Shown here: in pieces, positions 1 to 64,000 of the stretch | How the letters are laid out: each line of letters begins with the position of its first letter | Position numbering within the stretch: the stretch's first letter is position 1 | NCBI RefSeq assembly: GCF_917563915.1 | Contig: NZ_CAKJTI010000008.1 | Span: 112,954-176,953 of the forward strand | Origin: Bacillus rhizoplanae | GTDB taxonomy: Bacteria > Bacillota > Bacilli > Bacillales > Bacillaceae_G | Reading direction: 5' to 3' | DNA length: 64,000 nt | Position numbers and translations under genes: made by a program | Notes under the pieces: model-generated | What the model saw: only the letters and a program-made list of their open reading frames with translations | Databases searched by the model: none | What the model was told of the DNA's origin: nothing

Positions 1-3000
1 ATTGACAAACAGAGCGGAAATTACAAAACGTACATGCCGTTTTGTTCCCCATTTTATACGGTGCAATATCAATTACACCTTCTGTAATATCTGTCCCAAT
101 GTTTTCAAATGTACGATGTACGTATTTTTGCAGTACATCAAATTCTTGTTCACTTGCAATATCAGAACGTGCGCTAAAGCTGCCATCTTTTTTGAGGCCC
201 GCTGAAATAATATTAGAGCTTCCTGTCGTTAATGTGTTATCCATTAACCGAACAACATCAGCATCTCCAAGGACAAGCCCTTTCATTTTAAATTTCTTTA
301 AAATCTCTTGTTCAATTTCAATCTCTGATACGTCACCTTTCATTTCAACAATTGGATTATGAATATGGAAATAAAGGACTCCTGCAGGATTTGCAGTTCC
401 GCCTTGTTTCATCCATTTGCTTGCGTTTGTCGTAACAACGTCTAAATACGTCAGCATCTGCAGCGCTAAGCCGTAATATACTTCCGTTAAATCTAGTTTT
501 TTAGCGCTCGATTTATAATCAATAATACGTAAAAACGTTCCCGTTTCATCTTCTGCTTTATCAACACGGTCAATTCGGCCGACTACTTCCATTTTCACAC
601 CACTTGGTAGTTCAAATTGCATAGCTGGCAATGAATTTGTTCCACCCATACCGAATCCTACTTCTAAATCAACAGGTACAAATCCGCTCGACTTTGCATG
701 CTCTCTTAAAACAAGTGAAGTACGGAAAATAATTTGCTGCAATTTATGTTTTAAATAATGATGACGATTCGAACTTAATAAAATTTGACGCTGTAAAAGC
801 GGTGCTAATTCCTCAATGACTGTGACAGAAAGATATTCACACTCTTTTACTGTTAAATCAGCCCAAGTACGCTTTTCTTTCAACAGCTTATCAGCAATCT
901 TTTTCAAAGCTGCATGGAACAGTTCCCCGATATCTGGTGCATCTAATTTAAAAATATCACGTTCTTTCAAAGATAATCCATGCTGCGCAAAATGTGCATA
1001 CGCACAGCGATTAAAGAGTTCCATACGTGATACGCTGCCTTTAATTTTGTCACCGTATAACTCCTGACTTACAGTGTTACTCAACTTACGAGCCCGGTTT
1101 CGATAAAATAAACTTGATAACACACGGCTACTCTTCTGCTTCCATTCTGGCGACGTAACATAAAAGTTGTATACGTCCCACCAAAAAGAAAGATTCCCTT
1201 CAAAACCGTATCGTTTCCAGTTTTGCAGTTGCTGCGTTAAATACGAAAGTGTCACTTCTGGCGTTGCAACATATGAAATTTGCTCACGAGATGACAAATC
1301 ATTTACATCATTCGTTAAAAATATTTCGGCTGCAGAAGGAAACATTCTTTTCATCTTCTTTATGAAACTAGATGCTAGTAATGTTTTCCCTTCTTCGTCT
1401 GCGAGCGGGCAAGAAATATATAACTTCTCAGCTGCCCTAGTAACCGCTTGATAAATGACAAATTGTTCATCTAATAACTTTTGCCGCGCTGTTGGTGCAA
1501 GTTCTATTCCCGCTGAAACAAGTACTTCTCGTTCTTCATCAGATAATACACCATCATCTGATGGCGCAGCTGGAATAATCCCTTCGTTTGCTCCAATCAC
1601 AAATGCTGCCCGAATGTTAGAAAGACGAGAACGGTCAATATTTGCAATTAAAACTTGATCTAAAGACGGCGGAATATTAGCAAACTGGAGTGATTCTAAT
1701 CCTGTCGTCATAACATTTACAAACATAGAAAGAGACATTTTCTCTTCTCCAAGCATTTCAACGCACGTATCCAGAAGCGTAATCACTTGTTCCCACACTT
1801 GGTCATGATCATTCGCAAATAAGAAGTTCCCTTCTTCTTCTGCTCGCAAGCGTAACTCTTCTAATTTTTTCGGAACGTCTAGCTCTTCTAAAAATAAATA
1901 GACCGCTTCACACATGCTCATCGTTGTTGCTGCTCGTTTTAATCGCTTTTGCAAGCGAATAATAGGTGTGCGAACAATCTCACGAAGGCGGTTAATCTTT
2001 TCTTCCATTTCTCGTTCGTTATCTGTTTGGCCGCCATGTACACCATCTAATGAGCGGTAACGACGATATGTCCATGGTTCTTCTGAAGTCCACCGTTTCC
2101 CTTGTACCCCATACGCTAAACAGTAATTTTCAAATTCATCCATTTCATCACGTATTCTCGCTTTATTCACATCTAACGGGTACAACAGTTCGGTTTTCGC
2201 GCAGCGAAATACCGCATCGTAACGCCAATTCCCACTAATGACTTCTAAGGCTGAGCGAATTAACTCAATTAATGGATGATGAAGCATCGGACGTTTTTCA
2301 TCAATAAATAATGGTATATTATAATCAACGAACAACGTCTTGATCATATCGTAATAGCTTTCACCATTGCGAAGAAGAACAGCTATATCACGATAACGAC
2401 AGCCTTCTTCTGCTACTAACCTACGAATTTCGCGCGCAACACCTTCCACCTCTGCCCGCAAATTAGCCGCAGAATATAGTGTAATCTGTGATTCTCCTTG
2501 AAATTCTGCATACGGACGAGAATCATAATGCGCCTCTAAATGCGCAAGTGCTCTTGAAATAAAGCGCGGTTGTTCTCTCATTATAATTGTATCTTCAATA
2601 ATGATTTTCTCTTCCCTTGCTACTTCCTTTACTTTTTCATATGTTATAAGCGTCTGGTAAAATAAATCTAGCTCATTCGCCTTGCTTGATAGCGTTTGTT
2701 CAGCGAGCGTTAATGCAATTGTTATTTTTGCCCCGCATCTTAATAGTTGTCTTACAATTTCTAACTCTTGTGGTGAAAATGTATGAAATCCATCAATATA
2801 AATAATGCTATCTTTCACATACTCTGAATGTGGAAGTTTTTCAAATAAAAGCTGCATGTAATCTTCCGAATCTAAGTATTTTCCAATTAACGCTCGTTCA
2901 AAATCATCATACAGAAGCTGCAAGTCATACATTTTATTTGCCAGCAATTTCTGTTCATTTCCACTGCTATGAGCGTCTAACTCTTGCCACATCGCATACA

Positions 3001-3415
3001 CATTTGACGGCGTTAAATTGTAGCGTTTAAATTCAGCAATCATACTGCCAAGTTGTTCAAAAAATCCGTTTTGCTCCGCTGCTTTTTGGAAGACATATAA
3101 TTCTTCTTTACGCGCCTCCACAATTTTACGAAGCAACATGTGCACGCCAGATTCATCAATATGAAGGCGACTTGCTCCGCCCACTTCCTGTAGCACCTTC
3201 CACGCTAAACGAGAAAAACTAAATACTTGCGCACGAATCGAGCCGCTCACATTTCCATTAATTAATGCTTGCTGCGTTTGGAACGTCATCTGCTCTGGCA
3301 CAAGATATAAAATTGTTTCACCTTTTGGGCGATGCTGCAGTGCTTGTTGTACTTCTTGCAAACACAATGTACTCTTTCCACTTCCAGCTCGTCCTATAAT
3401 AAATCGAAGTGACAT
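1..3415 (-). CDS. addB: ATP-dependent nuclease subunit AddB (3' end cut by window edge)
   Basis: AddB is the second subunit of the AddAB helicase-nuclease, which resects double-strand breaks for RecA-dependent repair and recognises Chi. About 1138 residues are visible; family members are about 1170, so only some 30 C-terminal residues lie off the left edge. Translation from the ATG at 3415 begins [16 protein letters not shown], a Walker A motif at the extreme N-terminus. Near the left edge the frame reads [11 protein letters not shown], the closing cysteines of the AddB iron-sulfur cluster; a DYKSS nuclease motif lies about 100 residues before it. The signal peptidase and VTT genes upstream match the B. 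subtilis order yhjE-sipV-addB, and addA would follow beyond the edge. Confidence 0.95.
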
Positions 3416-3491
3416 GTAAACCCGCCTTTCTATAAATAAACCTCTATCAATCAGGATATATCAGAAAAAGAAGGTAATTCGAAATTTCGAA

Positions 3492-4058
3492 TTACCCTTT
3501 AGAGAAATTTGTTTGTACTTCATTGATTGGCCAATAGCGCAAATCAACTTTTCCAACAACTTGTTCTATTTTTACAAATCCGAAGTGACGACTATCCCAA
3601 CTTCCTAAACGATTATCTCCTATTACAAAGATAAATCCCTGCGGAACAACCTTTTCTCCCGTTAACTCTTCTAGAGTAAAATCACCTGTTAGCTGTCGTC
3701 CATGAATTTGCTTTTTATATGCATCTAAATATGGTTCTTCAATAAATTTTCCGTTAATATATAGTTTATCATGTTTGTATGAAATTTGGTCCCCTGGCAG
3801 ACCGATAATTCGCTTCACATAATCTTCCTGTTTATTTGCATGAAAGACAACAACATCAAAACGGTTTAACTCATCAAGTCGATAACCAACTTTGTTCACG
3901 ATCAGCATGTTACCATCTTGAAGTGTAGGCATCATCGATTTTCCTTCCACAACATACGTTGCAAAGAAAAAAGTGCGAAAAAATACAGCTAATAAAACAC
4001 CTATAAAAATGGTTCTCATCCACTCTACGCTTTCTTTTTTCCACTTTCGCTTCATCAT
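3492..4058 (-). CDS. lepB: Type I signal peptidase
   Basis: This membrane-anchored protease cuts signal peptides from secreted pre-proteins on the outer face of the membrane. The 188-residue product is the usual size for the short Bacillus Sip enzymes. One membrane segment lies at about residues 15-35. The catalytic serine is S41 in EGKSMMPTL and the catalytic lysine is K82 in YVKRIIGLPGD. The conserved GDNRLGSWDSRHFG box follows near the C-terminus. The start is preceded by a GGGAAG ribosome site. It lies between the VTT protein and addB, all on the same strand, as B. subtilis sipV does. Family certain; the exact paralogue (SipS/T/V) is not decided by sequence. Confidence 0.93.
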   Translation of the reverse strand: MMKRKWKKESVEWMRTIFIGVLLAVFFRTFFFATYVVEGKSMMPTLQDGNMLIVNKVGYRLDELNRFDVVVFHANKQEDYVKRIIGLPGDQISYKHDKLYINGKFIEEPYLDAYKKQIHGRQLTGDFTLEELTGEKVVPQGFIFVIGDNRLGSWDSRHFGFVKIEQVVGKVDLRYWPINEVQTNFSKG

Positions 4059-4108
4059 GCCACTTCCCTTTCCCTTTTCTATAACAGGGCTGCACTAACT
4101 TACGAAGT

Positions 4109-4708
4109 CTAATCTCTACTCAGTTCAAGCTTTACTTCAACTTTCTTTCCGACATACCATAAAATAAAAATGACACCGAGTACAATAACTGTTTTTACTG
4201 GGTTATGCATAAAAGAAGCAAGATCATGCCCAACGTAACTTAGCACGAAAACCATCACAAGCTTACCGAGAGAGAGAGCTAAAACAAATTGCCGTTTACT
4301 AATACGCGATAATCCTGCTACAACATTAATGAGTGCTGATGGTGTAAACGGAAAACAAAGTAAAAGAAAGATTGGTGCAAATCCTTTTCGCTCAATCCAT
4401 GTCATCGCACTGCGTACTTGTGGATGCTTATTTACAAAAGCGAAAAAACGACTTCTGCCAAAACGACGAATGATAAAGAATACAAGCAATGCTCCTATAC
4501 ATGATCCGAGCCATGAATAGAAAAAGCCAAGCCATAATCCAAAAGCAACCGCATTTGCCATAACAAATAAAAAGAGCGGCAAAGCTGGAATAAACGCTTC
4601 GATCATCGGAAGACCCATTCCAATTAACGGGCCAAACGCCTGGTAGCTTTCTAACACATGTTTCAAATTTTCTATTGTGAAATATTCTTTGATTGTTTGA
4701 AAATCCAT
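4109..4708 (-). CDS. VTT/TVP38-TMEM64 family membrane protein (YhjE-like)
   Basis: This is a 199-residue polytopic membrane protein of the VTT (SNARE-associated, DedA-like) family. Such proteins are linked to lipid movement and membrane homeostasis, but no substrate is established for this one. Hydrophobic segments lie near residues 25-50, 55-80, 110-135, 140-165 and 170-190. The family signature is visible as a G-x-x-x-P stretch (GMGLPMIEAFIPALPL), followed by FGRSRFF and the FPFTPSALINVVAGLSRI re-entrant region. It lies 50 bases upstream of the signal peptidase on the same strand and is probably co-transcribed. Position and size match B. subtilis yhjE. Confidence 0.85.
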   Translation of the reverse strand: MDFQTIKEYFTIENLKHVLESYQAFGPLIGMGLPMIEAFIPALPLFLFVMANAVAFGLWLGFFYSWLGSCIGALLVFFIIRRFGRSRFFAFVNKHPQVRSAMTWIERKGFAPIFLLLCFPFTPSALINVVAGLSRISKRQFVLALSLGKLVMVFVLSYVGHDLASFMHNPVKTVIVLGVIFILWYVGKKVEVKLELSRD

Positions 4709-4735
4709 TCTACTCTGTACCCCTTTACCTTGCTC

Positions 4736-4855
4736 TAACGGGCAGTAACATTTTTTCTAAATGAGGAGGATATTTCGTGTAAGAGCCCGATTGGTGCAAA
4801 CTTTCCATCAATGAGAAAAACATTTCTCAATAGAAGTTCCATTTTTATCTTTTCC
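4736..4855. repeat. Degenerate long copy of the bcr1-like repeat
   Basis: The stretch carries the modules of the complete copy at 31300-31448, in the same order but diverged: ACGGGCAGTAA, AAGAGCCCGATTGGTGCAAA and a final GAAGTTCCAT. The terminal TTTAT boxes are no longer clear. It occupies the gap upstream of the VTT gene. Confidence 0.55.
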
Positions 4856-4967
4856 CGTTATTACTTTACCATTATTGGACAATAAGGGGAAATAACATAT
4901 ATGACAACTAGATATATATTTATTAGTGTTCCATATTTTTAAGAGAAAATCCTGTTTCAAATAACAA

Positions 4968-4995
4968 AAAAAGGATGGCATTTGCCATCCTTTTT
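4968..4995 (-). terminator. Intrinsic terminator of the cold-shock gene
   Basis: A 12-bp perfect stem (AAAAAGGATGGC paired with GCCATCCTTTTT, 4-base loop) lies 19 bases past the csp stop codon and has T-rich flanks on both strands. Confidence 0.85.
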
Positions 4996-5014
4996 CACAC
5001 TATGATCTATAAGA

Positions 5015-5215
5015 TTATAGTTTTACAACGTTTTTAGCTTGAGGTCCACGGTTACCATCTTCTACTTCAAAGCTAACTTTTTCGCCTTCTTCTAAAGATT
5101 TGAAACCTTCAGTTGTGATAGCAGAGAAATGTACGAATACATCGTTTTCGCCTGGAACTTCGATGAAACCGAAACCTTTTTCATTGTTAAACCATTTTAC
5201 TTGACCTGTTTTCAT
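5015..5215 (-). CDS. Cold-shock protein, CspA/CspB family
   Basis: This 66-residue single cold-shock domain protein binds single-stranded RNA and DNA and acts as an RNA chaperone in the cytoplasm. RNP1 (KGFGFI) and RNP2 (VFVHF) are intact, as is the opening [18 protein letters not shown] strong AGGAGG-type site precedes the ATG. The gene is monocistronic, with its own terminator and an unusually long leader of about 160 bases that holds a large hairpin (separate entry), typical of csp genes regulated after transcription. Which of the several B. cereus-group paralogues it is (CspA to CspF) cannot be settled here. Confidence 0.95.
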
Positions 5216-5271
5216 AATAACTTCCTCCTAGAAAATAAATATAATTTGTAGTTTTCACAACATAAAAAAAG

Positions 5272-5352
5272 AATCCACACATTATCAAATGCGAAACAGA
5301 ACACATACATAATTTCCTCGCTAGTTTCACGGCATTTGATAACATATGGATT
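5272..5352 (-). promoter_or_regulatory. Structured 5' leader hairpin of the cold-shock gene
   Basis: On the minus strand, AATCCA and TTATCAAATGC pair perfectly with GCATTTGATAA and TGGATT, separated by a small internal loop; an inner GAAAC/GTTTC pair closes the apical part. The 81-base structure sits about 55 bases before the start codon and is followed by a run of seven T. It could be a temperature-responsive leader or an attenuator; the mechanism is inferred only. Confidence 0.6.
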
Positions 5353-5381
5353 GCTTGATTTAAGTATTCAACTGTACATTA

Positions 5382-5410
5382 ACTATATCATACTGAAGAA
5401 AAAATGTAAA
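5382..5410 (-). promoter_or_regulatory. Probable SigA promoter of csp
   Basis: On the minus strand TTTACA (-35) and TATAGT (-10) are separated by 17 bases. Transcription would start near 5375, giving a leader of about 160 bases. Confidence 0.55.
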
Positions 5411-5703
5411 ACATAATTTGCGAGAAGAAGAAAATATAGAAAAAAACAGATAGAACCTGCACCTAATTCTTTCTATGAAAAAAGTCTCCGACAAGACATA
5501 TTAGGGACTAAAAAGAGGGTTAACTATATGCGCACATAATAAGATGTGGGAACTCATCTACATGAAAATCATCTCACATACTCGATTTTCAAAACAGCTA
5601 AAAAAAATTCTGTTGATAACGGAAAAACCATTAGTTAACATTCCCTTTAAGTATGATATACTTATATCTATAAAACTTAATATATCAGAAAAAAGGTGAT
5701 ATT

Positions 5704-6105
5704 ATAAAAAAGTTGATTAAATCAACTTTTTTAGCATTAAGTTTAGTAATAGGGGCAGGTTCAACTGTTACTTTTGCTGCAGAAACTGAAAATTATGTTC
5801 ACAAAACACCAACAGTATATGAAAATATAAACACAAGTTCTATTTATCTAAAAATACCTGTCGACTCAAGTTTTGGATCTGGTAAAGTAGTTTGGCAAGT
5901 ACAACAACCAGATGGAACATGAGAAAATGTTGTGTATCCACTTACAAGAAACCCGCAATATTTTGTAGGTTGTGCGATGTCATTAGGAATTTCAAAACCA
6001 TCATTATCAATGCCGCAATCTTACAGAGTTAAAATGATTAACTCAACGACTAATACAACATTTATTTCTGACCCTGTAAAGATTACTCCATACGCTAAAT
6101 ACTAA
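5704..6105 (+). pseudogene. Broken small secreted protein gene (DUF5065-like)
   Basis: One frame of 133 codons runs from 5704 to a TAA at 6105 and is interrupted by a single TGA at 5920-5922. It encodes a lysine-rich signal peptide ending TFAAET, then a compact domain with the FGSGKVVWQVQQPDGT and YFVG features of the secreted DUF5065 proteins of the B. cereus group. The family call is from memory and moderate. An AAAGGTGAT ribosome site lies at the right distance from codon 5704, which is ATA, not ATG. So both a start change (ATG to ATA) and a nonsense change (probably TGG to TGA) separate it from an intact gene. Confidence 0.6.
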
Positions 6106-6183
6106 TGAATATTGTCTCGATAATAGCCGCACTGTTAATACGGAATTAAAACTCTTATTTTGATTAACAAGTTTTCTATGTAT

Positions 6184-6223
6184 GAACGAGAAAAAGGAGG
6201 AATCTACCTTCCTTTTTCTTGTT
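6184..6223. terminator. Terminator hairpin between the pseudogene and comK
   Basis: GAACGAGAAAAAGGAGG pairs imperfectly with CCTTCCTTTTTCTTGTTC across a short loop, just past the comK stop codon. It could serve either strand. Confidence 0.6.
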
Positions 6224-6231
6224 CCATATCA

Positions 6232-6810
6232 TCAATCTTCTTTCTTTAAAAGATACATCTTCTCATATGCTGGTTTTAGCTCTAAAATTTCATTTTGATT
6301 AACCATTAAAAACTTGGGCTCTGTTTGTTTTCTTTTTCTATCTTCAAATTCTGCACGCAGCTGTGCAGTTCGATTTCTTTGATTTTCAAAGCTGTTTTTA
6401 GATACTTCTAGTTTAATTGTCTGACCATTTATGAATTCAATGAGAATATTTCCATGCGGAAGTTTTGTCACACTTTCAATATGAAAATGAGATAACCAGG
6501 CACATTCTTTGCGAGAGTAAGAAAATGTGGGGAAAAAATAAATATGATCTGTAGGACTGATTGCAATCGGTGCTTTATGCGTAAAACCTGTGTATTCTTT
6601 CGTGCCGTCTTTCCGCCCGCCAAAGCTAGCTCCATATTGACGACAGCTTTGCTCCACAATCTCAAGTGGTTTTTGGTACACAAAAAACTCATCACTTTCT
6701 TCAATCACGCGCGTCACAATTCGTTTATCTTTCAAAACAATTGGAAGTAGAGCAATCGTTTTTGAATTAATAATGTACTGTGGCGTGTATTTTTCAGCTT
6801 CACTAGTCAT
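6232..6810 (-). CDS. comK: Competence transcription factor ComK
   Basis: ComK is the master activator of DNA-uptake genes in Bacillus; it binds AT-rich boxes (AAAA-N5-TTTT) as a dimer of dimers. From the ATG at 6810 the product is 192 residues, exactly the B. subtilis length. That start is preferred over the in-frame ATG at 6831 because an AAAGGAGAG site precedes it by the normal spacing. Recognisable stretches are YIINSKTIALLP near the N-terminus, SCRQYGASFGGRKDGT, and ISPTDHIYFFPTFSY followed by C-W-L-S-H-F-H. B. cereus-group genomes carry two comK paralogues; which one this is was not resolved. No clear ComK box was seen upstream. Confidence 0.9.
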   Translation of the reverse strand: MTSEAEKYTPQYIINSKTIALLPIVLKDKRIVTRVIEESDEFFVYQKPLEIVEQSCRQYGASFGGRKDGTKEYTGFTHKAPIAISPTDHIYFFPTFSYSRKECAWLSHFHIESVTKLPHGNILIEFINGQTIKLEVSKNSFENQRNRTAQLRAEFEDRKRKQTEPKFLMVNQNEILELKPAYEKMYLLKKED

Positions 6811-7061
6811 CTTTTTTCTCTCCTTTTTCATTTTTAGATAATTTTTATGTAATTATCTACATGGATAATTGTACCATTTCAATTTAGGAATACTCGTCAT
6901 TTTCATTTTTTTTACAATTTCTTATTATTAGATTAAAGTTTCCTTTTATATATCTTTATAAATACTAAATTTAAATAGCGTATTCTTCCTGTATAAAATA
7001 ACATTTCCTTATATGAAACTTTATACTCTAACCTTTCGAAATATTTGTAACAAAAGAAAAA

Positions 7062-7085
7062 GCCAGCTCGAAAGCTGACTCTCTC
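7062..7085 (-). terminator. Terminator of aceA
   Basis: On the minus strand GTCAGCT-TTCG-AGCTGGC is followed by TTTTTCTTTT, directly after the aceA stop codon. Confidence 0.85.
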
Positions 7086-7090
7086 TATTA

Positions 7091-8365
7091 TCATCGCGTA
7101 AACTGCTCTTCCTCTGTAGATCCTTTCAATGCTGTTGTCGACGAAGTTCCGCCCGTAACCACTTGTGCTACTTCATCAAAGTATCCTGTACCTACTTCGC
7201 GTTGATGACGCGTTGCAGAATAGCCGTATTGCTCTGCTGCAAATTCAGCTTGCTGCAGTTCTGAGTAGGCAGCCATACCTCGTTCTTTGTAACCGCGCGC
7301 TAATTCAAACATGCCGTAGTTTAAAGCATGGAAACCAGCAAGCGTTACAAATTGGAATTTATATCCGTAAGATGCAATTTCTTTTTGGAAGTTTGCAATT
7401 GTTTCATCATCTAATTTTTTCTTCCAGTTAAAGGACGGCGAACAGTTGTAAGCTAATAGTTTACCAGGGAATTTTTCATGAATTGCTTCTGCAAAACGTT
7501 TCGCATCTTCTAAATTCGGTTCAGATGTTTCACACCATACAAGATCTGCATACGGTGCATATGCTAAGCCGCGCGCAATCGCTTGGTCAAGTCCAGCTTT
7601 CGTACGGAAGAATCCTTCCGGTGTTCTTTCTCCTGTAATAAACGACTTATCAACAGGATCAATATCACTTGTAATTAGATCAGCTGCATCTGCATCCGTT
7701 CTTGCGATAATGAGCGTTGGTACTCCCATTACATCAGCCGCAAGACGTGCTGATACTAAATTGCGCACTGCCGTTTGTGTAGGTAGTAATACTTTTCCGC
7801 CTAAATGACCACATTTCTTTTCCGAAGAAAGCTGATCTTCAAAGTGAACACCAGCCGCTCCTGCTTCAATCATTCCTTTCATGAGTTCAAATACATTAAG
7901 CTGTCCGCCAAAGCCAGCTTCTGCATCGGCAACAATTGGTACAAAGTAATCAATATCACCACTGCCTTCCATATGCTGAATTTGATCAGCACGCTGTAGT
8001 GTTTGATTAATACGCTTTACAACTGCCGGCACACTATTTGCTGGGTACAAGCTTTGGTCTGGGTACATTTGTCCTGCCAAGTTTGCATCTGCTGCTACTT
8101 GCCAGCCGCTTAAATAAATTGCTTGCAAACCTGCCTTTACTTGCTGCATTGCTTGATTCCCAGTTAATGCTCCTAATGCATGAATGTAATCTTCACTATG
8201 AAGAGAATTCCAAAGCTTTTCCGCGCCGCGGCGTGCTAACGTATATTCAATATCAATCGATCCGCGCAAACGAATGACATCTTCTGCAGAATATGGACGT
8301 GTAACCCCTTTCCAGCGTTTAAGCTCCCAACTCTCTTGTAACTGTTGTACTCTTTCATTTACCAT
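7091..8365 (-). CDS. aceA: Isocitrate lyase
   Basis: AceA splits isocitrate into glyoxylate and succinate, the first step of the glyoxylate shunt, allowing growth on acetate or fatty acids. The product is 424 residues from the ATG at 8365, chosen because GGGG lies nine bases before it; an ATG nine bases earlier has no spacing for that site. The catalytic [11 protein letters not shown] motif is intact, as are [16 protein letters not shown] and YNCSPSFNW. It follows aceB on the same strand with only a repeat between, so the two form an aceB-aceA operon. B. subtilis lacks both genes; they are normal in the B. cereus group. Confidence 0.96.
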
Positions 8366-8387
8366 TTCTTCCATCCCCTTTTCTTCA

Positions 8388-8441
8388 TTTATCCCGCTAT
8401 TTACGGGCAGTAAGACTCCACTGATGGAGACTTCACTTTAT
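8388..8441. repeat. Short bcr1-like repeat inside the aceB-aceA operon
   Basis: The 54-base element has TTTAT at both ends, an inverted CCCGC...GCGGG-like core (here CCCGCTATTTACGGG) and a CCACTGATGG / CTTCACTTTAT end. The aceB stop codon lies within its right terminal box. Confidence 0.8.
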
Positions 8442-10027
8442 AAAATTTCATACCCTGGTAACGTTAAAAACGACTCAAATTCATCATTCATAACAAGAGT
8501 AGTAAATAATTTCGTAGCTTCTATAAATCGTCCTTTTTCAAAACGATCCCTACCAATCTCTTGTTCTATTTTTGCTAACTCTTCTGTTTTGAACTGTTCT
8601 ACCAGCGCAAACGTAATCTTTCTTCCATCCTCTAACTTTCCTTCCTCGTGACGAATCCATTGCCACACTTGTGCACGTGAAATTTCTGCGGTTGCCGCAT
8701 CTTCCATTAAATTACAAATCGGTGCTGCGCCTCTGCCGCTTAACCACGATGCAATATATTGAATCCCAACGCTAATATTTGTACGAAGGCCGGCTTCTGT
8801 AATCGTTCCCACAGGAACTTCTAATAAATCTTGTTCTGTTATACTAATTTCTTCTCGTTTTCGATATATTTGATTTGGTGTTTTCATAATGCGATCAAAT
8901 ACTTCCATCGCTACAGGTACAAGTCCCGGGTGGGCAACCCAAGTCCCATCATGTCCATCACACGCCTCACGCTCTTTATCGGCACGTACTTTCTCAAATG
9001 CAGCTTCATTCGCTACCGAATCGTTCTTAATTGGAATTTGTGCTGCCATCCCTCCCATTGCCGGTGCATTGCGGCGATGGCACGTTTGAATCACACGCAA
9101 ACAATAAGCGCGCATAAACGGAACACTCATCGTCACCTGTGCCCGGTCCGGAAGTAGAAACTGTTTATGATTGCGGAAAGTTTTTAAGAAGCTAAAAATA
9201 TAATCCCAACGTCCGCAATTTAACCCTGCTGAATGATCGCGAAGCTCATATAAAATTTCATCCATCTCAAATGAAGCGTGAATCGTTTCTAAAAGTGCGG
9301 TTGCTTTAATCGTTCCATTTGGAATATCAATATATTTTTGTGCAAATACGAACACATCATTCCATAGTCTCGCTTCTAAGTAACTCTCCATTTTAGGTAA
9401 GTAAAAGTATGGACCGCTCCCTTTTTTTATTAACGCTTTTGCATTATGAAAAAAGAACAGTCCAAAATCTAATAAACTGCCTGATATTTCTTCACCATCT
9501 ATTAACACATGCTTTTCTTGTAAATGCCATCCACGTGGACGTACCATTAATACAGCTGTTCGTTCATTGAGACAATACTCTTTACCATTTGAATTGTCAT
9601 ATGAAATCGTTCCCTTAACTGCATCTCGTAAGTTTATTTGTCCTTCAATTGAATTTTGCCATGTCGGTGCATTAGAATCTTCAAAATCTGCCATAAATAT
9701 ACGTGCTCCTGAATTCAGAGCATTTATAACCATCTTGCGATCAACCGGACCTGTAATTTCTACGCGGCGGTCTTGTAAATCATCCGGAAGCGGCGCAATG
9801 GTCCAATCATCCACTCGAACATGTGCAGTTTCCTCTAAAAAATACAGCAACTCTCCTGTATCAATTCTCTTTCGTTTTTCTATTCGTTTCTGTAGTAATT
9901 CTTTACGGCGCTCGTTAAAATTCTTATGCAGCTCTTTTAAAAACGAGAGTGCTTCTGGTGTCAAAATCTCCAAATACGCCGGTAATACTTCTCCAACGAG
10001 TGTGACCCGTGAAGTTTGTGTCGACAT
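8438..10027 (-). CDS. aceB: Malate synthase A
   Basis: AceB condenses glyoxylate with acetyl-CoA to malate, the second glyoxylate-shunt reaction. The 529-residue length fits the A isoform. Visible family features are MADFEDSNAPTW, the VRPRGWHL stretch, the LLETIHASFEMDEILYELRDHSAGLNCGRWDYIFS core with the catalytic acidic residues, and the C-terminal LMEDAATAEISRAQVWQW. The start follows an AAGGAGA site. It is the promoter-proximal gene of the pair; no convincing catabolite-response element was found by eye in the upstream region. Its stop codon falls in the end box of a mobile-type repeat, so the 3' boundary was probably set by that insertion. Confidence 0.96.
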   Translation of the reverse strand: MSTQTSRVTLVGEVLPAYLEILTPEALSFLKELHKNFNERRKELLQKRIEKRKRIDTGELLYFLEETAHVRVDDWTIAPLPDDLQDRRVEITGPVDRKMVINALNSGARIFMADFEDSNAPTWQNSIEGQINLRDAVKGTISYDNSNGKEYCLNERTAVLMVRPRGWHLQEKHVLIDGEEISGSLLDFGLFFFHNAKALIKKGSGPYFYLPKMESYLEARLWNDVFVFAQKYIDIPNGTIKATALLETIHASFEMDEILYELRDHSAGLNCGRWDYIFSFLKTFRNHKQFLLPDRAQVTMSVPFMRAYCLRVIQTCHRRNAPAMGGMAAQIPIKNDSVANEAAFEKVRADKEREACDGHDGTWVAHPGLVPVAMEVFDRIMKTPNQIYRKREEISITEQDLLEVPVGTITEAGLRTNISVGIQYIASWLSGRGAAPICNLMEDAATAEISRAQVWQWIRHEEGKLEDGRKITFALVEQFKTEELAKIEQEIGRDRFEKGRFIEATKLFTTLVMNDEFESFLTLPGYEIL

Positions 10028-10338
10028 ATTAGCATCTCCTTCTCTTCAAACTGTTTTATAACAGATTTGATTTTATGTTTATATTATATAACAAAAAATC
10101 AGAAAAGGAATATTTTTTTTGAATATTTTAACAACATTCAAAAATTGGTTTATCCATACTTATCACATCAATTTTTTAAAAAAACAAAATATATAGGTAT
10201 TACAATCACAACAACCGAGTTAAGTTGAGGCATATTCAGGCCTAAATTACGCAAAAGTAGCTGTAGATGAAAACTCCCACCTTAAAATAGGCTACGCCCC
10301 GTACGTTTTGAAGATGAAGTTTCATTTCCAATTTTTAC

Positions 10339-10392
10339 ATAAAGCGAAACTTCCATCAGTGGGGTTCTTACTGCCCGTTAATACGGGATAAA
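10339..10392. repeat. Short bcr1-like repeat downstream of rsgI
   Basis: ATAAA boxes bound GAAACTTCCATCAGTGGGG and CTGCCCGTTAATACGGG. It is oriented opposite to the copy at 8388. The rest of 10028-10338 is AT-rich and holds nothing I can name. Confidence 0.8.
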
Positions 10393-10426
10393 AAAAGCAT
10401 AAGGTGTACAACACCCTATGCTTTTT
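10392..10426 (-). terminator. Terminator of sigI-rsgI
   Basis: AAAAAGCATAAGGTGT pairs with ACACCCTATGCTTTTT (one mismatch) across a 3-base loop, 47 bases past the rsgI stop. Confidence 0.8.
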
Positions 10427-10473
10427 AAATACTCTATAGATTTTTCTTTCCCCTCATGTTTTGGAGCAGGGAC

Positions 10474-11496
10474 TTATTTGTCTTCTTTTTTATGCTCTTT
10501 GTCTTCTTGTTTCTGTTCTTTTTTATACTCTTTATCTTCTTGTTTCTGTTCTTTTTTATACTCTTTATTTTCTTGTTTCTGCTCTTTATCTTCTTGTTTC
10601 TGTTCTCTTTTATACTCTTTATCGTTGTTTCCTTCTTGATGCCCATTATTTCTTTTTGGTTGCTGGGGCTGCTGTTCTTGGGATTGCTTTTGTTCTTTTT
10701 GCTCTTGCTCCTCATGTCTTTCTTCCTTTACAGAAGACGAATTCGATGACGAATTTGATGATGCATCCGGTGGCGACTCTGGTTGCGATTGTACCTCTGG
10801 AGGCTGTTGCTCCTGATTAGACGACGGCGGCGGAACAAGCGATTTCTTCTTCTCATTCTCTTGCTTTATATAAACACCTGTGCCGACTCCTGCTTTTTGG
10901 GCATTCTCGCGCACTTGCATAGTACTGTCTTGATATACGACTGCAACATGTTTTGTCTCATACTCTTTCTTTAACCCTTGCATAGCCTTTTGCAACTGCG
11001 GTTCTAGCGACTTTTCCTCTGTAACAGATGTTAACATAACTTGCTTGTCATTCGTTAAGTATCCATCCTCTTGACTTTGCTTTACAATGGTATGTACTAC
11101 GTCCTGCAAAGATTGATTTTTCCATTGTTTCATTTCTTTTAAAATGCGCTTTCCATCATCATTACAAGCTCGCAATTCTATAACACGAAGATCCTTTGTT
11201 ACACTCGCCTCTAAACTTGGATTAATATCAACAGAGACATAAGCGAGTGCTTTTTCTTCCGGTTGGTTGTAGAAAAACAGAAAAACACATAGAAAACAAG
11301 CAACAATTAACGATGCAGGCTTTAAGAAAGAAGGGATTGAAAAACGCGGTACTCTTTGTTCTTGTTCGTTAAACGAGACTTCCTCTCCAATCATATAAGA
11401 GTGCGATTTTCTTTTAAACGTGATAAACTCTCCGTCTGGCGTTAAAACAACTACGTGATGTTTTTTAATATCCATCACAATCCCTTTATTCATCAT
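10474..11496 (-). CDS. rsgI: Anti-sigma-I factor RsgI
   Basis: RsgI is the single-pass membrane protein that holds SigI inactive. The 340-residue product has an N-terminal RsgI_N domain (residues 1-50, opening with GIVMDIKKHHVVVLTPDGEF), a membrane segment at about 57-76, and an extracellular region with the conserved VSVDINPSLE. In this family autoproteolysis occurs between the N and P of that motif (N92-P93 here). From about residue 210 the chain is P/Q-rich, then highly charged, ending in 11-residue repeats of the type KEYKKEQKQED. It overlaps the 3' end of sigI by 11 bases, so translation is likely coupled. An ATG three bases downstream (11493) has equally good spacing. Confidence 0.9.
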   Translation of the reverse strand: MMNKGIVMDIKKHHVVVLTPDGEFITFKRKSHSYMIGEEVSFNEQEQRVPRFSIPSFLKPASLIVACFLCVFLFFYNQPEEKALAYVSVDINPSLEASVTKDLRVIELRACNDDGKRILKEMKQWKNQSLQDVVHTIVKQSQEDGYLTNDKQVMLTSVTEEKSLEPQLQKAMQGLKKEYETKHVAVVYQDSTMQVRENAQKAGVGTGVYIKQENEKKKSLVPPPSSNQEQQPPEVQSQPESPPDASSNSSSNSSSVKEERHEEQEQKEQKQSQEQQPQQPKRNNGHQEGNNDKEYKREQKQEDKEQKQENKEYKKEQKQEDKEYKKEQKQEDKEHKKEDK

Positions 11497-12208
11497 TCTT
11501 CCTCCCTCTTATATAATCAAGAATATATGTATAGTTGTTTACAAAGATAATACACATTGCAATAATGTATTTTCTGTGCCGCTCCAACGTTTTCCGACTC
11601 GCCCTAACACGCGGTTCAATTTGTTTAAGCGGTAATTTTTTCTTTCGGAACAGCTCTTCTATCATTTTCTCTTCTTTTATAACAATCTTTGCAATTTCTA
11701 TTAAGTGCTCACGCGTATCACGATGCTTTGGAGATTCCTTCGCAAGCTCTGCAAATGTGATTTTAAATTCGTCTAGTACACTTTGAAAATGAAGAATTTC
11801 CTCCTTACGGTTACTGTTTTCCATCTCTTTCATATACTCCGTAAGCGATGCCTGCATTTCTACCATTTCCTCTTGCTGGTCTTCTTTTAAAAAGACGAGA
11901 TTATGCCTAGACTCCTTGCGTATATAGTCAATTACATCTCTTTTTATAAGAAGCTCAGCAAACGCCAGAAAAGATTTTCCTTTTTTATATGAATATTGTT
12001 CAATTGCTTGATTAAACGCAAACAATCCAATGCTATATTCATCATCCTGCTCCGTAATATACCGGCGACAAACAGACGAGATTGATTTTCGAATAAAAGG
12101 CCGATACTGTGCGATAAAAGCTTCCTTATCTCCTTCGTTGTTTTGTATGTTAAATACGATATCTTCTATGGCCGGTTTTTTTATGATTTTCATCATTAAA
12201 CTCAACAC
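11486..12208 (-). CDS. sigI: RNA polymerase sigma factor SigI
   Basis: SigI is an alternative sigma factor, heat- and envelope-related in B. subtilis. The product is 240 residues from the GTG at 12208, which has a strong GGGAGGGGG site seven bases upstream; an in-frame upstream ATG would read through that site. Region 2 is seen as YRPFIRKSISSVCRRYITEQDDEYSIGLFAFNQAIEQY, followed by GKSFLAFAELLIKRDVIDYIRKE. The C-terminal part includes IEPRVRASRKTLERHRKY, a helix-turn-helix-like element. It is co-transcribed with rsgI. A TATAAT box at about 12269-12274 (minus strand) may be its SigA promoter, inside the terminator region of the gene upstream. Confidence 0.92.
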   Translation of the reverse strand: MLSLMMKIIKKPAIEDIVFNIQNNEGDKEAFIAQYRPFIRKSISSVCRRYITEQDDEYSIGLFAFNQAIEQYSYKKGKSFLAFAELLIKRDVIDYIRKESRHNLVFLKEDQQEEMVEMQASLTEYMKEMENSNRKEEILHFQSVLDEFKITFAELAKESPKHRDTREHLIEIAKIVIKEEKMIEELFRKKKLPLKQIEPRVRASRKTLERHRKYIIAMCIIFVNNYTYILDYIRGRKNDE

Positions 12209-12245
12209 TAGTAATCCCCCTCCCCCCTTTTGCTTCAAATAGCAA

Positions 12246-12270
12246 AATGGTCACTAAAGAAGTGACCATT
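12246..12270 (-). terminator. Terminator of the repeat-rich secreted protein gene
   Basis: AATGGTCACT pairs perfectly with AGTGACCATT across a 5-base loop, followed on the minus strand by TTTTGC. It lies 14 bases past the stop codon and 37 bases before the sigI start. Confidence 0.75.
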
Positions 12271-12283
12271 ATACCACAATTTC

Positions 12284-13489
12284 TTACTGCTTTTCTTTGT
12301 GCTTTTCTTCTTGCTTGTCGTGACCAACTTTTTTACCGTTGTCTTGATGATCATCGTTTCCTTGATGATCATTGTTTCCTTGATGATCATCGTTTTCTGT
12401 TTGACCCTTTTGGTTTGATTGCTCATGCTTCTCATGAGAAACAGCCGGTTTTGCTGGTTGCGCTGGTTGTGCCGGTTTTGCTGGCTGCGCTGGTTGTGCC
12501 GGTTTTGCTGGCTGCGCTGGTTGTGCCGGTTGCGCTGGTTGTGCCGGTTGTGCCGGTTGTGCCGGTTGTGCCGGTTGTGCCGGTTGCGCTGGTTGTGCCG
12601 GTTGCGTTACTTGTTCTGGTTGTACTGGTTGTGCCGGTTGTTCTGGAGTTACTTCTGTATTTTTCTCTGCTTTCTTGCTTTCTTTTGCAATAGCAGCGGC
12701 TTGTTTTTCTTGCTCTTTCTCTATTTTAGCTGCAATCTTTGAAAAACTCTTCTCTATATTTTTGGTAATTGCAGCTTTTGCTTTCGGATTTTGAACTTTA
12801 TCAAGTACTTTTGCTAATGCTTCGATGTTGTTTCCGATGTGTACTTTTACTTTCGCTGCTTCTTTTTCTTCTTTACTAACGGGCTTTTCTGTCTTTGTTT
12901 TCTCTTCACCAGCAGGCTTTTCTGTTTCTGTTTTCTCTTCACCAGCAGGCTTTTCTGTTTCTGTTTTCTCTTCGCCAGCAGGCTTTTCTGTTTCTGTTTT
13001 CTCTTCGCCAGCAGGCTTTTCTGTTTCTGTTTTCTCTTCGCCATCAGACTTTTCTGTTTCTGTTTTCTCTTCACCAGCAGGCTTTTCTATTTCTGTTTTC
13101 TCTTCGCCATCAGACTTTTCTGTTTCTGTTTTCTCGTCTCCTGAAAGCTTATCTGCTTTTTCTAAGTCCTTCGCCGCTTTTTCTAATGTATCTTGTGTAA
13201 AATCGTCTTTTCCCTTATCGTTTAGTACGCCCGCTTCAGCAATTCGTTCCGCCGCTTGCTCGGACAATAGCTTCGCCTTCTCTAAATCGTTTGTCGCAAG
13301 AGCCATTTTAATATCTTCCACCATCGTTTTCACGAAATAAAAGAAATCGCCTTGTACTAGAGATGGTTTTTCTGTTTCCGTTGTTTTTACCGCGTCTGTG
13401 TTTTCGCTAGCATACGCTGCTGTTCCCATTAGAAACGGACTGCATGCCATCATAGTTACCATAGTTCCTTTTAATAGTACCTTTTTCAT
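12284..13489 (-). CDS. Secreted DUF5667-type protein with two repeat tracts; probable SigI target
   Basis: From the ATG at 13489 (GGAGG ten bases upstream) the product is 401 residues with a signal peptide ending near AAYASE. Residues of about 35-95 ([43 protein letters not shown]) look like a DUF5667 domain. It is interrupted by 11-residue repeats of the type [11 protein letters not shown] (about eight units), continues with [27 protein letters not shown], and then changes to a run of QPA/KPA triplets. The tail is H/N/D/Q-rich (HQGNDDHQ). Function unknown; an extracellular cell-surface role is plausible. A SigI-like promoter precedes it, so it is probably under the sigma factor encoded next door. 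Confidence 0.8.
12455..12612. repeat. 9-base tandem repeats encoding QPA triplets
   Basis: About 17 imperfect units such as GGTTGTGCC / GGTTGCGCT lie inside the secreted-protein gene and encode QPA or KPA. Copy number is likely to vary between strains. Confidence 0.85.
12892..13135. repeat. 33-base tandem repeats encoding 11-residue units
   Basis: About seven to eight units of the type encoding [11 protein letters not shown] (variants [11 protein letters not shown] and IEKPA) lie inside the secreted-protein gene. The units are nearly identical at the DNA level, as expected of a variable-number tract. Confidence 0.85.
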
Positions 13490-13527
13490 ATTATTTATTC
13501 CTCCATTTGCTTTCTTCACTATACATA

Positions 13528-13556
13528 TTCGGAGGGAATGAAAATTTTATAGGGGT
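13528..13556 (-). promoter_or_regulatory. Probable SigI promoter
   Basis: On the minus strand ACCCCT (13556-13551) and CGAA (13531-13528) are separated by 19 bases, just upstream of the secreted-protein gene. As I recall it, the B. subtilis SigI consensus is ACCCCC at -35 and CGAA at -10. Confidence 0.55.
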
Positions 13557-13683
13557 CAAAGAAATATTTTTTTTAAAAATAAAAAACAACTTTTTCATAG
13601 ATTCATAATATTACTTGATGTTGCTTTGTAATAAAGTTTGATCAAAAATCCTTAATAAACCCTCATTTTAGAGCAAATAAAAA

Positions 13684-13765
13684 GAATCCATTTCGAAAAA
13701 AGATTAATCAAAATGAATTCCTTACTTACTAATTGGTATAGCGATTTTATAAAAAAGTTTGATTA
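13684..13765. repeat. Hairpin repeat with conserved loop, copy 1
   Basis: GAATCCATTT pairs with AAATGAATTC (9 of 10 pairs) around a loop containing GAAAAAAGATTAATCAAAA. Downstream at 13745 lies the second conserved block, TTTTATAAAAAAGTTTGAT. Copy 2 is at 57913-57991. The rest of 13490-13900 is AT-rich with no gene. Confidence 0.55.
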
Positions 13766-13848
13766 AGACTCATTTAGAATTCTTTAATCAAAAAGAAACA
13801 AAACGGTATGACTTTTTTGTAAACAGTGCAACTTTATTTTAAATCTAC

Positions 13849-13888
13849 AATTTCATTAGCTAAACAACTCTGTTCATCTAATGAAATT
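13849..13888 (-). terminator. Terminator of the DUF1648 gene
   Basis: AATTTCATTAG pairs perfectly with CTAATGAAATT, just beyond the stop codon at 13901. AAATCT and AGATTT extend the pairing outward. Confidence 0.65.
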
Positions 13889-13900
13889 TCAGCTTCAGAT

Positions 13901-14401
13901 TTAAAGGGTAATTTTTTTTGATTCCCGTAAACTTCTAACTATATAAAATATCATTGTACTAAATAATACAATGAGAAATGTAACAAACGAAATAGTAGAA
14001 AATCCAAATTCTCTTTGCATTGCAATTTGCGCATTTTCCCAAGTACTATATACCCCAAATATAATAATTTCAAACTGTAACCATCCTAATAATGTGCGCG
14101 AGAGAATATATAATTGTTGTTTCTGTTCTTCTGTAACATGGGGAGGATAGTTAAACAACTGAGGAAAGCGACTTAAAAGATGAAATAAAATATATAATCC
14201 TAAACCAACAATTGGATGAATAAAAATATTCCCTTTTCCACCAAATCCATCCGCTTCCCCATTAAATCCAAAATGAGTTGGAATCGTATGCGGTAAAGAC
14301 GGCCAAATAAAACCAATATATACAAGCATCACAGCAATTCCAAAAAGTGACAAGCCATCCAACCATCTTTCAAGATTTGTTCTTGGCACAATCTTTTTCA
14401 T
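13901..14401 (-). CDS. DUF1648-domain membrane protein
   Basis: This 166-residue integral membrane protein has hydrophobic segments at about residues 17-35, 60-80, 100-120 and 135-155. Between the first two lies the DUF1648 signature: PSLPHTIPTHFGFNGEADGFGGKG, with the P-x-H-F-x-x-x-G-x-x-D core. Proteins with this domain (SdpI-like N-terminal region) are common in Firmicutes; some give immunity to peptide toxins, but this copy lacks the extra SdpI C-terminal region and no toxin gene is adjacent. Function unknown. The start has a good GGGGGGAGAG site. It stands alone with its own terminator. Confidence 0.75.
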   Translation of the reverse strand: MKKIVPRTNLERWLDGLSLFGIAVMLVYIGFIWPSLPHTIPTHFGFNGEADGFGGKGNIFIHPIVGLGLYILFHLLSRFPQLFNYPPHVTEEQKQQLYILSRTLLGWLQFEIIIFGVYSTWENAQIAMQREFGFSTISFVTFLIVLFSTMIFYIVRSLRESKKITL

Positions 14402-14521
14402 CTCTCTCCCCCCTTGCCTTCACATTTTCATTTCACTATATTTTCCACATACAAAAAAAGAATACCCTACCAATATACTTATTTTTATAAACAAACTTTT
14501 TTTCAAAATAAATAGCATACA

Positions 14522-14594
14522 ATAAAGTGAAACTTCCATCAGTGGAGGTTTTTTCATCCCCCACTGATGGAAAACCCGCGAATAGCGGGATAAA
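14522..14594. repeat. bcr1-like repeat with internal inverted repeat
   Basis: ATAAA boxes bound GTGAAACTTCCATCAGTGG, its inverted partner CCCACTGATGGAAAA, and GCGAATAGCGGG. Its right end lies 10-15 bases upstream of the ribosome site of the GerPF-like gene. Confidence 0.8.
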
Positions 14595-14615
14595 AATAAA
14601 AAAGAGGTGGAGAGC

Positions 14616-14831
14616 ATGCCTGCAATTGTTGACAGCATTATCATTTCACAATGTAATGGGAATGTAAATTTAGGTGACCAATACAATGTAACTCCTGAAT
14701 TCCGAAATAAAGAACATCATGGCTCTGGATCATCAAATGCAGCAAAAACACTAAAAATTTTTAATGGGGTTAGTACCGCAAATGTATTTGATAATGATCT
14801 AAGTGATCAAAAAACACAATTTACACTGTAA
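14616..14831 (+). CDS. GerPF/GerPA-family spore germination protein
   Basis: This 71-residue protein of the GerPA/GerPF family starts MPAIVDSIIISQCNGNVNLGDQYNVTP. The family pattern is visible: M-P-[AS]-I-V-G-x-I, then N-x-G-D-x-x-x-x-x-P, then GSGSSN. GerP proteins are coat-associated and help germinants cross the spore coat; a free-standing copy like this one has no assigned role. The ATG at 14616 is chosen because AAGAGGTGG precedes it; a GTG nine bases earlier lies within that site. It is monocistronic, with a repeat on either side. Confidence 0.8.
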   Translation: MPAIVDSIIISQCNGNVNLGDQYNVTPEFRNKEHHGSGSSNAAKTLKIFNGVSTANVFDNDLSDQKTQFTL

Positions 14832-14863
14832 ATTAGGGATGTGAACTATAAAAAACAATCTTT

Positions 14864-15010
14864 CTTTTTAGGTCGCGAGAGCGTCTGGCCATGCATAGAA
14901 GCGGTCACGGCCTTTTCCTGCCACATGCAAGGGTTAAAACAAAAGGAGAAAGCGAGTTCAGGTAATGTTTTGTTCTGCGTAACAACGACTTATACATTGA
15001 AAAATGAAAA
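14864..15010. repeat. About 150-base intergenic repeat, copy A
   Basis: Shares long blocks (TCTGGCCATGCATAGAAGCG, GGCCTTTTCCTGCCACATGC, GGTTAAAACAAA) with 17132-17283 in the same orientation. It is unrelated to the bcr1-like repeat. It may be one of the other described bcr families; I cannot name it. Confidence 0.8.
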
Positions 15011-15027
15011 AGGATTTATATAACAAG

Positions 15028-15077
15028 AAAAGAACAAGTAGATTCTAGCCTTTATAATAGAAATCTACTTGTTCTTT
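15028..15077. terminator. Bidirectional terminator before the M48 gene end
   Basis: AAAGAACAAGTAGATT pairs with AATCTACTTGTTCTTT, with T-runs on both sides. Confidence 0.8.
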
Positions 15078-15113
15078 TTAATTTTTGTCCTTAATAAACA
15101 CTTAACTTAATCA

Positions 15114-16370
15114 TTATTTCCTCTTATACTCCTCAAACGTATGAATTCTCTCAAAAATTGGCGGATGCGTATACAAGAAAAATTTCACCAAAGCCGGCGG
15201 GTTCACTTGACTTAAACTCGTCTTCGATAAATATTGAAATGTTTTGACCCCCGACTGACTATCCTTCGTCATATCTAATGCATATTGATCAGCCGCTCTC
15301 TCTTCAATGCGCGATACGTAATTTGTTGCAGGACTTACCGCAAAGGAAAGCATAGAAGATACGAGAAAAAATAGTGGTAAAACTGAGAAACTAGCTATCT
15401 TAGGAATATGCAGTGTATCTCCCCACTTACGAATACACGCTTGAATAATGCGGTTAATGAGGTACATGCCAACGAAAGTTAAGATAATATAACTTCCAAC
15501 GCCCCAATATATATGCTTCATCACGTAATGACCCATTTCATGTGCCATAATAAATAATATTTCTTTATCTTTTAACTGCTCAAGTGTTGTATTCCATAAA
15601 ACAATGCGAGAATTCGAGCCAATCCCCGTTACATATGCATTTAACGCATTTGTTTTCTCTGACATATTCACTTCATACACATGCTCTGCTGGAATATTCG
15701 CTTTATCAGCTAATGCTAAAATCTTTTTCTCAAGCTTCTCATTATGAAGCGTAGAAAAATCATTATATAGCGGATCAATAACTACCGGCTGGATGAACGT
15801 TAAAAAGATGGTGAATGGAACCGAGAGCGCCCAGCCATATAGCCACCAACGTTTTGGATATTTTTTAATGAGCCATAATAGCACAGACACCGTGAGAAAC
15901 ATAAGGAAAAAGTTGACCCAAAAATCAAGCACATGTTCCTTTATCCAATTTGCCGTTGATTGCGTAGAAATGCCGTAATCAATAGACACTTGATGACCAA
16001 TCCATTGCAGCGGCAATGCTAGCGCTGTTGTCACAAGTGATAAATAAAACAAATAAATCGCAATTTGCAGTGCCCGTACTTTTGTTGTCTCTTTCGCCCA
16101 TTTTTCAAACCGCTTTGATACTCCAAGAACAAGTGCGAATAATAAAACAATCCATTGCAGCGGCGTCGCTAAGAAAAATAATAAATTTTTCACCCGAGAG
16201 TAATCTTGACTAAGCATCAGCTCCTTCGCATTCATAAATGTTGCCGGATCTGCACTTGTTCCTTTATACGCTTCCGGTATCATCTCATGATTCCATCCAA
16301 ACAAGTACCAATATATAAATAAAGCAAATAGGGCATACAAAAAAAGTGTCCACCTCATAACTTTTCGCAT
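15114..16370 (-). CDS. M48 family (Ste24/CAAX-type) membrane metalloprotease, YhfN-like
   Basis: This 418-residue integral membrane zinc protease resembles Ste24/FACE-1. The zinc motif is HEMGH at residues 277-281, with the third-ligand region SRIEERAADQYALD at about 353-366. Membrane segments lie near 5-25, 62-85, 103-123, 150-168, 180-200, 290-310 and 325-350. The signature TNALNAYVTGIGSNSRIVLW precedes the zinc motif, as in the family. B. subtilis YhfN is of the same family and comes from the same chromosomal neighbourhood. In bacteria the substrate is unknown. It is divergent from the Sco gene; the two starts are about 150 bases apart. Confidence 0.92.
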   Translation of the reverse strand: MRKVMRWTLFLYALFALFIYWYLFGWNHEMIPEAYKGTSADPATFMNAKELMLSQDYSRVKNLLFFLATPLQWIVLLFALVLGVSKRFEKWAKETTKVRALQIAIYLFYLSLVTTALALPLQWIGHQVSIDYGISTQSTANWIKEHVLDFWVNFFLMFLTVSVLLWLIKKYPKRWWLYGWALSVPFTIFLTFIQPVVIDPLYNDFSTLHNEKLEKKILALADKANIPAEHVYEVNMSEKTNALNAYVTGIGSNSRIVLWNTTLEQLKDKEILFIMAHEMGHYVMKHIYWGVGSYIILTFVGMYLINRIIQACIRKWGDTLHIPKIASFSVLPLFFLVSSMLSFAVSPATNYVSRIEERAADQYALDMTKDSQSGVKTFQYLSKTSLSQVNPPALVKFFLYTHPPIFERIHTFEEYKRK

Positions 16371-16524
16371 GTTTTCTCCTCCTCATCGCTGCCTGTCTAT
16401 TATTATTGTAGTTCGTTCCTCGAAAAATAGAACAAGCCAATACGATGAATTGTCATGTAATATTCACTCACTCCCTCCTTATTTTTCAGATTTTTCTTAT
16501 AAAATAAAGTTGGGAGGGGTTGGA

Positions 16525-17109
16525 ATGAAAAAACTGTATATTACTTTTACATTAGGACTTATTATCGCAATTGGGGTTGGTATTTTTTATTTTACCGGTT
16601 ACCGAAAAGCATCAGCGGAAATACCAAAGGGGATTGTTATGGAAGATGTAAACGGCGCACCTGTATCATTTGATAAATTACCGAAAAAATTAAAATTAGT
16701 AGAATTTATGTATACAAAATGTCCAGATATTTGTCCTGTTACAACATATAAAATGAAATATTTACGAGATGAGCTTGTGAAAGAGAAAGTTTTCGGAACA
16801 AAAATCGAATTTATTACAATTACCATTGATCCGAAATACGATACGAAAGAAGTGCTAGAAAATTACTCCAAAACGTTTGACATGAAACAAACGAAAGGTT
16901 GGCACCTGCTGCGCGGTGATGAGGAAGAAACGAAACAACTAGCCGAATCTTTTAACTTCCGCTATCGCGATCCTGGAAGCGGTCTTTACATTCATACTTC
17001 AAATTCTTATCTACTAGATGAAAACAATCGTTTAATCGAAGTATTTGGCATGGGGGAACGCGGATTTGATAGTAAACAAGTGTTAGAGAAAATTAAAGAG
17101 GAAATGTAA
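16525..17109 (+). CDS. SCO1/SenC family copper chaperone (BsSco-like)
   Basis: Sco proteins deliver copper to, or keep thiols reduced in, the CuA site of cytochrome c oxidase on the outer membrane face. The product is 194 residues from the ATG at 16525, which follows GGGAGGGG; a long upstream extension of the frame has no such site. There is one membrane anchor at about 5-25. The copper ligands are C66 and C70 in KCPDICP and H157 in YIHTSNSYLLD. The thioredoxin-like core (FITITIDPKYDT) is present. In B. subtilis the equivalent gene (ypmQ) lies elsewhere. Confidence 0.92.
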   Translation: MKKLYITFTLGLIIAIGVGIFYFTGYRKASAEIPKGIVMEDVNGAPVSFDKLPKKLKLVEFMYTKCPDICPVTTYKMKYLRDELVKEKVFGTKIEFITITIDPKYDTKEVLENYSKTFDMKQTKGWHLLRGDEEETKQLAESFNFRYRDPGSGLYIHTSNSYLLDENNRLIEVFGMGERGFDSKQVLEKIKEEM

Positions 17110-17131
17110 ATAAATACAAATTGAAAAACCG

Positions 17132-17283
17132 ACAAAACCTTTTTTTAGGTGGGCAAGAGCATCTGGCCATGCATAGAAGCGTTCAGGGCCTTTTCCTGCC
17201 ACATGCAATGGTTAAAACAAAGCGAGGAAGCGAGTGCAGGTCATTTTTTGTGCTGCATAGCAGTGATTTATATGCTGAAAAAT
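17132..17283. repeat. About 150-base intergenic repeat, copy B
   Basis: Homologous to 14864-15010 in the same orientation, with one single-base length difference near the left end. The two copies flank the M48-Sco pair as direct repeats about 2.27 kb apart. Confidence 0.8.
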
Positions 17284-17334
17284 ATCGCAACTTACCATAT
17301 ATATTGTTCCTATTGCAACAGACAAATAATACGA

Positions 17335-17455
17335 TATCAGCGCTTTTCTAAATATATCGGCGGAATCACTTCATATATCGGCGCTTTTTAAGATATATCG
17401 ACCATTCGACACAACATATCGGCGCTTCAGCAATATTCGACATACGTACACAGTA
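17335..17455. repeat. Cluster of ATATATCGGCG-type motifs
   Basis: Five related motifs lie within 120 bases: GATATCAGCGC, AATATATCGGCGG, CATATATCGGCGC, GATATATCGACC and CATATCGGCGC. The same motif recurs near 31463-31496. Both clusters end at an unusually long hairpin. Confidence 0.6.
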
Positions 17456-17503
17456 AGAAACTGCTCCCCAAAGGCAAGTAAGTGCCTTTGGGGAGCAGTT
17501 TCT
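17456..17503. terminator. Long bidirectional terminator of the AraC-type gene
   Basis: A perfect 21-bp stem with a 6-base loop: AGAAACTGCTCCCCAAAGGC extends to TGCCTTTGGGGAGCAGTTTC. It lies immediately before the stop codon of the minus-strand gene. Confidence 0.9.
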
Positions 17504-17505
17504 TT

Positions 17506-18411
17506 TTACTTTTTCTTTTGCACTGGCAACCAGATCTCTAGTTGTGCAAGCTCGTGCTTATCTGCATGACACCGCTCATCATATAATTCAAACTCTACAA
17601 CACCAGAGTGTTCGTAGCCAGAATGCGGAAACCACTCTGTAAAGATGGCATTCCACGTTTGCTGAATCGATGCTACCATTTCTTCGTGCGGAACTTTTGG
17701 CGTTGTAAATACAGCATACGTTGCTTCTGGAAATGTACGGCACGTCATCTCGCTTGATACACCATCAAAGCTTGTTGCTTCCATTCCGATAATATACGTA
17801 ATTTCCCCTGTTTCTAAATTAAAATCTGTACACATTCCTAATTCTACACATTCGTTCGTATACTTACGGTTTGGAATGTTGTCTGCAAGGTTATTTTGCA
17901 AATAATTTTCCCACATCGCTGGGATATCTTTTAGATTTTGTCCTTCTTTACTTGTTGTCTTCATTTCATACCCAATCACTTGAAAAGCTGGCTTTGTTTC
18001 TATACGAAATTCCATTTGGATTCCTCCTAAATACGGATTAAATTTCCGCTGCATCACATTCACTTTGGAATATAACGGCGTTGGAATCTTTTGCTTTCGA
18101 TATGCACTCGGCGTCATATGAAACAGCTTTTTAAAGGCGCGCGTGAACGTTTCATGAGATTGAAAGCCGTGCTCTAGTGCAACATCGAGAATTTTCTCCT
18201 CTGTGTGAGAAAGCTGATAAGCTGCCCGGGCTAGCCTTCTCTTTCGTACATACTCCATCACAGAGTCTCCTACCAGCGCTTGAAACACACGGTGGAAATG
18301 AAACTCCGAAAATCCTGCAATGCGAGCAAGGTTCGCTAACGTTTGCTTTTCCATTACATCTTCTTCAATATAATCTATTACCTTTTGAATTTGTATTTCA
18401 TAACTTTCCAT
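17506..18411 (-). CDS. AraC-family regulator with GyrI-like effector domain
   Basis: This is a 301-residue transcriptional regulator. The N-terminal 110 residues hold two AraC helix-turn-helix motifs (LANLARIAGFSEFHFHRVFQALVGDSVMEYVRKRRL and ILDVALEHGFQSHETFTRAFKKLFHMTPSAYR). The rest (from about residue 130) is a GyrI-like/SOUL-type small-molecule binding domain, including CRTFPEATYAVFTT and FTEWFPHSGYEHSGVVEFELYD. Regulators with this layout often sense drugs or toxic hydrophobic compounds, as Rob and BmrR-like proteins do; the ligand here is unknown. No obvious target gene is adjacent, and the gene is flanked by terminators on both sides. Confidence 0.88.
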   Translation of the reverse strand: MESYEIQIQKVIDYIEEDVMEKQTLANLARIAGFSEFHFHRVFQALVGDSVMEYVRKRRLARAAYQLSHTEEKILDVALEHGFQSHETFTRAFKKLFHMTPSAYRKQKIPTPLYSKVNVMQRKFNPYLGGIQMEFRIETKPAFQVIGYEMKTTSKEGQNLKDIPAMWENYLQNNLADNIPNRKYTNECVELGMCTDFNLETGEITYIIGMEATSFDGVSSEMTCRTFPEATYAVFTTPKVPHEEMVASIQQTWNAIFTEWFPHSGYEHSGVVEFELYDERCHADKHELAQLEIWLPVQKKK

Positions 18412-18510
18412 CTCTGTTCACCTGCCTTATATGTATTATCATAAAGGGGACTGGAATTTTCTTCTTGATGTTTTTTGCTTTTATTATATAAAACTTTTAA
18501 CCTTTTAATA

Positions 18511-18540
18511 AAAAGAAAGCTACCCATCAGCAGCTTTCTT
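18511..18540 (-). terminator. Terminator of the ATP-grasp gene
   Basis: AAGAAAGCT pairs with AGCTTTCTT across a 10-base loop, just beyond the stop codon. Confidence 0.75.
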
Positions 18541-18549
18541 CCCACTCTA

Positions 18550-19485
18550 TTATAATTTCTCTAATTCACTGCCAAGAAACTTCGCAATCTCTAACATTCC
18601 GTATTTCCCAACAACTGCTTCAGCGTCAGCATTGTAGTTTGTGTTCGTATTAATATCATAAGTGAAAATTTCACCATCAGCATTTCGAATGAACTCAATG
18701 CCAGCGATCGCTATATTGTTAGCGGCCAAAACAGCCTCATATTTTTGAATAATTGGGTCGTTAAATCCTTCTACAATTTGAAACTTCGGTTTTTCCGGTG
18801 CTTTTTCGCCAACAGGACAGAACAAATCTCCAATTTGACAAGCATCAGCAGGGCATAATTCGAACCCTTTCGATGTATCGACCTGAACTGCATACACAAA
18901 CTTTCCGCCAACAAATTCACAACGCGTAATATAAGGTTCAGGAGCTTGTATATATTCTTGAATCAACGTAATACCATCTACCGGTTCTTCAAACGCTGCG
19001 CTTTCTACATAATCTTTTAAAGAAGCAACAGACTGGAACAATTGAACCCCTAATCCTTTTCCAGCGCGGTTATGTTTCGTAATGAATGGACGTCCTTCAA
19101 ATTGAGCTGCCGCTTCTATAATATGATCCTTACCAACAGCTGCGATTGTCTTTGGTGTACGAATTCCTTGAGCGTTTAGTGCCATATATTGTGCAACTTT
19201 ACTTACTTCAAGTTGCAATGCTCTGCTTCCATTGAACACCTTTCGGTTATGTTGTTCTAACCAAGCAAGTACAGCAGCAGTAAGCTCCGGTGCAAAGCGG
19301 TGATTTCTCGTATGAGAAGAAGCGCTCATTCGGTTATAAAATACGCCTTCTGGCGGAACAGAAGAAAGATCAACAATACCTTCGTCTAAATGCCATTCTT
19401 CATATGGAAGTCCAAGTTCTTCCAACCTTTTTATAAGATGAGTTGTCCACTCTTTATTTTCATGAATAATGTGAATTTTCCCCAT
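18550..19485 (-). CDS. ATP-grasp enzyme, RimK-like
   Basis: This 311-residue protein has the ATP-grasp fold. Evidence is the central nucleotide-binding stretch RPFITKHNRAGKGLGVQLF (about residues 130-150), LIQEYIQAPEPYITRCEFVGG, and the metal-binding end IAGIEFIRNADGEIFTYDINTNTNYNADAE, with the D-x-N-x-N pattern. The family ligates a carboxylate to an amine using ATP; RimK adds glutamate, relatives make peptides. The substrate cannot be read from the sequence. It is monocistronic with its own terminator. A cytoplasmic ligase is certain at the fold level; a more precise name would be a guess. Confidence 0.82.
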   Translation of the reverse strand: MGKIHIIHENKEWTTHLIKRLEELGLPYEEWHLDEGIVDLSSVPPEGVFYNRMSASSHTRNHRFAPELTAAVLAWLEQHNRKVFNGSRALQLEVSKVAQYMALNAQGIRTPKTIAAVGKDHIIEAAAQFEGRPFITKHNRAGKGLGVQLFQSVASLKDYVESAAFEEPVDGITLIQEYIQAPEPYITRCEFVGGKFVYAVQVDTSKGFELCPADACQIGDLFCPVGEKAPEKPKFQIVEGFNDPIIQKYEAVLAANNIAIAGIEFIRNADGEIFTYDINTNTNYNADAEAVVGKYGMLEIAKFLGSELEKL

Positions 19486-19549
19486 AGAAATACCCTCTTT
19501 CTAGATGTAATAGTTTCATTATACTATTTTTTCTGTACGAAAAAAGAAA

Positions 19550-19570
19550 AAGCTGTCCTATTGACAGCTT
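19550..19570 (-). terminator. Terminator of the acyl-CoA ligase gene
   Basis: AAGCTGTC pairs with GACAGCTT across 5 bases and is followed on the minus strand by TTTTCTTTTT. Confidence 0.8.
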
Positions 19571-19575
19571 CTCAC

Positions 19576-21108
19576 CTATACTTGTATCGCCTTCTCTTTT
19601 AATGCCCTTCTCAAAATCTTTCCTGTCGTATTTTTCGGAAGTTCCTCTAAAAATTCAATACTGCTCGGTACTTTATATTTCGCAAGATGCAACGAACAGT
19701 ATGCCATAAGTTCTTCTACTGTAACATTTGCCGTTTTTAGTACGACATATGCTTTCACTGCTTCACCTAAACTTTCATCTGGAACACCGATGACAACAAC
19801 TTCAGCAACAGCTTCATGCATATATAACACTTCTTCTACTTCGCGCGGGTAGACGTTATAACCGCCAACAAGGACGATATCTTTTTTCCGGTCTACAATG
19901 TAAAAATAACCTTCTTCATCCATTTTTGCTAAATCACCTGTATACAGCCAGCCATCACGAATTGTTGCTGCTGTATCTTCCGGCGCTTTGTAATAGCCCT
20001 TCATTACATTTGGGCCACGGACGATTAATTCTCCAACTTCGCCAACTGGTACTTCCTCACCCATTTCATTTACAACCTTGTTTTCCACATTCTGAACATT
20101 CGTTCCGATTGAACCTGGCTTACGCGAACGATCAAGCGGATTGAAACAAGTGACAGGTGATGCCTCTGATAATCCATATCCTTCCGAAACAATAACATCA
20201 AACCTTTCTTCAAAGTTTGTAAGAAGGGCAACAGGCATAGACGCACCGCCTGAAATACAAAGACGCAGCGTATGAACATCTTCTGCACTGGCGTCCTCAT
20301 ATAAAAATAAATAATTGTACATAGTCGGCACACCTGCAAATATCGTAGCTTCGTATGTACGACAAATACGAAATACTTCTTTCGGACTAAACTTTGGCAA
20401 CATTAAAATCGTTGCACCGTTTACAATTGGCGCATTGACTGCAACCGTTAAACAAAATACATGGAACATCGGAAGAGCTGCAATAATACGGTCATGCTCT
20501 GAATACTGTAAATACGAAGCAACATCGCTTGCATTACTGTATAAATTTTTGTGTGTTAACATCGCCCCTTTTGGCTTTCCTGTCGTTCCAGATGTATATA
20601 AAATAACAGCAACATCTTCCTCTTGTATATCTGGACCTTGAAAAGCGAGATCTCCGCTGGCTACTAAATTCGTAAACGTTTTCATTTTTTCGGTTTCTTC
20701 ATGAGTTGAATTTGCTGAGGTTTCACAAATGATGATGTTCTCGATGGAAGGAAGTCTTGATGTAAGTGATTGTATAATTGGTAGAAGGATGTCTAGTGTG
20801 ATGATTGCTTTAACGTCTCCATTTTGTAAAATGTAATATAGTTCATCTGGTGTATAAATCGGATTGACTGGAATAACGGTGGCTCCCGCACGCATTGCCC
20901 CGTATAAACCGATTAAAAAGTGCGGTGAATTCCCAACAATTAATGCAACATTGTCACCTTTTCCAATGCCCATTTTTGCTAAACTACTAGAAAACTTGAT
21001 GACTAATTCGTTAAATTGGTCATATGAGACCGCCTGATCTTGAAAAATATAAGCCGGCTTGCTCCCTGCCTTGTTCACCGTTTTGGCTAATGTTTGAACG
21101 AGATTCAC
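19576..21108 (-). CDS. lcfB: Long-chain fatty-acid--CoA ligase (LcfB-like)
   Basis: The enzyme activates fatty acids to acyl-CoA through an acyl-AMP intermediate. The product is 510 residues from the GTG at 21108, chosen because AAGGTGGGGG lies just upstream; the ribosome site itself encodes the extra residues of the longer frame. Signatures: ILYTSGTTGKPKGAMLTHKNL (AMP-binding), ISGGASMPV, SEGYGLSEASPVTC, GWLYTGDLAKMDEEGYFYIVDRKKDIV and the final catalytic lysine region LPKNTTGKILRR. B. subtilis lcfB (yhfL) lies in the same neighbourhood as lplJ, as here. It could feed beta-oxidation, with the aceBA shunt in the same window handling the acetyl-CoA. Confidence 0.93.
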   Translation of the reverse strand: MNLVQTLAKTVNKAGSKPAYIFQDQAVSYDQFNELVIKFSSSLAKMGIGKGDNVALIVGNSPHFLIGLYGAMRAGATVIPVNPIYTPDELYYILQNGDVKAIITLDILLPIIQSLTSRLPSIENIIICETSANSTHEETEKMKTFTNLVASGDLAFQGPDIQEEDVAVILYTSGTTGKPKGAMLTHKNLYSNASDVASYLQYSEHDRIIAALPMFHVFCLTVAVNAPIVNGATILMLPKFSPKEVFRICRTYEATIFAGVPTMYNYLFLYEDASAEDVHTLRLCISGGASMPVALLTNFEERFDVIVSEGYGLSEASPVTCFNPLDRSRKPGSIGTNVQNVENKVVNEMGEEVPVGEVGELIVRGPNVMKGYYKAPEDTAATIRDGWLYTGDLAKMDEEGYFYIVDRKKDIVLVGGYNVYPREVEEVLYMHEAVAEVVVIGVPDESLGEAVKAYVVLKTANVTVEELMAYCSLHLAKYKVPSSIEFLEELPKNTTGKILRRALKEKAIQV

Positions 21109-21205
21109 AAAAACCCCCACCTTTTATAAAATTTTAAAAATTCTAAATACATTATATTAAAAGAAAATTAAGGCCGCAAGTTACATTTCATGAAACAAAT
21201 ATAAA

Positions 21206-21238
21206 AAAACAACCATACGTAAGATATGGCTGTTTTTT
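21206..21238 (-). terminator. Terminator of lplJ
   Basis: AACAACCATA pairs imperfectly with TATGGCTGTT, flanked by A- and T-runs, directly after the lplJ stop. Confidence 0.7.
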
Positions 21239-21244
21239 ATCTCC

Positions 21245-22234
21245 TTAAAAGAATAAAGATAAGAAATCTTCTTTTGTTATATTACCAAAATAACGTGGTA
21301 CTTCTACATCAGCTAACGCCTCAGCAAATGCCTCTTTATCAAACACCTTACCACTTAAACGTTCTTCAATGTCGCGTACATCTTCAACACCGAAGAAATC
21401 CCCGTAAATCTTACATTCTGAGACTACACCTTTTTGTACTTCTAACCGAACATCTACTTGTCCAACCGGGAAACGGTGTGAATGTTGCAAGTTAAATTTT
21501 GGGGATTTTCCGTAGTTCCAGTCCCAATTCCGATAACGTTCTTCTGAGATTTTATAGATTTCTTTCCAATCTTCTTCCGTTAATTCATATGTTGGAATTT
21601 CACTTTCGCCTTCAAAAATATTTTCTAAAAGCAGCTGTTTAAATTCTTCAATTGTAATTTTCTCATTTAAAAATTCCGTAATATTTGCAACGCGGCTGCG
21701 AATTGATTTAATTCCTTTTGATTGAATTTTATCCATTTTTACATTTAATGCAGATACAACATGGTCAATTTCGGAATCAAATAATAACGTACCATGACTA
21801 AACATACGGCCTTTTGTCGCAAACTGAGCGTTACCAGAAATTTTTCTTCCTTCCGCTAAAATATCGTTACGGCCGCTTAATTCTGCGTTAATCCCTAATT
21901 TCCCAAGCGCTATTGTCACCGGTTCTGTAAACTTTTTAAAATTGTTAAAGCTATCTCCGTCATCTTTCGTAATAAAGCTAAAGTTTAAGTTTCCTAAATC
22001 ATGATATACAGCACCGCCTCCAGAAAGACGTCTTACAACGTGAATTCCCTTTTCACGCACATAATCAGCATTAATTTCTTCTACTGTGTTTTGATTCTTT
22101 CCAATAATGATAGATGGCTCGTTGATGTAAAACAGTAAATACGTTTCGTTAATATTTAAGTTTTTCACACAATATTCTTCAATCGCTAAATTTATCGTTG
22201 GATCTGTAATTCCTTTATTATCAATAAATAACAT
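21245..22234 (-). CDS. lplJ: Lipoate--protein ligase LplJ
   Basis: LplJ attaches scavenged lipoate to E2 subunits and GcvH through lipoyl-AMP. The 329-residue length fits. The biotin/lipoate ligase core is clear: EEYCVKNLNINETYLLFYINEPSIIIGKNQN, then the VRRLSGGGAVYHDLGNLNFSF lipoyl-AMP loop, GRNDILAEGRKISGNAQ with the catalytic lysine, and the MFSHGTLLFDSEID stretch. The C-terminal accessory domain follows (WDWNYGKSPKFNLQHSHRFPVGQVDV). It lies nine bases after the MBL hydrolase gene on the same strand, as yhfI-lplJ do in B. subtilis, and is probably co-transcribed. Confidence 0.95.
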   Translation of the reverse strand: MLFIDNKGITDPTINLAIEEYCVKNLNINETYLLFYINEPSIIIGKNQNTVEEINADYVREKGIHVVRRLSGGGAVYHDLGNLNFSFITKDDGDSFNNFKKFTEPVTIALGKLGINAELSGRNDILAEGRKISGNAQFATKGRMFSHGTLLFDSEIDHVVSALNVKMDKIQSKGIKSIRSRVANITEFLNEKITIEEFKQLLLENIFEGESEIPTYELTEEDWKEIYKISEERYRNWDWNYGKSPKFNLQHSHRFPVGQVDVRLEVQKGVVSECKIYGDFFGVEDVRDIEERLSGKVFDKEAFAEALADVEVPRYFGNITKEDFLSLFF

Positions 22235-22243
22235 CGTTTCACC

Positions 22244-22978
22244 TCAAGATTCCCAAACGTAACCGCTATGAGCAAGCACAATGCGGCCGTTAAAAATTTG
22301 TTTTGCTTCCGCTACTAAATCAGATAAATTGCCTGTATGCGGCAAATGAGTTAAAAGCAGCTCTCCTACATTTGCTTGTTTTGCAATTTCTCCTGCTTCT
22401 GTACTATTCATATGCCCAGCTTTTGATCCATCTTGATGTGCATACATGTTACATTCACAAATAAATACATCTGCATTTTGTGCAAATGAAACAAACTTTG
22501 GCATGTAACTAGAATCTGCTGTGTATACAACAGTTTTCTCACCAGCTGTAATACGCATCGCAAAACATATAGCAGGATGCACTGTTTGTAAGAAGGAAAT
22601 GGAAAATGGACCAATTTGTAATGTATCCGCTGGGTTGTAAGGAACCCCTTTTGTATACGGTGTATGTGTTAACGATGCAAATCCTTTTGCATCAAAAGTA
22701 TGGCCATAAATCAGCAGTTCTGGTAATACACCATTTGTCATACTTGTGATTAAGCGAGCATACTGAAGTACCCCAATATCAGCAACATGATCGTGATGAT
22801 AATGTGATAACAGAACAGCATCTATATCAGAAGGCGTTATGTATTTTTGAATCTGTGCTAGTACACCGCTGCCACAGTCGATAAGTAAACGAAAGCCATC
22901 GTGTTCAAATAAATATCCAGACGTTGCTTCTCCCGCTTCTGGAAAACCGCCCCAAAAGCCAACAACTGTCATTTTCAT
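22244..22978 (-). CDS. MBL-fold metallohydrolase (YhfI-like)
   Basis: A 244-residue metallo-beta-lactamase-fold hydrolase close to RNase Z and YhfI. The metal motif H-x-H-x-D-H is LLSHYHHDHVADIG (about residues 60-73). Further ligands appear as FLQTVHPAICFAMRI, VVYTADSSYMP and the late LLTHLPHTG. The opening MTVVGFWGGFPEAGEATSGYLF and LLIDCGSG are typical of the phosphodiesterase-like group. The true substrate is unknown. It is the first gene of a two-gene unit with lplJ and is divergent from yhfH. Confidence 0.88.
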   Translation of the reverse strand: MKMTVVGFWGGFPEAGEATSGYLFEHDGFRLLIDCGSGVLAQIQKYITPSDIDAVLLSHYHHDHVADIGVLQYARLITSMTNGVLPELLIYGHTFDAKGFASLTHTPYTKGVPYNPADTLQIGPFSISFLQTVHPAICFAMRITAGEKTVVYTADSSYMPKFVSFAQNADVFICECNMYAHQDGSKAGHMNSTEAGEIAKQANVGELLLTHLPHTGNLSDLVAEAKQIFNGRIVLAHSGYVWES

Positions 22979-23153
22979 ATGTATTCACCCTTTCTAATCC
23001 ATTAATTATTGTTTCACTTTCTATTCTACATTCTTAACTATAATGGATTTTCTACACATTTTCATTATTTCTAAATTTGTTATAAAACAGTTGTTGACTT
23101 TAATCATTTGTACTAATACAATAATAGTAACAATTGGAAATGGAGGGATTTAC

Positions 23154-23282
23154 ATGATAGATCAACCAATGGATTTTTTTAGAAATTTACCGGCAAAAAC
23201 TTGTTCCCAATGCGGAAGAGAGATTGATGAGCAGCACGAAGCGTACCATAACAAATGCGACGATTGTACGCACGAAGAATAA
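23154..23282 (+). CDS. yhfH: YhfH-family small zinc-ribbon-like protein
   Basis: A 42-residue protein with two CxxC pairs, CSQCGREIDEQHEAYHNKCDDC, that should bind one zinc. It starts at the ATG at 23154 behind TGGAGGG. B. subtilis yhfH sits beside yhfI, as here, in divergent orientation. Function unknown. A putative promoter (TTGACT, then AATACAATAATAG) lies just upstream. Confidence 0.85.
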   Translation: MIDQPMDFFRNLPAKTCSQCGREIDEQHEAYHNKCDDCTHEE

Positions 23283-23303
23283 TAGATTGTAAACATAAGA
23301 AAA

Positions 23304-23327
23304 ACCTAGCAGATATCATCTACTAGG
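23304..23327. terminator. Convergent terminator between yhfH and the LacI gene
   Basis: CCTAGCAGAT pairs with ATCTACTAGG (one mismatch). It overlaps the 3' end of the minus-strand gene. Confidence 0.6.
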
Positions 23328-24336
23328 CTGGCATCATTGTACCTTTCACCGTTGACCCTTTCACCAAGAGCTCCAGTTCAAACTCGTACACTTCTTTATT
23401 TCGATAATTTTTCGTATGAATTTTATCCATCATCAGTTCGATAACTTTACGCGCCATGTCATCAATTGGCTGATCGATTGTTGTAATACCTGAATCTATA
23501 ATTTGTGATAAGAACTGATTATCAAAACCAACTACAGCTAAATCGTCAGGAATGCTCCAGTCGTGTTTGTTTGCTTCTGTGATAATTCCTGCTGCGACTT
23601 CATCTCCCCCTGCCAAAATAGCGGTAGGATTTTTTTTGTCTTGTAAAAGCTCATAAAACATGTTTTTTCCATCCTCAACAGAGTAAGCGCTTTCAATGAA
23701 ATCAATCGACTCAACTTGTTTGCTTTTTTCTGTTACAGCACGCAAAAAGCCCATTTTTCGCTGTTGATTTATCACCTTTGTCTCTTTCCCCCGACAAAAG
23801 ACAAGATGACGATATCCTTGATCTAACACATGCTTCGCTGCTATGTAAGCTCCTTGTGCATGATCAAAGTTTACAGTTGGAATGTTTGCTTCTTCAATAT
23901 ATTCATTGCATAAAACAATTGGTCCATGTTGTAAATAAGGCTCAACATCCTCCCACTGATTTTCAAGTGAACATAAGATAATTCCATCTACTTGTTTCGT
24001 AGATAACAATTGTAAATACTCCATCTCTTTTTCTGGTAAATATCTTGTTTGACAAATAATCAGTTTATATTTATGATCTGAAGCTACAATTTCAATTGCC
24101 TCAATAAATTTACTGAAAAAAGGATCTGTCACGCGCGGAACCAAAACTGCAATCGTTTCCGTCTTTTGCTTACGAAGTCTTCTCGCCGCAGAATTAGGAA
24201 CAAATCCAAGGTGTTTCATCGCTAATTGTACTCTCTTTTTTTTCTCTTCCGATACATACGGATGGTTATTAATTACCCGAGAAACCGTTGTTCTTGATAA
24301 CCCCGCTAATTTCGCTACGTCCTCGATCGTCGACAC
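23323..24336 (-). CDS. LacI-family transcriptional regulator (DegA-like)
   Basis: This is a 337-residue LacI/GalR regulator. The helix-turn-helix is residues 2-25 (TIEDVAKLAGLSRTTVSRVINNHPYVSEEKKKRV), followed by the hinge PNSAARRLRKQKTETIAVLVP and a periplasmic-binding-protein-like sensor domain ending WSIPDDLAVVGFDN. The start is GTG behind AAGGGGGAG. The length equals B. subtilis DegA, and annotations of close relatives often use that name; this is weak evidence for orthology. The perfect palindrome 20 bases upstream of the start is probably its own operator, giving autoregulation. No sugar genes are adjacent, so the effector is unknown. Confidence 0.88.
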   Translation of the reverse strand: MSTIEDVAKLAGLSRTTVSRVINNHPYVSEEKKKRVQLAMKHLGFVPNSAARRLRKQKTETIAVLVPRVTDPFFSKFIEAIEIVASDHKYKLIICQTRYLPEKEMEYLQLLSTKQVDGIILCSLENQWEDVEPYLQHGPIVLCNEYIEEANIPTVNFDHAQGAYIAAKHVLDQGYRHLVFCRGKETKVINQQRKMGFLRAVTEKSKQVESIDFIESAYSVEDGKNMFYELLQDKKNPTAILAGGDEVAAGIITEANKHDWSIPDDLAVVGFDNQFLSQIIDSGITTIDQPIDDMARKVIELMMDKIHTKNYRNKEVYEFELELLVKGSTVKGTMMPA

Positions 24337-24356
24337 GAAATTCTCCCCCTTTGAAT

Positions 24357-24368
24357 GAAAACGTTTTC
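24357..24368. promoter_or_regulatory. LacI-type operator (perfect palindrome)
   Basis: GAAAACGTTTTC is a 12-base perfect palindrome with the central CG typical of LacI-family sites. It lies 21 bases before the regulator's start. The rest of 24369-24746 is AT-rich; AAACGCTTT near 24635 resembles a half-conserved site. Confidence 0.6.
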
Positions 24369-24764
24369 TTATTTAGAATTATATAGTATATAATTGGAAA
24401 CCGCAAGACACCTTGACGTGAAATTACTATATTAATATTGTAAAACTTAAAAACTAGTAAATTAACGCTATAAACTGCAGGAAAAATGGCTCTATAGTTC
24501 GAATTTATTTTGGTGTTGTAATTAGTAGTATAAGGTAAGCTTATAACCCTAGAAAGGATGATATATGAATCGAACAGATTGTTCACTTTCCATTATCCGG
24601 AATTGCTACAAAAAAGAATCGTAACAGCAAACGCTTTAGCAAAAAAATATGTATTTTTATTCCAACTGCTGACATAATGGTGTCAGTAATACTTCTTTAT
24701 AATAAGAGAAAAGAACTTAATTATAATAAGAAAGGGAGTATGTAACATCGAAACAAGTGTCGTT

Positions 24765-25274
24765 TTGGAGAAGTTTGAAGAGTTAGCAACGTATTATATA
24801 AAAGAGCTGCAGAAATACCCATTAGAACTATTTATAAAAAAACCTTCCGATGAAGAATGGTCACTTGGACAAATGTACAATCATCTAATTTTATCAACTT
24901 TCCATATGCAAATAGCAGCTATTGAAAAATGTGAAAATAAAACAGCAACTGTTGGCGGGGATAAAACAGAAGCCGGAGAAAAAATTTACGCAATGGGAGG
25001 ATTTCCTCCTATCCAAATTAAAGTACCTGCTCACCCTGAATATACACCGAACAACCCAACGAATAAAGAAGACATTAAACAAGGTCTGTTACAACTTATC
25101 GAAAAAACGAAAGAAATTGAACCAAAATTATCAGCTATTTCAAGCGATTATAAAGTAGAGCATCCGCGTTTAGGCTATTTAAACGCAGCGGAATGGTTTC
25201 AACTTATTTATATGCATTTCCAACATCATCTTCGTCAAAAAGAAAGACTCGATCTATTACACGTTAATGGGTAA
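24765..25274 (+). CDS. DinB-like protein with a damaged or unusual start
   Basis: This is a DinB/YfiT-type four-helix protein, about 169-175 residues. The fold signature is SDEEWSLGQMYNHLILSTFHMQ near the N-terminus and EWFQLIYMHFQHHLRQKERL at the C-terminus, supplying three metal-binding histidines. Family members are thiol-dependent transferases or unknown. The AAGGGAG ribosome site is correctly spaced for a codon at 24747, but that codon is ATC; read as ATG the protein would start METSVVLEKFEE. The listed start is the first in-frame TTG (24765), which has no ribosome site. The gene may be poorly expressed, use ATC, or be a recent pseudogene. Confidence 0.65.
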   Translation: MEKFEELATYYIKELQKYPLELFIKKPSDEEWSLGQMYNHLILSTFHMQIAAIEKCENKTATVGGDKTEAGEKIYAMGGFPPIQIKVPAHPEYTPNNPTNKEDIKQGLLQLIEKTKEIEPKLSAISSDYKVEHPRLGYLNAAEWFQLIYMHFQHHLRQKERLDLLHVNG

Positions 25275-25322
25275 AATTCTCACCTCAAGGTTCAGACAAA
25301 CCAAAGACTTTCTCTACAATAT

Positions 25323-25363
25323 AAAAAAGCCTAAAGGTTCGTTAAAACATAACCTTTAGGCTT
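25323..25363. terminator. Bidirectional terminator before the yhgE stop
   Basis: AAGCCTAAAGGTT pairs perfectly with AACCTTTAGGCTT across an 11-base loop, with A- and T-runs on both sides. Confidence 0.88.
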
Positions 25364-25372
25364 CTTTTTCAT

Positions 25373-27721
25373 TTATTCTGCTTCCGCAAATTTTCCGAAT
25401 TGACGCTTATGCATCCAAGTTAATGTTCCGATTGTTCCAAGTGATAACAGAACGATAAAGATCATTAAAATACCTGCATTGTGCCACATAAAGCTGTAAT
25501 CTCCACTTGAAATAACCGCTTTAAATCCTGATACAGAATATGTCATTGGGAACCATGCGTTAAACACTTGCAATGGTTTTGGAATTAACTCCAGCGGGAA
25601 TGTACCAGCACTTGTTGTTAACTGTAAAATCAATGTCAAGATCGCAACAAAACGTCCTGCATCGCTGAAAGCTGTTACTAAAAATTGAACTAACGCAATA
25701 AATGATAAACTTGTAATAATGCTAAATAATACGAAGTATGGAACACTTTGTACTTCAACACCTAACCAGAACAGTAATATCGCATCCGCAATAAGTGCTT
25801 GAATCACACCAACAGCTAAAAGTACACCAAACTTACTAATAAACCAGCTAAATCCTGATTTTGGTATACCAACGGTTTCGCGTAATGGGAACACGATAGA
25901 TAATAACAGTGCTCCAACGAATAAACCAAGAGATAAGAAGTACGGTGTAAAGCCTGTTCCGTAGTTTGGAACTTCTGCTTCCTTCTCAGTTTTCACTTTC
26001 ACCGGAGCAGCGAACATGTCGTATTTCTTCTCATCGCCTTTTACTTCGCTTGTTTCTTTAGCGCCCTCGCCAAGTTTTGTTGCAAGCTCTTTTGAACCGT
26101 CGTTTGCTTCGCCCAATCCATTCGTTACTTGACCTGAGCCTTCTTGTAATTGAGTTAAACCACTTTGGAAATCTCCTTTTGGATTTACGAATTGACCTAA
26201 ACCACCTGAGATTTGTTGTGAACCGTCAAGTAAAGCACTTACTCCACTTATTAATTGGCCGGATTGACTTGCTAATTCATTTAAACCGCCTGTTATTTGC
26301 CCTGATCCAGTTGCTAATTGATTTAAGCCAGTTTGGAATTCCCCTTTTGAATCTACTAACTGGCCTAGTCCTCCTGTTACTTGCCCTGATCCAGTTGCCA
26401 ATTGATTTAAACCAGCTATTGATTTTTCCGACAGCTGATTGATTCCTTTATTTAAATCACTAGCACCACTTGCGAGTTGTGTTGCTCCAGCTTCAATTTT
26501 TCCAGCACCTTTTTCTCCAGCTAGCCCTTGTACGCCTTGTGCAACTCCTGCTGTACCTTTGGAAACTTGTTGACTACCTTCCATTATTCCTTGAACAGCA
26601 GGCTGTAATTGTTTTCTATATTCTTCTGGTAAATTTTTAATTTGTTCATTTAAATCAGCTAAGCTTTTTGAAACCTGTTGAGCTCCTCCTGCTGTTTGTT
26701 GCGCAACACCACTTAGTGTATCTGCTTGTTTCTTCCATTCAGATACCCCTTGTGAAAGTCCAGAAGCTCCTGCGCTTATCTCTTGTGCACCTTTTTGAGC
26801 TGCTTTGAATCCAGATTGATAGTCACCTTGTGGATCAGTATACTGATTTAATCCATCTGTAATTTGTTGCGAACCATTCAATAACTTACCTAAATTTGAT
26901 TGCAATTTCCCTTTAGGATTAGTTAGTTCATTTAAACCACCTGTAATTTGTTGTGAACCATTTAATAACTGATTCAATCCACTCGGCATAGCACTTACTT
27001 TACTATTTAACTCACCTAAGCCATTCGTAATTTGATTAGAACCTGTTGCTAATTGGTTCAATCCATCATTTGCCTTCTTAGTTAAGTCACCTAAGCCATT
27101 TGTGATTTGCTGTGAGCCATCTTTTAATTGACCAGTTCCATCATGAAGCTTACCCGCTCCCTCACTTGCATCAGCAAAACCTTTAGAAACATCTTTTAAT
27201 GAATCAAACATTGTCTCAGCATACGTTTTCGTTACTGAACTTGCTACTTCACTTTTGATACTTTCAATGGCTGATCCACCAATTTGTGAAGATAAGAAGT
27301 TTAAACTTTCATTTGGAATGTACTCTAATTTTGATTTTTTAGGGTTTTCATCCAACAGTGTTGTTGTATTTTTAGAGAAATCTTTTGGAATGCGGATCGT
27401 CATGTAATATTTACGATCGTCCATTCCCTCCTTTGCTTTTTTGTCGCTGACAAACTCCCATTTGAAGCTTTTATTTTCTTTCAAATTATCAACAAGTTCC
27501 TTACCGGCTTCAATCGGTTTTCCATTATATACTGCACCTTCATCAAGGTTTACGACTGCAACTGGTAAATCATCTAATTGGCTATATGGATCCCAAAACG
27601 CCCATAAGAACATACCAGCGTACAATACTGGAATAAATAATACTGCAATAATTGGAACTAAGATTTTTTTGCTTTTAAGAATCGTAGCAAACTCTTTTCC
27701 AAGCAGTTTAAATCCTCGCAT
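25373..27721 (-). CDS. yhgE: YhgE/Pip-family membrane protein
   Basis: A 782-residue protein from the ATG at 27721 (AGGAGAG seven bases upstream). It has one membrane segment at about 20-40, a long extracellular region, and five or six membrane segments in the last 200 residues (the ABC-2/Pip-type C-terminus, from GTGFTPYFLSLGLFVGALLL). The extracellular part holds many 15-25-residue units with GLNQLATGSGQITGGLNEL-type repeats, predicted to form a long coiled or helical stalk. Relatives include the Lactococcus phage-infection protein Pip and the ESX-linked YueB/EsaA; the cellular role of YhgE is not settled. It is second in an operon with the TetR gene yhgD, as in B. subtilis. Confidence 0.9.
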   Translation of the reverse strand: MRGFKLLGKEFATILKSKKILVPIIAVLFIPVLYAGMFLWAFWDPYSQLDDLPVAVVNLDEGAVYNGKPIEAGKELVDNLKENKSFKWEFVSDKKAKEGMDDRKYYMTIRIPKDFSKNTTTLLDENPKKSKLEYIPNESLNFLSSQIGGSAIESIKSEVASSVTKTYAETMFDSLKDVSKGFADASEGAGKLHDGTGQLKDGSQQITNGLGDLTKKANDGLNQLATGSNQITNGLGELNSKVSAMPSGLNQLLNGSQQITGGLNELTNPKGKLQSNLGKLLNGSQQITDGLNQYTDPQGDYQSGFKAAQKGAQEISAGASGLSQGVSEWKKQADTLSGVAQQTAGGAQQVSKSLADLNEQIKNLPEEYRKQLQPAVQGIMEGSQQVSKGTAGVAQGVQGLAGEKGAGKIEAGATQLASGASDLNKGINQLSEKSIAGLNQLATGSGQVTGGLGQLVDSKGEFQTGLNQLATGSGQITGGLNELASQSGQLISGVSALLDGSQQISGGLGQFVNPKGDFQSGLTQLQEGSGQVTNGLGEANDGSKELATKLGEGAKETSEVKGDEKKYDMFAAPVKVKTEKEAEVPNYGTGFTPYFLSLGLFVGALLLSIVFPLRETVGIPKSGFSWFISKFGVLLAVGVIQALIADAILLFWLGVEVQSVPYFVLFSIITSLSFIALVQFLVTAFSDAGRFVAILTLILQLTTSAGTFPLELIPKPLQVFNAWFPMTYSVSGFKAVISSGDYSFMWHNAGILMIFIVLLSLGTIGTLTWMHKRQFGKFAEAE

Positions 27722-27744
27722 TGTTTCACTCTCCTCTAAATTAT

Positions 27745-27767
27745 TGACCATTTTGTTCATTTAGTCA
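27745..27767. promoter_or_regulatory. YhgD operator candidate 1
   Basis: A 23-base dyad with TGACC at the left and GTCA at the right end, half-site TGACTAAATGA when read from the right. It lies 24 bases upstream of the yhgE start. Confidence 0.55.
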
Positions 27768-27854
27768 GTTTTTTGTAAAAAAAGAAGAAAATAACGACCA
27801 ATTCATCTTCTCGTATGCGTTGCTATCTTCTTATAATTCCCCTCCACTAACTTA

Positions 27855-27877
27855 TGACCAAATCATTCACTTGGTCA
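27855..27877. promoter_or_regulatory. YhgD operator candidate 2
   Basis: A 23-base dyad, TGACCAA-N9-TTGGTCA. It lies in the yhgD-yhgE gap and is the most symmetrical of the three sites. Confidence 0.65.
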
Positions 27878-27903
27878 TATTTTATAATAATAAGAGGATT
27901 ATC

Positions 27904-28476
27904 TTATTTTGACAATCCCTTTAATAAATATAATTCAAAAAGTTCAGCGATATGCTCTTTTTCTAACGGTTCGTGATACTTTTCCCAATCAGAAATAAGA
28001 GATACATACAGATGAAGCATGATAAATGCGGTAATTTCTGGATCACATGCTATAATTTCACCTTTTGCAATTGCAACTTCAAGACGAGATTTAATAAATG
28101 TAATAATTTCAGAATCCAATTGCCGCATAACATCTTGCACTTCTTTTGTGCCCATATCTCGCTCTTCTTGAATAAGCTTAATCATAAGTTGATGGTCTTT
28201 ACGGAATTCTAAAATGCTATATAAGGCACGATGTACATTTTCAAAAAATGATACATTTGAATCAATTGCCGTGTCTGCGACTTGCTTCATTTCGGTAATT
28301 AAATTTGAAATGATTTCACCAAACAGCTCTTCTTTATTTTTAAAAAACGTATAAATCGTCCCTTTTCCAACATTTGCAAGTTTTGCAACTTGATCCATTG
28401 TTGTTGCTTTATAACCAAAAGCGGAAAAAGATTTTGTTGCAGCTTCAATAATTGCTCGTTTTCGATCAATTGCCAT
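27904..28476 (-). CDS. yhgD: TetR-family regulator YhgD
   Basis: This 190-residue regulator starts at the ATG at 28476 behind GGAGGTGAC; a longer frame upstream has no ribosome site. The TetR helix-turn-helix spans residues 10-45: AATKSFSAFGYKATTMDQVAKLANVGKGTIYTFFKNKEELF. The C-terminal ligand domain resembles that of regulators of efflux or membrane-stress genes (FIKSRLEVAIAKGEI and FIMLHLYVSLISDWEKYH). It is the promoter-proximal gene of yhgD-yhgE, and three sites of the same design lie in its promoter and in the gap, so it very likely represses its own operon. The inducer is unknown. Confidence 0.9.
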   Translation of the reverse strand: MAIDRKRAIIEAATKSFSAFGYKATTMDQVAKLANVGKGTIYTFFKNKEELFGEIISNLITEMKQVADTAIDSNVSFFENVHRALYSILEFRKDHQLMIKLIQEERDMGTKEVQDVMRQLDSEIITFIKSRLEVAIAKGEIIACDPEITAFIMLHLYVSLISDWEKYHEPLEKEHIAELFELYLLKGLSK

Positions 28477-28493
28477 GTTGTCACCTCCAATAA

Positions 28494-28516
28494 TGACCGA
28501 ATGAATATTCCAGTCA
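28494..28516. promoter_or_regulatory. YhgD operator candidate 3
   Basis: A 23-base dyad starting TGACCGAAT and ending CAGTCA, 18 bases upstream of the yhgD start. Confidence 0.55.
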
Positions 28517-28649
28517 ATTAGTACGACTATGATATTACCATAGCTTACCAATGTTTTCAAGTTTTATTTTTAACGGAAATTCAGCATTACTCCTTAAAAA
28601 ATATAATTCATTGTCTCTCATTGTATCAAAAAATAACAAAAGTAAACAA

Positions 28650-28680
28650 ACACACTCATCTGTACGACAGACGAGTGTGT
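28650..28680 (-). terminator. Terminator of the secreted nuclease gene
   Basis: ACACACTCATCTGT pairs with ACAGACGAGTGTGT (one mismatch) across 3 bases. It lies beyond the repeat that follows the nuclease stop. Confidence 0.75.
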
Positions 28681-28734
28681 TTTATCCCGCATTAACGGGC
28701 AGTAAAACCCCCACTGATGGAAGTTTCACTTTAT
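28681..28734. repeat. Short bcr1-like repeat after the nuclease gene
   Basis: 54 bases with TTTAT at both ends. It matches the two ends of the 149-base copy joined together: CCCGCATTAACGGGCAGTAA, then CCACTGATGGAAGTTTCAC. It lies 7 bases after the nuclease stop codon. Confidence 0.85.
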
Positions 28735-28741
28735 CTTTCCC

Positions 28742-31102
28742 TTACGAAGCTTTCTTTAAATCCACCTGTGCAAGTACCGGATCATGATCGCTCATGCGTC
28801 CATCCTCTTCCATGACATTTGCATTTAAATGAACTGGATCAACAATGGTGTGCGGTGCAATGTTATTCGTTACGAAAATATGATCTAACACTTGTGCATT
28901 TCCTTCATGAATATACGTATAGCGATTTTCTTGTGGAACTGTTTCAAGCATTTCTTTCATGATGTCGCCTTTTAATACTTGCATTGGTTTTGAAAATTCA
29001 AAGTCATTCATATCACCGACTACAACAACTGGTGCATTTGCATGTCGCCCCTGAATACCTTTTACGAAACCATTGACTTCCTCAGCAAGTTGCACGCGTT
29101 TTGCTTCACTTTTTAGTACAAGCGGCTGGATTTTTCCAAACGGCGATGCATCTCCTAATTTAGAGTTTAAATGATTGGAAATAACAACGATGTTTTGGCC
29201 TTGGAACGTAAACTCAGCAGCTAACGGTTTACGTGTATCGTCAAATAATGGATTGTTTTCTCCAATTCGTACAACATTTTTCTCAAGTAAAACCGGCTTT
29301 TGTGCTAATTTCACACGAGATGGATTATAGAAGAAACCAACACGAATATTTGCTCCTGGGGCACCGCCATCTTTATTATTTTCTGGTGCAATCTCTATAT
29401 ACTCATACTTTGGTCCGCGAATTTCCTGAATCGCATCAATTAAACGTTTTGCACTAAGTGATGCATCTGTTGTACCGTCATTAATTGTTCCATTGTTATC
29501 TTGCATTTCTTGAACACCAATAATATCTGGCATCTTTAAATTGTATTTAATTGCGTAAGCAAGACGTCTTACTTTTTCATCGGACGTTTCTTTTATATTT
29601 GCTGAGAAGTTCTCAATGTTATATGTCGCAATTGTGAGTTTATCAAGGCGCGGTTGAATATTTGCACCAAGTTGTTTAAATTCACCATCTTGCAGCGCTG
29701 GAAGCTCCCCTATTGGAGCAATACGATAATTTCCGTAGTCGTAACCAACTATACCTGTTACATCTCCAAGAAGTTGATCTCCTGCTTTTGCTACATAATT
29801 ACGTGCGACCTTAACGGAAAGGCGCTCCGGATTTAAATTGTCAGCTTGCAGCAGCGGCGTCCCGAATTTTGTCGTTACTTTCTGACTGCTATTAGCAATC
29901 GTTACATATAAATTACCGTTTTTTTGCGGTGCAATCACTTTTGGTTGTGGCAGTGTTACAAGCATTCCTTCTAAACTTTCATAAAAATCAATTGCATCTT
30001 CTGCCGGATCAAACATACCGAATCCATCATTATCAATAACTGTGTCTGGTATTTTTACACCGTTTTCTCCCAATACTACTGCTTCTGGCAATTTTTGATT
30101 ACTCGCTTTAATTGTAACGCTCTTTGCTTTAATTTCTGTAATCGATAAATCTGTATCAAAACGTTCTGCATATCCTGGTCCGATAAATTCTGCTACCTGT
30201 CCATCTACAGAAATGAGATCGCCTACTTTCACGCCTCCATCTTTTTTATAAACATAAATTCCTTCTGAAGTAGCTGGATCTTCATCAGGCTGCGGATCCT
30301 GCATATAAAACCCATATTTATCTACTTGTGTAACAATACCTGTAACGACTTTTACATCTTTTCCATCATAAGCAGAAACGTGCGATTTCCCTTGAATATC
30401 ATGAATGCGAATAGGGTCATTTTTCACAATCGTAAACGAGAATGTCGCAATGCGAGAATCTTCAAATCCCTCTTTCACTGCAATCGCTTTAATGACACTA
30501 TTTTCATTAAGTACAATTTGTTCATTATAAAGGATACTCTGAGCCGTTGGATTGGATCCATCTAATGTGTAATAGATAGCAGCACCTTCTGTTGCTGTTG
30601 TTAATGTTACAGCTGTTCCTTTTTCTACTTCGCCCCCATTTGGATTAGCGATTACATCGCTCACCTTATGATTCTCATTATCTTGAAACGCATAAGCTGT
30701 AACAGATTTTAACCCTGGACTGCTGAAATAACTATCTAACGTACCTGTTAAACGCACTTTTTTCCCTATATTTTCTGGGTGATCTTTTACATTCACTGCT
30801 TTACGAACTTCACCTATTGGAAGCTGAACCGGCATAATTTTATCCGCGTTTATTTCATCCGGAGAAGCAGCAATTGCAACATTTGTATCTCCAAATTTCG
30901 CTGGGTCTTTCGTATATTTACCTGGATTTTGCGTGTACCCAACAATATACCCCTCTACAACCGCTTGTTTCTTTCCTTGCTGCTGAAACAATTGAATTGC
31001 TTCATCAACAGTTAATACTTGTTCCTGTTCAGCCTTCGCTACAATATCTGTTACTAACACAACGAACACGAGTGAAAAAAAGATGATTGCTAGCTTTTTC
31101 AA
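28742..31102 (-). CDS. Large secreted multidomain nuclease (endonuclease/exonuclease/phosphatase family)
   Basis: A 786-residue exported protein with a signal peptide of about 25 residues. In order it shows a DUF6359-like OB domain (VLTVDEAIQLFQQQGKKQAVVEGYIVGY, about 33-60 onward), a chitobiase-type beta-sandwich (GAAIYYTLDGSNPTAQSILYNE, about 170-225), and a second OB-fold nucleic-acid module (GIVTQVDKYGFYMQDPQPDEDP, about 255 onward). Last comes a DNase I-like catalytic domain from about 500: TIATYNIENF, DIIGVQEMQD, VVISNHLNSK, VVVGDMNDFE and a terminal SDHDPV, supplying the catalytic Glu, Asp, Asn and His. It probably degrades extracellular DNA or RNA. There is no sortase or membrane anchor at the C-terminus. 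Confidence 0.88.
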   Translation of the reverse strand: MKKLAIIFFSLVFVVLVTDIVAKAEQEQVLTVDEAIQLFQQQGKKQAVVEGYIVGYTQNPGKYTKDPAKFGDTNVAIAASPDEINADKIMPVQLPIGEVRKAVNVKDHPENIGKKVRLTGTLDSYFSSPGLKSVTAYAFQDNENHKVSDVIANPNGGEVEKGTAVTLTTATEGAAIYYTLDGSNPTAQSILYNEQIVLNENSVIKAIAVKEGFEDSRIATFSFTIVKNDPIRIHDIQGKSHVSAYDGKDVKVVTGIVTQVDKYGFYMQDPQPDEDPATSEGIYVYKKDGGVKVGDLISVDGQVAEFIGPGYAERFDTDLSITEIKAKSVTIKASNQKLPEAVVLGENGVKIPDTVIDNDGFGMFDPAEDAIDFYESLEGMLVTLPQPKVIAPQKNGNLYVTIANSSQKVTTKFGTPLLQADNLNPERLSVKVARNYVAKAGDQLLGDVTGIVGYDYGNYRIAPIGELPALQDGEFKQLGANIQPRLDKLTIATYNIENFSANIKETSDEKVRRLAYAIKYNLKMPDIIGVQEMQDNNGTINDGTTDASLSAKRLIDAIQEIRGPKYEYIEIAPENNKDGGAPGANIRVGFFYNPSRVKLAQKPVLLEKNVVRIGENNPLFDDTRKPLAAEFTFQGQNIVVISNHLNSKLGDASPFGKIQPLVLKSEAKRVQLAEEVNGFVKGIQGRHANAPVVVVGDMNDFEFSKPMQVLKGDIMKEMLETVPQENRYTYIHEGNAQVLDHIFVTNNIAPHTIVDPVHLNANVMEEDGRMSDHDPVLAQVDLKKAS

Positions 31103-31231
31103 AGAAATCCTCCCCCTAAATATTTTTCCTATACCCTAGCATGTTCTATCATAGCAGGGATTCTTTATAAAGAATATTGCATTTGTGAGAATTTACAAAA
31201 AATTAATTTCGTACACAAATAAGAAAGGAGC

Positions 31232-31300
31232 AGACCTTTTTCGATATGATCCAGTTCCAGTGGCTCGACTACCCGCATGTTGAACATTGTCAAAAGGTCT
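31232..31300. repeat. 69-base hairpin element beside the full bcr1-like copy
   Basis: AGACCTTTT pairs with AAAAGGTCT across a GC-richer loop of about 50 bases that is compositionally unlike its surroundings. It abuts the left TTTAT of the next repeat. It resembles a small intergenic repeat, but only one copy is seen here. Confidence 0.4.
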
Positions 31301-31448
31301 TTATCCCGCATTAACGGGCAGTAAGACCCCCACCTTAAGATTCAGAGAAAAGCGAAGAAAATAGGTGGGGAATCACTGCCCGTAAAAGCCCGATTGGTTC
31401 AACTAACCTTCTGGGAAAAAACGTTCCCAAAAGGAAGTTTCACTTTAT
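31300..31448. repeat. Complete bcr1-like repeat element
   Basis: 149 bases bounded by TTTAT on both sides (31300-31304 and 31444-31448). The modules in order are CCCGCATTAACGGG, CAGTAAGACCCCCACC, AGGTGGGGAATCACTGCCCG, AAAAGCCCGATTGGTTCAAC, a GGGAAAAAACGTTCCC hairpin, and GGAAGTTTCAC. Length and the TTTAT boxes agree with what I remember of bcr1 of the B. cereus group. All shorter copies in the window derive from parts of this sequence. Confidence 0.75.
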
Positions 31449-31462
31449 ATTCTGTCGAAGCG

Positions 31463-31496
31463 ACGATATATCATAAATAACACCGATATATCGGCG
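31463..31496. repeat. Two ATATATCGGCG-type motifs
   Basis: CGATATATCATA and CGATATATCGGCGG lie just before a long hairpin, the same arrangement as at 17335-17503. Confidence 0.5.
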
Positions 31497-31509
31497 GACA
31501 CGTAAAAAA

Positions 31510-31555
31510 GGGGCTGACCCCTAAAAGGCACCTACGTGCCTTTTGGGTCAGCCCC
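31510..31555. terminator. Long terminator of the heme operon
   Basis: GGGGCTGACCC and AAAAGGCAC pair with GTGCCTTTT and GGGTCAGCCCC in one continuous rod with a 2-base bulge. It ends 6 bases before the hemY stop codon region. Confidence 0.88.
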
Positions 31556-31560
31556 TCCTA

Positions 31561-32982
31561 CTATTGTGCCATTAACTCTTTTTGATTCGTTTGTTCTAAA
31601 TAAGATAATACATATTTCACCGCTGCTTCGCCTTGATCAATACAATCTGGCAATCCAGCGCCAGCATAAGAGCTTCCCGCTAAATAAATGCCAGGTAATT
31701 CTTCATTCATGAACTGTTTTAAAGTTTCCATACGCTCTTTATGACCAACGGTATATTGAGGCATCGCATCTTTCCAGCGGCTGACAACAGCAAACTCTGG
31801 CTCAGCTGTTATATCCATTGTCTTTTGCAAATCTTCTAACACGACACGAACCATTTCTTCATCTGTCTGCTCCACAATTGCTTCATCACCAGGGCGCCCA
31901 ACATAACAGCGCAAGAGCACTTTTCCTTCCGGCGTCGTATGCGGCCATTTTTTATGCGTCCATGTACATGCTGTAATCGTAAAATCACTATTACGAGAGA
32001 CAAGAAATCCTGTTCCTTCAATATCGCGCTGAATCGCTTCTTTCGGGAACGCTAACGCAACATTCGCAACTGACGTAGATGGAATGTTGCGGAAAGAGCG
32101 GAACTGTTTATATTGAGAAAACATCGCTGGCAGCAATTTATGAGATGCAGCCATAACAACAGCATCTGCTTCTATTTCTTTGCCGTTGCTAAGCATAATG
32201 CTATAACCATCAGCAATTTTTGTGATTTTTTCAACACGCGTTCCTCTCATAACCGTTTCATCTTCTAACCGCTCTTCAATTGCATCTACAATGGATTGTA
32301 ATCCTGTTTTCAACGTTAAAAAGATTCCTTTTGCCTTCGCGTCCTTTGGCTTTTTCGGTGCTAATGTACGCATACCGAGCGAAATACTACGATATTTTTG
32401 TTCTACTTGATAGAATTGCGGGAATGTCGCCATTAAACTCATCTGATCAATATCCCCAGCATAAATACCTGATAACAACGGCTCAATTAAATTTTCAACC
32501 ACTTCATTTCCTAAACGCCGACGGAAAAATTGACCGAGTGACTGATCCGATATTGGCTTAGAACGAGGAATCACAAAATCAAAGCTTGCTCGCACCTTGC
32601 CGATAGGAGAAAACAACCCAGAAAATACAAATGGTTTAATTTGCGTTGGAATCCCCATCATCGAACCGCTTGGAATGCCATGCAAACGATTATTTACAAG
32701 GACAAACGATTTTCCTGTTGCATTGTTGACAAGTTCATCGCCAAGATTTAATTCCCGTGCTAACCGTGCTGCACTCTCTTTTCGCTCTAGGAACGAATCT
32801 GGACCACGTTCAATTGTAAATCCGTCTTTTCTGAGTGTTTGAATTTTCCCTCCGAGCCTACCTGACGCTTCAATAAGCATCGTATCAATCGGCAGCCCTT
32901 GTTCACGAATTTCTTTTTGTAAGTAATATGCTGTTGTTAAGCCGGAAATCCCGCCACCTATAATCACTACCTTCTTTTTCAA
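31561..32982 (-). CDS. hemY: Coproporphyrinogen III oxidase (HemY/CgoX)
   Basis: This FAD enzyme oxidises coproporphyrinogen III to coproporphyrin III in the Gram-positive heme pathway, at the membrane. It is 473 residues from the TTG at 32982, which sits behind AAGGAGGAAG and gives the start KKKVVIIGGGISGLTTAYYL, the dinucleotide-binding motif. The longer frame would overlap hemH and encode the ribosome site. Other signatures are GGKIQTLRKDGFTIERGPDSFL and the C-terminal FAD stretch IYLAGSSYAGAGLPDCIDQGEAAV. It is the last gene of hemE-hemH-hemY, 22 bases after hemH, as in B. subtilis. Confidence 0.95.
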   Translation of the reverse strand: MKKKVVIIGGGISGLTTAYYLQKEIREQGLPIDTMLIEASGRLGGKIQTLRKDGFTIERGPDSFLERKESAARLARELNLGDELVNNATGKSFVLVNNRLHGIPSGSMMGIPTQIKPFVFSGLFSPIGKVRASFDFVIPRSKPISDQSLGQFFRRRLGNEVVENLIEPLLSGIYAGDIDQMSLMATFPQFYQVEQKYRSISLGMRTLAPKKPKDAKAKGIFLTLKTGLQSIVDAIEERLEDETVMRGTRVEKITKIADGYSIMLSNGKEIEADAVVMAASHKLLPAMFSQYKQFRSFRNIPSTSVANVALAFPKEAIQRDIEGTGFLVSRNSDFTITACTWTHKKWPHTTPEGKVLLRCYVGRPGDEAIVEQTDEEMVRVVLEDLQKTMDITAEPEFAVVSRWKDAMPQYTVGHKERMETLKQFMNEELPGIYLAGSSYAGAGLPDCIDQGEAAVKYVLSYLEQTNQKELMAQ

Positions 32983-33004
32983 GTCTGCTTCCTCCTTCCT
33001 CGCT

Positions 33005-33940
33005 TTATGAAATTGCACTCCACTTTTTCATAACAACATCTGCTAAACAAGCAATAAATGCAGCACTTGCATTTGGCATTTCTGGACGATAATAATTTGC
33101 ATTTATTTCTGCTGTTACAATTTTACATTCAATATCATTGTCATATAATACTTCTAAATGATCTGCAACAAATCCAACAGGTGCATATACAAATGAAGTG
33201 TATCCATATTTCTCATGCAATTCACGTGTTAAGTCCTGTACATCTGGTCCAATCCATGGATCTGGTGTATTACCGGCACTTTGCCAGCCCACTGCATAAT
33301 TTTCCACTTCAGCTCCGCGCGCAATATAATCAGCCGTTTCACTTAATTGTTCTGGATACGGATCGCCAAGCGCAATGATTTTCTCCGGCAAACTATGCGC
33401 TGATACGATAAGAACAGCTTTTTCACGCTCATCCGCTGTCATTGTTTCATATGTTGCTTTTACTTGGTTAACCCAGTAATCGATAAATTTCGGTTCTTTA
33501 TACCAACTGTCAATACCGTGAATTTGCAAGCCACCCAGCTTTTCTGCTTCTTCTTGCGCTCTTCCTACATAGGACTTTACGCTGAATGTAGAATAATGCG
33601 GTGCAAGAACAAGGGCAATTGCATCTTCAATTCCATCTTCGTGCATATTCTTCACAGCATCTTCAATAAACGGCTCAATATGTTTTAAACCGAGATACAT
33701 TTTAAACTCTACTTCATCTTGTATTTCATTTAAATACGTTTCTAATTTTGTTGCTTGCTCAAGCGTAATCTTCGCTAGAGGAGAAATGCCACCGATTGCT
33801 CGGTAGCGTTCTGTTAGTTCTTGTAAACTTTCAGTACTTGGCTTTCTTCCTCTGCGAATATGTGTATAGTAACGTTCAATATCTTCTTCTTTATATGGCG
33901 TTCCATATGCCATCACAAGTAAACCGATTTTCTTTTTCAT
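33005..33940 (-). CDS. hemH: Coproporphyrin ferrochelatase (HemH/CpfC)
   Basis: HemH inserts iron into coproporphyrin III, the step before decarboxylation by HemQ. The 311-residue protein is soluble and monomeric in Bacillus. Signatures: [26 protein letters not shown], the [13 protein letters not shown] region with the active-site histidine, and [18 protein letters not shown], with the conserved glutamate. It lacks the 2Fe-2S C-terminal extension of animal enzymes. It is the middle gene of the operon, 13 bases after hemE. Confidence 0.96.
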
Positions 33941-33953
33941 GCGGGCTTCTCCT

Positions 33954-35000
33954 TTACTTCGCCAACTGTTCTCTTGAATAGTCGTGTATGAATGCAGTCA
34001 TACGTTTTAACGTCTCTGGATTCACCTCTGGGAATACACCATGCCCTAAGTTAAATACGTATCCCGGCTGTTTCATCCCTTGGTCTAAAATCGCTTTTAC
34101 ATGCGCCTCAATAACATCCCACGGTGCCAGTAAAATAGATGGATCTAGATTTCCTTGCACAGCCTTTTGAATACCGCGAGCACGCGCTTCTTCAATTGGC
34201 AGACGCCAGTCCAGACCAACAACATCAAGCGGCAGGTCATGCCATTCATTTGCTAAATGACTCGCTCCAACACCGTGCATAATAAGCGGTACATTCATAG
34301 GACGAAGCTCTGTGAAAATACGCTCCATTGCCGGTTTAATATATAAGCGGTAATCCGCAACATTTACTGTACCAACCCAAGAATCGAAAATTTGGATTGC
34401 TTTTGCACCAGCATTAATTTGCGCTTTTAAATACGTAATCGTCATATCTGCAAGCTTATCCATTAGCGCAAACCATGCTTTCGGCTCTGCATACATAAAC
34501 GCTTTCGTTTTATGATAATTCCGAGACGGCCCGCCTTCAATCATATAACTTGCTAGCGTAAACGGTGCTCCTGAAAATCCGATTAGTGGAACATCAAGCA
34601 TTTCCGTTGTTAATAAACGAATCGTATCCAATACATATGGAACATCATCTTCAGGATGAATTTCTCCTAATTTTTCTACATCTTGCAGCGATTGAATAGG
34701 ATTATCAATAACAGGCCCAATTCCAGATTTAATCTCTACATCCACACCAATCGCTGGAAGCGGTGACATAATATCTTTATATAAAATAGCAGCGTCAACG
34801 TTATATTGATCAACAGGCAGCTTCGTTACGTAAGCACAAAGCTCTGGCTGATGTGTAATTTCAAACAAAGAATACTTTTCTTTAATCTTTCTGTATTCCG
34901 GCTGAGAACGACCCGCTTGGCGCATATACCATGCTGGTACATAATCAGTACGCTCTCCTCTGCATGCTTGTAAAAATGTTTCATTAATTTGTCGTACCAA
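33954..35000 (-). CDS. hemE: Uroporphyrinogen decarboxylase
   Basis: HemE removes four carboxyl groups from uroporphyrinogen III to give coproporphyrinogen III. The product is 348 residues from a TTG at 35000 behind GGGGGAAC. The diagnostic [18 protein letters not shown] is at residues 22-39, followed by [47 protein letters not shown] and the late GVDWRL-like [15 protein letters not shown]. It is the first gene of hemE-hemH-hemY. An inverted repeat overlaps its likely promoter. Confidence 0.96.
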
Positions 35001-35085
35001 AACCCTGTTCCCCCTTCTTTTCTAATGCAGCTAACGAACCCTATCTTTTTTTTCTTTCCTTAATATACAATCTGTAAAAACAAAA

Positions 35086-35103
35086 TGTACAACATTATGT
35101 ACG
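35086..35103. promoter_or_regulatory. Inverted repeat near the hemE promoter
   Basis: TGTACA-N6-TGTACG, with AACAT/ATGTT pairing inside and beyond it, lies about 90 bases before hemE. On the minus strand it overlaps a possible TTGTAC (-35) followed by TATATT. An operator is possible; the regulator is unknown. Confidence 0.3.
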
Positions 35104-35181
35104 ATGTTCATGAAATTGACACAAACATATGTCTAAATCCCTTCTTTTTTCGGAACATTTTCATTATAGCACAAGCTGAAT

Positions 35182-37299
35182 TTACGGCTTAACCTCTTTT
35201 GTTTTTTCTCCTTCTCGATTCGTTTGCGGATTAAATGGTACAACATAAAAACGCGGTGTTTTAAAAACGTTCATAAACTTTACTTCATATTCGCCTTTTC
35301 CAGTTACTGTATCTATATGAGTTGCTTTCCCATTGTCTATTTTATAAATTCGATATTGAACTCTCTTATCAGAAAGTTGATTCCATGTTAGTTTTGCCGT
35401 AAACAAACCAAGCGGGGTAAACGTTAACTTAGCTTCTAAACCATCCACTTTACTTAAGCGAATCGGCATTCCAATTGTTTCAACACCGCGCGGCTGTGCA
35501 AATTTCTTTTCACCTTGTACATTTACTTTCGCTAAAATGGTTTTAAATAGGTTTGTTGGATAGGCACTGCTGCCACGCACATAATGTTTGTCATCGGTGC
35601 GGTCATACCCCATCCAAACAGTCCCAACTAAATCTGGTGTATAACCAACAAACCAAACATCTCTTGCTCCATTTTCTTGATTTGGCAAAGAGGTTGTTCC
35701 TGTTTTCCCGGCAAGTGCTCCTTTATATACACCATCTTGTGCAGTTCCTTCTTTCACAACACCTTCAAGCATTTTTGTCATATACCAAGCAGTTTGCTTA
35801 GAAAAAATTTTTATTTCTTTGCCTGTTGCTTGTCCAATGATTTCTCCGTGTCGATTCAACACCTTCTCAATTACATGCGGTTCAACGATTTTTCCACCCT
35901 CTACAAATGCACGATACATTTTCACAAGTTCAAATGGGGAAACTCCTTCTTTTAAACCGCCAAGCGCAGTACTAAGACCGTGTTCAGGAATATAGATATC
36001 TCCTTTTTCTAAGTATCGCATTCCTTCTTCCACTCCAATTTCATGCAGAAGAGATACAGCTGGGACATTTGCCGATTCTAATAGCGCATCATACATCGTT
36101 ACTTCCTTCGAATATTGATTGTTGTAATTGCGCGGTTCATAGCCATCAAACGAACTTTGTTCATTTGTTAATAAAGAATACGGTGTATATTTTTTCGTTT
36201 CAAGTGCTGGTGCATATACGAGAAGCGGCTTTAATACAGATCCCGGCTGCCGCTTTGTGTAAATTCGATTTAACCCGCGTGCTATGTAATGCCTTCCTCC
36301 AACTGCGGCTCTTATCCCACCTGTTTTACTATCCATTAAGAGAACAGCACCTTGTATCTCATCGTCTTGCATTGGAAAATTACGGATATTTTGCAATTGT
36401 TCATACGCTACCTTTTGCATCTTGTCATCCATCGCAACAACAAATGTATATCCTCCGCGTAATACTTCTTGATGAGATAATCCATACGTACGAGCTGCTT
36501 CATCGACTACCATATCGATATATGGCATATAAGCAAGCTCCTGTTCATTTCGATTTGTATGAAGAGCAATCGTTTTTCCTTGATAACGAACTGTTTCTTC
36601 TGCCGATAAATATCCTTGCTTATGCATTAACGATAAAATTAAATCCCGGCGTTCCTTACTTTTTTCAGGATGCAAAAACGGAGAATAGCTATTCGGTGCC
36701 TTCGGAAGAGCCGCGAGCATCGCACCTTCTTCGACCGTTAACTGCTGTGCGTCTTTATTAAAATAAAATTTTGCAGCTGCTTGAATGCCATATGCCCCGT
36801 GCCCAAAATAAATATGATTTAAATACATTTCTAGAAGCTGCTGCTTCGTATATTTCTGCTCCAAGTGAAACGCAATTGCGACTTCCTTCATTTTGCGAAA
36901 TAACGTTTTTTCATGTGATAAAAAGACATTTTTCACAAGCTGCTGTGTAATCGTACTCCCGCCTTCTACTTTCTCTCCAGCTAAAATATCTCTATAAAGC
37001 GCTCGTATAATAGAAGAAAAATCAACACCATGATGTTTATAAAAACGTGAATCTTCAACAGCTAAAAACGATTGTTGAACAAATGTTGGGATATCTTCAA
37101 TATGTACCAATTCGCGATTTTCCACGTAAAGTTTCGTGATTTCTTTACCTTTCTGATCAACGATACGTGATGAAGAGTGAAATACAAGACGCTTTTCATC
37201 CATCATATAACCACCAGCAAATATAATCAGTTTATATAGAACAATTGCAAATATAAAAATTGAAACAAAGCCAATGAGAAACATCTTTGTATTCTTCAC
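35182..37299 (-). CDS. pbpF: Class A penicillin-binding protein (PbpF, PBP2c-like)
   Basis: A 705-residue bifunctional peptidoglycan synthase. It has a membrane anchor at 8-28, then the glycosyltransferase domain with catalytic E82 in FLAVEDSRFYKHHG and GGSTITQQLVKN at 113-124. The transpeptidase domain has the serine motif S354-V-L-K357 in RQPGSVLKP, then SAN in LESANVPAV, and KTG in LAGKTGTTSLP. A C-terminal fibronectin-like module (about 610-705) follows. B. subtilis pbpF lies directly upstream of hemE and acts in spore germ-cell-wall synthesis; the same adjacency is seen here. It is transcribed separately, with a 180-base gap before hemE. Confidence 0.94.
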   Translation of the reverse strand: MKNTKMFLIGFVSIFIFAIVLYKLIIFAGGYMMDEKRLVFHSSSRIVDQKGKEITKLYVENRELVHIEDIPTFVQQSFLAVEDSRFYKHHGVDFSSIIRALYRDILAGEKVEGGSTITQQLVKNVFLSHEKTLFRKMKEVAIAFHLEQKYTKQQLLEMYLNHIYFGHGAYGIQAAAKFYFNKDAQQLTVEEGAMLAALPKAPNSYSPFLHPEKSKERRDLILSLMHKQGYLSAEETVRYQGKTIALHTNRNEQELAYMPYIDMVVDEAARTYGLSHQEVLRGGYTFVVAMDDKMQKVAYEQLQNIRNFPMQDDEIQGAVLLMDSKTGGIRAAVGGRHYIARGLNRIYTKRQPGSVLKPLLVYAPALETKKYTPYSLLTNEQSSFDGYEPRNYNNQYSKEVTMYDALLESANVPAVSLLHEIGVEEGMRYLEKGDIYIPEHGLSTALGGLKEGVSPFELVKMYRAFVEGGKIVEPHVIEKVLNRHGEIIGQATGKEIKIFSKQTAWYMTKMLEGVVKEGTAQDGVYKGALAGKTGTTSLPNQENGARDVWFVGYTPDLVGTVWMGYDRTDDKHYVRGSSAYPTNLFKTILAKVNVQGEKKFAQPRGVETIGMPIRLSKVDGLEAKLTFTPLGLFTAKLTWNQLSDKRVQYRIYKIDNGKATHIDTVTGKGEYEVKFMNVFKTPRFYVVPFNPQTNREGEKTKEVKP

Positions 37300-37403
37300 G
37301 CCTCACCCTTCTTTCCAAATGATGGTACGTTTATTATTTGAAAAAACATGCCCTTTATGTATCATCTTCGAAGGTTTTTAAAAGTCTTGGTATAGTGAAA
37401 AAA

Positions 37404-37467
37404 ATAAAGTGAAACTTCCATCAGTGGGGGTTTTCTTCATGCCCCACTGATGAAAATTTCACTTTAT
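37404..37467. repeat. Palindromic bcr1-like derivative
   Basis: Two left halves are joined head to head: ATAAAGTGAAACTTCCATCA... faces its own inverse ...TGATGAAAATTTCACTTTAT around TTTTCTTCAT. The result is one nearly perfect 27-bp hairpin between pbpF and the anti-sigma gene and could act as a terminator for the latter. Confidence 0.75.
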
Positions 37468-37497
37468 AAGAAAATCGAATTCACTGTAACATATGTT

Positions 37498-38235
37498 TTA
37501 TGTTCCGAGTACCTTTTTGCCAAGAGGTTTCGTACTATTCGAATCTGGTTCAAGTGTAATACCGATATTATCAAAGGACTGTGTTTGTGAAATTTCATAT
37601 GTCAGAAGTCCTGAACCAGTTTCATCAGGTTTAAATATTCCAGCGTTTTTTCTTTCTCCATCTTTTAATAACCAAACTTGATACACTTCTGAATTTTTTA
37701 CTTGTGGCAAATGATCAGCTTGTACAACTAATTTTTTCTTATTTCCTTGTTGTATAACAAACATATACCCCTTTGTATTTTCATGATTTTGATCGGTTGA
37801 TACTAATGGACGAGTAGAAATTACTTCAATTGGATCATTGTTTAATTCATGTTTAGCTAAAGGTTGTATTTTTAATTGTGAATTTTCGATTGTTAATGCT
37901 ACTGTAATCACTAACATTGTTACTAGTAATCCTGTTGCCAACGGTGTAAATTGTTTTTTTAATAAAGCCGTCCATTCTTTCAATTTCGCTGTTACTATGT
38001 TATCTCCATTCGTTTGTTCTTGTGCAAATATAAAATCAAACACTTCCGCTTTTAATGTTGCCGGTACTTCTTTCTCCTCAAAATCGAAATGCAGCGCTTC
38101 CCAAGCTGGCTGCATTGATTGATACTCAGCTTGACATTTCGGGCATGTCTTTAAATGTTCTTTAAACTTTTTTTGTTCTCTATCATCAAATGTATTCGTA
38201 ACGTAAGATAATAAATGCTCACATTCTCTCTCCAT
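37498..38235 (-). CDS. Anti-sigma factor, zinc-finger plus RskA domain
   Basis: A 245-residue single-pass membrane protein. The N-terminal cytoplasmic part has the anti-sigma zinc finger HLKTCPKC (His-x3-Cys-x2-Cys, about 26-37). A membrane segment lies at about 97-117 (LATGLLVTMLVITVALTIE). The extracellular C-terminus is an RskA domain (YMFVIQQGNKKKLVVQADHLPQVKNSEVYQVWLLKDGERKNAGIFKPDETGSG), typically ending in a conserved proline/valine-rich strand. It begins 10 bases after the ECF sigma gene, so the two are co-transcribed. It should hold that sigma factor inactive until an outside signal triggers its proteolysis. Confidence 0.88.
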   Translation of the reverse strand: MERECEHLLSYVTNTFDDREQKKFKEHLKTCPKCQAEYQSMQPAWEALHFDFEEKEVPATLKAEVFDFIFAQEQTNGDNIVTAKLKEWTALLKKQFTPLATGLLVTMLVITVALTIENSQLKIQPLAKHELNNDPIEVISTRPLVSTDQNHENTKGYMFVIQQGNKKKLVVQADHLPQVKNSEVYQVWLLKDGERKNAGIFKPDETGSGLLTYEISQTQSFDNIGITLEPDSNSTKPLGKKVLGT

Positions 38236-38245
38236 ACTATCCCCT

Positions 38246-38788
38246 CTATTCTAGATATTTTTTTAATTGCTTTAAAGATTGATGAAGACGACTTTTAATG
38301 GTTCCCAATGGCTCATCTTCCATTTTAGCAATCTCACTAAGGGAATAACCTTTCCAATATAGCAAGTCAATTAATCTTTTTTGAGACGTAGACAAATTCT
38401 GCTTTGCCTTTTGAATTTCAACACTGTGCAGCCTTTTCTCGATTTCATTCTTTGAATCTGCTATATGTATAGGTTTTTCAGCATCATCAAACTTCCTATA
38501 CATAAGTTCTTTATTTTCTTTTCGGACATAATCAATACATATATTCCTCGTAATCGTAAGTATCCAATTTACGAAATCACCTTTTGAAGGATTATACATA
38601 CTTTTAGTTGTCCAAAGTTTTAAGAACACTAATTGAACAACTTCTTTTGTTTTGTCTTCATTTCCCTGAAAAAATTTAAAAGTGAAACTATATGTCAGCT
38701 TAATATATCGTTCATATAGTTCTTCTAATGCGGGACGATAGTTCCTTTTTACTAATTGCATTAACTCATAATCATTTTTTTCTTTCAT
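38246..38788 (-). CDS. ECF sigma factor partnered with the RskA-type anti-sigma factor
   Basis: This extracytoplasmic-function sigma factor is about 180 residues from the ATG at 38788; an in-frame ATG at 38815 has no ribosome site, while GGGAG lies 11 bases before 38788. Region 2 is YERYIKLTYSFTFKFFQGNEDKTKEVVQLVFLKLWTT, with VNWILTITRNICIDYVRK. Region 4 is LIDLLYWKGYSLSEIAKMEDEPLGTIKSRLHQSLKQLKK. The downstream anti-sigma factor identifies the group as SigK/RskA-like. The target genes are unknown; the lipoprotein gene just upstream on the same strand is a good candidate. Confidence 0.9.
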   Translation of the reverse strand: MKEKNDYELMQLVKRNYRPALEELYERYIKLTYSFTFKFFQGNEDKTKEVVQLVFLKLWTTKSMYNPSKGDFVNWILTITRNICIDYVRKENKELMYRKFDDAEKPIHIADSKNEIEKRLHSVEIQKAKQNLSTSQKRLIDLLYWKGYSLSEIAKMEDEPLGTIKSRLHQSLKQLKKYLE

Positions 38789-38869
38789 TCCCACCTGCAC
38801 TCCCTGTTTTTTCATTCATTTCTGATAATTTGTAATTTATTTAATTATATAATTCAGGAAGAAAAATAG

Positions 38870-38895
38870 GAACCACCAACAACGTTGGTCGCTCC
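38870..38895 (-). terminator. Hairpin between the lipoprotein and sigma genes
   Basis: ACCAAC and GTTGGT pair within GGAACC...GCTCC, followed on the minus strand by a CTATTTTTC run. Confidence 0.45.
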
Positions 38896-38909
38896 TTTTA
38901 ACAGAACAC

Positions 38910-38963
38910 TTATCCCGCTATTCGCGGGCAGTAAGACCCCCACTGATGGAAGTTTTACTTTAT
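38910..38963. repeat. Short bcr1-like repeat after the lipoprotein gene
   Basis: 54 bases from TTAT-CCCGCTATTCGCGGGCAG to GGAAGTTTTACTTTAT. Its right box overlaps the stop codon of the lipoprotein gene. Confidence 0.8.
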
Positions 38964-39454
38964 CACTGTTTAAATGTAGTTTCACTATTCAGCACAAACC
39001 ATATATCTTTAACCCCTTGTCCATTTATATCTCCTTTTGATTTATCGTTGGCAAAATAGTAAAGGGGATATCCTTTATACGTTACTTGTTGTTCTTTCGT
39101 ATCTTCTCTTGTTATCGTAGCAAAGTCTTTTTTATCAAATCCTTTTGGCACTTCAAAATCTTTTACAGCAAATGGCGGCCAAAGTTTTACACAGTCACCA
39201 CTACAATTACTTACCTTAGCTGTGTCTTTTGCAAAATAATAGAGTGTCTTTCCGTTTGAATCTGCTAAGTATTTTCCAACCTTATCGTTCTCTAATAATT
39301 GTAAACTAGGAGATTCCTCTTTATTACTAGAAACTTCACTCACGTTTTCTCCACTCGTTTTCTTACTTTGAGCCCCTTCTTCCTTATCGCTATTACACGC
39401 TGTTAATAAAAAAATGCTCGCTAATATGGATACAACACATTGCCATGCTTTCAT
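38963..39454 (-). CDS. Lipoprotein of the secreted-repeat (COG4315, YxFxxD) family
   Basis: A 163-residue lipoprotein. The lipobox is LLTAC at about residues 17-21. Two copies of the family motif are present: LADSNGKTLYYFAKDTAKVSNCSGDCVKLWPPF (with the Y-x-F-x-x-D core and a C-x3-C pair) and VTYKGYPLYYFANDKSKGDINGQGVKDIWFVL. The function of the family is unknown; it is commonly found with ECF sigma/anti-sigma pairs, as here. It is probably surface-exposed and part of the regulon of the adjacent sigma factor. Confidence 0.85.
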   Translation of the reverse strand: MKAWQCVVSILASIFLLTACNSDKEEGAQSKKTSGENVSEVSSNKEESPSLQLLENDKVGKYLADSNGKTLYYFAKDTAKVSNCSGDCVKLWPPFAVKDFEVPKGFDKKDFATITREDTKEQQVTYKGYPLYYFANDKSKGDINGQGVKDIWFVLNSETTFKQ

Positions 39455-39491
39455 ACTGACTCCTCCTTTAATTTTTTATTTATATTTAAGG

Positions 39492-39517
39492 TAACGATAG
39501 AAAAGTTTGATTGGTTT
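39492..39517 (-). promoter_or_regulatory. Possible ECF-type promoter of the lipoprotein gene
   Basis: On the minus strand AAACC and CGTTA are separated by 16 bases, resembling the AAC...CGT layout of Bacillus ECF promoters. It would link the gene to the sigma factor downstream. Confidence 0.35.
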
Positions 39518-39530
39518 GATAAAAAATAAA

Positions 39531-39567
39531 AAAAAGATGCAAGCCTCTCCTTCGGCTTACATCTCTT
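39531..39567 (-). terminator. Terminator of the PH-domain pair
   Basis: AAAGATG-AAGCC pairs with GGCTTACATCTCTTT (two interruptions), just past the stop codon at 39578. Confidence 0.65.
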
Positions 39568-39577
39568 TCTAACTCTA

Positions 39578-41014
39578 TCAAATTTCTGCCTTCTTCTTAT
39601 ACCAACTATGCATCTTCTCTGCATCTTCTAATCTGGTATGTTTTAATTCATAATGCCGTCCTGCACCTGATGACGCAACCGCAAACATATACGTACACAA
39701 TTGATCTTTACGCTGGAAGTAAGACTGACTTTTCTTCATCGATTGAATATGTCTTTTTCTCACTAGTCCTGTATATTTAGCAATGCCGCGATATACAATT
39801 GTGAGCTGATTAGGTTGCAGCGCGTATCCGCCTGTTGTAAATTTTCCATATCCAAGAGCTGTAAAAAGAATAAACAATGGAATTAGCACAAATAATCCCA
39901 TATATTGTTTAAAATATATACTGACTCCAGCAATTGGTATTGCAAATATCATACAAATAATCCAACTATTAATGAGATAGCGACGCAGTGCAGCCTTTGG
40001 TAAATGTGTTACATGCTCCTCTATTTTGTATGGTAATTGCAAGTGCTCAAATAATTGTTGCACGTCCTTTTTTCTCATAAGGGGATGCAGCGTGACATTC
40101 ATTTCATTTTTTCCAACGCTTTGAATCACTTCTACGTGCACCGAGCAATAACCAAACGGTTGTCGAAGCAGTGCTTCTTTAATCGTAATGGCTTGGATCC
40201 GGTGTAACTTTAACACAAGTTCCTTTTTCTCAAATAACCCTTGCGAAATGCGAATTTCATCTCCTCTTCGATAAACAGTAAAATTCGCATGTTTAAATGC
40301 ATATGAAAGTGTTGAAATAACCCATGAAAATACAAGTAAAATAGCCGCCATATACATCCAGCCATATATATCACTATCTTCCACATACTTTTCGACTGTA
40401 TGGATAAGATACTGCGGAAGATAATCTTTTAGCTCTTGCGCAAATATGAAAAGAAATGAAAATAACAAGCCAAACTGACCGGATGTAACAGATGCAAGGA
40501 GAATTTCTTTTACTGTTAGTTTATAAACAGCTGTATTTGTTTCATTCGTTTGTGCATGCTGTTCTTCTTCTAACTGATTTTCTATTTTCGCTTCTTCATT
40601 TAGAAGAGAAATTAAATGCTTTGCCTCGTCATTTGTAATCCCTGCTAAGCTTACCTCTGGTTCATGACCTCCACCAGCCGTTTCAATCTTTAATTTCGTT
40701 AAACCTAACAATTGATAGACAACATTGGAGCTTGTAGTGATTGTTTGCACACGCTCTTTATTTAAGTAGCTTTCTTTTTTCACAAATAATCCATGTTTAA
40801 TATGTAGAGTATTATTTTCAATCCAATACACTTTGTAATACCATTCAATCATAGTAGAAAGGATGGTAAACGCGAAAATCCCAAATGGAATCAAATACCA
40901 AAATGGAAATTTACCTTTCGTACTAAAAAGAAGTAGAAATGTTGGCAGAAGATCTTTAATCTTTAATTCGAATAAAATGGTAATTGGATGTTGTCTCTTA
41001 TACATCTTCATCAC
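39578..41014 (-). CDS. Bacterial PH-domain membrane protein (YdbT-like)
   Basis: This 478-residue membrane protein has three bPH2 domains separated by paired membrane segments. The domains begin with the family patterns YKVYWIENNTLHIKHGLFVKKESYLNKERVQTI, HANFTVYRRGDEIRISQGLFEKKELVLKLHRIQAI and YGKFTTGGYALQPNQLTIVYRGIAKYTGLVRKRHIQSM. B. subtilis YdbT has this layout and pairs with YdbS. Expression of ydbST there raises resistance to the bacteriocin amylocyclicin; the role here is inferred only. The gene overlaps its partner by 17 bases and is surely co-translated. Confidence 0.88.
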   Translation of the reverse strand: MMKMYKRQHPITILFELKIKDLLPTFLLLFSTKGKFPFWYLIPFGIFAFTILSTMIEWYYKVYWIENNTLHIKHGLFVKKESYLNKERVQTITTSSNVVYQLLGLTKLKIETAGGGHEPEVSLAGITNDEAKHLISLLNEEAKIENQLEEEQHAQTNETNTAVYKLTVKEILLASVTSGQFGLLFSFLFIFAQELKDYLPQYLIHTVEKYVEDSDIYGWMYMAAILLVFSWVISTLSYAFKHANFTVYRRGDEIRISQGLFEKKELVLKLHRIQAITIKEALLRQPFGYCSVHVEVIQSVGKNEMNVTLHPLMRKKDVQQLFEHLQLPYKIEEHVTHLPKAALRRYLINSWIICMIFAIPIAGVSIYFKQYMGLFVLIPLFILFTALGYGKFTTGGYALQPNQLTIVYRGIAKYTGLVRKRHIQSMKKSQSYFQRKDQLCTYMFAVASSGAGRHYELKHTRLEDAEKMHSWYKKKAEI

Positions 41015-41474
41015 TTACCTTCGCCAGTTCAGAAATTTGGCGTTTTAATTGTTCTGCTTCTCTCATCGTTAAACCAGGAATACCATGCGTCATTGCAGCT
41101 GTAGATACTTTTAATTCTGTTAAGCCATACTTACGCATAATTGGACCTTGTTCAATCGTTATGTGCTGAATACGAATCATCGGTACAAGCACTCGCTCTA
41201 CTGTAAACATCCCTTTTTGAATTTCTATTTCCTCTTCATTTAACTCATAACTATAATAGCGTTGACGTAAACTTGGGAGATACATATAACCGAGCGGCGC
41301 ATACCCAAGAAGCGCGATTACAAGCGCACCAAATATCCAGCCTGTCCAATCAAATTTAATCATAAATATAAAATAAGCAATTGTAATAATAAGACCGACT
41401 CCAGATGTAATGAGCGAGCTAATTTGCCATACCCGTACCATGCTGGAATGAATTTGATTTTCTAATGGTTGCAT
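40998..41474 (-). CDS. Bacterial PH-domain membrane protein (YdbS-like)
   Basis: A 158-residue partner of the larger PH-domain protein. Two membrane segments (about 17-37 and 45-65) precede one bPH2 domain: YYSYELNEEEIEIQKGMFTVERVLVPMIRIQHITIEQGPIMRKYGLTELKVSTAAMTHGIPGL. It is promoter-proximal, and its 3' end overlaps the start of the YdbT-like gene. The start follows GAGGTGAAAC. Confidence 0.88.
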   Translation of the reverse strand: MQPLENQIHSSMVRVWQISSLITSGVGLIITIAYFIFMIKFDWTGWIFGALVIALLGYAPLGYMYLPSLRQRYYSYELNEEEIEIQKGMFTVERVLVPMIRIQHITIEQGPIMRKYGLTELKVSTAAMTHGIPGLTMREAEQLKRQISELAKVSDEDV

Positions 41475-41570
41475 CGTTTCACCTCTATTTTATAATCTAG
41501 CACATCTTTTTCTATGAATATATAAGTTAGCAAGCTGTATTAATCATATTAAAAACATAATTGGAAAACA

Positions 41571-41605
41571 AGCCATTTAAAGGGAATGTTTTCCTTTAAA
41601 TGGCT
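41571..41605. terminator. Hairpin left of the first tnpB element
   Basis: AGCCATTTAAAGG pairs perfectly with CCTTTAAATGGCT across a 9-base loop. It was probably a terminator of the ecs-side transcript before the element inserted. Confidence 0.6.
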
Positions 41606-41765
41606 ACAAAAAAACTTTCGCATCTATCATACCTTTCGAGAGGACTCCCACCTCTAAACATATGTGAAGGTGATGAGATGAATCGAAAAAAATATTTTAT
41701 GTTCAAAAAATAACAGAAACATACGTTCTTATTTTGTTATAATACCCTTAACAAGGAGGTGAAAA

Positions 41766-43235
41766 ATGACAATGGAAAATCAAACAAATTATAAAGCTCT
41801 TCAGATTTGGATTAAAAAAGGGCATCGTATGTATTCTTATTTTCAAGAATCATGTCAAAATGCTAAGAATATGTACAACACGACAAACTTTTATATACGA
41901 CAAGTGTATACAGGTCTGACACAAGATAAGGAGTTGCAACCTTTACAAAGAGAAGTTTTGGATACAATTGATAAAAACATTGGGAAGATGAATGATATGC
42001 AACTTCTTGCCTATCAAAAGAAATTAGAAAAAGAAAAATTGAAGCCAAAAGAAAAACAAAAAGAAGTAAAATGCAACTTATTTTCAGAACCAACTACAGA
42101 AAATCCTTATGTAGATTGTAATTTTCTGGATGCGTTGTTTAAGGTTATCGTTCAAAATGATTATCGTGCTTTGCCTACGCAATCTAGTCAATCAATCATG
42201 AAAAATGTATTCCAAAATTGGAAGTCTTTTTTTGCTAGTTTAAAAGATTATAAAAAGAATCCAAATAAATATACTGGAAGACCTAGAATTCCAAAATATA
42301 TTCGTTCTTCTGAAAAAGAGATTCTGTATACAAATCAAGATTGTGTCATTAAAAATGATAAGTTTTTAAAGTTTCCAAAGACAAAATTGCAATTAAACAT
42401 TGGGAAATTAGGGTTTACTGAAGGTAAATTGAAGCAAGTTCGTGTCATTCCAAAATACAATGAGTATGTAGTGGAATTGGTGGTAGATGTTCCTTTAGAA
42501 CAACAATCCGTTGAAGAGAATGGGCGTTATATGAGTATTGATTTAGGTATTGATAATCTTGCAACCATTGTAACAAACACAGGTATGAAACCTGTACTTG
42601 TTAAGGGCAAACATGTCAAAAGCATAAATCAATATTACAATAAAATGAAGAGCCATTTTACAAGTGTTCTCAGGAAAGGTAAACAAACAAAGGAAGGACC
42701 TTTTACTTCTAAAAGAATAGAAAAACTTCATCAAAAGCGTTACCTGAAAATAAAGGACATCTTCCATAAAGCTAGTCACCATATTGTAAAACTAGCTCAA
42801 GAAGAGGAAGTTTGCAAAATCGTTATTGGTCAAAACAAAAGTTGGAAGCAAGAAACGAATATGGGAAAGAAAAATAACCAAACGTTTTGCCATATCTCGC
42901 ATAGTGTATTGATTCAAATGATTACATACAAAGCAAATGCAGTAGGCATTCAAGTTATTGTAACCGAGGAATCTTACACATCAAAAGCAAGTTTTCTAGA
43001 TCATGACTTTATTCCAACGTATGGAACAAATGACCAAAATGCAACGTTTTCAGGAAAACGAATGAAGCGTGGTATGTATCGTTCTGCAAAAGGAATCGAA
43101 ATCAACGCAGACGTAAATGCTGCGGCTAATATTTTACGAAAAGTAGTCCCGAATGCATGGACAAACGGGATAGAGGGGTTAGGCGTGAAACAGCTCGCTA
43201 GTGTGTTAACTCCACTGACGTTAATCGTCCGTTAG
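41766..43235 (+). CDS. tnpB: TnpB (OrfB) RNA-guided nuclease of an IS605-type element
   Basis: A 489-residue TnpB. Well-characterised TnpB proteins cut DNA using an RNA from the element's right end. RuvC-I is D259 in RYMSIDLGIDNLATI and RuvC-III is D449 in INADVNAAANI. At the usual RuvC-II position the strand reads KIVIGQNKSWKQ, with G355 where most relatives have glutamate; E401-E402 in TEESYTSKASF are the nearest conserved acids. No cysteines exist between 402 and 449, so the zinc ribbon is absent. The start has an AAGGAGGTG site. The C-terminal 30 residues run into the conserved right-end sequence. Whether it is active is open. Confidence 0.9.
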   Translation: MTMENQTNYKALQIWIKKGHRMYSYFQESCQNAKNMYNTTNFYIRQVYTGLTQDKELQPLQREVLDTIDKNIGKMNDMQLLAYQKKLEKEKLKPKEKQKEVKCNLFSEPTTENPYVDCNFLDALFKVIVQNDYRALPTQSSQSIMKNVFQNWKSFFASLKDYKKNPNKYTGRPRIPKYIRSSEKEILYTNQDCVIKNDKFLKFPKTKLQLNIGKLGFTEGKLKQVRVIPKYNEYVVELVVDVPLEQQSVEENGRYMSIDLGIDNLATIVTNTGMKPVLVKGKHVKSINQYYNKMKSHFTSVLRKGKQTKEGPFTSKRIEKLHQKRYLKIKDIFHKASHHIVKLAQEEEVCKIVIGQNKSWKQETNMGKKNNQTFCHISHSVLIQMITYKANAVGIQVIVTEESYTSKASFLDHDFIPTYGTNDQNATFSGKRMKRGMYRSAKGIEINADVNAAANILRKVVPNAWTNGIEGLGVKQLASVLTPLTLIVR

Positions 43236-43289
43236 GTCGAAACGTTAGAAACCCCCACTTCAAGCTTTGCTAAGTGGGGGAGTATTCAT
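43150..43289 (+). ncRNA. Candidate omega RNA / right-end guide RNA, copy 1
   Basis: The 3' end of tnpB and the following 50 bases share blocks with the same place in copy 2 (ATAGAGGGGTT, AACTCCACT, GAAACCCCCACTTCAAG) although the coding frame has diverged. That is what an RNA overlapping the gene end would leave. The 18-20 bases after 43289 would be the guide. Confidence 0.5.
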
Positions 43290-43310
43290 ATAGATACGAA
43301 AGTTTCCATG

Positions 43311-44027
43311 TTATATCATCCCTTTTTGCTGCAAGAAGCGCAACCGATAACAGTTCATTGTCACTTCACCGAGCCGCTGTAAAAGTTGATAGTTCGCGTA
43401 CGCCCCTACCGGCGCACCGATGATTGGTACAAGCTGCAACATCTTGGCTAAATCAATATAATCCCGGTATTCTTGCTGAAATTTCTCCCAATCAATATGA
43501 TTTTCTATATTCGTATCCCACGTTTCAATAGCCTTCCATATTTCTTTCCGATGATCATCACTTGAGAAAGCGAGCTGGAATACGTGAAGAATGAATAACC
43601 GTTCTTCTTTTTTACTCGTATCATAGCCGTACAGCGTTGCCGCATCAAATAAAAATTTAATTTTAATGCTAAGCAAAAGCGGAAAGTCAGCAAGACCGAG
43701 CAAGAAACCTCCTGCTCCTGTCCCAGCTCCTTCCGCTGCTGCAACCCTCTTATACTCCTCCATTTTCTTTAGCACTTCTTCATCTCTTCTTTGCAGTGAC
43801 CAATCCGTTTCTTTTAACTTCGGTTTGATGAAATTTGAACCAATGCTAATTCCTTGCACCATCGTTTTAATCGTCTCTGTTAGTATGTTTTGCACTTTTG
43901 TTGGAATGAATTGCTGCACTTTCGTTTGCATTGCTTTGGAAAAACGTGTCATTGCGGAAGAGTTTTTCACAATCTTTCTTTTCCACTGCTGCAATTCTAA
44001 GATGACCTTTTGTTCATATTCAGTCAT
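43311..44027 (-). CDS. ecsC: EcsC family protein
   Basis: A 238-residue protein from the ATG at 44027 (AAGGAAG site); B. subtilis EcsC is about the same. Its function is unknown, but it always follows the EcsAB transporter. The hydrophobic glycine stretch AAAEGAGTGAGGFLLGLADFPLLLSIKIKFLFDAA is the family hallmark, followed by KEERLFILHVFQLAFS and AKMLQLVPIIGAPVGAYANYQLL. The upstream longer frame is made of repeat sequence and is not used. It is last in ecsA-ecsB-ecsC; two repeat copies separate it from ecsB. Confidence 0.9.
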   Translation of the reverse strand: MTEYEQKVILELQQWKRKIVKNSSAMTRFSKAMQTKVQQFIPTKVQNILTETIKTMVQGISIGSNFIKPKLKETDWSLQRRDEEVLKKMEEYKRVAAAEGAGTGAGGFLLGLADFPLLLSIKIKFLFDAATLYGYDTSKKEERLFILHVFQLAFSSDDHRKEIWKAIETWDTNIENHIDWEKFQQEYRDYIDLAKMLQLVPIIGAPVGAYANYQLLQRLGEVTMNCYRLRFLQQKGMI

Positions 44028-44048
44028 ACTTTTCTTCCTTTCAATATA

Positions 44049-44150
44049 CGGTGAAACTTCCATTCATCAGATTTTTTCACCTATATTTTAAGTGCGGGAT
44101 AAAATGAAACTTCCATAAGTAGGGGTTTTACTGCCCGTTAATGCGGGATA
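44049..44150. repeat. Two tandem bcr1-like copies inside the ecs operon
   Basis: Copy one runs from GTGAAACTTCCATTCATCAG to GTGCGGGATAAA (44049-44103), and copy two from ATAAAATGAAACTTCC to GTTAATGCGGGATA (44099-44150). They share one ATAAA box. The second copy encodes the last six residues and stop codon of EcsB. Confidence 0.75.
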
Positions 44151-45360
44151 GGCGCTGTAAACGCTTTGCTCCGTATTGATATACAAATCCAACGCTAAAT
44201 AACATATTTTCAAGAAATACAATTCCTGTCATCATCATATCCTTCGTTGCAACCGCAAATAGCACGGTGAAAATGACACCACCTACGCAAAGGATAGCAC
44301 ATAATAATGCGAGAAAATCCTTCATCTTCGCTTCCTCTGGGACAGGATATAAATCAAGCCATACCTTCAAACGATGATGCTTCCATAAGCTTAACAACTG
44401 ATAGCCAATTAAATATAAAAACACGACACTGACAATAAGACGTGCATATAGAAATGGAACAAAGTATAAAATCAAGCTGCCAATTATAAGTAGACGAACA
44501 TACAGCCCAAGATAATTTCCTGAACGTAAAAACGTACGAACAAATAAGAATAAATATGGTCGTTTTTCTGGTACGGTATTGAGAATAAAATCAAGCCATT
44601 TCCGGCGAGATACACGTTCCTTTAACGCTGGCACATCGACAAACATATTGGCAATGCGGTATAGCAATAACATTTTCTTTCCTTCTTCAGCAATTAAGTA
44701 TTCCCAGTTCAGCGGTTTTCCTTTTACTTTTCGCTGCAAAAATACAAGATAAACCACCATTGCAAAAACGATTGCTCCCATATAAATGGCCGAAGCGCGC
44801 GCTACAAGGAAATACACAAAGAAAAAGTTAAGCACAAAACGGACCAACCAGTCAATGAGATGAATACGGTTATCCGTCATATAAGACTTTTCCCAAGTGA
44901 CAAATAAATTCCAAGCTTTACTTAACACAATAGCGAACACAATTACTATGTATGTTGTTCCGGATTGTTTCATCTGCTGGAAATAGAGCGGGGCAATCGC
45001 CGCACTTGCCATCGCTACTATATACAGCTGGATGAGAAACGTAAATTGAAATGCTTTTGTGAAATATGCTTTTAATTTTTCTTCTACCGGCAGTAAATAT
45101 ACAAGATCCGCTTCTTTTAATAACGTTTGAATCGATCCTGCTGTTAATACAAGGCCTAATAGAACTGCTATAACAAATGCTGCTGGAAATGAAGGTGTTA
45201 ATGTTTGTAACCATTGCTGATAATAATATGCACCCGCACCGATGATAAATACAAAAATAAATTTTAAATGATCATTAAATACATATTTACTATATGTACG
45301 AATCTCTTTTAAAAAATGACGAAATCGTTCTCTCCATAACTTTTTACTATTCATCAGCAT
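44128..45360 (-). CDS. ecsB: ABC transporter permease EcsB
   Basis: A 410-residue polytopic membrane protein, the permease of the EcsAB exporter. In B. subtilis the Ecs system affects protein secretion, processing by RasP, competence and sporulation. Hydrophobic segments are clustered at about 28-75, 100-160, 170-200, 285-325 and 345-390, as in the family. It overlaps ecsA by 14 bases. The final residues SRINGQ and the stop are encoded by a bcr1-like repeat, so the C-terminus differs from that of relatives lacking the insertion. Confidence 0.92.
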   Translation of the reverse strand: MLMNSKKLWRERFRHFLKEIRTYSKYVFNDHLKFIFVFIIGAGAYYYQQWLQTLTPSFPAAFVIAVLLGLVLTAGSIQTLLKEADLVYLLPVEEKLKAYFTKAFQFTFLIQLYIVAMASAAIAPLYFQQMKQSGTTYIVIVFAIVLSKAWNLFVTWEKSYMTDNRIHLIDWLVRFVLNFFFVYFLVARASAIYMGAIVFAMVVYLVFLQRKVKGKPLNWEYLIAEEGKKMLLLYRIANMFVDVPALKERVSRRKWLDFILNTVPEKRPYLFLFVRTFLRSGNYLGLYVRLLIIGSLILYFVPFLYARLIVSVVFLYLIGYQLLSLWKHHRLKVWLDLYPVPEEAKMKDFLALLCAILCVGGVIFTVLFAVATKDMMMTGIVFLENMLFSVGFVYQYGAKRLQRLSRINGQ

Positions 45361-46093
45361 CTTCTTCCTTCGTTAGTGCAATGTAAATATCATCAAGCGT
45401 TGCACCCGGCATGTTAAACTGCTGTTGCAGCTCTTCAAGTGTGCCCTGTGCACGAATTTCACCTTGATGCAAAATAATGAACGAATCACAATAACGCTCT
45501 GCTGTTGCTAAAATGTGTGTACTCATTAAAATGCCAGCACCGCTTTTCTTCATTTGATCCATCATTTGCAAAAGCGATTGAATGGCTAACGGGTCTAATC
45601 CAATAAACGGTTCATCCACAATATAGAGAGAAGGTTGTACTAAAAAAGCGCTCATAATCATTACTTTTTGTTTCATCCCTTTTGAAAAATGGGATGGAAA
45701 CCACTTTAAACGATTTTTCATGCGAAACTCTTTTAACAGTTTTCCTACACGTTCTTCATATTCTTTTTCCTCAACGCCATATGCCATTGCCGTTAACTTT
45801 AAATGCTCTTCTAATGTTAACTCTTCATATAACACAGGTGTTTCTGGAATAAATGAGAAGCTAGAGCGATATGCTGTCATATCCTCTTTTAATGTCTTAC
45901 CGTTAATCATAATGTGACCTTGTTTCGGCTCCATCAATCCGATAATGTGCTTAATTGTTGTACTCTTGCCTGCACCATTTAAACCAATTAAACCGACAAG
46001 TTCTCCTTTCTTAACGGAGAATGAAATATTTTGCAATACAGGCCGTTTTGTATATCCACCTGTGACATTTTCCACTCGCAATAATTGTTCCAT
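45347..46093 (-). CDS. ecsA: ABC transporter ATP-binding protein EcsA
   Basis: A 248-residue ATPase. Walker A is GLNGAGKSTT (37-46), the signature FSKGMKQK, and Walker B LYIVDEPFIGLD. It is the first gene of ecsABC and lies divergent from hit, the arrangement of B. subtilis. It energises EcsB; the exported substrate is not firmly known. Confidence 0.94.
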   Translation of the reverse strand: MEQLLRVENVTGGYTKRPVLQNISFSVKKGELVGLIGLNGAGKSTTIKHIIGLMEPKQGHIMINGKTLKEDMTAYRSSFSFIPETPVLYEELTLEEHLKLTAMAYGVEEKEYEERVGKLLKEFRMKNRLKWFPSHFSKGMKQKVMIMSAFLVQPSLYIVDEPFIGLDPLAIQSLLQMMDQMKKSGAGILMSTHILATAERYCDSFIILHQGEIRAQGTLEELQQQFNMPGATLDDIYIALTKEEDADE

Positions 46094-46285
46094 ATGACAC
46101 CACTTTCTTCTTTATGTATGTGTAATCATCTTACCAAAAAATTAAAGCTCCTACATAGTACGGAACTTTTATAAAAAGAAAAAATTTCCTTTACATAACT
46201 TTTACAAAAGCGGACATCATAATTAGTGAGGAAGGAACACATTGAAAAAGCAACCATAAAAGTGATGAACACAGCATAGCGAAAT

Positions 46286-46583
46286 CATCATGAAATGGGG
46301 TGTCTATAATGGACAAAGTGAGTGAGTTTACACGGAGCAGATAATTGTTTAATTTTAGAAACGGGGTGTCTCGAGGAGAGTAGATGCTGTTTTATAAAAT
46401 AAACAAGTCATTTCAGAAGGATTGCAACATCATTTCATTGTAAATGGGGTGTCGACGGCAGAGTAGATGTCGAATTACCACGCATTTCCTAATAAATGAG
46501 GTGTCTGTTAAAGGTAGATTAAACGAAAACGCTTTTTCAACCCTTCTTCAGAAGGCAGGAAGCTTAATTAGCTTCCTGCTTTT
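46286..46583 (+). ncRNA. Candidate structured RNA with four repeated motifs and a terminator
   Basis: Four copies of RRAY-GGGGTGTC occur at 46294, 46359, 46442 and 46494 (the last is GAGGTGTC). Copies two to four have a small hairpin ending directly at the motif, with different but paired stems: GTTT/AAAC, CATTT/AAATG, CATTT/AAATG. Three are followed a few bases later by AG-GTAGAT. The region ends at 46553-46583 with GCAGGAAGCT/AGCTTCCTGC and a T-rich tail, an intrinsic terminator upstream of hit. No plausible protein is encoded. I do not recognise it. Confidence 0.5.
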
Positions 46584-46646
46584 CGTGTTTTTTCTACTAT
46601 GTAATTATGGTAAAATACGGCTAAGACCACTGAAAGGATGAGGAAT

Positions 46647-47081
46647 ATGAATCATACAGCAGATAATTGTATTTTTTGTAAAATTATTGAAGGGCAAATT
46701 CCTTGCGCAAAAGTATATGAAGATGAGCATGTACTCGCTTTTCTAGATATTAGCCAAGTTACAAAAGGACATACACTCGTAATTCCAAAAGCACATAAAC
46801 AAGATGTATTTGCGTTAACATCAGAAATTGCTGCACACATTTTCTCTGTCGTTCCAAAAATTTCGAACGCTATTAAAACCGAGTACAATCCAGTTGGCTT
46901 TAACTTATTAAATAATAACGGAGAAAAAGCAGGCCAAACTGTCTTTCACTTCCATCTTCATTTAATTCCACGCTACGGCGGAAAAGACGGATTTGGCGCT
47001 GTGTGGAAATCTCATCAAGGTGATTACACAATGGAAGAGTTACACAACATTGCAAACACAATTGCAACTAGTGTAAAGTAG
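46647..47081 (+). CDS. hit: HIT-family nucleotide hydrolase/transferase
   Basis: A 144-residue histidine-triad protein. The motif HFHLHLIP (H-x-H-x-H) lies near residue 107, and the opening DNCIFCKIIEGQIP with DEHVLAFLDISQVTKGHTLVIPKAH is characteristic. HIT proteins act on adenylated compounds; the natural substrate is unknown. The ATG at 46647 is preferred over 46638 because GGATGAGG then lies at the proper distance. In B. subtilis hit is also divergent from ecsA. Confidence 0.93.
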   Translation: MNHTADNCIFCKIIEGQIPCAKVYEDEHVLAFLDISQVTKGHTLVIPKAHKQDVFALTSEIAAHIFSVVPKISNAIKTEYNPVGFNLLNNNGEKAGQTVFHFHLHLIPRYGGKDGFGAVWKSHQGDYTMEELHNIANTIATSVK

Positions 47082-47188
47082 TATAACACTTTCATCGGGA
47101 CTGATGAGTTGAAAAGTTCAGATTTTGCAGATAATCTTTCTTATATAACATATTAAAACAGGCTAACCGTTTCATCTGAATAGATAAC

Positions 47189-47380
47189 CTATTGTAGTAT
47201 GTACAATAAAATTGTACATACCATACATATCCCGCCAATGAAAGCGAACCTAACAGCTTGTTGTTTCACCAAAAGTATTGGCGGATACGATCTTTTCTGT
47301 TTTAAAATAAAAAGTAATTGCATTGCTCGTACAAGAAAGAAAAGACTGACAATAAAACAAATTGTTGTAATCCATTTCAC
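47189..47380 (-). CDS. Small membrane protein, unknown
   Basis: A 63-residue protein with two membrane segments (about 5-25 and 45-62) separated by KQKRSYPPILLVKQQAV. A strong AAGGGGGGAG site precedes the ATG, which supports a real gene. I do not recognise the family. It is antisense to its neighbours hit and yhaH. Confidence 0.6.
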   Translation of the reverse strand: MKWITTICFIVSLFFLVRAMQLLFILKQKRSYPPILLVKQQAVRFAFIGGICMVCTILLYILQ

Positions 47381-47436
47381 TTTTCTCCCCCCTTGTCTTA
47401 TGCATATGCACGTTTTTACACATCATGAGTATAACG

Positions 47437-47494
47437 ATAAAGTAAAACTTCCATCAGCGGATGCTTTTCCCGCTGATGGTTGGTTGAATCAATT
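47437..47494. repeat. Partial bcr1-like repeat before yhaH
   Basis: ATAAAGTAAAACTTCCATCAG, then GATGC, then CTGATGGTTGGTTGAATCAA; the second terminal box is missing. The TTAAGGAGG ribosome site of yhaH starts right after it. Confidence 0.7.
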
Positions 47495-47509
47495 AAGGAG
47501 GTCCTTTTT

Positions 47510-47872
47510 ATGTCAAAATCTAAATTCTTTCTAACTGGCGTCATTTGTGGCGGAGCTGTTGCTGGACTTGCTGTGCTCTTTTCCACTCCTTCATCTGGAA
47601 AAGATATGCGAAGTAAGTTAAAAGAAAAAAGAAATGATATAAAGAAAACATTATCTGATATTACAACAGATACTAAATTATTAAAACGACAAATTGTTGA
47701 AACAGCTTCTGAAGGAAAAGAAGTAATTCAAGAATTAAAAAATGATATGCACGAAACATTCTCTACATGGAGACAAGATATTTCTCAAAACAAGCGCCAT
47801 ATTGAACAAGAAATTGAAGACATTCAAAAATCAATTGAAAAATTACAACAAGCAGTTCCGGATAAAGCGTAA
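47510..47872 (+). CDS. yhaH: YtxH-domain protein (YhaH)
   Basis: A 120-residue protein from the ATG at 47510 behind AAGGAGG. The YtxH region is the N-terminal FFLTGVICGGAVAGLAVLFSTPSSGKDMR, one short membrane-like segment with a glycine-rich core. A long charged coiled coil follows (about 40-120). YtxH proteins are general-stress associated in Bacillus; the function is unknown. B. subtilis yhaH adjoins scoC, as here. Confidence 0.85.
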   Translation: MSKSKFFLTGVICGGAVAGLAVLFSTPSSGKDMRSKLKEKRNDIKKTLSDITTDTKLLKRQIVETASEGKEVIQELKNDMHETFSTWRQDISQNKRHIEQEIEDIQKSIEKLQQAVPDKA

Positions 47873-48169
47873 TTTTTCGTATATAACAAATATTTTTGAT
47901 TCCGCTCTTCTCTTACACGGCACATGACATACATGTGCCGTATTTTTTATACAATTACACTGTTTCCTTTTTTCATGCAAATGAGAATAAAATTACGTTA
48001 ATCTTTAATCTATTCCACAATGAAACGCTTCCAAATTCACTCGGAATTTGTATAGTTTTGTCACTTTTACGAAAAATTTTCACAATTCTAACAAAAAGAC
48101 TTTATTAATTTTTATTTTACTGGCATAATAGATACTAATGAATAAGAATTGTATAAAGTGGGTGAACGA

Positions 48170-48730
48170 ATGAAAAGCGGGGAAAAAAGTTATTCGATAA
48201 AAGAAGCGATGATTTTCAGTCAACGCATCGCTCAATTATCAAAAGCATTATGGAAATGTGTAGAAAAAGATTGGCAGCAATGGATTAAACCATACGATTT
48301 AAACATTAATGAGCATCACATTTTATGGATTGCGTATCATTTAAAAGGGGCTTCTATTTCAGAAATTGCAAAGTTCGGCGTAATGCACGTATCCACAGCT
48401 TTTAACTTCTCTAAAAAACTAGAAGAGCGCGGTTTACTTATATTTTCAAAAAAAGAAGATGATAAACGAAACACGTACATTGAGATTACAGATAAAGGGG
48501 AAGAATTGCTGCTGCAATTAATGGAGGAATATGATCCTGAAAGTAATTCTGTCTTTAATGGCGCTTTAGCTCTTCGTAATTTTTATGGTAAATTCCCAGA
48601 AAATATCGAATTAATCGCCATTTTACGAAATATTTACGGGCAAGATTTTATCGACATTTTCGAGAAATCCCTGGATAATATCGAGGACAATTTTACAGAG
48701 CTCGATGAAAAACTTGTTAAAAAATTTTAA
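48170..48730 (+). CDS. scoC: HTH-type transcriptional regulator ScoC (Hpr)
   Basis: A 186-residue MarR-family transition-state regulator. In B. subtilis ScoC represses extracellular protease genes, sporulation functions and oligopeptide permeases. The start is the ATG at 48170 behind AGTGGGTG; a longer frame upstream has no site. The winged helix is at about 30-110: [67 protein letters not shown]. The C-terminal ScoC extension ([24 protein letters not shown]) distinguishes it from generic MarR proteins. It is followed at once by the convergent yhaI. Confidence 0.93.
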
Positions 48731-48732
48731 AT

Positions 48733-49071
48733 TCATTCTTTTAATGCCATCATACGTATAAATTCTCGCATTAATGGTTGAAATAAACCTTGACGCTCAA
48801 GCGCTTCTGCAGTCTCTTTTCCTTCGAGGCTTCGTGGAAGCGCTTTTTCAAATTTAGTCAACAATTCATCAAATAAAAGTAAACCTTCTTGCTTTTCGAT
48901 TATGTATTGCTCGTTCATTTCTTCACAAAGAACTAACAAACGATCTACATCACGTCTCATCACTTTCTTCTTTATAATTAAAGAGTAAAATGGACACTTT
49001 TGTTCATCTATCATATTAAAAAGAAGCGATACATAATATTCTGCTTGTTCTAAGCGTTTGACAACGTCCAT
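48733..49071 (-). CDS. yhaI: DUF1878 protein (YhaI)
   Basis: A 112-residue soluble helical protein of the YhaI/DUF1878 family, function unknown. Characteristic parts are RLEQAEYYVSLLFNMIDEQKCPFYSLIIKKKVMRRDVDRLLVLCEEMNEQY. It is convergent with scoC with 2 bases between stops, the same neighbour as in B. subtilis. Confidence 0.85.
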   Translation of the reverse strand: MDVVKRLEQAEYYVSLLFNMIDEQKCPFYSLIIKKKVMRRDVDRLLVLCEEMNEQYIIEKQEGLLLFDELLTKFEKALPRSLEGKETAEALERQGLFQPLMREFIRMMALKE

Positions 49072-49190
49072 TTTCTTCCCTCTCTTTCTAATACAAGTTT
49101 CTCTATTTCAGAATTTTATAACACGAACAAAATATCGTATGATACAATAGATTCAATTATATGTATTTTCGCCAAGGGAGGACTCTCCTC

Positions 49191-49376
49191 GTGACAATTA
49201 TATTTATCGTTTTTGCACTTATTGTTCTAGTTTATACGAATTTCATGACGCACACACTGTGTCAACAAAAACAAATGTCTGATCGACGCAAAACGGGTGT
49301 CTTTCGGTTCATTAATGTATGTATTACTATTTTATTAATTTCTAGTTATATAGAAATTATATTTCATGCAAAGTGA
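49191..49376 (+). CDS. Small two-segment membrane protein, unknown
   Basis: A 61-residue protein starting at GTG 49191, ten bases after AAGGGAGG; the in-frame ATG at 49161 would encode the ribosome site. Two membrane segments (about 2-20 and 40-58) flank a charged loop, HTLCQQKQMSDRRKTG. It has its own terminator. It occupies the position of B. subtilis yhaJ, but I cannot show homology by eye. Confidence 0.6.
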   Translation: MTIIFIVFALIVLVYTNFMTHTLCQQKQMSDRRKTGVFRFINVCITILLISSYIEIIFHAK

Positions 49377-49403
49377 GGAAGGGAACCCCTTCCTCACTTT
49401 TTT
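49373..49403 (+). terminator. Terminator of the small membrane gene
   Basis: GTGAGGAAGGG pairs with CCCTTCCTCAC across 3 bases, followed by TTTTTTCC. Confidence 0.85.
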
Positions 49404-49406
49404 CCT

Positions 49407-49481
49407 CTATAAACAAATTATACCTACTATTACTAATAAAATAAATAACACAAGCAACAAAATTAATTGTTGATTTATCAT
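49407..49481 (-). CDS. YjcZ/SscA-like sporulation microprotein
   Basis: A 24-residue peptide, MINQQLILLLVLFILLVIVG plus IICL. The ATG is preceded by GAGGAGG at seven bases. The LIxLLVLFILLVIVG core is that of the YjcZ family, very short single-pass proteins found in spores of Bacillus. Similarity is by pattern recognition, without alignment. Confidence 0.65.
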   Translation of the reverse strand: MINQQLILLLVLFILLVIVGIICL

Positions 49482-49673
49482 AAATTCAACCTCCTCACCT
49501 TCTTTTGTATGCCTATAAACCTAAAATGGTGATATGGCCTAATCTGACAATCCTCGCCAACAAATGGTTAATTTTCCTTTATCAATAGGAAAACAAGTTG
49601 AAATATGTTATATTAAATTTAGTACATATTGCTTATACTATAAAAAATACATAATAGTAGGAGTGTTTATTTC

Positions 49674-50537
49674 ATGAAGAAAGCAATACTTGCCCTAGCT
49701 GTAACAAGTGTGTTCACATTATCAGCATGTGGCACTTCTGACAAAGTTGTAACGTCAAAAGCTGGCGATATAACAAAAGATGAGTTCTATGATGCAATGA
49801 AGAAACAAGGCGGTCAAAACGTCTTACGTAACATGACAATGGAAAAAGTATTCACTAAAAATTACCCAGTAAAAGACGATGCCGTTAATAAAAAATATGA
49901 CGAATATAAAAAGCAATACGGTGATCAATTTGATGCTTTATTAAAACAAAGCGGTATGACTGAGAAACAATTAAAGGATTCCGTTCGCGCTGAGCTTTCA
50001 ATGAGAGAAGCTGTGAAGGCAAGTATCACGGATAAAGAAGCAAAAGAAAATTACAAACCTGAAATCAAAGCAAGCCACATTCTTGTAAAAGATGAAGAAA
50101 CTGCGAAAAAAGTAGAAGCTGAACTAGCACAAGGAAAATCTTTTGAAGACTTAGCAAAACAATACTCTGAAGATACAGGTTCAAAAGATAAAGGCGGCGA
50201 CTTAGGATACTTCGGACCAGGTAAAATGGTAAAAGAATTTGAAGATGCTGCATATAAATTGAAAAAAGATGAAGTCAGTCAACCTGTAAAATCACAATTT
50301 GGCTACCATATCATCAAAGTAACTGACATTAAAGAATTGAAACCATTCGACCAAGAAAAAGATCGTATTAAAGGAGAACTTGTTGATAAGAAAATCCAAG
50401 ATCCACAATTCATGAACGATCTTGTTACAAAAGAAATGAAAAAAGCAGATGTGAAGATTAACGATAAAGATTTAAAAGATATCTTCGAAGCTCCGAAAGC
50501 AAGTACATCTGGCGCACCTAGCGAACCTAGCAAATAA
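49674..50537 (+). CDS. prsA: Foldase lipoprotein PrsA
   Basis: PrsA is the extracytoplasmic peptidyl-prolyl isomerase that folds exported proteins at the membrane-wall interface. The product is 287 residues. The lipobox is LSAC with the acylated cysteine at C19. The parvulin domain covers about 130-225: [66 protein letters not shown] and [10 protein letters not shown]. The C-terminal arm is charged and ends in a short S/P tail. B. cereus-group genomes carry several prsA genes; this one has the conserved scoC-yhaI neighbourhood. Confidence 0.95.
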
Positions 50538-50538
50538 C

Positions 50539-50568
50539 AAAAAAGCTCGGCATATGCCGGGCTTTTTT
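50539..50568. terminator. Terminator of prsA
   Basis: AAAAAGCTCGGC pairs with GCCGGGCTTTTTT (one G-T pair) right after the stop. Confidence 0.88.
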
Positions 50569-50606
50569 GTTTTGCGTATTAAATAAATAACTCCTTAATC
50601 TTTCAA

Positions 50607-52988
50607 CTAGTTATTATATAATTTTATTTCTGAAGCTGAAGCAAATCCACTATGCCCTGATACCACTTCAAGCTTTACATACTGAGCATCTACTTTACTG
50701 AAACTTGCATTCTTTGTAAGTTTATCATCTGCCCAAGTTCCAGTAGCAACCTTTGTAAAGTTAACTCCATCTAGACTTGTGTATATATTATAACTAGTTA
50801 TGTTACCATTAGAATTACTATCTTGTCTTGGAACATAAGCTAATTGTGATATACTAGTAACTTCATTAAGCTTTATCGTAATGTATGGAGCCTTATCACT
50901 GCCATTCCAAAACGTATGCCACATTGTTGCCCCGTTTCCGTCAACTGCATTTGCAGCAGCATTACCACCTGAATCTTGCTGACTTGAGAAACCTGCAACT
51001 GATAAGTTTTTGTGCGGTATTAATCCTACTACAGCCGTATCAGTAAACTTTAAGTTAACTGCATCACTTGCTGGATTTGAACCAACAGCAAACTTTCTAA
51101 CTGTTAACGTAACATTTCCTGTTAAATCCGGTAAATTAGGAGAAGCAGGATTATATTTTGTCCAATTCGAACCTTGATCGATGCTGAATTCCATCGTACC
51201 GTCTATACCAAAAACTAAATTCTCATCATCATTTGAAGAAACATTAACTTTACCAGCTTTTCCAATTGGAATTAATAAAGGCTGCTCTGTTCCAATCACT
51301 CTTGTTAAAATACCGTTAGTTGAATTGATTGCTGCTATTTCTTCATTACTAAGAAGCATATCATCGCTTGTAGCAGCTTTATACGTTTTTCCTCCATCAA
51401 TACTATATTCCGTATCAGTTTTAATTCCCATTAATTTTCCTGCATTTACTCCATCAAAACTAAATGTAGCAAGGCGCAACCCCAAACTTGGCAGTTGGGC
51501 TGTTATATTATTAGCTACTTGCTTTTGATTTACATTCGTTATTGTGGAGAATGCATTTAATATATTTAAAGTATATTGCTGAAGCTTAGCTCTATCATCT
51601 GTATTCAGAACATGGCTTCTAATTTGAGTAAGAAGATCCATCATCGGTCTTGGCTCATTAGCAAAAGAAGAAATGATGCTGCTGTTTAATTCTTGCCACT
51701 GCTCATCCGTTACACTTGGATTTTGTAACATGAGAGAAACGTAATCTTTCCATACTAAAACATTAATCGGTAAAATATTAGTGGCTGCCTTATAAATAGC
51801 AATTTTGTTATCTGATGAAGTCATTGCCTTAGCTAACCAACGTAATCTCTCGGATTGATCTAGTTTTGATTGATCAAGTTCAGCATCTTCAAATAGTAAT
51901 ATGTACGGCACTTGATTTTTCAAGCTATTATCTGACCAAGGAATAACAGTTGCAGCATGATGCTCCGATGCACCCCATCCAAATATATCATTTCCTAAAT
52001 TCCAAGAGGATGGTTTGTCATTCCATATGAGTGCGCAATGCCCAGGTTGTCCAACAGGCATAGCTGCCACACCAAAGGCTTGGCTTACTTGCGTACCAAA
52101 CTTTGAAATACCACCGCATACCGCACCATCTCTGTAAATTGAGGAAAGATTCCAACCTAAACCATAAAATGCATCATTTCCAGCTTGAACGCTAATCCCA
52201 TCTTTGTTATATGTTACATATTTAATCAAATATGCACTTTTTCCTATATTATCTTGACTTTTAAGTTCTGGATGTTCCGTATTAATCATGTTTCTTGCCC
52301 AAGTTAAATCTTCTTCTGGTGACCAAGTATTCACTACTAATCTTAAATGCCAAACATCATATGTTCTAAAAACAGGAAGTAACTCATTATTTTGATCTGC
52401 TGATTTATAATGTTGGTACCTCGTTAATGGATTAATAGGTTGATTGTTTGTCCAATATTTTATAGGTTCAGCATGAGCTAACGATGTAGCTATCGCTAAT
52501 TTTAAATACAATCCTTCATGAGAATCTGCATCCGTATTCCATATTGTATTCCATATCTCAAGTGCATTGACTGGATTTTTTCCAGTTGGACTGCCACCTT
52601 CAAGATAAGTATTCATCACATCTGTATTCTTCATCGCCCAGCTAAGAAATTTCTGATGGTCAGCATCTTTTTTAGCGAATGTATCCATTGCTGAAGCACC
52701 TGTTTGTGATATGAATTGCCACTGAGCCAAAGCTGCTGCAAATACTGGGTCTGTAAGTTTACTTTGCAAATTCGCTTCAGTGAGTTCCCCAACCTTTTCA
52801 TTTAAATATGTTGTAAGATAACTCAAATGATCTTCAAAATTACCATTTGCAATTGCCTGATCTGTCTTTTGCTTCAATGTTTCTTGAGTCAACGACACCG
52901 TTTCAGCTGAAACTTTCGTATAAGGAATCGTAACAAAGCTCCCTGAAATAAGTGACATAGTTAATACTAAAGATAAAGTTCTTTTCAA
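50607..52988 (-). CDS. Secreted transglutaminase-like/discoidin protein under c-di-GMP control
   Basis: A 793-residue exported protein from the TTG at 52988, seven bases after GGGGGG. The signal peptide ends near KVSAET. At about 285-335 a transglutaminase-like core appears: RDGAVCGGISKFGTQVSQAFGVAAMPVGQPGHCALIW, with C291 and H317 as the likely catalytic pair and the N-D of GNDIFGW as the third position. About 510-650 holds beta-sandwich modules (TEYSIDGGKTYKAA, MEFSIDQGSNWTKY). The last 130 residues are a discoidin (F5/8 type C, CBM32-like) domain: NAVDGNGATMWHTFWNGSDKAPYITIKL. It likely binds carbohydrate or matrix. No sortase motif. Whether it cross-links, cleaves or only binds is unknown. 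Confidence 0.8.
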   Translation of the reverse strand: MKRTLSLVLTMSLISGSFVTIPYTKVSAETVSLTQETLKQKTDQAIANGNFEDHLSYLTTYLNEKVGELTEANLQSKLTDPVFAAALAQWQFISQTGASAMDTFAKKDADHQKFLSWAMKNTDVMNTYLEGGSPTGKNPVNALEIWNTIWNTDADSHEGLYLKLAIATSLAHAEPIKYWTNNQPINPLTRYQHYKSADQNNELLPVFRTYDVWHLRLVVNTWSPEEDLTWARNMINTEHPELKSQDNIGKSAYLIKYVTYNKDGISVQAGNDAFYGLGWNLSSIYRDGAVCGGISKFGTQVSQAFGVAAMPVGQPGHCALIWNDKPSSWNLGNDIFGWGASEHHAATVIPWSDNSLKNQVPYILLFEDAELDQSKLDQSERLRWLAKAMTSSDNKIAIYKAATNILPINVLVWKDYVSLMLQNPSVTDEQWQELNSSIISSFANEPRPMMDLLTQIRSHVLNTDDRAKLQQYTLNILNAFSTITNVNQKQVANNITAQLPSLGLRLATFSFDGVNAGKLMGIKTDTEYSIDGGKTYKAATSDDMLLSNEEIAAINSTNGILTRVIGTEQPLLIPIGKAGKVNVSSNDDENLVFGIDGTMEFSIDQGSNWTKYNPASPNLPDLTGNVTLTVRKFAVGSNPASDAVNLKFTDTAVVGLIPHKNLSVAGFSSQQDSGGNAAANAVDGNGATMWHTFWNGSDKAPYITIKLNEVTSISQLAYVPRQDSNSNGNITSYNIYTSLDGVNFTKVATGTWADDKLTKNASFSKVDAQYVKLEVVSGHSGFASASEIKLYNN

Positions 52989-53049
52989 AATAAGCCCCCC
53001 TTTTTTTGTTTTCAACCGTTTACTCTTGCATCATCCTCCCTTACATAAA

Positions 53050-53079
53050 AATTCCCCATACCTAAAGGTATGGGGAATT
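53050..53079 (-). terminator. Riboswitch-controlled terminator
   Basis: AATTCCCCATACC pairs perfectly with GGTATGGGGAATT across 4 bases, followed by a T-run on the minus strand. It lies between the c-di-GMP aptamer and the ribosome site. Confidence 0.88.
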
Positions 53080-53111
53080 AAACTGCCAACATGAATGAAA
53101 TTTGGCAGTTT
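53080..53111 (-). promoter_or_regulatory. Linker hairpin of the c-di-GMP riboswitch
   Basis: AAACTGCCAA pairs perfectly with TTGGCAGTTT across a 12-base loop, between aptamer and terminator and abutting the latter. It may be part of the switching mechanism. Confidence 0.6.
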
Positions 53112-53122
53112 CCTAACCTTTC

Positions 53123-53195
53123 GGCAACTGGCTGACATAGCGGCATGCACCTTAGTCCCTATAGCTTTGCGTCATTAGCTTTCACTAATTTTGCC
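53123..53195 (-). promoter_or_regulatory. Cyclic-di-GMP-I (GEMM-I) riboswitch aptamer
   Basis: Minus-strand sequence matches the GEMM-I consensus: P1 GGCAA/TTGCC; a hairpin ATTAGT-GAAA-GCTAAT with the GNRA loop that docks; the invariant GACGCAAAGC joint; then AGGGACTAAGG and GTCAGCCAGTTGCC. It sits about 135 bases upstream of the discoidin-protein start with a terminator between, so it acts at transcription. On or off cannot be told by eye. 53200-53550 is AT-rich; GTTACCGTTCACCGTAAC near 53393 is a dyad of unknown role, and 53440-53465 is a bcr1-like fragment. Confidence 0.88.
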
Positions 53196-53554
53196 TTTAT
53201 CGAATTTAATTCTCGAATCGAATTATAGCAATATTTAAAACGTATTTATAGATTTTTTAATTAATTTAATCAATTTTTACTTATCTTAAAAATTTAGTTA
53301 AAGTTTATATGTTTAAAATTTCCATTTCATACTGTGGCATTTCTTAATTGTGTACAAAATTCTTCTATAGTTTTTTGCCACTAGTTATTATAGTTACCGT
53401 TCACCGTAACGTATCTAAATGCGGTTTTTATTTAACTTTCATCAATCGGGCTTTTACAGACAAATACATCTAGTACAAATTATAATGATTTTTTGAAAGC
53501 ATATTAAATTCCACAAAAAAGTAAGTTACAATAGAACAAAGAAAAGAATCTACT

Positions 53555-53677
53555 ATAAAGTGAAACTTCCATCAGCAGATGCTTTTTCTGCTGATGGTTA
53601 GTTGAAGCAACCGGGCTCTTACGGACGGTTTTTCTTCTTGAAATAACCTACATTACCGACCGTTTGAGCGGGATAAA
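53555..53677. repeat. Long bcr1-like repeat upstream of the GntR gene
   Basis: 123 bases between ATAAA boxes. It contains GTGAAACTTCCATCAGCAG and its inverse, AGTTGAAGCAACCGGGCTCTT and GAGCGGG, an inverted long-form copy. Confidence 0.75.
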
Positions 53678-53719
53678 ACGAGAAGAAATGGAATTTATAA
53701 ACTATAGGGGTATAAGAAA

Positions 53720-54460
53720 ATGAACAATAAACTTCATGAACTCAATAAACAAAAAAAACCGCTATTCGTCACTGTGTATGACCAATTGTATAAATTAATC
53801 ATGGATGGAACATTTCCTCAAGGCAGCAAGCTTCCAACAGAACCCGAATTGGCCAAAATATTTGGTGTGAGCAGAATGACATTGAGACATGCTTTGGCAC
53901 TTTTGCAGGAAGATGGATTGGTTAAAAATATCCATGGAAAAGGAAATTTCATTACAAAATTCCATCATAATGAGAGTAGCGATGGCTTGGAGAAGTTGGG
54001 GAATCCCTTATATAAATGCTATACGGAAAAAACAGATGATATCGAACTAAATTTCCGAATTGATCTAGTAACGGACTATGCAGTGCAAGTATTAAATCAA
54101 CAAATGACGGCAGTGGTCGCGTTGGAACGCTGGTATAAAAGTAATGATAAGATAGTAGCTTTTGCTTTTACGATGATGCCAATAGAAGCTGTTTCCAAGT
54201 TAAATCTTGACTTACAAAACGAGAAGCAAGTATTGGAAATGTTGGAGGAAAAAGTATATGAACTGGCTAATTCCTCTACCATTGAAATTAAACGTTCTAA
54301 TTCCGTCAATACACCGTCATTAAAACACCAAATTTTCCATGGGGAAGAATGTGATTTAATTTTAGAAAGTGTATATATTAGTGATAAATACCCTGTGGTC
54401 TATAATAAATACTATATACCAACAGAATTTAGTCAAATTAGGATTAAAACATCTAAATAA
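53720..54460 (+). CDS. GntR/HutC-family regulator with UTRA domain
   Basis: A 246-residue regulator. The winged helix occupies about 12-80: PLFVTVYDQLYKLIMDGTFPQGSKLPTEPELAKIFGVSRMTLRHALALLQEDGLVKNIHGKGNFI. The remaining 165 residues form a UTRA ligand domain (VVALERWYKSNDKIVAFAFTMMPIEAVSKL and ILESVYISDKYPVVYNKYYIPTEF). HutC-group regulators bind short palindromes of the GT-N-TA-N-AC kind; TACAATATTGTA dyads lie in the duplicated leader downstream, before the MFS gene, and are candidate targets. The effector is unknown. Confidence 0.86.
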   Translation: MNNKLHELNKQKKPLFVTVYDQLYKLIMDGTFPQGSKLPTEPELAKIFGVSRMTLRHALALLQEDGLVKNIHGKGNFITKFHHNESSDGLEKLGNPLYKCYTEKTDDIELNFRIDLVTDYAVQVLNQQMTAVVALERWYKSNDKIVAFAFTMMPIEAVSKLNLDLQNEKQVLEMLEEKVYELANSSTIEIKRSNSVNTPSLKHQIFHGEECDLILESVYISDKYPVVYNKYYIPTEFSQIRIKTSK

Positions 54461-54479
54461 TCGAATGAACGATCTCCCT

Positions 54480-54567
54480 TAGAAACTTCCGTCAGTAGTT
54501 TTTTTCTTCCTTCACTGATGGTTAGTTAAACAAATCAGGGTCTTACTGCCCGTTAATGCAGGATAAA
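54480..54567. repeat. bcr1-like repeat after the GntR gene
   Basis: Starts GAAACTTCCGTCAGTAG, then CACTGATGGTTAGTTAAACAA, CTTACTGCCCGTTAATGC, and an ATAAA box at 54563. Confidence 0.7.
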
Positions 54568-54689
54568 GTTCTATATTTAATTTGGAAGCGATGTATTTCA
54601 TACGAAATACATCGCTTTTTTTTGTAACAAAAAAGACAAATTCCGAAAGAAAGATGGGTTGTGAGCACAATAAAGGTATGGTATCCTTT

Positions 54690-55000
54690 TCATTGTTAAG
54701 ATATATACAAGTTTTTAGACAACTGTACAATATTGTATACTTCAAGGAGTTATCATACATTACCATGAAAGCGCAATCAGAAGGAAAGATGGTTTTAGTT
54801 ATTCATGTAAATGCTTCCTTATAAACATCATAAGAAAGAAGGATATGATGTCCTTTTCATTGACCAGACTCATACAAGTATTTAGACAACCATACGATAT
54901 TGTATATTTTAATGGGTTATCATTCATGATCATGAAAGCGCAATCAAAAGTAAGATGTTTTTAGTCATTTATGAAAACGTTCCCTTTTTAAACATCATGA
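54690..55000. repeat. Imperfect tandem duplication (period about 167) upstream of the MFS gene
   Basis: Shared blocks recur 167 bases apart: ACAAG...TTTAGACAAC, ATATTGTATA, GTTATCAT, CATGAAAGCGCAATCA and AAACATCAT. Each copy has a dyad, TACAATATTGTA at 54725 and TACGATATTGTA near 54892, and a very short ORF beginning MKAQS. Confidence 0.7.
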
Positions 55001-55189
55001 GAAGGAAAGAACAAAAATGGGTACAACTGCGCACAAGAAAAAACCGCATATGAAACAAATGGTGTAGAAATTACTGAAACCATCCTTCTATCAAAGGATC
55101 AATTGGTAGTTAGAAGCGAGACAATCATGACTCAGGAAGACAATTTCCTGAATAACAAAAGGAGAGGAATAGAGCTATGTCTACAATAA
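55001..55189 (+). pseudogene. Remnant of an unidentified gene overlapping the MFS start
   Basis: Sixty-two codons are open after a TGA at 54998, with no ATG or GTG start. The text (AYETNGVEITETILLSKDQLVVRSETIMTQEDNFLNNK) has protein-like composition. It ends 12 bases inside the MFS gene. It looks like the C-terminal end of a lost gene. I do not recognise the family. Confidence 0.4.
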
Positions 55190-56565
55190 CTGCAGATGTG
55201 AGCATGAAAAAAACTCAGGAATATAATGCTAAGAAAGCAGTACCTATTACCTTACTGTTATTTCTATTATGTTTGGTAATTGACAATTCGTTTAAGATTA
55301 TTTCTGTTGATATGGCAAAAGATTTTCACATTTCAGCAACAACAGTTAGCTGGCAAGCAACTCTAGCTGGCCTTGTGATTGGAATTGGAGCAGTGGTTTA
55401 CGCAGCTTTAGCGGATTCCATTAGTATCAGAAAACTTTTTAGCGTTGGTATTATTTTAATATGTGTCGGTTCAATCATGGGGTATATTTTTCAACAATCG
55501 TTTTTACTAGTTGTTATCTCACGAATGATCCAAACTGCAGGTTTAGCATCAGCTGAAACATTATATGTTATCTTTGTAACAAAACATTTACCTGCAAATG
55601 AACAAAAGAAATTTTTAGGATTAAGTACAAGCAGTTTTGCTCTTTCACAACTTATAGGTGCATTAACTGGAGGTTATATTTCTACGTATTTTCATTGGAC
55701 AACTCTGTTTTTACTTTCTTTAGTAACACTTTTCACACTTCCATTTATTTTAAAATATCTTCCTAAGGAAGAAACGAAAAACAGTAATGTAGATGTATTA
55801 GGATTATTCCTAGTTGGAACTATTTCAGCATCCCTTCTATTATATATTACCAATTTCAACTGGATGTACCTTATCTTATTTATTGTTGCAATTGCCTTGT
55901 TCCTTGCTTATATCAGCAAGAACTCAAAAGCTTTTATTGGAATATCATTCTTTAAAAATAAACAGTTTATCTCATTACTTGGAGTTGCATTTGTAATTTA
56001 TTCTGTACAGTTAGCATATATTTTCTTATTTCCATTCTTGCTTGAAAAGATTTATGGTTTGCAGCTAGATACCATTTCACTATTATTGATTCCAGGCTAT
56101 ATCGCAGCTGCTATAGTTGGGGCTCTTTCTGGAAAAATTGCGAAGGTTCTAGGAAGCAAACAATGTATTACAATCGCTATGTCTAGCATTATAGTCAGCT
56201 TACTATTAGGCGGATTCTTTATAAACACTTCTGTTGTTGTATTCGTGATATCCATGATTTTATTCTCTAGTTCATTTGCATTCATGTATGCACCATTACT
56301 TGATTCTTGCATTTGTACGATTGAAAAAGAAAAAACAGGAACAGCAATCGGATTTTATAATTTAACACTTAATGTTGCTATGTCAATCGGAATTGCCTAT
56401 ACAGCAGCAATGATGGACCATTCTGCAATGCGACAAAGCTTCTTCGGGATTACAAGCAATTTGGATGCTTCCATGTTTAGTAATATCCTATTCATTCTCG
56501 TACTCATTACCCTTTTCAGTTTATCTCTATACTGGGTATTAGTAGGACGAAAAGCGACAAAATAG
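55177..56565 (+). CDS. MFS transporter, drug:proton antiporter type
   Basis: A 462-residue membrane protein with about 14 predicted segments, as in the DHA2/Tet(L)-like branch. The start follows AAAGGAGAGG. The cytoplasmic loop after segment 2 carries ALADSISIRKLF in the place of motif A, and a motif-C-like GLSTSSFALSQLIGALTGGYIS is in segment 5. The opening of segment 1 is ITLLLFLLCLVIDNSFKIISVDMAKDF. The substrate cannot be inferred. It probably responds to the upstream GntR regulator. Confidence 0.85.
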   Translation: MSTITADVSMKKTQEYNAKKAVPITLLLFLLCLVIDNSFKIISVDMAKDFHISATTVSWQATLAGLVIGIGAVVYAALADSISIRKLFSVGIILICVGSIMGYIFQQSFLLVVISRMIQTAGLASAETLYVIFVTKHLPANEQKKFLGLSTSSFALSQLIGALTGGYISTYFHWTTLFLLSLVTLFTLPFILKYLPKEETKNSNVDVLGLFLVGTISASLLLYITNFNWMYLILFIVAIALFLAYISKNSKAFIGISFFKNKQFISLLGVAFVIYSVQLAYIFLFPFLLEKIYGLQLDTISLLLIPGYIAAAIVGALSGKIAKVLGSKQCITIAMSSIIVSLLLGGFFINTSVVVFVISMILFSSSFAFMYAPLLDSCICTIEKEKTGTAIGFYNLTLNVAMSIGIAYTAAMMDHSAMRQSFFGITSNLDASMFSNILFILVLITLFSLSLYWVLVGRKATK

Positions 56566-56637
56566 ATTATTGGACAAGTTGTCTATTAGTTAACTAGTCA
56601 TATAGAATTTCTTTGTAAGAAAACCTTAAAACATAGT

Positions 56638-56667
56638 AGAACCCTAAGCCCAAAAGCTTAGGGTTCT
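56638..56667. terminator. Terminator of the MFS gene
   Basis: AGAACCCTAAGC pairs perfectly with GCTTAGGGTTCT across 6 bases, followed by TTTTT. Confidence 0.88.
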
Positions 56668-56747
56668 TTTTTAATTAAATTAAAAGGGCAGAGATAATGG
56701 GTTTGGATGAATCTGTCTAACCTACTCATCCCTAGCCATTTACCTAT

Positions 56748-57626
56748 CTATTTTCCAAATCTTTTGCGATACCCGCATTTTCTACATAGTTCCTCTACTG
56801 CCTCTCTTCGTGAAAATCCATCTACAAGATTTGTTGCTCGCTCCCCTTCGATAATATCAGAAAATGAGGCATCGTTAATATTTCCAAGGTTGATAATGCC
56901 CTCACCATCTAAACAACAAGGGATAACCGTTCCGTTCGCTAAAATACCAGCTTGATTTCGAAGGCCATAACAGAAGCCCTTTCCATCATCCTCTTCTTCA
57001 TGTAATGCAGGCCACTGGAATTCGTAATCTTGATTGATGAAAATGCGATCAGCAATCTTCAAGCCACTTCCTGGTGTGACCTTCTCTTCAATTTTGTACG
57101 GTAAATCAAATTCTTTCTCAATGATTTCTAGTAATTGTCTGTTTCGTTGTATTTCCAGATTCGTCTTATTGTCTTGTGTGAGATTCCATAATCTCAGTGA
57201 AACAATCAATTCCGATTGGCTCGTCGCTTCTTTAATAAAAGAAAGTATGCTCCTCACATATCCTTCCTTATCTGTAGAGCCCTCATGACCATCAAAGCTA
57301 TGAAGCGAAAAATTCATCTGTCTAAGTGCAGGTTTATTTAATAACCTGTCCCTCTTTTTATTAATCAATGTTCCATTGGTTGTAATATTAACTTTAAACC
57401 CTTTTTCATGACATAAGTCTAACAATTGGTCTATTTTAGGATGAAGCAGCGGCTCACCTTTTACATGTAAATAAATATAGTCTGTGTAAGGTTTAATTTG
57501 GTCTAATCTCTTAGAAAAATCCTCCACAGAAATGAATTGCTTCTGCCGTTCTGTTGGCGGACAAAAGCTGCATGCAAGATTACATACACTTGTAATCTCT
57601 AAGTAAAACTTCTTAAACTTTTTCAA
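56748..57626 (-). CDS. Radical SAM/SPASM-domain protein
   Basis: A 292-residue enzyme from the TTG at 57626, which follows GAGGA; the longer frame (to 57725) is unlike the family. The radical SAM cluster motif is CNLACSFC (CxxxCxxC) at about residues 14-21, then HVKGEPLLHPKIDQLLDLCHEKGFKVNITTNGTLIN. The C-terminal SPASM region has cysteines in FCYGLRNQAGILANGTVIPCCLDGEGIINLGNIN and LCRKCGYRKRFG. SPASM proteins often modify peptides, but no small precursor gene is seen on either side. The target is unknown. Confidence 0.85.
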   Translation of the reverse strand: MKKFKKFYLEITSVCNLACSFCPPTERQKQFISVEDFSKRLDQIKPYTDYIYLHVKGEPLLHPKIDQLLDLCHEKGFKVNITTNGTLINKKRDRLLNKPALRQMNFSLHSFDGHEGSTDKEGYVRSILSFIKEATSQSELIVSLRLWNLTQDNKTNLEIQRNRQLLEIIEKEFDLPYKIEEKVTPGSGLKIADRIFINQDYEFQWPALHEEEDDGKGFCYGLRNQAGILANGTVIPCCLDGEGIINLGNINDASFSDIIEGERATNLVDGFSRREAVEELCRKCGYRKRFGK

Positions 57627-57912
57627 ACTCAATTCCTCACTTCTTTGACTACTTAGAACAGGATAAAATATTGTTCTATCACTATTACAGCATAATTTTT
57701 CATAAATGAAAACATACTTATTCAAGGAAACTACTGTTACTATTTTCCCTGTTTAGAAGAATGCAATTTTATTTTGCTTATTACTTGTCCTGCTACAAGA
57801 AAGTAAGCGTCAAATATTCCCCACCTACAAGTTGTAAATAGCCCATGAGATAATCTTCTTACATCCTACATGTGGAGGTTTTTTCATGAAAAAACAGCTT
57901 ATAAAGAAAGAA

Positions 57913-57991
57913 CGTGTTTTGAAAAAAGATTGACCAAAACACGCTCTTAATATATTCAATTGAATGATTCTTTTATAAAAAAGTTTGATTA
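57913..57991. repeat. Hairpin repeat with conserved loop, copy 2
   Basis: CGTGTTTTG pairs perfectly with CAAAACACG; the loop region reads GAAAAAAGATTGACCAAAA. TTTTATAAAAAAGTTTGAT recurs at 57971. Same design as 13684-13765 but with a different stem sequence. The remainder of 57627-58193 shows no gene. Confidence 0.55.
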
Positions 57992-58193
57992 TTTTCCATA
58001 CTTCTTATAGAACTAACGCACCCGTTAGCTTAAGTACATTCTTTCACAATCTTGTTTTTATAATAAAGGCTATGTTTAAGAATAATGTTCATTATTTTGA
58101 AGTTTTAAAGGAAGTCCGTTAGGTGCTTCCTTAATGAATATTTTAAGAAGATGGGGAATCACCACTTGAATATCAAATTTGTACCGCACCTAT

Positions 58194-58712
58194 CTAAAAA
58201 TAACGTCCCACTCTATTCATATATTTTATATACTCTTCCCCAAATTTCTTGATACACCATCTTTCTTCTGAAAGAATAATCCAGTGCGCTGATATTTGGA
58301 AAACTATTAATAACCCAAGCAATATCCATGAATGTGTAAGCAATACACAACCCAAAAAGTAAATGAAATATGCAATGTACATAGGGTTGCGGGATATTCG
58401 ATATAACCCGTTTACATTTATCCCATTCATTTTAGGATTAGCATAATTTACTATAGATACCGCATATAAAACAATTCCTGAAATATAGATTATCAGGCCG
58501 ATATAAAACCAAACCGAGTCTGTTCTAATTTTGAGTAGTAATAAAAATAATAGCATAAGGGCGGTCGTAATTTGATAAATCCAGAGAGCCACTTTTTCTT
58601 TTCCAAATAATGGAGCAAAGAAACCTGCACGTTTAGGCCCCTCTTTACTTATTGCACTCAATAGGCCATACCTTATAAGTATAATTGGTATAACTGTCAA
58701 AAATGCATTCAT
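58194..58712 (-). CDS. Isoprenylcysteine carboxyl methyltransferase-like membrane protein
   Basis: A 172-residue protein with four or five membrane segments. The C-terminal half carries the ICMT/PEMT signature: GINVNGLYRISRNPMYIAYFIYFLGC, then HWIILSEERWCIKKFGEEYIKYMNRVGRYF, with the RNPMY and E-E-x-x-x-x-x-F-G-x-x-Y motifs that bind S-adenosylmethionine. The bacterial substrate is unknown. It is monocistronic. Confidence 0.82.
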   Translation of the reverse strand: MNAFLTVIPIILIRYGLLSAISKEGPKRAGFFAPLFGKEKVALWIYQITTALMLLFLLLLKIRTDSVWFYIGLIIYISGIVLYAVSIVNYANPKMNGINVNGLYRISRNPMYIAYFIYFLGCVLLTHSWILLGLLIVFQISAHWIILSEERWCIKKFGEEYIKYMNRVGRYF

Positions 58713-58923
58713 TCTATCCCGCCTTTTAGGTCTTTAATTTACAATTGAAGTTTATTACTACATTATTTATATTACGAATACCCAAAAATATGTAAACTTA
58801 CATTTATCACATAATTTTAAAAAATTATCTAGTGTTTGAAACATATTCATCCTCCTCACTTAAATACTTCACAAATATATTTCATATTTTCCAAAAATTA
58901 TATGTTCATTTAACAAAAAAAAC

Positions 58924-59070
58924 TTATGTTCACCAGAGCTATTAAGTGGTACAGTTAATAACCGTCAGATTGTGGCTGAAGCATGGGAAGTGGCTCTAAA
59001 TGGTAGGCCCCAATTGATGTTCATATTCCTTTATGGTTATGGAGCAGAGCAAGCTTTCCGGAACTTGTAA
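58924..59070 (+). pseudogene. Remnant of an unidentified gene
   Basis: Forty-eight codons without a start end at TAA 59070. The text LLSGTVNNRQIVAEAWEVALNGRPQLMFIFLYGYGAEQAFRNL is protein-like and GC-richer than its surroundings. It is probably the 3' end of a deleted gene. Family not recognised. Confidence 0.35.
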
Positions 59071-59085
59071 TCTCAAAATAAAGTG

Positions 59086-59116
59086 AAAAAACGAAGGGGT
59101 TTATCCCTTCGTTTTT
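59086..59116. terminator. Terminator of the nucleosidase gene
   Basis: AAAAACGAAGGG pairs perfectly with CCCTTCGTTTTT across 7 bases, 22 bases past the stop codon. Confidence 0.85.
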
Positions 59117-59137
59117 ATGTTAAGAATAGAACTGATT

Positions 59138-60019
59138 TTATTTATTTGGCATCGAATCTATATATTTTTTAACTACTTCATATACATATTCTTGATTTGC
59201 CGCTGCGGTATTGGGGTTGTATTTTCCGCCGTTTACTTTATTGTTAGATAATACTCGAATCCCTAAGAATGGTACATCATAAGCTTCTGCGATTTGCGCT
59301 GCGGCAGCACCTTCCATTTCTTCTACAGATGTACCGTATTTTGTATGGAACCATTTAATTCTATCAACTTCATTATTCCAAACGTCTGCAGAACCTATAG
59401 TACCTTCAACAACCTTACCCTTAGTGTATTTATCTTTTACTGCATTAGCAGCTGCAAGTAAGTCTTTATCTCCCTCATAGTAATGGATTTTTTCAGCATT
59501 AGGGTCTTCGCCTGCACTTCCTTCAGAAGCCATTAAGTCCATAGGTTTCCACGTAGTTGGATCAATTCCTTGGCTTTCATCCTTATTTCCTGTTTTTAAT
59601 GAACCTAGGTTTACAGTTCTTTGTCCTAAAACAATATCAAATACGTTTAAATTAGGATCATGTCCACCTGATGTTCCTTGGTTAATAATCGCTATAGGCT
59701 TATATTTTTCAATAGCCACCGCTGTAGCAGCTGCTGTATTTTCCATTCCTTTACCTGTTTTCTCAACGATTACAGGATAGTTGTCTACAGTTCCTTTATA
59801 AAATACAAAAGTTCCAGATTTTTCCTCTTTCACATTTTTTAACCTTTTTGCAAATTTTTCAGCTTCTATTGGCATTGGACCTTGAATTAAGATAGGTTTT
59901 TGATTGCTTTTTGCCTCAGTTACTTGTTTTGAACTAGCATTACATCCTGCAAGTATTGAGAATGACAATGCGATAGTAGTTGCTAGAGAAGCATATTTTT
60001 TTAACATGTTGTTCTTCAT
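59138..60019 (-). CDS. Lipoprotein nucleosidase (PNP/MTAN superfamily) under a guanine riboswitch
   Basis: A 293-residue lipoprotein from the ATG at 60019 (GGAGAG site). The lipobox is ILAGC at about 24-28. The rest is the phosphorylase/nucleosidase fold: ILIQGPMPIEAEKFAKRL, VIVEKTGKGMENTAAATAVAIEKYKPIAIINQGTSGGHDPNLNVFDIVLGQRTV, GTIGSADVWNNEVDRIKWF and SVEEMEGAAAAQIAEAYDVPFLGIRVLSNN. The EMEG with E and the late R-V-L-S-[DN] are the ribose and base contacts; here the MTAN catalytic Asp position reads N (LSNN). Close relatives are called methylthioadenosine/SAH nucleosidase. The guanine-class riboswitch suggests that extracellular purine nucleosides are the real substrate. Confidence 0.85.
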   Translation of the reverse strand: MKNNMLKKYASLATTIALSFSILAGCNASSKQVTEAKSNQKPILIQGPMPIEAEKFAKRLKNVKEEKSGTFVFYKGTVDNYPVIVEKTGKGMENTAAATAVAIEKYKPIAIINQGTSGGHDPNLNVFDIVLGQRTVNLGSLKTGNKDESQGIDPTTWKPMDLMASEGSAGEDPNAEKIHYYEGDKDLLAAANAVKDKYTKGKVVEGTIGSADVWNNEVDRIKWFHTKYGTSVEEMEGAAAAQIAEAYDVPFLGIRVLSNNKVNGGKYNPNTAAANQEYVYEVVKKYIDSMPNK

Positions 60020-60081
60020 AAATAATCTCTCCTTTTTCTCTTGTTGTTTGATACACTCGAGGTTTTGGTCCAAAGAAAAAA

Positions 60082-60119
60082 GTTCTAGAAATTGTAGAAG
60101 AATCTCTACTTTCTAGAAC
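60082..60119 (-). terminator. Riboswitch terminator
   Basis: GTTCTAGAAA pairs perfectly with TTTCTAGAAC, with a second GTAG/CTAC pair inside, followed on the minus strand by TTTTTTC. It lies between the aptamer and the nucleosidase gene. Confidence 0.9.
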
Positions 60120-60211
60120 TACGGTAGTCAAAGTTAATTAAGCAAAAAATGAGGCGAATGCTAAATTATAGAACGGTAGCGGCTCAATACACCGAACGAC
60201 CGAATACTTTA

Positions 60212-60282
60212 ACCCGTAGTCTAGTTCTTTCATTGGGAACTAGGTAGAAACGCTCGGACCATATTACCGAGTATATACGAGT
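60212..60282 (-). promoter_or_regulatory. Purine riboswitch aptamer, guanine class
   Basis: On the minus strand P1 ACTCGTA pairs with TACGGGT, P2 CTCGG with CCGAG, and P3 CTAGTTC with GAACTAG. The junction carries the invariant AATATGG, GTTTCTACC and GACTACG. The specificity base in GACTA is C, which selects guanine; adenine riboswitches have T there. Terminator and gene follow, so purine should switch the gene off. 60283-60698 is otherwise AT-rich with no gene I can support. Confidence 0.92.
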
Positions 60283-60698
60283 GATGATATTTAAGATTAT
60301 TACATTGGTAATATAACAAACTTTTAGTGAATACGCAATAAAAACATGAACATTTTTTTCTAAAATTTGAAAAATGTTCGTTTTTATCGATATAACAGAT
60401 AGAAGATTTTGTTTCTTAATAGATTCGGTCGTAAAAAACTTAAAATCCATATACTAGACTAGAATTAGTTCATTAATCAAAAATATGAAGTAAAATGATT
60501 TCTCTTTGAAGTTATATAACTGTACAGTAATATTGTGCTATGAAAATAATAATGCATTTGAAAAAGGAGCTAGCATCGCTAAATTAAATCTTAATAAGTA
60601 TACAAATATGGTAGTAGTCAACCGAAAGATTACGATGTCTTTACCGAACAAGCAACTACGCTTTCACAAGAAATACAATAATGATTTCGATAAAAAAA

Positions 60699-60722
60699 CT
60701 ACCCACCCGTTAAAGTGGATAG
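60699..60722 (-). terminator. Terminator of dbpA
   Basis: CTACCCAC pairs with GTGGATAG (one G-T pair), followed on the minus strand by TTTTTTTATC, six bases past the stop. Confidence 0.75.
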
Positions 60723-60728
60723 CTCCTT

Positions 60729-62174
60729 TTATTTAATTGCCTCATGAACTTTTAACTGCTTACCTTTTATCGTTGTATTTTTCATTACTTTTAAAACAAG
60801 TGGTCCTTTTCCGTTTAATATATCAACATAAGAAACATTATCCTGTATCGTAATAATCCCTATATCATCCGCTGTAACACCTGGAATTTTGGCAATTGTA
60901 CCAACAAAATCCACTGCTCGGATTTTCTTTTTCTTCCCACCATTAAAGTAAAGCTTCATGATTCCCTTATTTAGACTAGCACTTTTATCTTTTTTAATAA
61001 TTGGCTTAGCATTTATTTTTTCTTCAAATGCCGCCTTTCTTTTTGTAACTTCTTCTTTTAAAGGAGCATCTATTTTTAAAATTTCAAAACCGATATACTC
61101 TTCGATTTCTGCTAGAAATCTCTCTTCATACGGAGTTACAAATGTAATTGCTTTTCCGCTATTACCAGCACGTCCTGTTCTTCCTGTACGGTGTACGTAA
61201 CTTTCTTTTTCTAATGGAATATCGTAATTGATGACGTGGGTAATATTCTCAATATCAATTCCTCGTGCTGCTACATCTGTCGCTACTAAATAGCGGAATT
61301 TCCCTTTTTTAAAGTCATTCATTACTGCAAACCGATCTTCTTGCACCATACCACCATGAATTTTATCACAAGGATAGCCAGAACGTTTTAACTGTCTAAA
61401 TACATCATCTACATTTTCTTGCGTACGGCAGAAAATAATGCAACTATCTGGATTTTCAATAATTGTTATATCTTTCAAAAGAGAGAACTTCTCTTCTTCC
61501 CTCACTTCTAAAAGACTATGTTCAATTTTATCTGTCGTAATACCAGATGCTTTAATCTCGATGTTGATTGGTGATTCCATATATGTACGAGACAAATTTT
61601 CAACATCTTCTGGTAATGTCGCAGAAAATAGCATCGTCATTCGGTTCGTAGGTAGTTCGTCAATAATTGCTTCTACTTGATCGATAAAGCCCATATTTAA
61701 CATTTCATCTGCCTCATCAATCACCAAATACTTCAAACACTCTAACGAGAAAGTCCCTTTTTCAATATGATCTAATACACGTCCAGGAGTGCCGACAACA
61801 ATATGTGTCTTTTGCTTTAGTTCTAATTTTTGACGCGCAAATGGAGATTTTCCGTAAACCGCAGTTGCTTTAATACGCTTAAATCTTCCTATATTCGTAA
61901 TATCTTCTTTTACCTGCGCAGCAAGTTCCCTTGTTGGTGTAAGGATTAACGCCTGCGGCTTATTTTCTTCCCACTCAACCATTTCACAAAGCGGAATCCC
62001 AAAAGAAGCTGTCTTACCGCTTCCTGTTTGTGATTTTACAACAAGATCTTTCTTTTCTAATGCAATTGGGATGACTTTCTCTTGCACTTCTGTTGGCTTT
62101 TCATATTGTAAGCTAGCAAGTGCTCTTATAATTTCCTTACTCAATGCGTAATTGTTAAAACTTTGTGGACTCAT
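60729..62174 (-). CDS. dbpA: DEAD-box RNA helicase DbpA (YxiN-like)
   Basis: A 481-residue ATP-dependent RNA helicase that remodels 23S rRNA during 50S assembly. Motif I is SQTGSGKT, motif [11 protein letters not shown], motif III SATLP, and motif [12 protein letters not shown]. The C-terminal DbpA domain (about 405-478) begins [27 protein letters not shown], the module that grips hairpin 92 of 23S rRNA; this separates it from the other cold-induced Csh helicases. The start ATG at 62174 lies behind an AAAATGAGGT stretch. Monocistronic. Confidence 0.93.
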
Positions 62175-62214
62175 GTACTAACCTCATTTTGTTATATATT
62201 CTTTTATGTATTTT

Positions 62215-62564
62215 TCACCATTGTATGAATACCATATGCATAATTCCATTTTTTCTATGGAGTTTTAATTTCTCCTTGGTATCATAAACTCGAAATCCAA
62301 GTTCCAGCATCTGCAATATTCTTAAATGTTCTAAAATAACAGCAACTCTTATATGATAGTTTATGAATTTTTGCAACATCATTCCTGCTAGACCTGTTTT
62401 CAGATTGAAGAAGTCTTCCGAAAATGCATCAACGTAGAGTATTAATAAGTATACGTCATTTTCAACACATATGCCTACAAATCTAACACATCTTTTTCTG
62501 AACAAATTTGTCTCTCAACAGAAGCACATTCAATATATTTTTTGTTGTTTTTTTCCACCACTCT
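62215..62564 (-). pseudogene. Decayed DUF4180 gene interrupted at its start by the second tnpB element
   Basis: Downstream of the element the minus strand reads GTG-GTG-GAA in frame with EKNNKKYIECASVERQICSEKDVLDL, the start of a DUF4180 protein. Near 62487 a one-base change shifts the frame; the next frame reads GICVENDVYLLILYVDAFSEDFFNLKTGLAGMMLQKFINYHIRVAV, the family core. Beyond it the expected end is scrambled. DUF4180 has no known function. The first codon lies at the element's right boundary. Confidence 0.65.
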
Positions 62565-62565
62565 A

Positions 62566-62700
62566 TGAAAACTCCCGCCACTTATCTCCTTCGGATCTTG
62601 AAGTGGGGGTTTCTCGTGTATCACCTTCAAGAGATGCTTAACACGAGTGGAGTTGACACAGCTGCCTGATGGCACAACCCCTCTATTCCATCGGCAAACA
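62566..62700 (-). ncRNA. Candidate omega RNA / right-end guide RNA, copy 2
   Basis: It shares ATAGAGGGGTT, AACTCCACT and GAAACCCCCACTTCAAG with copy 1 at the same spacing. In copy 2 the protein stops at the TAG of ATAGAGG, so conservation beyond that point is RNA, not protein. The guide would be the bases from 62564 leftward. Confidence 0.5.
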
Positions 62701-64000
62701 CCTTTGGAACTGCTTTTTTAAGATGTTATAGGAACCATTCACATCTGCGTTCAGTAATTTGTTCTCTTTCGTACGATACAAGCCACGTTTGATACGTTTT
62801 CCACTGAATACAGGGATATCTTCCTCCCCGTAAGTGGGGATATCATCATTGTCTAAAAAGGATGCCTTACTTGTATACGATTCTTCCACGACTTGTACAG
62901 TAATACCTTTTCGTTTTGCCTTATAGGTGATCATTTCAATGAGTAGATTATGCGGGATATGGCAGAACGATTGATTCTGTCGTTTCCCCATTTCACTGTT
63001 TTGTTTCCAAGATGTATTTTTCCCAATCACAATCATAGAAACTTCCTGTTGTATTGCCAGCTGGACAATGTGATAACTCATTTTATGAAAGAGATCTTTT
63101 ATTTTAAGAAACCGTTTCTCATGAAGCCTCTCTAAACGTTTTGATGTGTGTGGTCCTTCTTTTGATTCTTTTCCATGACGAAGAATACCCAGTAAATGAG
63201 CCTTTTTCTTGTTGTAGTATTGATTAATACTTTTAATCACATTGCCCTTTACTAACACAGGAGTAGCCCCTATATTCGTTGTGATAGTTGCAATGTTATT
63301 GATTCCTAAGTCAATACTCATATAGCGATTATTGTCGACATGCTCAGGTGCTGGCTCAGGTTGTTCTGTCACAATCTCCACTTTAAACTTCCCATAAGCA
63401 GGAGAAACACGTACCTCTTTCAGATTTTCGATATATCCGAACAATTTACCGATATTTAATTGTATGCTTGTTTTTGGAAAACGAATGTACTTATCTTGGA
63501 GTTTACACACTTGATTCGTGAAAACAATTTCTTTCATAGATGATTTCATATATTTGGGAATGCGAGGTCTGCCTATAAAAGTGGAAGAATGTTTCTGATA
63601 TGCTTTCATAGAAGCAAAAAATGATTTCCAGTTTTGATATAACTTTTTCATAACTGCTTGATTCGTTTGCGCTGGCAAACTCATATAGTCTTGTTGCTTC
63701 ATTGTTTTAAACAAACAATCTAGGAAGTGATACGATAAGAACGATTTCTCTTTTGTCGGGAATGCAAACAGATTACATTTGATTTTTTTCCGTTCTTCTA
63801 CCAGCTTTTCTTTCTGCTTTTGCACACGTTTTTGGTACGCACGAAGTTGATTTTCATTCATAGCTTCAATATGTGCTTGCAATGTATGGAGAACTTCTTG
63901 CTGAAGTGGCTGTAATGGTTGATCCGTACGTAAGGCCGTATACACTTGGCGAATATAGAAGTTTGTTGTATTGTAGAGATTTTTTGCATTTTGACACATT
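62683..64000 (-). CDS. tnpB: TnpB (OrfB), second copy, 5' end outside window
   Basis: 438 residues are visible from an internal methionine; comparison with the copy at 41766 suggests about 30 more N-terminal residues lie beyond the edge. RuvC-I is RYMSIDLGINNIATI and RuvC-III LLNADVNGSYNIL. The RuvC-II strand reads MIVIGKNTSWKQ, with G in place of the usual E, as in copy 1, and VEESYTSKASFLD follows. No zinc-ribbon cysteines. The two proteins are clearly homologous but far from identical, so they are separate, older acquisitions, not a recent duplication. Confidence 0.9.
   Translation of the reverse strand, partial: MCQNAKNLYNTTNFYIRQVYTALRTDQPLQPLQQEVLHTLQAHIEAMNENQLRAYQKRVQKQKEKLVEERKKIKCNLFAFPTKEKSFLSYHFLDCLFKTMKQQDYMSLPAQTNQAVMKKLYQNWKSFFASMKAYQKHSSTFIGRPRIPKYMKSSMKEIVFTNQVCKLQDKYIRFPKTSIQLNIGKLFGYIENLKEVRVSPAYGKFKVEIVTEQPEPAPEHVDNNRYMSIDLGINNIATITTNIGATPVLVKGNVIKSINQYYNKKKAHLLGILRHGKESKEGPHTSKRLERLHEKRFLKIKDLFHKMSYHIVQLAIQQEVSMIVIGKNTSWKQNSEMGKRQNQSFCHIPHNLLIEMITYKAKRKGITVQVVEESYTSKASFLDNDDIPTYGEEDIPVFSGKRIKRGLYRTKENKLLNADVNGSYNILKKQFQRCLPME

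Follow-up and report, generated by a model that had tools for sequence, protein, structure and literature searches.

A predicted exported purine nucleosidase downstream of a guanine-class riboswitch and a PurR-type box pair in Bacillus rhizoplanae

The analyzed window is a 64,000-nt stretch from the soil-type Bacillus relative Bacillus rhizoplanae (GCF_917563915.1, NZ_CAKJTI010000008.1:112,954–176,953, forward strand; all positions below are window coordinates). On its minus strand, a PurBox-like pair, a purine aptamer, an antiterminator and a terminator precede a gene for an exported protein of the NP-I (PNP/MTAN) fold, in which the catalytic Asp of MTAN is replaced by Asn. On balance, we read this unit as a PurR- and guanine-repressed nucleosidase acting outside the cell on 6-oxopurine nucleosides, a prediction that we hold with slightly better than even confidence.

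The gene, predicted to encode a purine nucleosidase of 293 aa, occupies 59138–60019, from an ATG at 60019 to a stop at 59140–59138. A longer reading frame beginning with TTG at 60073 was set aside, the ATG being the most likely start. A putative ribosome binding site region, AAAAGGAGAGA, lies at 60026–60036, and the terminator scan placed a terminator 3′ of the gene at 59087–59116, both on the minus strand. Elsewhere in the window, a c-di-GMP-I riboswitch (53120–53205, minus strand; 78.5 bits) stands just before an 802-aa secreted-looking protein (50607–53015) with an F5/8 type C domain. An MFS transporter (55177–56565, plus strand) is most like Tet(38), yet its 514.9 bits fall far short of the 925 required, and by NCBI’s rule is a related efflux protein rather than the Tet(38) resistance gene, while the reading frame at 62683–63999 (minus strand) presumably encodes a TnpB/OrfB transposon protein.

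Riboswitch leader and its linkage to the gene

A cmscan of the whole window against Rfam returned two elements in total, one of which was a purine riboswitch aptamer at 60197–60300 (minus strand), matched by RF00167 over its full length with 77.1 bits against a gathering score of 37 (E 5.2e-12). J3/1 reads GACUA, so that the specificity base is C; a C at position 74 is described as the mark of the guanine class and a U as that of the adenine class (PMC11477304). By consensus, the element is a guanine-class purine riboswitch with guanine as the predicted ligand, and the covariance-model search, which had been proposed as a check, bears out the original description of a complete purine aptamer with C at the specificity position. 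An adenine-class aptamer was ruled out by the same GACUA, and a nucleoside-sensing variant of the kind reported in PMC9295807 by the fit to the canonical consensus. Across the aligned relatives, 98.2% of 931 cells in the P1–P3 pairs were paired.

The expression platform consists of two further helices on the minus strand. The antiterminator, or central helix, has its 5′ strand at 60207–60221, where it shares the 3′ strand of P1, and its 3′ strand at 60119–60133, where it touches the terminator base, with 10 core pairs between them. The intrinsic terminator at 60082–60119 is a 16-bp hairpin with a 2-nt bulge (−15.4 kcal/mol) followed by six T (60081–60076); a simple terminator scan missed it, the bulge being the probable cause. 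Both helices were scored in an alignment of 49 sequences, namely 48 of 58 usable leaders plus the window. For the terminator, 94.1% of 579 cells were paired and two-sided changes were seen in eight of 12 pairs (29 cells), which none of 500 shuffles equalled; the strong terminator claimed at the outset is therefore upheld. Of 488 cells in the antiterminator core, 95.5% were paired, against no more than 49.9% after sliding; four pairs changed on both sides, each in a single sequence, so that its covariation is modest. Among 61 sequences, its duplex energy was better than that of every one of 100 shuffles in 48 and not in the other 13, the 61 including two leaders (L021 and L064) where the wrong hairpin had been picked; the terminator finder returned no terminator in six of 67 sequences, besides the wrong hairpin in these two.

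Because antiterminator and terminator share only a few nucleotides, both are formed in the minimum-energy fold of the window leader; they can coexist there, and their exclusivity depends on that short overlap. In the OFF switch of yxjA, the central helix is reported to unzip the P1 base and guanine to block the central helix (PMC9756952). The window leader has the same layout, with a central helix that shares P1 and abuts the terminator, from which we infer a transcriptional OFF switch of the yxjA type. Another pairing, with the antiterminator running into P3, had been considered on the window alone and was dropped by eye, as relatives carry AACTGG or AACCGG in P3 without a complementary terminator arm.

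A search for the protein, with each species represented by one genome, gave 121 loci with a relative, and the best 80 of these 121 were kept. An aptamer lay upstream of the gene in 76 of the 80: in 66 by an aptamer pattern and in 10 of the other 14 by the Rfam covariance model. The pattern demanded ACTA, so its 66 matches are no independent count of C at position 74; of the 10 found by the model alone, eight read GACTACG and two (L002 and L017) were unmatched by the short pattern. In the remaining four loci (L013, L061, L069 and L076), no Rfam purine aptamer appeared up to E 0.5. A second sample, overlapping in species with the first, was drawn evenly from the order of Peribacillus butanolivorans (genome G001, which holds locus L001). 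Here the gene was present at E 1e-50 or better in 57 of 299 genomes (58 copies), with an aptamer on the gene’s strand in 55 of the 58 (20/20, 19/20 and 16/18); the aptamer-free copies in this draw were L177, a second copy matched without its N-terminus, and the divergent homologues L203 and L204. A class-wide draw yielded the gene in 4 of 200, one being G001 itself and another a weak match interrupted by an internal stop. On the 76/80 and 55/58 counts, we reject a chance association between switch and gene: the linkage is real, and the unit is present together in dozens of related species.

Some loci stand out from this pattern. Switch and gene also occur on a 362-kb plasmid of Metabacillus dongyingensis (L143, 5729–6879), so the unit may travel. 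The homologues of Photobacterium, Pantoea and Acinetobacter (L141, L142 and L144), the Gram-negative ones having been drawn from plasmid records alone, had no Rfam purine riboswitch; in the tree, they formed no single group and were scattered among Bacillaceae rows, the place of L141 being unsure because of its long branch. Two species hold two copies (L149 and L177 in genome G404; L070 and L076), the second copies L177 and L076 being without an Rfam purine aptamer. Matches to the BsrG sRNA family lie upstream of the switch in two loci (L027, 2155–2408; L059, 3879–4134).

PurR-type boxes and the purine regulon

The regulatory region reaches farther upstream than in the first-pass annotation, to about 60387. 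A putative PurR half-site, PurBox 1 (ATAAAAACGAACATT, 60373–60387), and an inverted half-site, PurBox 2 (AAATGTTCATGTTT, 60342–60355, with TTCA rather than TTCG in the window), sit directly before a candidate promoter composed of a −35 element, TTGCGT (60333–60338), and a −10 element, TATATT (60310–60315), with a 17-nt spacer, all on the minus strand. PurR sites of B. subtilis are described as two 14-bp boxes with central CGAA/TTCG and a 16–17 bp spacer, the PurBoxes of the pur operon lying just upstream of −35 (PMC8789054); the geometry found here agrees with that description, including the CGAA–TTCR distance of 26–27 nt expected from it.

The pair CGAAY-N24/25-RTTCR, with TTCA allowed, occupies a constant position in 67 of 70 upstream regions, the window included, beginning 91–101 nt 5′ of the P1 strand CTCGTATA. 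These 70 regions came from 81 sequences (the window and 80 loci), the short aptamer pattern and 300 nt of upstream sequence being required. In 200 rounds of shuffling, the pair occurred in a mean of 0.04 and a maximum of two regions. The TTCA-allowing motif was fixed after the first scan, so that the 67/70 count is a post hoc test on relatives; in the first scan, 37 of the 70 regions did not beat all 40 shuffles, and one of 40 shuffles equalled the window’s own score. The second box is a strict TTCG in 29 of the 67, the rest, like the window, having TTCA. Among the 70 regions, three (L074, L076 and L080) had no box pair at the fixed place: the best pair of L074 and L080 is about 195 nt upstream instead, and L076 is also one of the loci without an Rfam aptamer. 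The boxes would form a PurR-type operator pair upstream of the promoter, a regulatory layer absent from the first-pass annotation.

Genome G001 has six purine switches, one of them before the nucleosidase-like gene. The other five precede purE, a NupC/NupG-type transporter (424.8 bits, just under the model cut-off of 442), xpt-pbuX, guaA, and a 460-aa protein beside guaA which had no NCBIfam name at 1e-30 and which we take to be PbuG. The box pair, with TTCG, is present at the switches of purE, xpt and the putative pbuG; at those of the transporter and guaA (two of these five) there were no such boxes. The nucleosidase-like gene apparently belongs to the purine regulon as a unit of one gene. 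Overall, the guanine-class OFF control proposed earlier gained evidence from the conserved aptamer, the antiterminator and the PurBox-like pair, its direction still being a prediction by analogy.

Export, active site and substrate

The protein matched PF01048 of Pfam with 136.1 bits (gathering cut-off 25.1, E 1.7e-39) and begins with a signal peptide (59942–60019, minus strand) whose lipobox, SILAGC (core LAGC), has its Cys at position 26, in accordance with its initial description as a PNP/MTAN-fold lipoprotein. A lipobox was recognized by pattern in 62 of the best 80 of 121 relatives and was missing in 16 of the 59 proteins of a second set. The 18 of the 80 without the lipobox Cys keep a hydrophobic leader, several of them with a plausible signal peptidase I site by eye. 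Export seems constant and anchoring does not, which suggests that both anchored and released forms exist. Of the surface enzyme that had been deduced from the lipid anchor, the export stands, and the anchor proves inessential. The argument from location is weakened further in that exported MTAN-fold proteins are already known: Bgp and MtnN in Borrelia, as reported in PMC7557402, and the periplasmic protein of Aeromonas.

The residue after LS in the catalytic loop, where N had been noticed in place of the D of MTAN, is Asn259 (codon at 59243–59245, minus strand), and it aligns with the catalytic D197 of the E. coli enzyme. Asn occupies this position in all of the best 80 of 121 relatives (LSN in 79, LAN in L076 alone) and in the 59 family proteins of the second set (57 by pattern; inspection by eye gave ISN in the two divergent ones), and it is kept in the homologues of Photobacterium, Pantoea and Acinetobacter. 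Lys90 and Ser165 align with I50 and F105 of MTAN, which presumably form its 5′-alkylthio pocket; at the Lys90 position, an Acinetobacter homologue and a divergent one have Met or Val. E52, E236 and R255 are invariant in all 39 rows of the alignment on which the predicted structure rests (five models, pLDDT 82.9 down to 59.2). Moreover, a separate canonical MTAN with the catalytic Asp is present in each of the ten whole genomes checked.

These features bear on the reading of the protein as an exported MTA/SAH nucleosidase, which would obtain adenine from extracellular MTA, SAH or 5′-deoxyadenosine, with control by guanine serving as a general purine control. The same role has been proposed for Bgp of Borrelia (PMC7557402), and the closest solved relative, an Aeromonas protein (5b7p/5b7q) with 41–42% identity in the region that aligns, entered the PDB as an MTA/SAH nucleosidase of the periplasm, under a title that speaks of “functional analysis”. 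It too carries LSN, and the argument from Asn is weaker if this protein was measured on MTA. The model scores speak against such an enzyme: the window protein reached 96.5 on NF004079, where the cut-off is 169, and 72.6 on TIGR01704, 1.2 bits short of 73.8, as compared to 370 and 377.5 on TIGR01704 for the canonical MTANs of two related genomes. With sub-cut-off scores and Asn for Asp, identity with canonical MTAN was not accepted, with the reservation that three of five exported homologues (L142, L144 and L203, all with Asn) score above TIGR01704 and below NF004079; the other two (L145 and L141) fall below both. Given also Lys90 and Ser165 at the pocket positions, Asn in 80/80 and the separate MTAN in every one of the ten genomes, we consider an exported MTA/SAH nucleosidase rather unlikely, though a serious candidate.

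Lipoproteins often serve transporters. A catalytically silent lipoprotein with this fold and a natural Asp-to-Asn change might capture and deliver purine nucleosides, much as the Asp-to-Asn MTAN mutants of PDB entries 1z5o, 4p54 and 4oy3 hold MTA or SAH in the active site according to their titles. This is improbable, since conservation is strict at the remaining positions for catalysis and ribose binding (E52, E236 and R255 in 39/39 rows).

The choice between water and phosphate as the partner depends on two other positions. E52, which the window protein has in common with MTAN, and N113 occupy the positions of two Arg residues of DeoD, those of LPGDPLR and IRVG respectively, both of which we take to bind phosphate; this replacement suggests water rather than phosphate, and hydrolysis rather than phosphorolysis is predicted from it. 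An exported nucleoside phosphorylase would, moreover, lose the ribose 1-phosphate that it made outside the cell, as we reason. A nucleosidase for nucleotides or another purine riboside faces the Met or Val at the Lys90 position, which also counts against the phosphorylase, and we give this group of readings a low probability. In related phosphorylases, Asn is reported to accompany the use of 6-oxopurines and Asp that of adenosine, and exchanging the two shifts the preference: D204N of the B. cereus adenosine phosphorylase brought a 430-fold loss of kcat on adenosine, with inosine preferred, and N243D of human PNP gained adenosine (PMC5074518). Together with Asn259, the Asp-to-Asn MTAN mutants crystallized with intact MTA or SAH, the changed 5′ pocket and E52/N113, these exchanges make hydrolysis of inosine and guanosine the first choice, unproved as it is. 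A specificity other than MTA, as had been argued from the Asn, is thus favored by its presence in 80/80 relatives and by the separate MTAN in 10/10 genomes, the 6-oxopurine substrate being a prediction.

Proposed mechanism and comparison with known systems

According to the reading preferred here, repression would have two brakes. With plentiful purines (low PRPP), PurR would sit on the two PurBoxes at the promoter as the first. Once transcription had begun, guanine would bind the nascent aptamer, stabilizing P1 and blocking the central helix, and in the absence of this helix the terminator would halt RNA polymerase as the second. Under purine shortage, both brakes would lift, and the exported, usually lipid-anchored enzyme of the MTAN branch would be made. 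It would hydrolyze the N-glycosidic bond of extracellular 6-oxopurine nucleosides (inosine, guanosine), and permeases belonging to the same regulon would then import the freed bases. Counted against this reading were the Aeromonas deposit, the near miss of TIGR01704, the TTCA box, the coexisting helices and the relatives without an aptamer.

A broader proposal, for which our confidence falls a little short of even, is that a part of the MTAN branch became an exported 6-oxopurine nucleosidase through the natural equivalent of D197N, which many Bacillaceae would use under PurR and a guanine riboswitch for turning extracellular inosine and guanosine, from lysed cells for example, into importable bases. 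A hydrolase of plain inosine or guanosine would, to our knowledge, be a new activity for this fold. Several records annotate proteins of this group as MTA/SAH nucleosidase; their regulation, their location and their active site all point instead to nucleoside salvage outside the cell, and if the proposal is true, the label misleads in dozens of Bacillaceae species and some Proteobacteria. The PurR/guanine-riboswitch regulon would then gain an extracellular step, and a substitution familiar from the laboratory as an inactivating mutation would serve in nature to switch specificity. The literature searched, which covered few subscription papers, had no description of a guanine riboswitch ahead of an exported MTAN-like gene. 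The individual pieces are all of familiar types; the combination of PurR-type boxes, guanine switch and exported MTAN-fold protein with a natural Asp-to-Asn change was not found in that literature.

Among known systems, canonical cytoplasmic MTAN (MtnN/Pfs) shares the fold and most catalytic residues with the window protein, which differs by its signal peptide, the Asp-to-Asn change, the altered 5′ pocket and purine control, and a long branch in the tree sets its group apart. The Aeromonas hydrophila MTA/SAH nucleosidase (5b7g, 5b7n, 5b7p and 5b7q) belongs to a Gram-negative periplasm and was deposited with MTA/SAH as the substrate. Bgp and MtnN of Borrelia burgdorferi resemble the window protein as exported MTAN-fold proteins proposed to feed purine salvage, but are described as acting on MTA, and no guanine switch or PurR control is mentioned for them in the text consulted (PMC7557402). 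On the RNA side, yxjA (nupG) of B. subtilis offers the closest layout, a guanine aptamer with a central helix competing with P1 and the terminator (PMC9756952), and governs a nucleoside transporter, whereas the window switch precedes the gene of an exported enzyme. The guanine-nucleoside-sensing variants likewise place a purine switch before a nucleoside-cleaving enzyme (nucleoside hydrolase genes); as described in PMC9295807, they have a variant aptamer, a predicted ON direction and a nucleoside ligand, in contrast to the canonical consensus and OFF layout of the window leader.
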